Shown: positions 1 to 30,792 of the stretch, piece by piece
Numbering within the stretch: position 1 is the stretch's first letter
Layout of the letters: every line of letters begins with the position of its first letter
From: a virus
Reading direction: 5' to 3' (one strand)
DNA length: 30,792 nucleotides
Virus record (IMG/VR): IMGVR_UViG_3300039326_000029
Location: 1-30,792 of that record
Notes under the pieces: model-generated
Databases searched by the model: none
The model's input: only the letters and a program-made list of their open reading frames with translations
Told to the model about the DNA's origin: nothing
Position numbers and translations under genes: made by a program

Positions 1-684
1 CTTGCTAAATCTGTTGCTGAAGAACTCCCCGTAAACTTCTTTGATGAAATTTCGTCTATCGCAGGTTTTCAGAAAGCCAGCACTAAGAAAGCGAAGCCTA
101 CTGAGGACGACGACGATGATGATGACGGTTGCGATGGAGACGACGGAGCTCAGAAATCAAAGGCAACGAAAATGAAAAAGAGTATAGAAAAAACCCTCGA
201 AAAGATCGAGAAAGAGGAAGACCTTGATCTTCTACCTGAAGATGTGCAAAAGGCCGTCCGTCCGATATGGAAGGCCCTCGTAGAGAAGGACGAGCGCATC
301 GCCAAGATGGAAGAGCAAAAGCGTGAAGAGGTTTTTCTTGCGAAGGCATCGCGGTACACCCGTATTGCCAAAGGTGCTGATTTCGTCAATTTGATGAAAG
401 ACGCAGCAGACTACCTTCCAGAAAAGTCGTTCCAGGCATTTATTCATCTTCTCGACGCTCACGAGGAAATGCTTAGAAAAGGCGACCTGTTCGCTGAGTA
501 CGGAAGTGCTCTCGAAGGCGACGCATCGAACCCACTTGTTAGGTGGGACGCAGAAGCCAAAGCACTACAGAAATCAGCAGGGATAACGTACGAACAAGCG
601 TACACCGACGTTGTGCACGCAGACCCAGAAGGGTACAAGGAAGTCCTTAATCACAACCTAGCCGCATCACGAGGTGAGTTCTAA
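1..684 (+). CDS. Scaffold / prohead-protease C-terminal-like protein (5' partial)
   Basis: The reading frame is open from base 1, so this gene is cut by the window edge and the ATG at 172 is probably internal. The visible 227 residues run as a short helical segment, a very acidic linker (residues about 36-51, mostly Asp), a Lys/Glu-rich predicted coiled coil (about 57-115), and a helical tail containing ERYTRIAKG-like and LRKGDLFAEYGSALEGDA-type sequence. This arrangement, charged linker plus coiled coil plus a 'YT...LPEKSFQAFIHLL' helical tail directly before decoration and capsid genes, is typical of capsid scaffolding proteins or of the scaffold part of protease-scaffold fusions. Any protease domain would lie upstream of the window. 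Its stop overlaps the next start (TAATG). The scaffold role is inferred from composition and position. Confidence 0.6.
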   Translation, partial: LAKSVAEELPVNFFDEISSIAGFQKASTKKAKPTEDDDDDDDGCDGDDGAQKSKATKMKKSIEKTLEKIEKEEDLDLLPEDVQKAVRPIWKALVEKDERIAKMEEQKREEVFLAKASRYTRIAKGADFVNLMKDAADYLPEKSFQAFIHLLDAHEEMLRKGDLFAEYGSALEGDASNPLVRWDAEAKALQKSAGITYEQAYTDVVHADPEGYKEVLNHNLAASRGEF

Positions 685-1523
685 TGGTCGGCGATACACC
701 CGTCCTCGACATGTCATATGTCGCGGGCATGGATCTATCAAGTTATCAGTTCAGAGCCGTTGCAATGGGAACGGACGGCAACATGTACCTCGCGAGTACC
801 TCGGTACAGTCGTTGACCACTTCTACCGTGCCTCCGGCACTTGACTCAGTAACGGTGCCTGCAAACCAGGTATGGGGCATACTCCAGAATGACCCGCCTA
901 TCGGCGATATTGCGGTTGTTCGTGAACTCGGACACAGCAAATGCGTCATGAGCGGAACTCCTGGTCCAGGCGTGGGTCTTAAGCTTGCTGACACGGCAGG
1001 ACGACTTACGACGGGCTCGATAGGCTCAGACGTTATCGTCGCTATGATGTCGCAAGATAACTGCGATGGAACTGGCGAGATACACGATGTCGCGCTTATG
1101 ACTCGCGGATCGTCAGGAGCTACGTACAGAGCAGGCCAACTAGAATATGCGATCAAGCTGACGAACCTTGCTGGTACTAACAACGTTTATGCGGCGCTTC
1201 CGCTAGGCTTTACTGGTACTATAGTAGGTTGGTACGGACTTTTCACGACTACATCTAGTGGCAGCTCGGGACAAGGATCACTTGACCTGATACTTACTAC
1301 AGGCGCCACGCCTAGAAGCCTTTACTCAGTAGGCACTACGAAGTCAACGCTGACAATTACTGAGGGATCGACAGTAGGAACAGTAGTCGCACCGAACGCA
1401 AATCCAACGATCAACAACACGTTCGCGTCAACGGACACGCTGACGATCCACTACACGCAAGTCGCTTCGGACGTATTCACAAGCGACCTCGGCGTTTTAG
1501 AGGTTCACATCATTACAAACTAG
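684..1523 (+). CDS. Capsid decoration-like protein (DUF2190-like N-terminus)
   Basis: This 279-aa protein has no signal peptide or membrane segment. Its first ~140 residues resemble small capsid cement proteins of the DUF2190 type: a 'vWGILQNDPPIGDIAVVRELGHSKCVMSG' stretch, followed by a 'gvgLKLADTAGRLTTG' stretch. The C-terminal half is Thr/Ser/Gly-rich and beta-predicted, probably an added sandwich domain exposed on the shell. The gene sits between the scaffold-like gene and the major capsid gene, the usual place for a decoration protein. The ATG overlaps the previous stop by one base, which suggests coupled translation. The family call rests on pattern recognition. The extra C-terminal domain is unidentified. 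Confidence 0.6.
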   Translation: MVGDTPVLDMSYVAGMDLSSYQFRAVAMGTDGNMYLASTSVQSLTTSTVPPALDSVTVPANQVWGILQNDPPIGDIAVVRELGHSKCVMSGTPGPGVGLKLADTAGRLTTGSIGSDVIVAMMSQDNCDGTGEIHDVALMTRGSSGATYRAGQLEYAIKLTNLAGTNNVYAALPLGFTGTIVGWYGLFTTTSSGSSGQGSLDLILTTGATPRSLYSVGTTKSTLTITEGSTVGTVVAPNANPTINNTFASTDTLTIHYTQVASDVFTSDLGVLEVHIITN

Positions 1524-1536
1524 GAGAACTAAAAAG

Positions 1537-2703
1537 ATGGCAACAAATTCTCAAAGAAACTTCGCCTCGATCACGCCGAACTACGGTCTCTACGGAGCTG
1601 CGAAACGTCTTACCAAAGCGGGTCTTATCGAAAGCCCCGCCGAAGCATGGACAATGCCAAATCACGTTTCGCTCACCAAGAGCCAGCCAAGCGTCTTCGA
1701 TGTGCACGTTAATGTACCCAATACTATCTTTAGTATTGCGTACATTCAAAGCCAAACCAACTTCAGGGCAGCCGAGATCTTTCCACTCATCCCTGTGATG
1801 AAGAAATCTGACTACTACGTCAGCTATACGAAAGACTACTGGTTCACGAATGAAGCTAAAGTCCGGCTAGACGGTTCAGAGACAGCAGGAACGGGCTACG
1901 GCCTCGACATGAAAAACGTCTATATGTGCGACGTTTGGGGCCTGCACGTTGACCTAGGCGATATGGTATCAGCTAACGCCGATGCACCGCTTAACATGCA
2001 GCGTGATATCAGCCTTTTCTTGACACAGAAGCTCCTGCTCGCCAGGGAAATGCAGTTCGTCACCAACTACTTCACGAACGGAGTATGGACAACCACCGAA
2101 AACGGCGCAGCTAACGGCGGCGGCGGCCAGTTTGTGTTCTGGGATGACCAAACTAACAGTACGCCTATCGAAGATATACGAAAGTTCAGACTCAACATGG
2201 CGCAACAGACTGGTTTCGTGCCTAACACACTGGTCATAGGCCCGCAAGCCTACGAAGCGCTCATTGTCCACCCAGAAATCCTCGAAAGGATTAAATTCGG
2301 TGGAACGCCAGGTGCGCCCGCAGTTATATCAGAACAGGCTCTTGCACAAGTGTTTAGCATCGATAGAGTGATTGTGCCTATGTGCGTGGTTAACTCCGCC
2401 GCAGAAGGTTCAGCTTCGCCAAGCATGGGCTTTGCGTACGGCAACGATGCGCTGCTCTGCTACAGCAACCCAACGCCCTCGATACTTACCCCATCTGCTG
2501 GGTACACGTTCGGATGGAACGGATACCTCAGCTCCGGTGGGCCGTATCAGGATATAGTTGGTTCAGGTGGCGCAGGTTGGTTCGCTGTCCGAAACTTCCG
2601 CATGGAATGGAGACGTGCCATGAGGATGGAAGCAGAGATGGCGATGGGCATGGAAATCATAGCTCAAGACCTCGGATGCTTCCTGAACGGTGTAATCAGT
2701 TAA
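1537..2703 (+). CDS. Major capsid protein, HK97-fold type
   Basis: This 388-aa protein is the likely main shell subunit. It follows the scaffold and decoration genes and precedes the adaptor gene. Recognisable elements include 'FRAAEIFPLIPVMKKSDYY' near residue 75 (the 'FP.vpv.k.s' segment of capsid N-arms), an extended E-loop-like segment after it, 'FLTQKLLLAREMQFVTNYFTNGVW' (spine-helix region, about 160-185), and a P-domain/A-domain region with 'NTLVIGPQAYEALIVHPEILERIKF' (about 230-255), a signature often seen in this capsid family. The C-terminus 'RMEWRRAMRMEAEMAMGMEIIAQDL' is a helix-strand finish. An AGGAG ribosome binding site at 1522-1526 supports the start. No protease-cleaved propeptide is obvious. 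Confidence 0.8.
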   Translation: MATNSQRNFASITPNYGLYGAAKRLTKAGLIESPAEAWTMPNHVSLTKSQPSVFDVHVNVPNTIFSIAYIQSQTNFRAAEIFPLIPVMKKSDYYVSYTKDYWFTNEAKVRLDGSETAGTGYGLDMKNVYMCDVWGLHVDLGDMVSANADAPLNMQRDISLFLTQKLLLAREMQFVTNYFTNGVWTTTENGAANGGGGQFVFWDDQTNSTPIEDIRKFRLNMAQQTGFVPNTLVIGPQAYEALIVHPEILERIKFGGTPGAPAVISEQALAQVFSIDRVIVPMCVVNSAAEGSASPSMGFAYGNDALLCYSNPTPSILTPSAGYTFGWNGYLSSGGPYQDIVGSGGAGWFAVRNFRMEWRRAMRMEAEMAMGMEIIAQDLGCFLNGVIS

Positions 2704-2714
2704 GGGCAAACGAA

Positions 2715-3104
2715 ATGGCAACGTGGAGTTACAGCGGGGATCCTTCCAATTCTTCACTAGATGAGGTACGGTTTCTCATTGGCGATACCGATGAGGACCA
2801 CCAACTCCTGTGGGATGAGGAAATCCTCTTCGTCACCGATCAGTACACAAATGCCTACTGGGCGGCAGGTGTTTTAGCGAACACTTTAGCCGCTCGCTTT
2901 GCTCCAACTACCGAAGAAAAGCTCGGTGACTGGAGCGGTGCGTATCAGCAACGGTATGACCATTTCCTTCAACTATCTAAGGATATGAAAGAGATGGCTA
3001 TACGGCAAGCTAAACCGTTCTTTGGTGGTGTTGAACCGCTAGAGGACGAGAAATGCACCCCGAAGCAAATTAAGGTAGGTATGTGGAGCGATAAGACGTG
3101 GTAA
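2715..3104 (+). CDS. Head-tail connector / adaptor (gp6-like)
   Basis: The chosen ATG begins 'MATWSYSGDPSNSSLDEVRF'; the frame is open farther upstream, but only as overlap with the capsid gene. The product is 129 aa. The N-terminal run, with DPSNSSLDEVRFLIGDT followed by D-x2-QLLWDEEI, is the hallmark of a widespread phage head-tail connector family (HK97 gp6 / SPP1 gp15-like, all-helical). These proteins form the ring that bridges portal and neck. The helical stretch 'AYWAAGVLANTLAARFA' and the later 'YQQRYDHFLQLSKDMKEMA' fit the alpha-helical connector fold. It lies 12 bases after the capsid stop. Unusually, the next neck genes are about 7.7 kb downstream. Confidence 0.75.
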   Translation: MATWSYSGDPSNSSLDEVRFLIGDTDEDHQLLWDEEILFVTDQYTNAYWAAGVLANTLAARFAPTTEEKLGDWSGAYQQRYDHFLQLSKDMKEMAIRQAKPFFGGVEPLEDEKCTPKQIKVGMWSDKTW

Positions 3105-3136
3105 TCCGCTAAACTCCAACACTTTATTTTTTAGGT

Positions 3137-3313
3137 ATGAAGATGGCAGAAAAAAAGAAGGTTAATGGCAAATTAAAAGCAGAATCGACCGACGTACCGG
3201 CAGCGGTTGCAGCATTAAAAACCGCAGCAGGAGAGCTTAAATGTCAGACGGTGGGTTATCCGCTCACTCTTGAAGCAATGAGGCTCGCACGATTATACCG
3301 AAGTCACACATAA
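3137..3313 (+). CDS. Small hypothetical protein, Lys-rich N-terminus (58 aa)
   Basis: This ORF begins ATGAAGATGGC (a second ATG lies two codons in) and ends at 3313. The product starts 'MKMAEKKKVNGKLKAES', followed by an Ala-rich helix and ends 'LTLEAMRLARLYRSHT'. I do not recognise a family. It fills the gap between the adaptor and a structural gene and has the same orientation and base composition as its neighbours, so it is probably real. It lies just downstream of a T-rich stretch (3122-3132). No metal-binding or membrane motif is visible. Confidence 0.5.
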   Translation: MKMAEKKKVNGKLKAESTDVPAAVAALKTAAGELKCQTVGYPLTLEAMRLARLYRSHT

Positions 3314-3318
3314 TTCAA

Positions 3319-3351
3319 TTTTAAATATTCATTAAAAAAGGAGGTAGGAGG
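3319..3351 (+). promoter_or_regulatory. AT-rich leader with tandem Shine-Dalgarno motifs
   Basis: A TATA-like TTTTAAATA at 3319-3327 is followed by two adjacent ribosome binding sites, AAGGAGGT (3338-3345) and AGGAGG (3346-3351), the second 7 bases before the ATG at 3359. The doubled site is striking and suggests strong translation of the next gene. The TATA-like element lies too close to the ribosome binding sites for a standard archaeal promoter with a leader, so promoter activity is doubtful. Confidence 0.4.
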
Positions 3352-3358
3352 CCCAACT

Positions 3359-4138
3359 ATGGGATATAAGGATAACTTAGCGAGACTTTTTAGAGGCAGA
3401 TGGTTTACCGGAGATTTACTCGCTACTAATACGATAACCGAGGACAATATCACCCCCGGAACGATAACCACCGCATCGATCAGCGAGACAGCGGGTATTA
3501 CTTCAGAGCAGCTCGCAGCGGGTATTCTCACACAGGGAACGCGTACCCCTATAGGATTCGCTGAGATTACTGGATTACCGCTTACCGCTAGTAACCTCAC
3601 ACCTGGGACGTATCCAATCTGCACCGTTCCTGGTGGTTCGCTTGTTATTGGTTGCGTTGCGGTAGCGCGAATAGCGTTTGACGGTGATACTGCAATTACC
3701 TTGGGCAGAACCGCAGCACAAACGTCGCTTATGGCAGCTCCTACTTTGGCACCAATTAACTCAGTTACAGGGGATGACCCCGCCGTTCTAGGGACTGACC
3801 TATGGGTTACTGGCGGCCAGACAACGACCGCAGGAAACTGGACCGCAACGTTCCCGACGATTACAACCCCCGACAACTGGGAAGTAATTAATAAAGATAC
3901 GGGTACTACGCTCACAGAAGCCGAACTCCCATTCACGCAAACAACGACTACTACAGTAATCAGTGCCGGGTCGCAGACAAAAACTCCATCGAACTTCTCA
4001 GTAACGACGTGGGCGCATCCTAAATGGCATTGGTGCGCGAGCGATACAACGTATAACGCGTATCTAACGAGCACAACCGGCACGGTCGGCGCGTTGGATG
4101 TTTACATTTCATACATTCGCTACGTAATGGCGGGGTAA
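3359..4138 (+). CDS. Virion structural protein, beta-rich (259 aa)
   Basis: The protein starts with a basic segment ('GYKDNLARLFRGRWFTGD'), then a repetitive 'T-I-T-x-D-N-I-T-P-G-T-I' style stretch (about residues 23-60) like the pseudo-repeats of phage fibre and decoration proteins, and ends in a Thr/Gly-rich beta domain. There is no enzyme motif. The very strong tandem ribosome binding site and its place directly after the head genes suggest an abundant virion component, such as a head fibre or an outer decoration. A long antisense ORF exists over this gene but looks like a shadow. The specific role is not recognisable. Confidence 0.55.
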   Translation: MGYKDNLARLFRGRWFTGDLLATNTITEDNITPGTITTASISETAGITSEQLAAGILTQGTRTPIGFAEITGLPLTASNLTPGTYPICTVPGGSLVIGCVAVARIAFDGDTAITLGRTAAQTSLMAAPTLAPINSVTGDDPAVLGTDLWVTGGQTTTAGNWTATFPTITTPDNWEVINKDTGTTLTEAELPFTQTTTTTVISAGSQTKTPSNFSVTTWAHPKWHWCASDTTYNAYLTSTTGTVGALDVYISYIRYVMAG

Positions 4139-4142
4139 GATC

Positions 4143-5303
4143 ATGGTACAAAATGTCAACATCGTTAAAGTAGGCCCGACTAAAAATGCTAACGGGGCCG
4201 ATGAACTTACTCCACTTAATATAGATTCAAATGGAAATCTTGGCGTTAATCTCGAAACTGATATTGCTATAGGGTCAGTCAAGGTTTCAGACGGTACAAC
4301 GCCCACACAACTGCTCGCAGTAGACTCAAATGGTAAAATCGGCGTTAATGCGTTACCAGGGATCACGGGGACAGTTACCGCAACATTATCAAGTCAGGCG
4401 TTCACGAATACGATCCTCACCGCAGTTGAAGACACTATCTCGCACACTATCGGCGTACAAACAAAAGGCGTGCGAAACACATCGGGAGCGGCGGCGCACC
4501 GATCATCTCTCACTGCTGCTGATGTTGTAGGTGCGACGAACACAGCGCCAACAGTTCCCACAGTCGCAGACAGCGGCGTAGCAGAAGGCACTCTTGGTCA
4601 CTCGCCGACCACATGGTACGCGGCATATGTTGTCCGAAACGGCATGGGGGTCACGATGGCCTCCGCTGTTGGTTCGGTATCATTGTCCGCAGCCCATTCT
4701 ATTAGAATAACCATACCCTCTGCATGGGGTTCAAGTCTTGCTGACACTGACCTTGTGTATGAAATATTCCTTTCTACTGACTCAGGCGCACCAAAGCACG
4801 TCTGTACATTCACCGGCGCACAGCTTGCAGCTAGTGGTGGGGTAGGAACGGGGTGTGTCTGTACGACCGCAGAAACGCCGGTTACGAACTCAACAGCCAG
4901 AGCTGCGTGGGCGTGCGATATTGGTGTCACTGGAGCGAACGCACAGACTACAGCAGCACAATTTGTAACAAGTACGGCATTTTCCCAGGCTACGATAGCT
5001 GGTTTAACGCCCGTTTCAACGGCAGGATACAACAACGCTGATGTGTTTATAGATGCACAACAGACGGCATATACCACTACAGCGCCTTCATTAACGCTTG
5101 TACCCTTATTCCTTAACGATAAACAAGGAACAAACTACCATATCGGTGCGCCGATATACGTAAGCCTCCTTAACGGCACAGCGCAATCGTTTAGGCAGAT
5201 GTTTAACCTTACCACAAACGGCGACAGTATGATGATTCTCGTCGCGTCGATTACGAACGTAACCATAAACAGGATAGACGTGACGCCAACTAGCGTGGTG
5301 TAA
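4143..5303 (+). CDS. Virion structural protein with N-terminal repeat and FN3/Ig-like region
   Basis: This 386-aa protein has a repeated N-terminal unit: 'IDSNGNLGVN' (near residue 26) recurs as 'VDSNGKIGVN' (near residue 60). Such units are found in phage head-fibre and minor structural proteins. The middle ('TWYAAYVVRNGMGVTMASAVGSVSL ... SIRITIPSAWG ... DTDLVYEIFLSTDSG') reads like a fibronectin-III or Ig-like sandwich. The C-terminal region is another beta domain. No catalytic motif, signal peptide or membrane segment is visible. It begins four bases after the previous stop, so the two are likely co-translated and perhaps assembled together. Function is inferred only at the level of a structural adhesin-type protein. 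Confidence 0.55.
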   Translation: MVQNVNIVKVGPTKNANGADELTPLNIDSNGNLGVNLETDIAIGSVKVSDGTTPTQLLAVDSNGKIGVNALPGITGTVTATLSSQAFTNTILTAVEDTISHTIGVQTKGVRNTSGAAAHRSSLTAADVVGATNTAPTVPTVADSGVAEGTLGHSPTTWYAAYVVRNGMGVTMASAVGSVSLSAAHSIRITIPSAWGSSLADTDLVYEIFLSTDSGAPKHVCTFTGAQLAASGGVGTGCVCTTAETPVTNSTARAAWACDIGVTGANAQTTAAQFVTSTAFSQATIAGLTPVSTAGYNNADVFIDAQQTAYTTTAPSLTLVPLFLNDKQGTNYHIGAPIYVSLLNGTAQSFRQMFNLTTNGDSMMILVASITNVTINRIDVTPTSVV

Positions 5304-5306
5304 ACG

Positions 5307-5432
5307 ATGGCCACTAAGCAAAATACCCTTGTCACGCCGAACCGTGGTGGCTTAACGGGCATACGTCGCGGTTCTCTTTTTCCTCGCGTTGACTGTAGGG
5401 GGCTTCGCAACCTGAGAAAAGGAGGTGGTTAA
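5307..5432 (+). CDS. Small basic hypothetical protein (41 aa)
   Basis: A short ORF fits exactly between two larger genes, beginning ATGGCCACTAAGC and ending in 'LRNLRKGGG' and a TAA. The peptide is basic and Arg/Gly-rich ('NRGGLTGIRRGSLFPRVDCRG'). Its last codons, GGAGGTGGT, are the ribosome binding site of the next gene. The Gly-Gly-Gly end is therefore dictated by that site, and the ORF may serve mainly for translational coupling. No family is recognised. It could be a chance ORF. Confidence 0.35.
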   Translation: MATKQNTLVTPNRGGLTGIRRGSLFPRVDCRGLRNLRKGGG

Positions 5433-5433
5433 T

Positions 5434-6711
5434 ATGGGCGCAGAAGGCGTTAAATGGGTTACGAATAACTCAAGCCCCACACTCACGCGCTATCATGGTG
5501 CATCAGGCAGCAATACCCTTTATTCACCAGCCAACCAAGCGGCAGCGACGACCTACTTTAACAGTCTAGCTCCGTGGGGTGTTATGGGTCGTGTTTCATT
5601 ACGACCAGATGGTTCAGTAGCTTCTCGCTGCAATGTCAATACCACACCACTTCAAACCGGCGACAACTGCTACTCAGATATTGACACCACCGGCAGCGAG
5701 ATGAAGATGGTGTACATCCCCCAGTTCTGTTATCACGTTGACCAATTAACCACCAATCAGATATGGTACTGGGTCGGGGCGGTTGGGGATACGTTCCGCC
5801 TATCAGACAACAGCGGTGATTATACGTTCAGCTCATCAGACATTCATCCCGCGTTTATATCAAACACGGTCGCAAAGTCAGGCGTTTACGTTGGCGCGTA
5901 TGAAGGCTATTACAACAGTGGGACCACGAAACTCGAATCGCGCGGCGGCATCACCACCATAGCCGACACGCAACCAACGGCATTAGTTTCAATAACCAAC
6001 TTCCGCACCTACGCAAATAACAACGGCGCAGGGTGGGGCCTTATGATGTATCAGGCGTGGTGTGCTGCGGCGCTCTTAGCGATTATCGAATATGGTTCGT
6101 TGTACTTGCGGAGTGTGCTTTCATACGGCATCTCCAATATTACGCAAAACGGTTCAAACAACTGCTCATGTAACACCGGCCATACTACCACGCTCGGCAA
6201 CGCAAGCGGACAGGTGACGTTTACAAGTGAGGGCAACGGTGGCGCGACGCAGGTAACGACGTATGCTATGTCTTATCGTGGAATAGAAAATATGTGGGGT
6301 AACTTATTCCAGTTCGTTGATGGTATTAACATTCGTGCAGGGAGCGATTACCACATATTTACCGCTGATAATGGAACGCTATCCAGCACGTCGAGTAACG
6401 GCACAACAGGTGCAGCGTTCTCAGCGCCGTATGCCGATACGTCTATCGTTCAACTCAGTTCCGGTAATAACATTGAAATGTTCGATTACACACAGACGCT
6501 TAAATGGTTATTTATTGGCTCTACAGGGGGTGCCTCCGCAGGACAATATACCTGTGCGTATCAGACGATAGCGGCAACTTCTAACGTACTCTTGATGGGT
6601 GGTGATTACGGATACGCTGGCGCAGGAACGGGGCCGTTCGTCGAAAAAAACTTCACATATAACGGGTCAAGCAGGAATTACGGCGCCCGGCTACAATACA
6701 CACCGCAATAA
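5434..6711 (+). CDS. C-type-lectin-like (formylglycine-enzyme fold) receptor-binding candidate
   Basis: The ATG at 5434 is chosen over the in-frame GTG at 5425 because GGAGGTG (5421-5427) sits at ideal spacing before it. The 425-aa product shows the signature of phage C-type-lectin-fold tip proteins: 'GWGLMMYQAWCAAALLAIIEYGSL' (about 198-221), 'SYRGIENMWGNLFQFVDGINI' in the second half (about 279-299), and a C-terminal Gly-rich finish with 'GGDYGYAGAGTGPF' and terminal 'YGARLQYTPQ'. These are the scaffold motifs of the ligand-binding fold used by diversity-generating-retroelement targets such as Mtd-like proteins. The likely role is host receptor binding on a fibre or head appendage. The N-terminal ~170 residues would attach it to the virion. 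No reverse transcriptase or template repeat is in the window. Confidence 0.7.
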   Translation: MGAEGVKWVTNNSSPTLTRYHGASGSNTLYSPANQAAATTYFNSLAPWGVMGRVSLRPDGSVASRCNVNTTPLQTGDNCYSDIDTTGSEMKMVYIPQFCYHVDQLTTNQIWYWVGAVGDTFRLSDNSGDYTFSSSDIHPAFISNTVAKSGVYVGAYEGYYNSGTTKLESRGGITTIADTQPTALVSITNFRTYANNNGAGWGLMMYQAWCAAALLAIIEYGSLYLRSVLSYGISNITQNGSNNCSCNTGHTTTLGNASGQVTFTSEGNGGATQVTTYAMSYRGIENMWGNLFQFVDGINIRAGSDYHIFTADNGTLSSTSSNGTTGAAFSAPYADTSIVQLSSGNNIEMFDYTQTLKWLFIGSTGGASAGQYTCAYQTIAATSNVLLMGGDYGYAGAGTGPFVEKNFTYNGSSRNYGARLQYTPQ

Positions 6712-6720
6712 ACTAAAAAA

Positions 6721-7680
6721 ATGAACGATAAAAACGTGTGGCTTGGGCCTAATTATCTTACCACCCCCAACTACCTCGACCTCGACTGGTGCGCGGCGAA
6801 CGGGTGGGATATATCAATCGGTGCGGACACATTTGCAGATTATCAATCAAACGCTGCATGGGACGCAGACATGGCTGCAGCCCTACAACTCTGCCTCGAA
6901 AACAGAATCATGGTTCAATTCAACTTAAACGCGACGTCAGAACCGTGGGACACAGGCGGCCCCGCGTTTAACGCAAGCACACCACCGAGTTCGTATCAAA
7001 GCACATTCGGCGACCTTATCGAACATATAGACTCCCTATGGGGGCCGGACGGTTCAGAAGGCTATGTCATCAAGAATTACTGGTTTGAAAGTGGGTATGA
7101 TAATTTTATGTCGTGGTTACTCCCTAAAACTACGACACCACTGAGGCAAGGAATCTTCGGTCAGATGTGGCGCAATAGTGGCACGCAATACAGCCTATGG
7201 GCTGACTTCGAGACACGGCTCTCACAAGTAGATGGGGTAGATGTCGAGGTTTGGAACGTTTACGACGCAACGATAATACAACCGAGTCTTGTTGAGTATA
7301 TGCACGATAACCATCCTGAGATGTCGCTTGGTATTGATTCGACGTCATGCGTGCCACCGGAATTTAATAACGGAACATACTGGACGATGACTGGCCAATA
7401 CGGCGACGGTGGAAGCCCCGCAGACCCGAACCCGTCAATCGCGGAAGCCGAGCGGCGCTATGCGACGTATCTATGGCAACTGAAGCAACTCACGGCGCAG
7501 GGGTCATTCGATGTGCTTGAGTGTGAGGTTTCCAGTTCCAATGACAGTGGCAGATTATCCCCAATCACTACGCCGACGTGGTGGGAATGGGTACAACCGC
7601 AGATGGAGTTCCAACCGTCGTTACAACTGCTTGAGGGTTCGCACGTGGTTGACCTAATGAATATAGCGTATCTAACCTAA
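6721..7680 (+). CDS. Possible TIM-barrel (glycoside-hydrolase-like) virion protein
   Basis: This 319-aa protein is rich in Trp, Tyr and acidic residues. It has alternating strand and helix stretches: 'GWDISIGADTF', 'DMAAALQLCLENRIMVQFNLNA', 'VDGVDVEVWNVYDA', 'LVEYMHDNHPEMSLGID', 'AERRYATYLWQLKQLTAQGSFDVLECEV'. That rhythm, with acidic residues at strand ends (such as DVEVW and LECEV), resembles (beta/alpha)8 glycoside-hydrolase-like domains. I cannot assign a family or be sure of catalytic residues. It has no signal peptide, which fits a virion protein rather than a secreted one. It follows the lectin-like gene by nine bases, so the pair may form a receptor-binding and surface-degrading unit. 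The functional assignment is weak. Confidence 0.4.
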   Translation: MNDKNVWLGPNYLTTPNYLDLDWCAANGWDISIGADTFADYQSNAAWDADMAAALQLCLENRIMVQFNLNATSEPWDTGGPAFNASTPPSSYQSTFGDLIEHIDSLWGPDGSEGYVIKNYWFESGYDNFMSWLLPKTTTPLRQGIFGQMWRNSGTQYSLWADFETRLSQVDGVDVEVWNVYDATIIQPSLVEYMHDNHPEMSLGIDSTSCVPPEFNNGTYWTMTGQYGDGGSPADPNPSIAEAERRYATYLWQLKQLTAQGSFDVLECEVSSSNDSGRLSPITTPTWWEWVQPQMEFQPSLQLLEGSHVVDLMNIAYLT

Positions 7681-7700
7681 AAGAAGGAGAATAAAATAAG

Positions 7701-8303
7701 ATGACAGTAGGACACTGGTATTCTAATGGGCGTTTATTGATGGATGCGAGTCAGAGCACACCTTTCAAATGGAACGGTTCGACCACTAACTATGCATTGT
7801 ACGCTGCCCTTGTCAATAGTTCTATATACGGCCCCACAGGTTCTACAGTGCTTGATGACTATAACGATACCTATTTGAGTACCGCAATAGCCAACTCAGC
7901 AGAACCAGCGCAGGCTACTGGCTACCAGCGGATGCCTATACACATGGCACCAGTTGTAAAGTTTCAAAAGACCAACCCCACTTCTAATTATATTATTTAC
8001 CCAGTTAATGCTTCGTATCCATTATCATGGGCAGTAAGCGGTGGCCAAACGATGACAGCAGGGATTATGATACTCTACTGGGATCTAAACGTGGCTAACT
8101 CATTAGTCCCCCCACTCACGTCATATTATCCATCTGGAACGAATAACACGTATGACTCTACAAGTCCGTTGTTAGGGTGGTTCCCGTTCATTGATGCTGT
8201 CACTGGAAATAACTATTGGGCCGGTGCTGCCACCGTTCCTTATACATGTGATGCCACCTCATTTACTGGTTATTCAACGTTATTATACTCTCAGGAACGA
8301 TAG
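7701..8303 (+). CDS. Tail-fibre/attachment-type structural protein (200 aa)
   Basis: A GAAGGAG ribosome binding site lies before ATG 7701. The protein begins 'MTVGHWYSNGRLLMDASQST' and continues with 'NYALYAALVNSSIYGPTGSTVLDDY'. This pattern (short N-terminal 'ng..l.d', then 'kvaLvns.y.p...t...d') is seen in a common phage structural protein family found next to tail-fibre genes. The C-terminal half has 'TAGIMILYWDLN' and 'SPLLGWFPFIDAV', matching the same family's end, where a 'pLlgyfdf' segment is usual. The gene at 17145-17543 has a loosely similar layout. No enzyme motif is seen. Its exact position in the virion is unknown. Confidence 0.5.
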   Translation: MTVGHWYSNGRLLMDASQSTPFKWNGSTTNYALYAALVNSSIYGPTGSTVLDDYNDTYLSTAIANSAEPAQATGYQRMPIHMAPVVKFQKTNPTSNYIIYPVNASYPLSWAVSGGQTMTAGIMILYWDLNVANSLVPPLTSYYPSGTNNTYDSTSPLLGWFPFIDAVTGNNYWAGAATVPYTCDATSFTGYSTLLYSQER

Positions 8304-8951
8304 ATGACAAACAACGTTACAGGGGTTGCAGTGGGTACGCATGATGGATCAGCCTGTGGGTACATTATATTAGTCCATAATTATGTTATGGGGGTCGCAG
8401 TAGGTACGCATGAGGGATTACCATGTGGGCTTACGCTTGAAATATATCCAGATGCAAATATTAAACAAGGGAAGATAGACCTTATATTCGCAGTTTTTTC
8501 AGATAGCGGTGCACTTATACTTGATAATGCAAATGTGGAGTTTATTATCAGTGGCACTAAGGGCACAGTAACCAAAGCAACAAGTGATTATTCAGTACTT
8601 ACCTTTGGAAACACGCTCGTCGTTCACATGAACGTTGGTGACTTTACCGCGAGCGAAACAGCGGACTACACTGCAACAATCACGACTGCATTAGAAAACA
8701 CCTATACAATGAGTGGTGAGCTGATAATAGCTGTATTTAAGACTGTCGAACGGCTATATGGGATGCTACAAAATCCCGAACCGCGCGTTTATGGCAAACT
8801 CCAAAATCCAGTGAGCCGTGTGATAGGTATACTCCCAAATCCAGAACTGAGAGTGTATGGGAAACTCCCCACCCCTGAAACTAGAGTTTATGGCACACTT
8901 CCCAACCCAACAACTAGGTTATACGGTATGCTTCAAGAGGTCGAATGTTAA
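8304..8951 (+). CDS. Ig-like structural protein with C-terminal 11-residue repeats
   Basis: The ATG directly follows the TAG of the upstream gene. The 215-aa protein has three parts. Residues 1-42 contain two copies of a 'GVAVGTH(D/E)G...CG' unit. Residues about 45-147 form an Ig-like sandwich ('VEFIISGTKGTVTKATSDYS', 'SETADYTATITTALENTYTMSGELIIAVF'). Residues 150-215 are six tandem 11-residue repeats of the form R-V-Y-G-x-L-P-N-P-x-x, ending exactly at the stop codon. The sandwich part is like the Ig domains of lactococcal-phage BppU-type baseplate proteins. The repeats may form a shaft or a docking surface. Function is inferred as a fibre or baseplate component. Confidence 0.55.
   Translation: MTNNVTGVAVGTHDGSACGYIILVHNYVMGVAVGTHEGLPCGLTLEIYPDANIKQGKIDLIFAVFSDSGALILDNANVEFIISGTKGTVTKATSDYSVLTFGNTLVVHMNVGDFTASETADYTATITTALENTYTMSGELIIAVFKTVERLYGMLQNPEPRVYGKLQNPVSRVIGILPNPELRVYGKLPTPETRVYGTLPNPTTRLYGMLQEVEC
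8751..8948 (+). repeat. Six tandem 33-bp / 11-residue repeats
   Basis: The repeats encode RLYGMLQNPEP, RVYGKLQNPVS, RVIGILPNPEL, RVYGKLPTPET, RVYGTLPNPTT and RLYGMLQEVEC. They are contiguous, have no spacing variation, and run to the last sense codon. The protein periodicity is strict while the DNA has diverged, so the repeats are under selection at the protein level and are not a recent slippage product. Confidence 0.95.
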
Positions 8952-8965
8952 GATGAGGCTAAAAC

Positions 8966-9466
8966 ATGGCAGATGATTTCACAATTTACCAGGGTGTTGA
9001 CATTACACCATACGTCGCGGTTACGTCGAACGGACTAGCAAACGGGACACCTATAGATGTTTCAGGCTGGACAGCGGCAACGTGGGTGGCTTTTTCTATG
9101 CCATTAACAAGTTCTTCACAACTTCCACTCATCACAAAGCACAAAACAGACATGAGTGTAGGCATTGATCCACAGGTTACACCTACACCAACAACGGAAA
9201 ATAGTATATTTATCCCACTTAGTAACCAGGACTTAGGCAGCGTAGGCGCAATAGGGCAGTTCCGCCATGAGCTCAGGATCACGTTAGGCGGAAAAAATTA
9301 CGTCGTGTATCCCTTAGTGGGCGTCCCTGCTACCTTTACGATTGACCAGAGCCTTTCGTGGACAACTTCAACAACGCCACCAGCGCCGCGCAGTGAATTT
9401 GTCAGGCTGGGTGGGACGCTTGACAAAAAAACACAAGATAAACTATGGGGTGAAGAAAAGACATGA
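8966..9466 (+). CDS. BppU-like N-terminal Ig-domain baseplate/fibre protein
   Basis: The 166-aa product starts 'MADDFTIYQGVDITPYVAV', continues with 'NGTPIDVSGWTAATWVAFSM' and then 'SIFIPLSNQDLG...GQFRHELRITLGGKNYVVYPLVG'. This is the layout of BppU N-terminal-type domains: 'DftIyqGDd', then 'G.PiDlsG...W.v', then 'dt..L...y.yelri..g'. Those domains attach receptor-binding proteins to a siphovirus baseplate. The C-terminal ~30 residues are charged ('LDKKTQDKLWGEEKT') and may be a tether. It overlaps the next gene by four bases (ATGA), and that gene encodes a related domain. Confidence 0.6.
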   Translation: MADDFTIYQGVDITPYVAVTSNGLANGTPIDVSGWTAATWVAFSMPLTSSSQLPLITKHKTDMSVGIDPQVTPTPTTENSIFIPLSNQDLGSVGAIGQFRHELRITLGGKNYVVYPLVGVPATFTIDQSLSWTTSTTPPAPRSEFVRLGGTLDKKTQDKLWGEEKT

Positions 9467-9807
9467 CGCTTTCCACCGTTAACCCAGCCCCGTTCTATCA
9501 AGGCGATTATACTACGATTCCATTCGTCATAACTGATGATACCGATACCGCCGTAAACATCTTTAATGCTACATTTACCTGGGCGCTCTGGAACGCGGGA
9601 TTTGGGACGGTGCTTACGAAGACACTTGGGAACGGACTCTTGTTTGGTGACCCTACAAAAGGGCAGATAGCAGTAACGCTTGAGTATGTCGATACTGCAA
9701 CTCTTGTAGCTACGCAATACGTTCACCAGCTTGAGATGGTATTGAGTAGTGAGAGTACGATCGAAGCAACTGGAACACTCACCATATTAAAAAATTATAC
9801 ACTATAG
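9463..9807 (+). CDS. Second BppU-like Ig-domain protein (114 aa)
   Basis: This small protein is a single Ig-like domain. 'FYQGDYTTIPFVITDDTDTAVNIFNATFTWALW' matches the first half and 'TKGQIAVTLEYVDTATLVATQYVHQLEMVLSS...ATGTLTILK' the second half of the BppU N-terminal-type fold. It is a likely paralogue of the preceding 166-aa protein, with which it shares an ATGA stop/start overlap. The pair probably forms hetero- or homo-oligomeric adapters for fibres. There is no enzyme motif. The family call is by pattern only. Confidence 0.6.
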   Translation: MTLSTVNPAPFYQGDYTTIPFVITDDTDTAVNIFNATFTWALWNAGFGTVLTKTLGNGLLFGDPTKGQIAVTLEYVDTATLVATQYVHQLEMVLSSESTIEATGTLTILKNYTL

Positions 9808-9822
9808 AGGAGAGGTGCGATA

Positions 9823-10413
9823 ATGAACGAAGACAGAAAGGAACCAATGGGAATGGACACAGAACCGAAAAAAGAAAAGAAGATGCCAGTGGATAAGCTG
9901 GTAGACGAAACACGAGAACCTTTAAAAGAAAACCTCGGACTTGGTGGCGCACCGCTAACAAGCGGGCCGTTTACTCCTGAAAGACCGTTAGGTGCTAAAC
10001 AGCTAATCTACATCTGGGATATTTCAAATCTCGTATATGTTGGGTTAGATGGTCAGGACAAAGGAGATTTAAAGCGGAAGCAGGACTCAAAACCTGCCAA
10101 GGATAAAGACAGTTTCCCGTATATCGACAAGGCGACAGGCTTCCAGGACTGGACTATTGATTTCAGTGGGAACTGGATCATAGACGCAGTTACCGGAGCG
10201 CAAGCCCCAGGGATCCAGTTAATGGACTACTACTACGATAACTACATCAGTCCGATTAAGGTAATGCTCGTAGAACCCGGAAACGCAGATATCCAGCGTA
10301 CAGGTAACATGATTATCACCGAGTGGGATCTGATGGGCCCTGTTGACGGTGTAGTTACCTACAGCGGGAATTTAGACGGGAAGATGGGTTACTCGACGGT
10401 AAACCTATTCTAA
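9823..10413 (+). CDS. Major tail protein (tail tube)
   Basis: The 196-aa product has a strong ribosome binding site (AGGAGAGGTG, 9808-9817). After a charged, probably disordered N-terminus (residues 1-50) comes a tail-tube-like beta domain. 'ATGFQDWTIDFSGNWIIDA' (about 105-123), 'IQLMDYYYDNYISPIKVMLVEPG' and 'GNMIITEWDLMGPVDGVVTYSGNLDGKMGYST' match the TP901-1/lambda-gpV-type major tail protein pattern. In that pattern 'w.i...g.w', a dimer-interface helix and a 'G...it..dl.gp.d....s..l.G.G' hairpin form the tube ring. Oddly, it lies before the head-closure and terminator genes instead of after them. The charged N-terminal extension is also unusual. Confidence 0.7.
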   Translation: MNEDRKEPMGMDTEPKKEKKMPVDKLVDETREPLKENLGLGGAPLTSGPFTPERPLGAKQLIYIWDISNLVYVGLDGQDKGDLKRKQDSKPAKDKDSFPYIDKATGFQDWTIDFSGNWIIDAVTGAQAPGIQLMDYYYDNYISPIKVMLVEPGNADIQRTGNMIITEWDLMGPVDGVVTYSGNLDGKMGYSTVNLF

Positions 10414-10429
10414 AGGAGAAAAAAGAAAC

Positions 10430-10798
10430 ATGGTTAATCCTACATTATTTACGGCAATAACGCCGACACAAAGCGGTGCTGCGTTAACATACACGGCGGC
10501 TTCCGCGAGTTCGACAGGCGACCTCGTGCCGGTGGCACTATTCGGCATGACGGTTGTTCTCATTAAGAACTCCGATGCCGGAAGTACGCACACTGTAACG
10601 TTCGCATCGCAGGCAGACCAATGGGGCAACGTGGTTAGTAAAACAGACACGGTTGGGGAAAGCGGCACGTTAGCAGTTCAGCTCTCGCCGCCTGCTCGAT
10701 GGTGTAATACCGCAGCAGGAAACACCTGTGCAGTTACTTACGATGCATACGCTGACCTGTCTATTGCAGTATTGAACGTTCCCTGGCAGTCCATATAA
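10430..10798 (+). CDS. Small beta-rich virion protein (122 aa)
   Basis: A ribosome binding site (AAAGGAGA, about 10413-10420) precedes the ATG. The product is Thr/Ala/Ser-rich with regular strands: 'SGAALTYTAASASSTGDLVPVALFGMTVVLIKNSDAGSTHTVTFAS' and 'SGTLAVQLSPPARWCN'. It reads like a compact beta-sandwich of the kind used for phage decoration proteins, where 'G...vlikN.d..shtVTf.s' is common. It sits directly after the major tail protein, so it could decorate the tail tube or the capsid. No enzyme motif is present. Confidence 0.5.
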   Translation: MVNPTLFTAITPTQSGAALTYTAASASSTGDLVPVALFGMTVVLIKNSDAGSTHTVTFASQADQWGNVVSKTDTVGESGTLAVQLSPPARWCNTAAGNTCAVTYDAYADLSIAVLNVPWQSI

Positions 10799-10804
10799 AA
10801 CAAG

Positions 10805-11209
10805 ATGGGCAGATTAAGCGGATATCCTCTCGACGCGGTAGAAGAAAGCAACCTTTACCCCTCGACGTTTTCTATCTACCGCGCCTCAAGAACGTTAACG
10901 TCACATGGGGCAACACCTATGACGTGGAGCCTGGTAGATACCGCGCCCGGAAGAATCCGCGAATTAAATGCTCATGAACGACTACAGGACGATGTTAGAA
11001 AGGATAAACTAACGCATAGATGCTACTGTGCTCCCGATGCGGATATAGTCAGAAATGATGTGATTGTCGTATCTCCACCAGTCCAAGGCGGCGTGAATAC
11101 CTTTCTCGTAGTGCATGCGCACCTCCCTGATAATATAATGCACCACTACGAGATAACCGCTAAGACAATCGTTTCAGGATCGGCAGAGTGGGCGGGGTAT
11201 ATGATATGA
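10805..11209 (+). CDS. Head-closure / head-tail joining protein
   Basis: This 134-aa protein has the look of the SPP1 gp16 / HK97 gp7-like stopper family. It begins with 'YPSTFSIYRASRTLTSHGATPMTWSLV' (an 'stvtIyR......G..p.tws' strand), then 'GRIRELNAHERLQDDVRKDKLTHRCYCAPDADIVRNDVIVV', and ends with 'NTFLVVHAHLPDNIMHHYEITAK'. That order, a beta-barrel with 'giRe..a.e.....k.....th..y....div.gD.i', is the classic closure protein that plugs the portal and receives the tail. It overlaps the next gene by four bases (ATGA), and the two are normally neighbours. Confidence 0.7.
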   Translation: MGRLSGYPLDAVEESNLYPSTFSIYRASRTLTSHGATPMTWSLVDTAPGRIRELNAHERLQDDVRKDKLTHRCYCAPDADIVRNDVIVVSPPVQGGVNTFLVVHAHLPDNIMHHYEITAKTIVSGSAEWAGYMI

Positions 11210-11559
11210 GCTCTGGATGGGGCGTTACCGCTGACTTTGAAGCCTCGATAGACGAGGATGCAGCGGCAGGCGTGGCTCAGAAGACATTAGGGCCATATTC
11301 AAAATCGAAAGCAGAAAAGATACTAGAAATCTCACAAGACCTTGTTCCTGTTGATACAGGTGACCTTAAAGCTTCTGGGCATATTCGAGAAGCAGTAGAG
11401 CTCTCTACAGAAGGCGGCTGGCAGATTATTTACGACGTGCCGGTAAAAGGGAAGCCTGGAAAGTGGGCGAGTTATGCGATATTCCCAGAGATGGGGACGG
11501 TAAATATGTCCGCTGAACCGTATCTCAGACCAGCAATAGACCAAGCGGCAACTGATTGA
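11206..11559 (+). CDS. Tail completion protein, HK97 gp10-like
   Basis: The chosen start is the ATG overlapping the preceding TGA; the frame is open for six more codons upstream. The product is 117 aa. The central 'AEKILEISQDLVPVDTGDLKASGHIREAV' followed by 'YDVPVKGKPGKWASYAIFPEMGTVNMSAEPYLRPAIDQA' is diagnostic of the HK97 gp10-like family ('a...A..rvPvdTG.Lr.Si', 'Ya..vE.GT....a.Pfl.pA'). These proteins act in head-tail joining or tail completion. The neighbours (closure protein upstream, terminator downstream) agree. A small HNH gene now separates it from the terminator gene. Confidence 0.85.
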   Translation: MSSGWGVTADFEASIDEDAAAGVAQKTLGPYSKSKAEKILEISQDLVPVDTGDLKASGHIREAVELSTEGGWQIIYDVPVKGKPGKWASYAIFPEMGTVNMSAEPYLRPAIDQAATD

Positions 11560-11616
11560 TGTCGCGTTAACACGACAAAGTTAATCTTGGATTAATAAAA
11601 GAGGGCTAAGTATTGG

Positions 11617-11934
11617 ATGGAGAAACACCGCTCACCGCACTGGCCGGAAGTAAGGGCCGCCCATTTAAAAGACCATCCTACGTGTGAGGGCTGCGGTGGG
11701 AAAGCCAAACTAAACGTACACCATATAGCCCCCTTTCACCTACATCCAGAGCTTGAACTTGTAGAATCTAATCTAATAACACTTTGCGAATCCCGAAGTT
11801 ACGGAGTAGAATGTCACAGGGCAATCGGGCATCTAGGTTCGTATTTCTCGTGGAATGATGATGTACGAAAAGACGCAGCCATATGCCTAAACAAGTTCAA
11901 GAATAGACCAAAGAAACTGAAGAGCACAAAATGA
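11617..11934 (+). CDS. HNH endonuclease (105 aa)
   Basis: The protein contains a full HNH zinc-finger nuclease motif: C23-x2-C26, 'LNVHHIAPFH' (H35, H36), 'NLITLCE' (N52, C57) and 'GVECHRAIGHLG' (C66, H67). This is the short phage-type HNH family ('RSPHWPEVRaaHLKdHPtCegCg'), which occurs as free-standing homing enzymes and as packaging cofactors near terminase genes. Here it sits between the gp10-like and tail-terminator genes, after a 57-base gap from the former. Its TGA overlaps the terminator's ATG (ATGA), so it is now integrated in the operon. A homing origin is inferred; a packaging role is possible. Confidence 0.85.
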   Translation: MEKHRSPHWPEVRAAHLKDHPTCEGCGGKAKLNVHHIAPFHLHPELELVESNLITLCESRSYGVECHRAIGHLGSYFSWNDDVRKDAAICLNKFKNRPKKLKSTK

Positions 11935-12428
11935 ACGCCCTAAACTATGCAGTAGTTGGCATGATTCAAGCTGACCCAGTTATGCAGGAACTTCTTTATA
12001 ACTACGGTGGCTCTCCTGCGGTCTTCACGTTCATTCCGGTTCCAGAAGTAGACCCAGGGCCGCCTCCCAAACTCCCACTTCCATTTATCGTGACCGAAGA
12101 CAGCGTTTCTGATGTTCCCGATAATACTGCAACTACGCGCGGGCACAAGATAAAAAAAGACATTCGTTGTTATGATTTAGAGACTAACGACCCTACGAAA
12201 ATCCAGACGATATCGATGCGGATTCATGATATATTTGATTGGCAAGAAAAGACGATGACAAACTACATCCTAAGCTCAGGAGATGCAGAACTCTTTACCG
12301 TTACGCAATGCTGGGCGAACGGCCCTCGGTCAGCGCCGCATCAGGTTGATGAATACGTGCAAGGCAGGATAATTACGCTTAATATACGACTCACTAGAAT
12401 ACCCAGTTCGATGCCCTATGCAGTATAG
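11931..12428 (+). CDS. Tail terminator-like protein
   Basis: The 165-aa product has the features of tail-terminator / minor-tail-U-like proteins (SPP1 gp17 and DUF3168-like). It starts with a helix ('NALNYAVVGMIQADPVMQELL'), then 'PLPFIVTEDSVSDVPDNTATTRGHKIKKDIRCYDLE' (a beta strand pair ending in 'dirvyd'), then 'IQTISMRIHDIFDWQ' (a helix), and a last strand pair 'GRIITLNIRLTRI'. These proteins cap the tail tube and bind the closure ring. Position after head closure and gp10-like genes supports this. It overlaps both neighbours, by 4 bases upstream and 11 bases downstream. Confidence 0.65.
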   Translation: MNALNYAVVGMIQADPVMQELLYNYGGSPAVFTFIPVPEVDPGPPPKLPLPFIVTEDSVSDVPDNTATTRGHKIKKDIRCYDLETNDPTKIQTISMRIHDIFDWQEKTMTNYILSSGDAELFTVTQCWANGPRSAPHQVDEYVQGRIITLNIRLTRIPSSMPYAV

Positions 12429-13293
12429 TATCTCAGACATAGATAAGAAAACGAACGTGCATGAAGGATGCTCGATTCTACCGTTTACTACTATACTAAT
12501 TCCGGATAGAAGGAGACCAAACCAAGCCGAAGTCCCGGTGAGTATCAGGTACGACATAAAACACCTGCTTGAGATTGAACAACTCCTGTGTAAACCGCTT
12601 TGGGAAGTCGTAGAACTGGGGCTGATACAGTTGCTTGGTGAAGGTGATAACGTTACGGTGGTTTCGTTAGGCGTAAAATCACCACAATTAATTCAAGAAC
12701 TATTGGATGAGTTAAACAGGGACGAGGCACAGAGAGTTTACCGAATGGCGCATCTTGAAATAGCCAGGGCGATAGGTAACGATGTTGTCTATGACGACGA
12801 AGGAAACCCGATAAGCGTTACGCCCCGTAAAGCGGAAACGTATAAGAAAGCAGACGTCCAGGATTCAAGCGCGTTTTCTCAGCAGATAAAAGAGCCAGAT
12901 AACTTTGCTCAGTGGTATGAGCTCGCACTAAAACAATTATTCAAAAGTGACGTTATACTCCCGATTAACGACCTGCTTTCACTTATGCCTATTGAACTCG
13001 AGACCTACTTCACGGCACACGAATCACGAAACGTTTACGCCCAGCAGATAGCCACACTTCAGTCGTGGCAAACGGCTAACTTTATAGGGTATGTATGGAA
13101 CGGAAAGAAGTTGCCTGACCTTACGCGATTGCTTAAACACATAGAATTAGGGTCAGATAAACAGGCAATTTCTAAATACGAACGATCAGAAGCACAGAAA
13201 GTCATTGACCAGAACATAAAAGACAGAGCAGCATTTGAAGAGAAGCTACAGCGACATCAGCAGAAACAACAAGCGAAACAGAGCGAAGCATGA
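12418..13293 (+). CDS. Tail assembly chaperone-like protein with T-like C-terminal region
   Basis: This 291-aa protein overlaps the terminator gene by 11 bases. The N-terminal half ('AEVPVSIRYDIKHLLEIEQLLCKPLWEVVELGLIQLLG', about residues 40-77) resembles the helical chaperone domain. The C-terminal part contains 'FAQWYELALKQLF...INDLLSLMPIELETYFTAHESR' and 'LQSWQTANFIGYVWNGKKLPDLTRLL' (about 160-245), the recognisable pattern 'ltP.El......' plus 'alaw..Aal.r.kklPpLe.lL' of proteins that act with the G-type chaperone during tape-measure coating. It ends in a Gln/Lys-rich tail. The upstream position relative to the G-like gene is reversed from the usual G-then-T order. Confidence 0.55.
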   Translation: MQYSISDIDKKTNVHEGCSILPFTTILIPDRRRPNQAEVPVSIRYDIKHLLEIEQLLCKPLWEVVELGLIQLLGEGDNVTVVSLGVKSPQLIQELLDELNRDEAQRVYRMAHLEIARAIGNDVVYDDEGNPISVTPRKAETYKKADVQDSSAFSQQIKEPDNFAQWYELALKQLFKSDVILPINDLLSLMPIELETYFTAHESRNVYAQQIATLQSWQTANFIGYVWNGKKLPDLTRLLKHIELGSDKQAISKYERSEAQKVIDQNIKDRAAFEEKLQRHQQKQQAKQSEA

Positions 13294-13306
13294 GAGGTAA
13301 AACCAA

Positions 13307-13750
13307 ATGTCAGACGAAAATGAAGGTTCCCGCCAGGCGCTTGACGCTGATAGGCGACAGTATAGGATTGGTAAAAACGTAACTGAAGTTGTCGAAGTAA
13401 AGCTCGACCACGTCAGAAAGCTAACTTTTCGGTCAAAAGCGTTACGAGAGATGGAGCGGACGCTAAATAAGAAGTCTATCCAGATAATAGCAGCGATAAA
13501 CGAAGCGGACTGGAGCCACGAGGATACCCTTAACCTTATTTGGGCCGGTCTGATAACCGAAACTCCCGATATAGCTCTTGATGATTTGGATTTGATATGG
13601 GACGCTACCCCCATGATGGACAGGGTAAAAGCGTTCGCAGACGTTATCCACGCGGTATCTCGTGCGGTTGGGCTTCCCGTTGATGAAGAACGGTTTAAGA
13701 AGGCTATGGATCTGTGGAATAAGCAACAGGCAGCTACAAAAGGTGTTTAA
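13307..13750 (+). CDS. Tail assembly chaperone, GTA-gp10-like
   Basis: The 147-aa protein is dominated by 'VKLDHVRKLTFRSKALREMERTLNKKSIQIIAAINEADWSHEDTLNLIWAGLITETPDIALDDLDLIWD' (about residues 28-95). This matches the gene-transfer-agent gp10-type chaperone pattern: 'lrf.inal..lE...g.s......l.....s...lr.llWaGL..e.p.lt.ddv..il'. Such chaperones coat the tape measure before tube polymerisation, and the gene correctly lies between terminator and tape measure. No slippery frameshift site was evident at its 3' end; the following ORF starts two bases after the stop. It starts after a GAGAGGT ribosome binding site. Confidence 0.65.
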   Translation: MSDENEGSRQALDADRRQYRIGKNVTEVVEVKLDHVRKLTFRSKALREMERTLNKKSIQIIAAINEADWSHEDTLNLIWAGLITETPDIALDDLDLIWDATPMMDRVKAFADVIHAVSRAVGLPVDEERFKKAMDLWNKQQAATKGV

Positions 13751-13751
13751 G

Positions 13752-14114
13752 ATGGATACTGCAACCGATGATTCAACTCTTGGATACGCTACTCGTGTTC
13801 CAGAACTCGAAAAAGAAGTTAAGGAATTAAAAGCTCGATTGGACGAAAGGGACTACTTCGACAGCCTCACTAGAAAGATTAAAGTAAGTAAAGAAACCGA
13901 AGAGTTGCTTGACGATTGTCTACGCAAGGCAGGCACATATGAGTGTTATGATTGTGAGAAAGGAGAAACCTATGATCAGGTCATAGCACGCCTCGCTCGA
14001 AAAGAGTTAGTAGGAACATACTTTGCCGAACTACACGACGTTGACAATTTGGGTATTAAAATCGGTTACCAAGCTACTGACATAATGAGGAAAACGCAAA
14101 TTTTGAAAGGTTAA
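13752..14114 (+). CDS. Hypothetical coiled-coil protein with CxxC (120 aa)
   Basis: The start chosen is the ATG just after the chaperone stop; the frame is open farther upstream only as overlap. The product has a coiled-coil segment (residues about 13-33, 'VPELEKEVKELKARLDERD') and a 'YECYDCEKGETYDQVIARLA' CxxC segment near residue 65. No family is recognised. It lies between the chaperone and a cysteine-cluster protein and is likely translated with both (two-base gaps). It could be a tail-assembly accessory protein. Function is unknown. Confidence 0.6.
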   Translation: MDTATDDSTLGYATRVPELEKEVKELKARLDERDYFDSLTRKIKVSKETEELLDDCLRKAGTYECYDCEKGETYDQVIARLARKELVGTYFAELHDVDNLGIKIGYQATDIMRKTQILKG

Positions 14115-14116
14115 GG

Positions 14117-14689
14117 ATGAAATACAAAGACCAGTTTGATAAAACCGTACCCGTTGAGATCATAGACGCCCTGATCGGTAAAGAAGCGATCTTTAAAGAG
14201 GTATGCGAGACTACGAAAGCCAGTCCTGAAAAAGTAAGGGAGCTTCTCGATACGATACTTGACCAAGAAATTCCAGAGAACCTAATTAAAGACTATCAAA
14301 ACGGCTTACTTACTGAAAAGTTCTGTGCCGGGTGTGGTGCTGAGTGCTGTATGATGAGCGACCCGATTGCGGTAAACTGGCCTGACGTGCAAAGACTCGC
14401 AAAAGGATTAGGTACGAACAATAAGAAAATAGTTAAAGAATATCTCGAACCGCATACGCTCTCAGATTTCTCGCACCTGGAGTATAAGATAAAGAAAACA
14501 AAGCCCTGTCAGTGGTTGAATGAAAAAACAAAGAGATGCACGATTTACGAGTTACGGCCACATATTTGTCGTACGTATCCAGTAATCCCGAATAGAGAAA
14601 ATCTTAGTGAATCAAAACTAGACGCTCCGATATTTTGTAAAGTTACGGCGAGCATGATAAAACAGGATATAATAAACAGGTTAGCATAA
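14117..14689 (+). CDS. YkgJ-family cysteine cluster protein
   Basis: The 190-aa product contains the full YkgJ-type metal-cluster signature: C70-x2-C73-x3-C77-C78, then P130-C131-x9-C141-x2-Y-x2-RP-x2-C151-R-x-Y-P, and a final C174. Proteins of this family bind a metal or an Fe-S cluster through these Cys residues. They are common in bacteria and methanogenic archaea, with poorly defined functions. The preceding ~65 residues are a helical N-terminal extension. Its place between the tail chaperones and the tape measure is unexpected and may point to a redox- or metal-linked modification of tail proteins, or to a gene picked up from the host. Translation is probably coupled, with two-base gaps either side or nearly so. 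Confidence 0.85.
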   Translation: MKYKDQFDKTVPVEIIDALIGKEAIFKEVCETTKASPEKVRELLDTILDQEIPENLIKDYQNGLLTEKFCAGCGAECCMMSDPIAVNWPDVQRLAKGLGTNNKKIVKEYLEPHTLSDFSHLEYKIKKTKPCQWLNEKTKRCTIYELRPHICRTYPVIPNRENLSESKLDAPIFCKVTASMIKQDIINRLA

Positions 14690-14690
14690 A

Positions 14691-16994
14691 ATGGGCGGCG
14701 GCGATGTCGTAGGGACTGCGATAGTTAATTTAAAGAGTGATGCATCCGGCTTCCTTAGCGATTTGACTGGCGCGTTAGGTAAGGGTAAAGGGCTGTTCTC
14801 GGACTTCGGTAGTGATATCTCCGGCACCATGAAAGGCGCTGGCGGCATCATGACCGCAGGCATAACCGCGCCGATAGTAGCCGTCGGAGCGTTTGCCATA
14901 AAAAGCGGAGAGATTGTAGAAGACGCTACGTCGTCGATAGCCAAAGCCACAGGACAACAGGGAGCGCAACTTGCTTCTACAATGACCCAATGGAAAAGCG
15001 TATATGCTTCGGTTCCTTCTTCTGCTGCCGATGTGACAGCGGTTATCACAAAGCTTACGACTTCTTTACACCTACAAGGCCAAGAACTTAAAGATACTGC
15101 AACAGACGTCCTTAATTATTCAATCGCTACAAAAACCAGCGCATCGTCTGACGCTGCTACGTTTGCGACAATGACCAACGCCGCTCACTTGGCTGGCAAT
15201 GCGTCATTAACTGCTGCACAACTTACCGATATGGCAACCGTAGCGTATCAAAAGACGGGCGTAACTATGGACCAGATTTCACCTGCCTTTAACAAAGCAA
15301 CGGCATCAATGACGGCGATGGGCCTATCTATACCGCAGCAAATTGCTATGTTGGATGGACTGACTCATGCAGGGCTCAAGGCTAAACAGGTCACTACGAT
15401 ATTGATGGGAATCGGCCCAGCGGCTAAGGCGGCAGGTGAGAGCTCTAGTGCGTTCTGGCAGCACATGATCCAAGACGCTAAAGACGGGGGTACGTACACC
15501 GCAGCCGAAACGAAACTGCTTGGCAAGAACGCTGATATGTTCACGGCGGCTGCGAAGTCAGGCAAACTCAGCAATGACCAGTTAGTCGCATCACTACAGA
15601 ATAGTAAAGGAGCAGCAGATAAAGCAGGCGAAGCCTCTCAAACATTTGGTGAAAAGCTTACGTTATTTACCCATCAAGGAGAGATGGCGCTTGCTCCTTT
15701 GGGTATTACGCTCATTAACATAGCCTCGAATCTCCTTACCGCATTGACACCAGTTATGGATTTTGTTGCTAAAATCATGAATGTCTTTGCAGGTATGCCT
15801 GAGCCTATCCAAATGGTCGTTATCGCTATTGCTGGAATCGCGGCAGCCATTGGGCCGGTTTTAATGCTTATAGGGATGATGGCCCCCGCGATCGGACCAA
15901 TAGTCACGATACTAGGTATGATGGGTATCGAGATAGACATGGCGGCACTCTCCGCTGGCGGCCTTACAGGAGCACTTGGCGGAGCGGCAGCGGCGGCGTG
16001 GGCAGTCAGTATCCCGATTATGGGTATGGAACTGCCGTTAATAGCTATTATCGCGGCGGTCGTAGTTATCGGCGCAATCCTTTATCTATTATATACCCGA
16101 TTCAAACCCTTCCACGATGCAGTGCAAGCAGTGTTGGGCTGGGCGAAAAACCTTGTCAGCACCCTTCAGAACCTTAATTGGGGCAGCGCATTTAGTGGGG
16201 TCGTGGCTACAGTAGAGAGCATAGGGGGTAAACTTTGGAACTCCATCGTGAGTGCAGTAGGTGGATTCGGCTCGTGGTTATGGAGTCTTATCTCAGACCT
16301 CCCATCAAAATTATGGTCTGCGTATATAGGTATTTGGACTCAGATAGGCTCTTGGTTATGGGGTGAGATATCGGGACTTGCCGAGAAAGCGTGGAATACG
16401 TATATCGGTATCTGGGCGGCGATAGGCTCTTGGTTATGGGGTTTGATCTCACCGCTTCCTGGAGAGTTATGGGGCGGACTACAGAGCGCCCTTGGTGGAT
16501 TTGGAAACTGGCTATGGAACCAACTCACTTCAATTCCAGGTAAGTTAGAAAGTGCGATTAATGCGATATGGAGCGATGTCGCCAATGCGTTCGTAAATGC
16601 GCTCAAAGGGGCAGTATCAGGAGCAGCAAGCAGTATCGTTAGTCCTATACAAAGTGCAATCTCTAGCCTGCATCTTCCTGCATTACCAGCAGCTCAACAC
16701 GGCGGCATAGTCACTAAACCGACACTATTAATCGCAGGCGAAGCAGGCCCGGAAGCGATTACACCATTAAGCAACGTCAGCGGTGGGGGCTTTTCGGTAA
16801 ACCCAGGTAGTATAAGTCCGTATAGTCCAGGTGGAAGCGCTGGGCAAGGACAAGGCAACGTTATCATTTCAGCCGGAGCGATTCAGATTAACAATCCGAT
16901 TCTAACTTCAAACAGTGCGATTGATACGCTAAGCACAAAAATCGGTTATAAAGTGAATAGCGAAATGCGGCGAGCAGGATTAAGCAAAGGATAA
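14691..16994 (+). CDS. Tape measure protein
   Basis: The 767-aa product is by layout and motifs the tape measure that sets tail length and is probably ejected with DNA. It starts 'MGGGDVVGTAIVNLKSDASGF', the usual strand opening ('v....l..d.s.f...l..a'). An N-terminal domain rich in Gly and Ala follows, with the TP901-type tape-measure segment about 60-340. Hydrophobic segments lie at about 375-420 and 445-465. A Trp-rich region of 26-residue repeats follows (about 519-648). The C-terminal motif 'HGGIVTKPTLLIAGEAGPEAITPL' is diagnostic of tape measures. At roughly 0.15 nm per residue the tail would be near 115 nm. The final section is Gly/Ser-rich. Confidence 0.93.
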   Translation: MGGGDVVGTAIVNLKSDASGFLSDLTGALGKGKGLFSDFGSDISGTMKGAGGIMTAGITAPIVAVGAFAIKSGEIVEDATSSIAKATGQQGAQLASTMTQWKSVYASVPSSAADVTAVITKLTTSLHLQGQELKDTATDVLNYSIATKTSASSDAATFATMTNAAHLAGNASLTAAQLTDMATVAYQKTGVTMDQISPAFNKATASMTAMGLSIPQQIAMLDGLTHAGLKAKQVTTILMGIGPAAKAAGESSSAFWQHMIQDAKDGGTYTAAETKLLGKNADMFTAAAKSGKLSNDQLVASLQNSKGAADKAGEASQTFGEKLTLFTHQGEMALAPLGITLINIASNLLTALTPVMDFVAKIMNVFAGMPEPIQMVVIAIAGIAAAIGPVLMLIGMMAPAIGPIVTILGMMGIEIDMAALSAGGLTGALGGAAAAAWAVSIPIMGMELPLIAIIAAVVVIGAILYLLYTRFKPFHDAVQAVLGWAKNLVSTLQNLNWGSAFSGVVATVESIGGKLWNSIVSAVGGFGSWLWSLISDLPSKLWSAYIGIWTQIGSWLWGEISGLAEKAWNTYIGIWAAIGSWLWGLISPLPGELWGGLQSALGGFGNWLWNQLTSIPGKLESAINAIWSDVANAFVNALKGAVSGAASSIVSPIQSAISSLHLPALPAAQHGGIVTKPTLLIAGEAGPEAITPLSNVSGGGFSVNPGSISPYSPGGSAGQGQGNVIISAGAIQINNPILTSNSAIDTLSTKIGYKVNSEMRRAGLSKG
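16245..16634 (+). repeat. Trp-rich 78-bp / 26-residue repeats in tape measure
   Basis: Units begin at 16245, 16323, 16401 and 16479, with a weaker fifth from 16557. The core of each is '(G/S)W-L-W-x-x-(I/L)-(S/T)' followed by 'LP-x-(K/E)-L-W'. The two central units share nearly identical DNA across the ATAGGCTCTTGGTTATGGGG block, which implies a fairly recent duplication. Changing the copy number would change tail length by about 4 nm per unit. Confidence 0.85.
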
Positions 16995-16998
16995 AACC

Positions 16999-17142
16999 AT
17001 GAAAGCGAAATTAATTACTAAAGTAATACGAATCCCGATGGAACAGTACTGGGCCGGGGGGATGTATCGAGTAGGAGCATCGAGAACAACCGAAAGCGTA
17101 CAGGAATTTGAATTTGATTTAGCAACTAAAGGAGGTGAATAA
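16999..17142 (+). CDS. Small hypothetical protein between tape measure and tail-tip genes (47 aa)
   Basis: This short ORF begins ATGAAAGCG four bases after the tape-measure stop and ends with 'LATKGGE' and TAA. The product is basic at the N-terminus ('MKAKLITKVIRIPMEQYWAGGMY'). Its last codons (GGAGGTGAA) form the ribosome binding site for the next gene, similar to the arrangement of the 41-aa ORF at 5307-5432. No family is recognised. It may be a real small tail protein or a coupling ORF. Confidence 0.45.
   Translation: MKAKLITKVIRIPMEQYWAGGMYRVGASRTTESVQEFEFDLATKGGE
17131..17138 (+). promoter_or_regulatory. Strong Shine-Dalgarno site (GGAGGTGA)
   Basis: GGAGGTGA lies 6 bases before the ATG at 17145 and matches the 3' end of 16S rRNA very well. 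A similar site (AGGAGGTGA) precedes the ATG at 29785. It fixes the start of the downstream gene and shows that the virus uses strong leadered initiation. Confidence 0.8.
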
Positions 17143-17144
17143 CA

Positions 17145-17543
17145 ATGGCAATTACAAGTGGATTAACCACCGCAGGAGCAGTTGCGCTTGCGAGTTTCTT
17201 GATTAACGACGGTGCAACATTACCGTTCAACAACTCAAATGCGTACCTCGGCGTCGGCAATGATAACAGCACAGCCTTTAACGTGAGTCAGACCGCTTTG
17301 ATAGGCGCGAGCCAACAGCTAAACCCTGTTGATACTGGATACCCTGTAAGGACGAGTAATTCAATTCTATACCAGGCGACTTTTTACGCGGCAGATGCTA
17401 TTTTTGATTGGTCAGAGTATGGCATCTTTAACGCGGCGAGTGCCGGGACAATGCTCGCGCGTGTTGCTGGCGATGACTTGGGAACTAAAACGGGAGCAGA
17501 GCAGATTGTCTTGCAGATAACCTTAGTAATTAGTACGTCTTAA
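17145..17543 (+). CDS. Tail-tip/fibre-associated structural protein (132 aa)
   Basis: The 132-aa product starts 'MAITSGLTTAGAVALASFLINDG' and has 'NSNAYLGVGNDNSTAFNVSQTALIG', 'ILYQATFYAADAIFDWSEYGIFNAASAGTMLARVA' and 'QIVLQITLVIS'. This pattern is seen in a common family of phage virion proteins encoded beside tail-tip genes ('yigvG...t......L......r.......v...at......n..w.E.Glfna..G..m.R'). It probably forms part of the tail tip or a fibre connector. There is no enzyme motif or membrane segment. The start is supported by the strong GGAGGTGA site. Confidence 0.6.
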   Translation: MAITSGLTTAGAVALASFLINDGATLPFNNSNAYLGVGNDNSTAFNVSQTALIGASQQLNPVDTGYPVRTSNSILYQATFYAADAIFDWSEYGIFNAASAGTMLARVAGDDLGTKTGAEQIVLQITLVISTS

Positions 17544-17554
17544 CCGAGGACACG

Positions 17555-20500
17555 ATGACCGTCGCTTCATACGCTGGAACCTTTAACACACCTACCAGCA
17601 CAGGCAATCAGACGATTTCCTTACCTGCGGGTTTCACTCCGAGTGCTGTTATTATCTGGGGCGTTCCATTATCGTCAGCAGGATGGAGCAGCGTTGGCGA
17701 CCAGTTTTCCATTGGCTTCTGTGCCGGTGCAGGTGGGGCATCTCAAGGATATATCTCAATCGCAGGAAAGGGCGGTGCAGATCCAAGCGCAGAGTACCGC
17801 AGGTATAGTGCGAGTGCCGCTATTGGCATGGTTCAGTATGATGGCACGTTACTGTACGAAGCGACGTTATACGGGCTTAATTCAGGCGATTTTATATTAA
17901 ACTGGACTACGGTATCCGCAACATCATACGAGTTTAACTTCCTAGCATTAACCGGCGTACCTGCAAAAGTAGTACACTGGACCTCTAACACCTCAACGGG
18001 CAACCAGAGCATTACAGGCGCGGGCTTCCAACCGGACTGTGTTATCCATATCGGTGATGCGGATGCTGGTCATACTGCGAATACGACGACTAGCTCTGTT
18101 TACAGTATCGGTGCGATGGATGCTAGCGGTAACCAGTGGTCAAAGTATGGCTTTGCGATGAGTGGTGTTACTACTACAAGTACAGGACGTATCCAGCTTG
18201 CCGACTCGTGCATTGTCGATACCGGCGCCACTACCTCTGTACACACTAAAGCATCCTTTGTATCAATGGATGCAGACGGCTTTACGATACACTGGGGGAC
18301 ATACAGCAGCGGCGGAGCGAGAGATTATTTAAGTTTGTGTCTTAATACGGGCGGTGGGAGTTTAGTTGGCAACTGGACTAAATCAACGGCAGCCGCTCCA
18401 ACAACAGACACGATTTCAGTACTCACCATAACACCTACGGCGGTACTGGCAACAACCGACAGCTATCCGGCCAATACCTCAGAGCAATCTGGACATCGGA
18501 TTATGGTAGGCGCGTCGGATGGCACGAATAACTTAGTGGCGGGGGCCACCGATAAAAACGGCATTGTACTAAGCGGCAGTTCTAAAACGGTTACGTATAG
18601 GTACTTAAACGAATCATACTCCCTTGCAGGAACCAATAACGACCTAGGGAGCTATGATTCACTAGGTACTATAGGTTCATTTGCCGCAGGTTCGTTCCAG
18701 GCATCGTGGCCAACCACAAACGCAAACATTGCGACGCAAATCTGTTTTGTGACGTTTGGAAACCCACGAATTGTTATAAGCCGCTCCATTGATGTTGTTC
18801 CTGTTTTATATCCTTCCACGTACATATCGGGTTTTCCCTCAGTTATTCCTGCTTCTGTTTCAATCGCTCCAGAGGTAGACCTTTCTGTTACCACACAGCT
18901 AAGTTCAGTCATAACACGCGCGATTACCCACGCAACGCACGTAGTTCCTACGGTATCAAAATCAATCATTTATAACGTAATCTCAAGAAGCGTGACCATA
19001 ACACCGCATGCACACGCTACCACTACACAATACCCAACCACGGGAATTGGCATGATGACTTTCGGTGGCGTTGATATTACGCAACCACCGTACTATGCTC
19101 ACCTTGCCGATGCAACAAAATACTGGTGGCTTGATGGTTTTGATTCTACACAATTTACAACCAGCCCACTATCAACAATTTCAACACGACCATATCTAAA
19201 GGACTGGGTTATCTCTACAGTAATACGGCCTAAAGTTCCCGATAATAAGAGAACCACGATGATAGCCGCAATGATAGCGCTAGGGGAGGTTTTCGATCCA
19301 ACCAAAGGCGAACAACAGCTTACTTTTGGTGAATACCCTGCGAGTTATTTTATAGCAAAACGTCAGAAATCAAATCCCTCAAATGAAAACGTTACCCCTA
19401 CGTTATTAGATTTAGATATTGACTTCGCGTGTACCGGGCCTGCATACTCTGTAGTAGAATCAGTTATATGGGCCACGGCCAGCGGAGTCGAGACCTCGTA
19501 TGCAACGTTTACCTCAAAAGGCGATACGCTGGCCTCTCCGCGATGGCGGTTTTATTCGGCGGGTTACTTTAACGGCACGCTTACCATCACCAACGTAACC
19601 ACGGATGAGGCAATTTCGTGGACAGGTACATTGAACGTGGCGGATACCCTAGAATTTATCATGGATGCTGAATACGGAACGCCTTATACGGTGTTCCTCA
19701 ACAACGAACAATCGCTTTCCAGCTTTAACGGTCCAGCGTGGCCTCATCTACAACCAGGACTTAATGAAATAGAACTTTCAGCGTCCACACCAATACACGG
19801 CATACTTGAGGCTAGGTGGCGGGATAGGTTCTTAGTCGGTCAACAGGTCGCCCCTACCCCCTCAGCGGCAAGCGCAGTTATCCCCACTATCTTAGTACTC
19901 AATGGAAAAGACAGCACATCTCCAGGTTCCTATGTGTTCTCCGGGACGTTAAAAGACGTATTCGGGAATCCGGTCGTAGGCGCTACGGTTACATTAGCTT
20001 CTTCTACAGATACCGCTCACTGGAATAATTTACAGACGACAACTACCAACGCAAGCGGATCGTATACCTTCGCCGCGACTGCGGTTTATACTGGCCTGCA
20101 GGAGTTCAGGACAATGTACATCGGGGGTTCCGGGTACTTAGGGAGCACCAGTGAGATGTTACACACATACCCACCCGATCAGAGGATACCCGTAAAACTC
20201 TCCTTAAGCATGGACGCATCGGCGTCTCCATATTACACGTTCAGTGGCAGCCTCGTGCTTGCGAGCAATACAAAAGTGCCCATCCCGAATGCACCTATTC
20301 ATTTAGAAGTAAAAGTCCCGGCGAGTCTTTATACAAGCGTTCCCTTCACGTTCGATGGGCAAACAAACTTCACGCTGGCTAATACCGACATTCACGGGAA
20401 GTATTCTTATACGTACTACGTCGGGCCTACAACTAACGGGATTTCGGGAAGTTATACGTGGAACCAATACTTTACGACGCAATTTGCAGCGAACCTCTAT

Positions 20501-22081
20501 TATAGAGCGGCCTCGCCGCCATCCGCGATGACGGTATCAAACCAAAACACTCCCTGGCCAGCTCAAAATCCTGGGCCGGTTACGTATATGATCTCAGTAA
20601 ACCCCGAAATGATAGACGCTGGCATGTTGCAGTACTTCGCAGGGTGCGGCTTTACCGTTTGTTTCTTGATATGCAACAATCCCGACATGTACACAAACAC
20701 GCTCTATCAAAAAGAATATGATATGATAACGTCAGTGGGCATGGTCCCGATGCTCGATGTTGAAAAGGTGGACCAATACGGCACGGGAACTCCTAGCGCA
20801 CCCGGGCCTAACTCTGGGTCATGGTCAAACTGTCAGACTATGACACAGGTCGGATACTTTGGGACATGGTTCGCAAACCTCGCGGCGGTCGGGTGGCAGG
20901 GGGTCTCTTCTGAAATGGGCGCTGCTGGTGCTGTTGAGTTTTGTAGAAAGTATTTCCCCAATTATACAAACTACACCCCGCCTGAGCCGTTTAGTTGGTA
21001 TGCCCCCGGGCAGTACTACGAACAGGCAGTGGACACGTCAACGACACAAAACAGCATTGAGGCGTACTATAACTCAGACCCGCCGTATATTTACACCGCA
21101 GCACTCCAATCAGCGGAGCTAGGCATACCGATGGGCATACTAGGCTACGTCGGGGGTTCAACATGGAACTCGATTTATGTACAAAGCCTAAACGATGAAA
21201 CACCTAGCTATCAGTCTCTTTTCGATTGGTCATACGCCAATGGAGTAGGTTTCAACACGTTCCAGGTGTGGATAGACCCCGGTTCGTGGAATATTCTACT
21301 TTACGGTGAGCCCCACCAGTATTTCTTAAACGGTTATCGCGCTGCTGGATATGACACGATAGTAGCGCAATTACAAGAATCGTACCCGCCCGCTGGTACT
21401 GAAGTGCTCAATATAACGCAATTAGCAACTGAGTTAACCCTATACATAAACGAAAACTCAGACGGCACATATACCATATCAGGACAGCTTTATGAGGTCC
21501 TTTCTGGCAATCCAATACCAAGCGCGCAGATATTCCTGCAACTCTCTACGAACACTACCACGAACGGACTCCTTAGTACACACTGGAATAATACAAATCT
21601 CGGAAACGCCAACCCGACAACCACCGATCAATCAGGTTCGTGGACTTCTACGCCTATCACACTGACAAGCGGGACGTATTACTTCAGGGCGTATTACACA
21701 GGTACAAGTACGTACTTAGGTTCGTATTCAGGGGACTATTACTTCGGATTAGGAGTAACGAAGGGCGGACCTCCGTCTAGCCTGACCATCACCGCAGATG
21801 ACACAACCCCTGCTATTAATCAGGTGGTTAACTTCACGGTTACATTAACAGGTGGTGGAAACCCGATAGTAGGCGACACAGTAACGATTTACCATTACAT
21901 AGGCACGGGTGGAACCAAGTACACTGATGGCAGCGGGGTAACAGATGCAAACGGCGACTTCACCATACCTGCTTCCTTTACAACCGCAGGGCTACGCACC
22001 TACTATGCGACATTTAGTGGGGACGATAACTTTGCAGGAACAACCAGTGCGGTGCTTGATATTACAGTCACGGGCGCATAA
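17555..22081 (+). CDS. Giant distal tail protein (Dit-like) with Ig and TIM-barrel-like domains
   Basis: The 1508-aa protein is about five times longer than a usual Dit (roughly 250 aa). Residues 1-405 contain two clear copies and one weaker copy of a beta domain (copies start with 'STGNQ(T/S)I' at about 15 and 147). Residues about 500-760 carry the Dit-like core: 'MMTFGGVDITQPPYYAHLAD', 'YLKDWVISTVIRPKVPD', 'QLTFGEYPASYFIAKR', ending 'LQPGLNEIELSAS...LEARWRDRFL'. Ig-like domains follow at about 775-870 and 876-1000. A TIM-barrel-like domain runs about 1008-1272, with 'GMVPMLDVEKVDQ' and 'GVSSEMGAAGAVEF'. Two more Ig-like domains run about 1290-1400 and 1405-1508. It would form the ring at the tube end and carry host-surface binding or cutting domains. 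The glycosidase activity is inferred and unproven. Confidence 0.7.
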   Translation: MTVASYAGTFNTPTSTGNQTISLPAGFTPSAVIIWGVPLSSAGWSSVGDQFSIGFCAGAGGASQGYISIAGKGGADPSAEYRRYSASAAIGMVQYDGTLLYEATLYGLNSGDFILNWTTVSATSYEFNFLALTGVPAKVVHWTSNTSTGNQSITGAGFQPDCVIHIGDADAGHTANTTTSSVYSIGAMDASGNQWSKYGFAMSGVTTTSTGRIQLADSCIVDTGATTSVHTKASFVSMDADGFTIHWGTYSSGGARDYLSLCLNTGGGSLVGNWTKSTAAAPTTDTISVLTITPTAVLATTDSYPANTSEQSGHRIMVGASDGTNNLVAGATDKNGIVLSGSSKTVTYRYLNESYSLAGTNNDLGSYDSLGTIGSFAAGSFQASWPTTNANIATQICFVTFGNPRIVISRSIDVVPVLYPSTYISGFPSVIPASVSIAPEVDLSVTTQLSSVITRAITHATHVVPTVSKSIIYNVISRSVTITPHAHATTTQYPTTGIGMMTFGGVDITQPPYYAHLADATKYWWLDGFDSTQFTTSPLSTISTRPYLKDWVISTVIRPKVPDNKRTTMIAAMIALGEVFDPTKGEQQLTFGEYPASYFIAKRQKSNPSNENVTPTLLDLDIDFACTGPAYSVVESVIWATASGVETSYATFTSKGDTLASPRWRFYSAGYFNGTLTITNVTTDEAISWTGTLNVADTLEFIMDAEYGTPYTVFLNNEQSLSSFNGPAWPHLQPGLNEIELSASTPIHGILEARWRDRFLVGQQVAPTPSAASAVIPTILVLNGKDSTSPGSYVFSGTLKDVFGNPVVGATVTLASSTDTAHWNNLQTTTTNASGSYTFAATAVYTGLQEFRTMYIGGSGYLGSTSEMLHTYPPDQRIPVKLSLSMDASASPYYTFSGSLVLASNTKVPIPNAPIHLEVKVPASLYTSVPFTFDGQTNFTLANTDIHGKYSYTYYVGPTTNGISGSYTWNQYFTTQFAANLYYRAASPPSAMTVSNQNTPWPAQNPGPVTYMISVNPEMIDAGMLQYFAGCGFTVCFLICNNPDMYTNTLYQKEYDMITSVGMVPMLDVEKVDQYGTGTPSAPGPNSGSWSNCQTMTQVGYFGTWFANLAAVGWQGVSSEMGAAGAVEFCRKYFPNYTNYTPPEPFSWYAPGQYYEQAVDTSTTQNSIEAYYNSDPPYIYTAALQSAELGIPMGILGYVGGSTWNSIYVQSLNDETPSYQSLFDWSYANGVGFNTFQVWIDPGSWNILLYGEPHQYFLNGYRAAGYDTIVAQLQESYPPAGTEVLNITQLATELTLYINENSDGTYTISGQLYEVLSGNPIPSAQIFLQLSTNTTTNGLLSTHWNNTNLGNANPTTTDQSGSWTSTPITLTSGTYYFRAYYTGTSTYLGSYSGDYYFGLGVTKGGPPSSLTITADDTTPAINQVVNFTVTLTGGGNPIVGDTVTIYHYIGTGGTKYTDGSGVTDANGDFTIPASFTTAGLRTYYATFSGDDNFAGTTSAVLDITVTGA

Positions 22082-22084
22082 GAC

Positions 22085-23143
22085 ATGACAACACCCTCAC
22101 TGCTAACGTTTACCATATCCAACCCAAACCCCGCCATTAATCAGAGCTTCGTATTTGGGGGGGCGTTAACTGACAACGAAGGCAATCCAGAGTGGGGAAG
22201 CCGGGTTATTACCGTTTATAAAATAGTAACGGGCAGTAATGATGTAATAGGCACAGTTAGTACAGACTCAAATTCAAGCACGTACCAGTTTCTATGGAGT
22301 GAGTCAAGTTATGGAAACTTCACTTATTATGCCTACTTTGCAGGTGATGATGTATATAGTGCCGTGACGAGCGAAACGATCTTAGTATCAATACCAGAGC
22401 CAGTTGTAGTACAAACAACCCCATTAATTTCAGATTATACATTCGAGCTCCATAGGTGGAACTGGACTAATAAAAGCACCGATAACCCGTTTGGTACTGC
22501 TGAATACCTGGGAACGCTCGATAAACGCACAGTTCCGTACCTCTCGCGTGAGCTTGGACTTGCTGATTCTTTAACGTTTAACCTACCCTTAGACGATCCG
22601 AAATACTTGTGGTTTTTAGACAACCCGCCTGGAAACACGATCGGACTAGAAGTATGGTATTATGGGCGCGATAAGAACCTAAAACAAGTCTTTGTTCCGG
22701 TTTCAGACGAACCGTATAGAGATTACGGAGCGACATCTACAGGCTCAGGCTCAGGTTCGTTAGGGTCTGGGAGTGGCGATTGGGCGTTAATAACGTGCGA
22801 CGGGCCGGAATCATATCTGACTCGTTATATCACTCAGAATTATAAAGTATCTCAAAGACTCGTGAGTGATATCTTGATGGATATTACAGCCGAAATAAGA
22901 GCAGACGGTTTGATTTATTACTGCAACGTTGATCCGTCGCTTAATATGTTGCTTGACATTGATTTAAGCTGGGAAAACCTACAGACCGCAGTTGGCAATA
23001 TAATAACGCAAGTCGGCGGCTATATGCAGGTGCAGATGGAGTACGGCAATCCGTTACACCGTGACATTAACCTAATGCCAATTCCAGGGCAGTTACCACA
23101 ACCAACGGATACAGGAACAACCTCGGCGGTGTTGCCACAATGA
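22085..23143 (+). CDS. Tail hub (Tal-like) N-terminal half with leading Ig domain
   Basis: The 352-aa product starts with an Ig-like domain (residues 1-105: 'NPAINQSFVFGGALTDNEG', 'TYYAYFAGDDVYS'), similar to the last domain of the upstream Dit-like protein. From about residue 118 it follows the siphovirus Tal / baseplate-hub pattern (gp37-like): 'YLSRELGLADSLTFNLPLDDPKYLWFLDNPPGNTIGLEVWY', 'LITCDGPESYLTRYITQNYKVSQRLVSDILMDI', 'WENLQTAVGNIITQVGGYMQVQM'. It stops just where a normal hub would continue into 'ygkNL.gi...'; that segment opens the next ORF. The overlap is ATGA. Either the hub is made as two chains or a frameshift joins them. Confidence 0.7.
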   Translation: MTTPSLLTFTISNPNPAINQSFVFGGALTDNEGNPEWGSRVITVYKIVTGSNDVIGTVSTDSNSSTYQFLWSESSYGNFTYYAYFAGDDVYSAVTSETILVSIPEPVVVQTTPLISDYTFELHRWNWTNKSTDNPFGTAEYLGTLDKRTVPYLSRELGLADSLTFNLPLDDPKYLWFLDNPPGNTIGLEVWYYGRDKNLKQVFVPVSDEPYRDYGATSTGSGSGSLGSGSGDWALITCDGPESYLTRYITQNYKVSQRLVSDILMDITAEIRADGLIYYCNVDPSLNMLLDIDLSWENLQTAVGNIITQVGGYMQVQMEYGNPLHRDINLMPIPGQLPQPTDTGTTSAVLPQ

Positions 23144-24909
23144 GCGTACAGCCTCCGATAATGACTATCGGGAAGAACCTGAGCGGTATTGATATGAAGC
23201 GGGACAAATCCCAACTCGTGACTAAACTTTATCCAAGAGGCTCAGGTTCCACGCCTAGCGAACTTTGTTTGAATAACCCTGCGTATTGGCCATCCGCACA
23301 AGAGCTTGAGTTATATGAAACAGACAACGGTTGGGCGTACTTCCATCTTCCTAAGATAAATGGTCAGTATGAATATCAGGTCTATGATGGATGGACGGCT
23401 GTTGGTGCCGCGTTACCGAAGAAAGGAGCCGTAACGAGCAATGGTACAACAATTACTGATAACTTTGCGGTTGGCAAAGGTCTGGCAATGCCTTACACAT
23501 TGCCGTCAACGGGCACCGACACTGCTGTTGAGGAAGTTATGGGAACTTCTTCAATGGCCATGGCTCAAATATTTTATATGAGTAACTTGGTTACAGGAAA
23601 CTCTACGCAATTTAGAATTTATGATGTAGCACTTCAGCTCCAGAGAGTGACACACACCGCTGTAGCGTGGCCTCTACAGCCACGATTTATTGTTGGGTTA
23701 TATTCGACTACTCCATCGGTAGCCGCCAACGGCGCAGTCGGGTATAGGGTGCCGTATCAAGGGCCTCTAGTTTGGTGCTATGGTAACCTATTTTCAATTT
23801 CTACTACACCCACTTGGTATCATTTTCCAATGCAGACCTCTGCATTTCCGTCTGGGTACTATGCTATTGTTATTACTCCGTATGCCGGAACAGCATCTTG
23901 GGACAAAGTTAACCCCTCCCCCCAACATGTTAACGATGGCCTAGCGTTCGGTATTGGTCCCGCGAAAACATCTAAAACTGCTAGCTGTTATGCAGCCCAA
24001 AGTAGGGCAGGCATCACACAAGTATCGTGGTTACTTAACACTGCTGGGGGTCCTTATGCATCCCAATATGCTTTTCAAATTAGAACCATTGCAACCGACT
24101 TAACATCTAAATTCCAGCAGAGCGACGTGGTACACCCCGGAAGGCAGATAAAATGCCCACTCGCAGATTATGATTCAAGCGCACCTTACATTTTCCACTT
24201 CCAACACGCGCCGTATATGCAGGCGTGGGATGCCTATGATTCATATGGAAAATTTGAAGGGACGTTTAAAGACGACGCATTAACGACGCAAAACGCTCTA
24301 ATAAACGCGGGGGCACAGTATTTAACCGCAAACAGCCAACCGATGTACACGGTTAGCTTATCCGCTGCGGATCTCTACGATTTAGACCCAGTAAAGAATT
24401 GGGCGGAAGAGCTTACAATCGGCGGGGCGGTTACGGTGATTGACGATAGGATTCTTGATAACTACGGCAACCCTTTACAACTAACCGCGATAATCACTAA
24501 GATAGAGAAACAGGATTTAACACAGCCGCATACGTTAGATACGCTGACTTTAGATAATGTCCACCTCTCTGCACATAAGATGATGGCGCAGTTGGGAAAG
24601 GCGTCGCAGCGAGGTCCTAAGTATTTACAAGGGCAAACCGTTGAAACGCCCTACCCCGGAGCAGTTGCAGCGACTTCTACTTCTCCAGGAACCATGAAGT
24701 TTTCGATCCGGGCGGGAACAACACTAACACAAGCGGTACGATTAACAGTTGATACACCGAGCGCGTTTACCCTAAAAGTCGATGGAACGGCGCTGGGGCA
24801 GACATTCTCAGGGTACTACAACGTTGATATTATGCAATACCTCACACAAAGCCACACCGGGCAACCTACACCCGGTGAGCACACCGTAGAAGTCTTGCCG
24901 ACGTCATAA
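23140..24909 (+). CDS. Tail hub (Tal-like) C-terminal half with inserted beta domain
   Basis: The 589-aa product begins with the canonical mid-hub motif 'TIGKNLSGIDMKRDKSQLVTKLYPRG' (about residues 10-36). Residues about 85-330 are an inserted Ser/Thr/aromatic-rich beta domain resembling carbohydrate-binding sandwiches. The hub resumes with 'FKDDALTTQNALINAGAQYL', 'YTVSLSAADLYDLDPVKNWAEELTIGGAVTVIDDRI' and 'ITKIEKQDLTQPHTLDTLTLDNVHLSAHKMMAQL', all typical of Tal. The last ~75 residues form another beta domain. It lies one reading frame back from the N-terminal half. The start codon overlaps the upstream TGA. An assembly or sequencing error splitting the gene is possible. Confidence 0.75.
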   Translation: MSVQPPIMTIGKNLSGIDMKRDKSQLVTKLYPRGSGSTPSELCLNNPAYWPSAQELELYETDNGWAYFHLPKINGQYEYQVYDGWTAVGAALPKKGAVTSNGTTITDNFAVGKGLAMPYTLPSTGTDTAVEEVMGTSSMAMAQIFYMSNLVTGNSTQFRIYDVALQLQRVTHTAVAWPLQPRFIVGLYSTTPSVAANGAVGYRVPYQGPLVWCYGNLFSISTTPTWYHFPMQTSAFPSGYYAIVITPYAGTASWDKVNPSPQHVNDGLAFGIGPAKTSKTASCYAAQSRAGITQVSWLLNTAGGPYASQYAFQIRTIATDLTSKFQQSDVVHPGRQIKCPLADYDSSAPYIFHFQHAPYMQAWDAYDSYGKFEGTFKDDALTTQNALINAGAQYLTANSQPMYTVSLSAADLYDLDPVKNWAEELTIGGAVTVIDDRILDNYGNPLQLTAIITKIEKQDLTQPHTLDTLTLDNVHLSAHKMMAQLGKASQRGPKYLQGQTVETPYPGAVAATSTSPGTMKFSIRAGTTLTQAVRLTVDTPSAFTLKVDGTALGQTFSGYYNVDIMQYLTQSHTGQPTPGEHTVEVLPTS

Positions 24910-24922
24910 ATTGGGGGGTAGT

Positions 24923-25741
24923 ATGGCAAGCAAAGTATTTCAGCTATGTGCGGAATCATTCAGCAGCCCATCAGCTTTAAAGAGCGCAGGATTTATTGAC
25001 CTCGTAGTCGAAGGGGGTTCCGGCTGTGTACAACCACCCGGCGGTTTTATATCTGCATGTCACTCGGCGGGTATGGGCGCACTTCTCCAAGACAGCGATT
25101 CAGGTTCAGGCGGCTGCAGCGATACTTCGTATCTTTCTGGATTGGCTAGTGCTGGCCTTGACGCAGTTGGCGGTGAGTCTGAAGGCGCTGCTGAAATAGA
25201 CGCCATAATGGAATACCTTCCTTTTATGAACTATGGGGGAAGTGGGACAGGTGGTGGGACGTATGGTAATAATGATGTATGGGCAAGTGGTGCGAAAGTT
25301 GGTAAATTCGGATGCTCAACATTCATGGAACCGTATGTTGGCAGCAGTCCGATGAGTGCCGATGAGATTGCATCAGAAGCCGCGATAAATAAAGATGCCG
25401 GGTGTTTTGAGGTTGGAATATTGGTAACTAATTATGATATCGGTCAAACGACAGACATGATGATCGGCTATGTTGACGCAGCGGCGGATCAAGGCGTCAC
25501 TATAGTAGGGTTCCAACAATGGTACGTGCTGGGCGATGGGTCTGGGTGGTCTGGGAATCCGGGGGGCAGTGTGATAAGTGGGTTAATGAGTGAGTACGGT
25601 ACGAATATGACTAATTTCTCCGACCGAAGGGGTGGAGTAACGCCAACACCTACACCCACTCCGACACCTACACCAGTAGGAACAGCACCCAACACAAACC
25701 TGTGCGTCAGAGTACGAGCGTACCAACCGGGGCAAGAATAG
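24923..25741 (+). CDS. TIM-barrel-like virion protein with C-terminal tag
   Basis: The ATG at 24923 is preferred to the upstream TTG at 24911 because a G-rich ribosome binding site lies between them. The 272-aa protein has a single (beta/alpha)-style domain of about 235 residues: 'AGFIDLVVEGG', 'AGLDAVGGESEGAAEIDAIMEYL', 'GCFEVGILVTNYDIG' and 'GVTIVGFQQWYVLGDGSGW'. These line up with the barrel domain inside the Dit-like protein (SEMGAAGAVEF, GVGFNTFQVWIDPGSW), so the two are probably paralogues. A (Thr-Pro)n linker follows (about residues 241-251), then the terminal tag TAPNTNLCVRVRAYQPGQE. A glycosidase or glycan-binding role is plausible but unproven; Glu in the SE motif is a candidate catalytic residue. 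Confidence 0.5.
   Translation: MASKVFQLCAESFSSPSALKSAGFIDLVVEGGSGCVQPPGGFISACHSAGMGALLQDSDSGSGGCSDTSYLSGLASAGLDAVGGESEGAAEIDAIMEYLPFMNYGGSGTGGGTYGNNDVWASGAKVGKFGCSTFMEPYVGSSPMSADEIASEAAINKDAGCFEVGILVTNYDIGQTTDMMIGYVDAAADQGVTIVGFQQWYVLGDGSGWSGNPGGSVISGLMSEYGTNMTNFSDRRGGVTPTPTPTPTPTPVGTAPNTNLCVRVRAYQPGQE
25682..25738 (+). repeat. C-terminal tag, copy 1
   Basis: Encodes TAPNTNLCVRVRAYQPGQE immediately before the stop, after a Thr-Pro linker. The same tag ends the next two proteins. Copies 1 and 3 are also similar at the DNA level, while copy 2 is more diverged. Confidence 0.9.
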
Positions 25742-27736
25742 ATGCCAATAGACCTTAGCAACTGGAAAGGCACGCGGGGCGCATTACCGAGCCCGTATGA
25801 TCCGAGCGACCCCGTATTTCCCAATATCACCGCTGAACAGGCTGCGGCTCTGCCATCGTCAGTAGATCTCCGGCACTATGACTCTCCAATCCGAAACCAA
25901 GATGGAGTGGGGTGCTGCGTGGCAGCAGCGTCGTGTGGCGTATTTGAATGGCTGGTACGTTATCTAGAACCGTCGGCGTGGTTTAAGACCAGCATGCTTG
26001 CTATTTATTATTGGGCTCGGGCGCTTGACGGCATGCAGAACACAGACGGCGGTACATATCCAAAATCAGCGATTGTAGCTATGACTAATACCGGGATGGC
26101 GCACGACTCGTTATGGCCGTTTGGGTCAGAAGTAAACTGCAACTCAGGCGTTGCGTATCCTAAACCTACGAATGTTAACACGGCACCCACTTCTGCTGTT
26201 ACCACTGACGCAGCTAAGAATAAAGTAACGAAAAGCGTTAGCGTGGCGACGGGAACAACGATAGCAGGCAGCGGGGATAGTGTAATTACTGTGATGGGGC
26301 TAGACGATGCAAAAAACGCGATTGCTTCTGGCTACCCTGTCATGTTTATACTTTGTGCAGATGAATATGATGGCCTTATGAACACATCTATTAAATCAGG
26401 ACAATCGTATGGGTTGATTCCAAACTTATCAGACTGGACAAAATCACCAGACCACGGGCAGATTGTAATGGGCTACGATGATTCGATCACGAACCTTGAT
26501 AGCTCAACAGGCGCGTTTATCGTAAAAAACTCGTGGTCTACTATGTGGGGCGATTGTGTATCCGGAGACACAAAAATCCCGCTACTATCTGGAAAAGATG
26601 TACCCATCAGGTCTCTATTAAACGCTGCGCCGTTCTGGGTCTACGCGTATGATACTGACCGAAAGAAGATAGTCCCAGCGCAAGCGACCGCATGCAAACG
26701 TGCACATAAAAACGTTCCGACTGTAACCGTGTATCTCGACAACGATGAACATATCACATGCACGCCGGATCATCCTTTTTTGTTGCGAGACGGGACATAT
26801 AAAAAAGCGGAAAAACTCAACGAGGGGGATTCTCTTATGCCGTTCTATCGTTCTTATGACAAAGACGGCTATACAAAAATCGCGTGTAACAGTACCTTCT
26901 CATGGGTACGCGCACACTGGACGGTAGCCCGTGAGATACGGATGTTTGAAGAACACAAAGGGCGCGCCGTTATCCACCACATCAATTTTGATAAAACAGA
27001 TAACACACCAGAAAACCTTTTGGTAATGTCTCCAGAAGCGCATTCAAGTTACCATTCCCAACTCAAAGATAATACACCAATACTAGAAGCTTGGGACCGG
27101 AATTATGACGAATGGGTAAAAAATTCCCGTAAAAACATCACTAGATATAACGAGCTCCTTAAAAACGGCGAAGCAGAGCTTACTGAGCGGCAGCGGGCAG
27201 CGCGACGGAGGAATGCTATAACCTTAAACAAGAGCGGTACACCAGAAGAAAGAAGTGAAAAAGCCAAACGTGCGGCGGCCACTAGGAAAAAGGGCGGCGC
27301 CGCTGCGTATGCTGGATGCGGGATATACGAAAGAACTGAAGCACAGTCGAAACAAGCTCGTGAAATGTGCTCAAAACTTGCAGAGTATAGATGGTACAAA
27401 AATGCTGAGTCTGAGCCACTATCATATAATGAGTGGGCCGCGACGTATAATCACAAAGTCTTGAAAGTAGAACGTCACGAGCGAATAGACACCTATGACA
27501 TATGCGTGCCTCGTTACCACAACTTTGCTACTTCTGCAGGAGTATTCATACATAATTCCGGATACGGATACCTCCCATACGCGTACGCGAATAATAGCGC
27601 AGTATATGATGGATGGATCATCACCGGAGAATCTCAGATCGTGGTGCCAACTCCTGGGCCTACGCCGGGCGGCGGCGGAGCTCCGAATGTAAACCTCAAC
27701 GTAAACGTGCGCGGGTATCAGCCGGGGGTCGAATAG
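25742..27736 (+). CDS. Papain-like (C1A) cysteine protease precursor interrupted by an intein
   Basis: The 664-aa precursor contains a 330-aa protease split by a 334-residue intein (272-605). The protease half has 'IRNQDGVGCCVAAASCGVFEW' elements: Gln53 for the oxyanion hole and Cys59 as nucleophile. His238 lies in 'PDHGQIVMGYDD', and Asn263 in 'VKNSWSTMWGD'. After splicing, this joins 'SGYGYLPYAY', restoring the NSWG..WG..GY..ipY signature of C1A enzymes. No secretion signal is visible, so it probably travels on the virion. A Pro/Gly-rich linker (about 635-645) and tag GAPNVNLNVNVRGYQPGVE end the protein. A likely target is host surface-layer protein. It starts immediately after the preceding stop, so translation is coupled. 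Confidence 0.85.
   Translation: MPIDLSNWKGTRGALPSPYDPSDPVFPNITAEQAAALPSSVDLRHYDSPIRNQDGVGCCVAAASCGVFEWLVRYLEPSAWFKTSMLAIYYWARALDGMQNTDGGTYPKSAIVAMTNTGMAHDSLWPFGSEVNCNSGVAYPKPTNVNTAPTSAVTTDAAKNKVTKSVSVATGTTIAGSGDSVITVMGLDDAKNAIASGYPVMFILCADEYDGLMNTSIKSGQSYGLIPNLSDWTKSPDHGQIVMGYDDSITNLDSSTGAFIVKNSWSTMWGDCVSGDTKIPLLSGKDVPIRSLLNAAPFWVYAYDTDRKKIVPAQATACKRAHKNVPTVTVYLDNDEHITCTPDHPFLLRDGTYKKAEKLNEGDSLMPFYRSYDKDGYTKIACNSTFSWVRAHWTVAREIRMFEEHKGRAVIHHINFDKTDNTPENLLVMSPEAHSSYHSQLKDNTPILEAWDRNYDEWVKNSRKNITRYNELLKNGEAELTERQRAARRRNAITLNKSGTPEERSEKAKRAAATRKKGGAAAYAGCGIYERTEAQSKQAREMCSKLAEYRWYKNAESEPLSYNEWAATYNHKVLKVERHERIDTYDICVPRYHNFATSAGVFIHNSGYGYLPYAYANNSAVYDGWIITGESQIVVPTPGPTPGGGGAPNVNLNVNVRGYQPGVE
26555..27556 (+). 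mobile_element. Intein with HNH homing endonuclease
   Basis: The element spans residues 272-605 of the precursor. Cys272 starts the N-terminal block ('CVSGDTKIPLLSG'). A block-B-type 'ITCTPDHPFLLRDGTYKKA' follows (T341, H344). The C-terminal blocks read 'IDTYDICVPRYHNFATSAG' and then 'VFIHN', with His604-Asn605 and Ser606 as the +1 extein residue. An HNH_3-like nuclease sits at about 409-438 ('VIHHINFDKTDNTPENLLVM', then H434 and H438), followed by a basic Lys/Arg-rich helical region that may bind DNA. All residues needed for splicing are present, so it appears active. It is inserted between the catalytic NSW motif and the GYG strand of the host protease. Confidence 0.93.
27677..27733 (+). 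repeat. C-terminal tag, copy 2
   Basis: Encodes GAPNVNLNVNVRGYQPGVE at the end of the cysteine protease, after a Pro/Gly-rich linker. The Cys present in copies 1 and 3 is Asn here, so the Cys is not essential to the tag. Confidence 0.9.
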
Positions 27737-28693
27737 ATGGTCTGTCCAAAAGCTGAACGAAAGAAGGCGATATCCCCAACGCCGCCATTGCAACCAGGAG
27801 TAGGGGCTTCTTCACAGTATTTATTCTACAAATTTGCCCAAAACTCTACGACTATCACCAACTCAGGCAGTGGTGGGGACACGTATAATGGAACGGCAAC
27901 ACGTGCTCAGTATGCCAAAGACTCAGTTGGTTATCCTATATGGGGGCCGTTAGATGCCAACACGGACGGGATACGCATACCTGGTGGCATCTCAAATCCA
28001 TACAACCATACATGGGAGATAGGGCTCAACATCCACCAGTGGTGGCCTGGGCTTGGCTGCCCAGGTGATTTGCAGACTGGCAACGATGGGAAGCTATGGA
28101 GTGCAGCACAAGACGATTTGTTTTACGGGTATATCCATGGGTTAGCTAGTGGTTGTCTTAATGGAATTAGTACGATGGGCTACAACCTCAACGTTGAAAT
28201 TGCATATAATAGCGCACCCAGCTACGATGAGGGGGGGTCTGAAGTCCAGTTTTGGCTTGGCACGGGTGATAATAAACCAGTTCACGTACCCGCCGATGGT
28301 GCCTATGATGAAGGAAGGATATACTGGACATTTAGTAACGCCTTGTTTTCACTCAACACTAATTATTATTTTCAGATTACAGTAAATCTTGAGGACCCGG
28401 GAGCCTATGTTGATACTTCTGGTACCTACTCTATTGGGAATTGTCTGAATACTGGCTCTCCGTGTTCTGACCCTAACGTAACGGGGTTTCCGTGCGGCTG
28501 TTATCTTTATGTGTGGAGGGAGTATAATTCCGCTCAGAATTTATCAGGAGGCTTGGACTGGGCTGACGATGTTGTTTTATGGAAAGGTGGTGGACCGGGA
28601 CCCGGACCACCTGGACCGACCCCAACACCAGGAACAGCCCCAAATGTCAACATGTGCGTCAACGTGCGAGAGTACCAACCGGGCCAGGAGTAA
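27737..28693 (+). CDS. Beta-rich secreted/virion protein of unknown function with C-terminal tag
   Basis: The 318-aa protein begins directly after the protease stop. It has a short basic N-terminus, then a domain with many aromatic and Gly residues: 'TWEIGLNIHQWWPGLGCPGDLQTG', 'GYNLNVEIAYNSAPSYDEGGSEVQFWLGTGD', 'LNTNYYFQITVNLEDPGAYV' and 'GFPCGCYLYVWREYNSAQNLSG'. The strand pattern suggests a carbohydrate-binding or lectin-like jelly roll, and the several Cys (two CxCs or near-CxC) might form disulfides. A Gly/Pro-rich linker (about 284-298) leads to the tag TAPNVNMCVNVREYQPGQE. I do not recognise the domain. The shared tag and adjacency suggest it works with the two preceding tagged proteins. 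Confidence 0.5.
   Translation: MVCPKAERKKAISPTPPLQPGVGASSQYLFYKFAQNSTTITNSGSGGDTYNGTATRAQYAKDSVGYPIWGPLDANTDGIRIPGGISNPYNHTWEIGLNIHQWWPGLGCPGDLQTGNDGKLWSAAQDDLFYGYIHGLASGCLNGISTMGYNLNVEIAYNSAPSYDEGGSEVQFWLGTGDNKPVHVPADGAYDEGRIYWTFSNALFSLNTNYYFQITVNLEDPGAYVDTSGTYSIGNCLNTGSPCSDPNVTGFPCGCYLYVWREYNSAQNLSGGLDWADDVVLWKGGGPGPGPPGPTPTPGTAPNVNMCVNVREYQPGQE
28634..28690 (+). repeat. C-terminal tag, copy 3
   Basis: Encodes TAPNVNMCVNVREYQPGQE directly before the TAA. It is closest to copy 1, and the two share long stretches of identical bases. Confidence 0.9.
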
Positions 28694-28720
28694 AAGAACA
28701 AAAACAAGGAAGGGGTACAC

Positions 28721-28894
28721 ATGCCAAGAACAGTCCAAGAATGGGTACACAAACTAACGCTTAACGAGCGTGAATCAATAGAATTTTTAGAGGATATACA
28801 GTCAAAACCCGAACCTTGCGCGTTCGACAAACTCAGTGATAATGAAGCACGGAGAGTGATTAAAATTATGAGGAAAAAGAATAATGGAAGATGA
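28721..28894 (+). CDS. Small hypothetical protein (57 aa)
   Basis: This short helical protein starts 'MPRTVQEWVHKLTLNERESI' and ends in a basic stretch 'RRVIKIMRKKNNGR'. A GGAAGGGG ribosome binding site lies just before the ATG. Its stop overlaps the start of the next gene by 11 bases, and base use matches neighbours. It is unrecognised; the basic helical end could bind nucleic acid, but there is no clear domain. Confidence 0.55.
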   Translation: MPRTVQEWVHKLTLNERESIEFLEDIQSKPEPCAFDKLSDNEARRVIKIMRKKNNGR

Positions 28895-29195
28895 ACTTAC
28901 CAGACGGAAAATACTCCTTACCCTCCCGGACCAGGGGTGCGACCTATGTGGAGAGCGAGCAGGACTTCTGGAACTGATCGGCAGCAAAGATGGTCGGACG
29001 TGGGTGTGTCCAATATGTAAAAAGAAGACCGACATCTACCTCTACACTACGCCCGATGGCAGAGAACTGCTCAATAAAATTATAACTCTTTCTAACAAGG
29101 CAGAAGAGCGGCGCGAGGAGCGTAAAGAAAGGGTTATTGATAAAGCGGTTAAGATAGTTAAAGAGGAACACGAACAAGGGAAAAAAAGCCAGTGA
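28884..29195 (+). CDS. Zinc-ribbon plus coiled-coil protein (103 aa)
   Basis: The protein contains C19-x2-C22 and C42-x2-C45, a two-knuckle zinc ribbon of about 27 residues, followed by a helical Lys/Glu-rich segment (about 60-100, 'LSNKAEERREERKERVIDKAVKIVKEEHEQG') that should form a coiled coil. No DNA-binding family is identified. It overlaps the upstream 57-aa gene. It could be a regulator or an assembly factor. The function is unknown. Confidence 0.6.
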   Translation: MEDELTRRKILLTLPDQGCDLCGERAGLLELIGSKDGRTWVCPICKKKTDIYLYTTPDGRELLNKIITLSNKAEERREERKERVIDKAVKIVKEEHEQGKKSQ

Positions 29196-29259
29196 ATACG
29201 GTAGTTTTCGGTGGGTATGGCACACAAAACGCAAAGAGTTAATTATCCTTGGGGTCGTT

Positions 29260-29427
29260 ATGTTTATCGTGATTCAAGGGTTGTTCTTCCTAGACGGTTC
29301 ACAATTACAACCTATTGTGATTATCTCAGATAGTATCTCAACAATGGTATATGCAATCCTAAGTGCTTTCGCAATTGTTCTTATAGATGTAGGGTTTCGC
29401 GGGGGTTTCTCTAATGGAAGTAATTAA
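29260..29427 (+). CDS. Small membrane protein, holin-like candidate (55 aa)
   Basis: An ATG at 29260 gives 55 residues: 'MFIVIQGLFFLDGSQLQPIV', then hydrophobic 'ISTMVYAILSAFAIVLIDVGF'. The frame is open upstream to 'WHTKRKELIILGVVM', which reads like the cytoplasmic start of a first membrane helix, so an unusual start codon further upstream is possible. With this extension there would be two membrane segments. It overlaps the next gene by 14 bases. Three membrane proteins in a row (here, 29414 and 29785) suggest a lysis or membrane-remodelling cassette. Confidence 0.5.
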   Translation: MFIVIQGLFFLDGSQLQPIVIISDSISTMVYAILSAFAIVLIDVGFRGGFSNGSN

Positions 29428-29770
29428 AGAGCAAGTATCTGATATTGAGCGGCGTCTGCGTGACCTTGAAAAGCTCCAGCGCGAGGACCACGATGAGTTT
29501 AGTGAGAACGCCACAAAGCATGATGTATTGCTTGAGGTCTTATCAGAGCAAAGCAAAGTAATCCTTGAGCGCCTTGACCAACAAGATACGACTCAGGAGG
29601 CATTTCAACAGAGTGTACTCGCTAAATTTGACGAATTTAAGAAAGCTATTTTTCAAAAGCTAGAGGATCAGAAAAGCAAATACTCCGATGCTCAATGGGC
29701 CATTGCTATGCTACTATTAGGTGGCTTTGTAAGTGGCTTTATTTTTGCTATTCTTTACATGATAAAATAG
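29414..29770 (+). CDS. Coiled-coil protein with C-terminal membrane anchor (118 aa)
   Basis: Residues 1-90 are a long predicted coiled coil ('MEVIKEQVSDIERRLRDLEKL', then 'VLLEVLSEQSKVILERLDQQ') and residues about 95-117 form one transmembrane helix ('AIAMLLLGGFVSGFIFAILYM') at the extreme C-terminus. This tail-anchored layout resembles holin-associated or spanin-like proteins (XhlA-type haemolysin accessory proteins have coiled coil plus C-terminal helix). In an archaeal host the exact partner would differ. It overlaps the previous gene and is followed by a two-helix protein. Confidence 0.6.
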   Translation: MEVIKEQVSDIERRLRDLEKLQREDHDEFSENATKHDVLLEVLSEQSKVILERLDQQDTTQEAFQQSVLAKFDEFKKAIFQKLEDQKSKYSDAQWAIAMLLLGGFVSGFIFAILYMIK

Positions 29771-29784
29771 AGGAGGTGAAAAAC

Positions 29785-30009
29785 ATGGTTAAGTTATCTC
29801 TAAGTGGACCAGTGAGTAGCTGGGTAACTATCCCAGGGCTTATACTCCTTTTAGGTTTCTTGGTGTTTGTAGTGAACAGTCTCGGAAGTTATTTTGCATT
29901 GACTTCCGGCGAAGCGGCTCTTGTTGGGTTCATTGGTCTGGTTTTAGCGGGTCTGGTCACGCTACTTAAAGAGGAAGAAGCGCCAACGCCTGCACCAAGC
30001 CACATGTAA
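29785..30009 (+). CDS. Two-helix membrane protein, holin-like candidate (74 aa)
   Basis: The start is fixed by AGGAGGTGA (29771-29779), five bases before the ATG at 29785. The 74-aa product has two membrane helices (about 15-38, 'IPGLILLLGFLVFVVNSLGS', and about 43-62, 'EAALVGFIGLVLAGLVTLL'), then a charged Pro-rich tail 'KEEEAPTPAPSHM'. Small size, two helices and a charged end are holin-like. It is the last gene before a strong T-rich terminator. A holin role is not provable from sequence. Confidence 0.55.
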   Translation: MVKLSLSGPVSSWVTIPGLILLLGFLVFVVNSLGSYFALTSGEAALVGFIGLVLAGLVTLLKEEEAPTPAPSHM

Positions 30010-30015
30010 AACCCT

Positions 30016-30037
30016 CTTTTTCTTTTTTCTCTTTTTT
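30016..30037 (+). terminator. T-rich terminator
   Basis: Three runs of T (TTTTT, TTTTTT, TTTTTT, separated by single or paired C) follow the stop of the 74-aa gene, with no clear hairpin. Such oligo-T tracts end transcription in archaea, and the site falls where the main structural transcript would stop. Confidence 0.65.
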
Positions 30038-30193
30038 GCTTACATTAGATTAACTATTTTTGGCGAAAGAAAGCTGTATTGAGCTTGCTTACACAGTTGA
30101 CGCTGAATAGGTGTGGGTGTGACCTGTAAAACCTGCATAGAGCCATACTAAAGATATTAATACTATTAAGTATATTGAGTTAGTAGGGGTAAT
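30038..30193 (+). promoter_or_regulatory. Intergenic promoter region before the RHH gene
   Basis: This 156-base stretch has no ORF. It has an AT-rich core at 30151-30176. A TATA-like ATTAAGTATAT sits about 20-28 bases upstream of the ATG at 30194. It includes a small inverted repeat ATACT-ATTA-AGTAT at 30160-30173. A TAGGGG stretch (30184-30189) could be a weak ribosome binding site. I see a promoter as likely, and an operator for the downstream ribbon-helix-helix protein as possible but weakly supported. Confidence 0.4.
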
Positions 30194-30319
30194 ATGAAAA
30201 CAATAACCGTTAAAGATGAAACTTGGATGGCGCTTAAGTCTTTTGGAAAAAAAGGCGACACGTTTGATAATATTATCCAGCGCCTCATTCATGACTATAA
30301 AATCTACGTTGAGGGCTGA
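30194..30319 (+). CDS. Ribbon-helix-helix (VapB-like) small DNA-binding protein (41 aa)
   Basis: The 41-aa product 'MKTITVKDETWMALKSFGKK' continues as 'GDTFDNIIQRLIHDYKIYVEG'. A beta strand ('KTITV'), helix A ('DETWMALKSF') and helix B ('TFDNIIQRLI') are the exact layout of archaeal VapB/RHH antitoxin-type proteins, with the 'G-D-T-F-D-x-I-I-x-R-L-I' helix typical. No adjacent PIN-domain toxin gene is visible, so it could be a stand-alone regulator. A small inverted repeat lies 21-34 bases upstream of its start. Confidence 0.7.
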   Translation: MKTITVKDETWMALKSFGKKGDTFDNIIQRLIHDYKIYVEG

Positions 30320-30322
30320 AAA

Positions 30323-30472
30323 ATGACACTTCCAGTAGGTCGTGAAATAACGTACAAGATTAAGCTTGATTCGTGGTATAGAGAGAAGAATCAATATACA
30401 GATTGGCAGTGGAGTGAATGGAAACAAGACGTAAAGTACGTTCCAACTTTAGATTTTACAGAAGAGAAGTGA
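30323..30472 (+). CDS. Small hypothetical protein (49 aa)
   Basis: The ORF starts three bases after the RHH stop and reads 'MTLPVGREITYKIKLDSWYR' then 'EKNQYTDWQWSEWKQDVKYV', ending 'FTEEK'. It is Trp/Tyr-rich and unrecognised. The close spacing suggests co-transcription with the RHH gene. No metal-binding or membrane motif is seen. It could be a toxin-like or anti-host partner of the RHH protein, which is only a guess from adjacency. Confidence 0.45.
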   Translation: MTLPVGREITYKIKLDSWYREKNQYTDWQWSEWKQDVKYVPTLDFTEEK

Positions 30473-30482
30473 GGACTGAAAA

Positions 30483-30725
30483 ATGACAACAATCGAAGAA
30501 CGCGCGAACGAGGCAATGCAGCGTGCTTTAGAGATTGAACCAGTACCCACTAACGGCTGGATAGATTTAATACTCGGCGGTACGATGATGCACCCATATA
30601 ACGCGAAAGACGAGTGCAAAAACTGTGGGAAGCACCATAGTTATTACGTATGTTATGAATCTGGTTTCTTTTGCAGTTGGAGTTGTTATGAAGAGTATCA
30701 TAAAAATGAGGTGGTAAAAAAATGA
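30483..30725 (+). CDS. Small zinc-finger-like protein (80 aa)
   Basis: The protein begins with a helix ('MTTIEERANEAMQRALEIEP'). It then has C45-x2-C48, C57, C64 and C68, with nearby His (H51, H52), in 'CKNCGKHHSYYVCYESGFFC' and 'SWSCYEEYHK'. The pattern looks like a zinc finger or treble-clef ('CkNCg...yC..s..FCsw.Cye.yh', similar to MYND/FCS-like fingers). The ATG lies after a GAGGACTGAAAA stretch. Its TGA overlaps the next gene's ATG. The role is unknown; such small fingers often act in protein-protein contacts. Confidence 0.6.
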   Translation: MTTIEERANEAMQRALEIEPVPTNGWIDLILGGTMMHPYNAKDECKNCGKHHSYYVCYESGFFCSWSCYEEYHKNEVVKK

Positions 30726-30792
30726 AAAAAATAGCAATCTTAGGAACGATTGCATTAGTCATCTGCGCGATAGCAGTAGCGGGATGCACATC
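30722..30792 (+). CDS. Lipoprotein, N-terminal part (3' partial)
   Basis: Cut by the window end after 23 codons. The peptide 'MKKIAILGTIALVICAIAVA' followed by 'GCT' is a classic lipoprotein signal: two Lys, a hydrophobic stretch, and the lipobox AVAGC at the cleavage point. Such lipoproteins occur in bacteria and in many methanogens. The start overlaps the TGA of the upstream gene (ATGA). A lipoprotein in a virus could serve as a superinfection-exclusion factor, but the mature part is not visible. Confidence 0.7.
   Translation, partial: MKKIAILGTIALVICAIAVAGCT

What the first reader, a model, noticed from the sequence alone, without database searches (positions are those of the whole stretch)
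24923..28693. Three consecutive virion-candidate proteins share an identical-style C-terminal tag
Seen directly: proteins at 24923, 25742 and 27737 have unrelated main domains but end in TAPNTNLCVRVRAYQPGQE, GAPNVNLNVNVRGYQPGVE and TAPNVNMCVNVREYQPGQE, each after a Pro/Thr/Gly linker and directly before the stop. No other protein in the window has it. A common terminal tag on otherwise unrelated proteins suggests a docking, sorting or anchoring peptide, with a receptor perhaps on the baseplate. It is not one of the cell-surface sorting tags I know (PGF-CTERM, LPXTG), having no membrane helix or basic end. Copies 1 and 3 are closest at DNA level.
Basis: partly seen in the sequence, partly recalled or inferred. 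Interest (0 to 1): 0.87.

Follow-up and report, generated by a model that had tools for sequence, protein, structure and literature searches.

The report
Enzyme tags completing a split tail domain
In a tailed virus of archaea, three neighbouring proteins end in the same short strand, which looks like the missing last piece of a domain on the virus's tail tip, so the tag probably plugs wall-attacking enzymes into the tail.

Summary
Three adjacent ORFs (24911-25741, 25742-27736, 27737-28693) have unrelated bodies: a TIM barrel, an intein-bearing papain-like protease and an unassigned protein. All end in the same 19-residue strand after a P/T/G linker (13-15 of 19 identical; 640-odd other ORF ends reach at most 6).

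Related viruses show what the tag is. The tail-hub protein just upstream (23140-24909, Prophage_tail PF06605) ends in a beta-rich domain that stops early. In virus G022 the hub stops one step earlier. The neighbours' C-termini there carry the piece the hub lacks (64% identical to hub residues 553-585), followed directly by a tag-like strand, ASVRVRTWQPKEM. In G021 the TIM-barrel protein carries that piece plus the strand; the protease and the third protein carry only the strand. The tag is therefore best read as the last strand of the hub's own C-terminal domain, supplied by other chains.

Likely mechanism (inferred, about 0.6): strand complementation docks enzymes on the tail tip. The tag occurs only beside this hub type. 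Relatives elsewhere carry other matched C-terminal modules. No complex was modelled and no unsplit ancestor was found.

The parts
23140..24909 (+). Tail hub / tail-associated protein (Prophage_tail, PF06605), the proposed receptor
   Evidence: Pfam E 7e-15; phrog_4311/1067/6253/3558; lies just 5' of the tagged genes
24616..24906 (+). C-terminal beta-rich domain of the hub, strands A-E, which lacks a last strand
   Evidence: Alignments A6, A9; AF2 pLDDT 66, pTM 0.60; weak Foldseek matches to GH2 sugar-binding jelly rolls; phrog_4311 match stops at 628-631 of 651
24796..24894 (+). Hub residues 553-585 (strands D-E), which in G022 and G021 sit on the neighbouring proteins instead of the hub
   Evidence: 64% and 58% identical to G022 TIM-barrel and T3 C-termini, E 1e-7 and 3e-7; G021 TIM-barrel protein 42%, E 8.5e-6
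24923..25741 (+). T1: (beta/alpha)8-barrel protein, putative glycosidase, tagged
   Evidence: AF2 pLDDT 81, pTM 0.81, tag and linker disordered; TIM-barrel Foldseek hits
25682..25738 (+). Tag copy 1 TAPNTNLCVRVRAYQPGQE
25742..27736 (+). T2: papain-family (C1) protease with intein, tagged
   Evidence: PF00112 E 1.8e-6, PF14890 E 7e-17
26555..27556 (+). Intein with HNH domain inside T2 (Cys ... His-Asn|Ser)
27677..27733 (+). Tag copy 2 GAPNVNLNVNVRGYQPGVE
27737..28693 (+). T3: protein of unassigned family, possibly a lectin-like binder, tagged
   Evidence: no significant Pfam or PDB hit; homologs beside tail genes in G021, G022, G029, G030
28634..28690 (+). Tag copy 3 TAPNVNMCVNVREYQPGQE

Best explanation
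The tag is the last beta-strand (F) of the C-terminal beta-sandwich domain of the tail hub, encoded on other polypeptides. The window's hub supplies strands A-E, and three cargo proteins (TIM-barrel enzyme, papain-like protease, T3) each supply strand F at the end of a flexible P/T/G linker. Inserting F into the incomplete hub domain (strand complementation, as in donor-strand pili or split-tag pairs) would dock the cargo at the tail tip. A hub is normally a trimer, so about three sites are available for three kinds of cargo. The cargo would then bind and degrade the archaeal cell surface during entry. Shown by sequence: the tag's reality, the homology of its neighbourhood, the shifting split point, and co-occurrence with this hub type. 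Inferred: the physical insertion, the stoichiometry, the presence in virions and the role in entry.
For: (1) In G022 the hub aligns to the window hub only through residue 552. The next 33 residues (553-585) are found at 64% and 58% identity at the C-termini of its two neighbours, followed directly by strands ending SVRVRTWQPKEM and SVRVRDWQPKNM, which align with the tag in pattern and in distance from the end. (2) In G021 the hub also stops at the 552 equivalent. Its TIM-barrel protein carries D-E-F, while its protease and T3 end in ITYTIRPREYRGGYR and ITYSIIPREYQGGFR, three tags matching one another. (3) The tag has the in/out alternation of a beta-strand (V5-L7-V9-V11, polar between) in all lineages. 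(4) The hub stops about 20 residues short of the end of phrog_4311 (579-631 of 651), and the G022 D-E-F piece extends the match to 640 (scores weak). (5) AF2 gives the hub C-terminus a beta-rich fold whose best PDB matches are GH2 sugar-binding jelly rolls. T1 alone folds as a barrel with linker and tag disordered, as expected of a strand awaiting a partner. (6) Tags are under protein-level constraint. (7) Co-occurrence: all three lineages with this hub have tag-bearing neighbours. Viruses with homologs of the cargo but no hit to this hub (G012, G028, G029, G030) have none, and in G001 and G022 only the tail-adjacent copies are tagged. (8) Elsewhere the TIM-barrel and C1 proteins of one virus share another matched C-terminal module, at 58-82% identity, so a common C-terminal anchor on these enzymes is the rule.
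Against: No unsplit A-F hub was found, so the order of events and the strand-F assignment rest on D-E-F being contiguous in G022 and G021. In G021 the protease and T3 carry F only while the hub lacks D-E, so they would need the TIM-barrel protein's D-E as well, or another acceptor. The hub-domain model is of modest confidence and its PDB and PHROG matches are weak (best E 0.05 and 1e-3). A direct sequence comparison with E. coli beta-glucuronidase was inconclusive. Only three independent lineages exist in IMG/VR at this sensitivity.
Confidence: 0.6

Rival explanations
1. The tag is a docking or sorting peptide for some other receptor (tail tube, capsid, or a host surface or secretion factor), and its likeness to the end of the hub domain reflects only where the pieces were copied from.
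For: In G021 two proteins carry only the strand although the hub lacks the strands that would hold it. The related TIM-barrel and C1 pairs carry other matched modules (Ig, an unnamed module, a tectonin-like module) that probably bind elsewhere.
Against: The tag co-occurs with a truncated form of one particular hub, encoded immediately upstream, in 3 of 3 lineages. In G022 the missing hub strands and the tag-like strand form one continuous piece on the cargo.
Confidence: 0.22
2. The common ends are a relic of gene insertion: cargo genes were inserted into the 3' end of an ancestral hub gene, leaving copies of its last codons behind as recombination sites for swapping cargo, with no role for the peptide.
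For: The split point differs between lineages. The near-identity of the window with G001 ends about 30 bases before the end of T2 (27703), so exchange breaks near the tag.
Against: Amino acids are kept while codons diverge (pS above pN in every pair), DNA identity is only 63-75%, and tags are kept in frame and exactly terminal in every case.
Confidence: 0.1
3. The hub and its neighbours are made as one chain by frameshift or stop readthrough, and the separated pieces belong to one long fusion.
For: The hub and TIM-barrel genes are offset by +1 in both the window/G001 and G022. T1, T2 and T3 in the window are in one frame, separated by single TAG stops.
Against: The arrangement is not conserved: G001 T2 ends in TAA and T3 is in another frame, and G021 genes are in mixed frames. 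Each gene has its own start, and the repeated strand at every stop would be pointless in one chain.
Confidence: 0.03

Closest known systems
Donor-strand complementation/exchange (chaperone-usher pili; TasA fibres of Bacillus subtilis, PMC9674648)
   Same: An incomplete beta-sandwich accepts an alternating hydrophobic strand from another chain
   Different: There the donor strand is mostly N-terminal and links like subunits into a fibre. Here it is C-terminal, on three unrelated cargo proteins, and would attach them to a viral tail hub
SpyTag/SpyCatcher-type split domains (engineered)
   Same: The last strand of a domain, made separate, becomes a portable tag for any cargo
   Different: Natural here, no isopeptide residues recognised, and the split point varies between viruses
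Tail-associated (Tal) proteins and baseplate hubs of siphoviruses (PF06605); HFTV1 baseplate hub (PMC12494034)
   Same: The hub protein is a PF06605 member. The HFTV1 hub is a trimer with three projecting domains, with likeness to xylanases/glycosaminidases and protease-like fibres
   Different: In those, extra domains are fused in one chain or attached by folded interfaces; no shared terminal strand is described in the text searched
Endolysins with catalytic domain plus C-terminal cell-wall-binding domain
   Same: An enzyme, a flexible linker and a common C-terminal targeting unit; the second TIM-barrel/C1 pairs of these viruses look like this
   Different: The tail-adjacent set ends in a 19-residue strand, not a folded binding domain

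Membership tests
Donor-strand complementation system | Acceptor domain lacks a strand that homologs have | tested here: met
   Hub ends after strand E; phrog_4311 continues about 20 positions; G022/G021 carry the rest on neighbours. PHROG support is weak and no unsplit homolog was found
Donor-strand complementation system | Donor peptide with alternating hydrophobic residues at a chain end, disordered alone | tested here: met
   V/T5-L/M/I7-V9-V/I11 alternation; tag pLDDT about 40 in the T1 model
Donor-strand complementation system | Donor strand physically completes the acceptor fold | not testable with these tools
Prophage_tail / Tal hub (PF06605) | Match above the curated score | tested here: met
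   55.7 bits against a cut-off of 31.3
Galactose-binding-like jelly roll (GH2 sugar-binding type) for the hub C-domain | Structural match | tested here: inconclusive
   Foldseek prob up to 0.94, rmsd 2.6-4.3 over 72-80 columns, but E 0.05 or worse; sequence comparison not significant
Papain-like C1 protease (T2) | Catalytic Gln, Cys, His, Asn | tested here: met
   Q53, C59 or C58, H238, N263; Q, C, H and N columns invariant in A5
Cell-surface sorting tags (LPXTG, PGF-CTERM) | Sorting motif, membrane helix and basic end | tested here: not met
   No such segment in the last 60 residues of T1-T3
Programmed frameshift fusion | Conserved shift geometry between hub and cargo genes | tested here: not met
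   Frames and stops differ between lineages

The most novel reading that the evidence does not exclude
A natural, modular strand-tag system in archaeal viruses: the tail hub exposes an incomplete domain and any protein ending in the missing strand becomes tail cargo. The same enzyme classes exist twice per genome, once strand-tagged beside the hub for entry and once with other binding modules, perhaps for exit. The place where the domain is split is itself evolving.
Probability: 0.5. Interest if true: 0.85.

Novelty: new variant of a known kind. Interest (0 to 1): 0.76.

Why it matters
It would be a natural one-strand plug by which a virus loads several unrelated enzymes onto one tail receptor, a mechanism I found no description of for viral tails. 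It gives a testable handle on how viruses of archaea that lack peptidoglycan breach the envelope, and a candidate new tag/receptor pair.

Tried and rejected
Tag scan of IMG/VR by DNA pattern: only the sister virus G001. Hub, T1 and T3 scans of public phage records: no hits; C1: one distant hit. Two genome-contig scans, with the hub and with T1: no relatives, so the host taxon is not fixed. Pfam and PDB profile searches of the joined domain: nothing. Dit domain and E. coli GusA as in-cis relatives: not significant. BFVD fold search: nothing significant. A Lactococcus prophage was fetched in the hope of an unsplit relative; no evident member was identified and it was not pursued. Stop readthrough/frameshift considered and dropped. 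Literature searches for strand complementation in phage tails gave nothing matching.

Full report
Where this is. The window is a 30.8-kb virus record from IMG/VR with head, tail-tube and tape-measure genes followed by tail-tip genes. A sister virus, G001 (IMGVR_UViG_3300038428_000087), 57,956 bases with overlapping ends and so apparently circular, is 97% identical over a 14.6-kb stretch compared. G001 encodes an Orc1/Cdc6 initiator (Cdc6_lid, Cdc6_C), which points to an archaeal host. The host taxon could not be fixed.

Observation. The three ORFs and the 19-residue ends are exactly as described. Against 652 ORF ends from the window and related viruses the match is far outside background: 13-15 of 19 identical, against at most 5 for unrelated ends, with the homologous G022 ends at 6. 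In G001 copy 1 is identical; copies 2 and 3 have diverged (GAPNVNINVEIRTYQPGNE, TAPNVNMNVSVREWQPGNE) while keeping A-P-N-x-N-x-x-V-x-V/I-R-x-Y/W-Q-P-G-x-E. Synonymous differences outnumber nonsynonymous ones per site in every pair of tags.

Bodies. T1 is a (beta/alpha)8 barrel by AF2 (pLDDT 81, pTM 0.81; linker and tag below 50) with only generic TIM-barrel matches. T2 is a papain-family protease with Q53, C58/C59, H238 and N263 in place and an HNH intein at residues 272-605, inserted nine residues after the catalytic Asn. T3 has no assigned family; a lectin-like role is a guess.

The key comparison. Scans with T1, the hub and the capsid protein found two further viruses with the same neighbourhood, G021 (3300025432_000047) and G022 (3300046673_000114). 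The hub protein of the window (589 aa) aligns to both only as far as residue 552. In G022 the continuation of the hub, residues 553-585, is found on the C-termini of the TIM-barrel protein and of T3 (64% and 58% identity, E 1e-7 and 3e-7), and it runs straight on into ...GIRAQVTASVRVRTWQPKEM, a strand that aligns with the window tag and ends at the same distance after Q-P. In G021 the TIM-barrel protein carries the same piece plus strand, while the protease and T3 carry only a strand. The window virus is the third arrangement: hub with strands A-E, all three cargo proteins with F only. The 19-residue tag is therefore best read as the last strand of the hub's own C-terminal domain, displaced onto other chains.

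Structure. AF2 on the window hub domain gives strands at 31-37, 47-61, 64-77 and 93-101 and a short helix (pLDDT 66, pTM 0.60). Its best PDB matches are GH2-type sugar-binding jelly rolls (prob up to 0.94, E 0.05 or worse). In that fold (general knowledge) a further strand follows the last one seen here. The PHROG profile of related tail proteins continues about 20 positions past the window hub's end, and the G022 piece extends the match by 9 or more. These are consistent but weak supports.

Context. Tags occur in all three lineages with this hub. Viruses that have homologs of the cargo but no hit to this hub (G012, G028, G029, G030) have none. G001 and G022 have second TIM-barrel and C1 genes elsewhere in the genome that are untagged but share another C-terminal module with each other (Ig-like at 58-62% identity; tectonin-like at 63% although about 20 kb apart); G015 has such a pair at 82%. 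Each virus thus gives its surface-attacking enzymes a common C-terminal anchor, and the anchor type goes with the place of the gene.

Mechanism. I propose that the exposed, incomplete domain of the hub accepts the cargo's terminal strand, docking enzymes and T3 at the tail tip for entry. The weak points are G021, where two cargo proteins would need the TIM-barrel protein's D-E piece as a partner or another site, and the absence of any unsplit relative. Rivals: another receptor (0.22), recombination relic (0.1), read-through fusion (0.03).

Known kinds. It works like donor-strand complementation and split-tag pairs; membership is unproven because physical insertion was not tested. I found no description of it for viral tails in the text searched; that library is incomplete.

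Noticed in passing
26555-27556: In-frame intein with an HNH endonuclease inside the papain-like protease, inserted just after the catalytic Asn-Ser-Trp motif; homologous proteases in G012, G015, G020 and G021 lack it.
   Followed up: partly
13662-14114 and 14691-16994: The C-termini of the tape-measure protein (TKIGYKVNSEMRRAGLSKG) and of the small ORF before it (IKIGYQATDIMRKTQILKG) resemble each other, in the window and in G001.
   Followed up: no
G001 (L032:16048-17199, L030:2-1036), G015, G022: A second TIM-barrel/C1 pair per virus with matched Ig-like, unnamed or tectonin-like C-terminal modules; the Ig module is homologous to the end of the window's 1508-aa tail protein.
   Followed up: partly
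L094:8017-8553 and L097:5965-8199: A glutaredoxin-like protein and a T3 homolog of two other viruses share a different C-terminal end, GLTIALRDHKKMP / GISVVLRDHKKAP: possibly another terminal tag family.
   Followed up: no
27703-27736: The near-identity between the window and G001 breaks about 30 bases before the end of T2 (inside the tag), while T3 has diverged to about 61%: a recombination point at the tag.
   Followed up: partly
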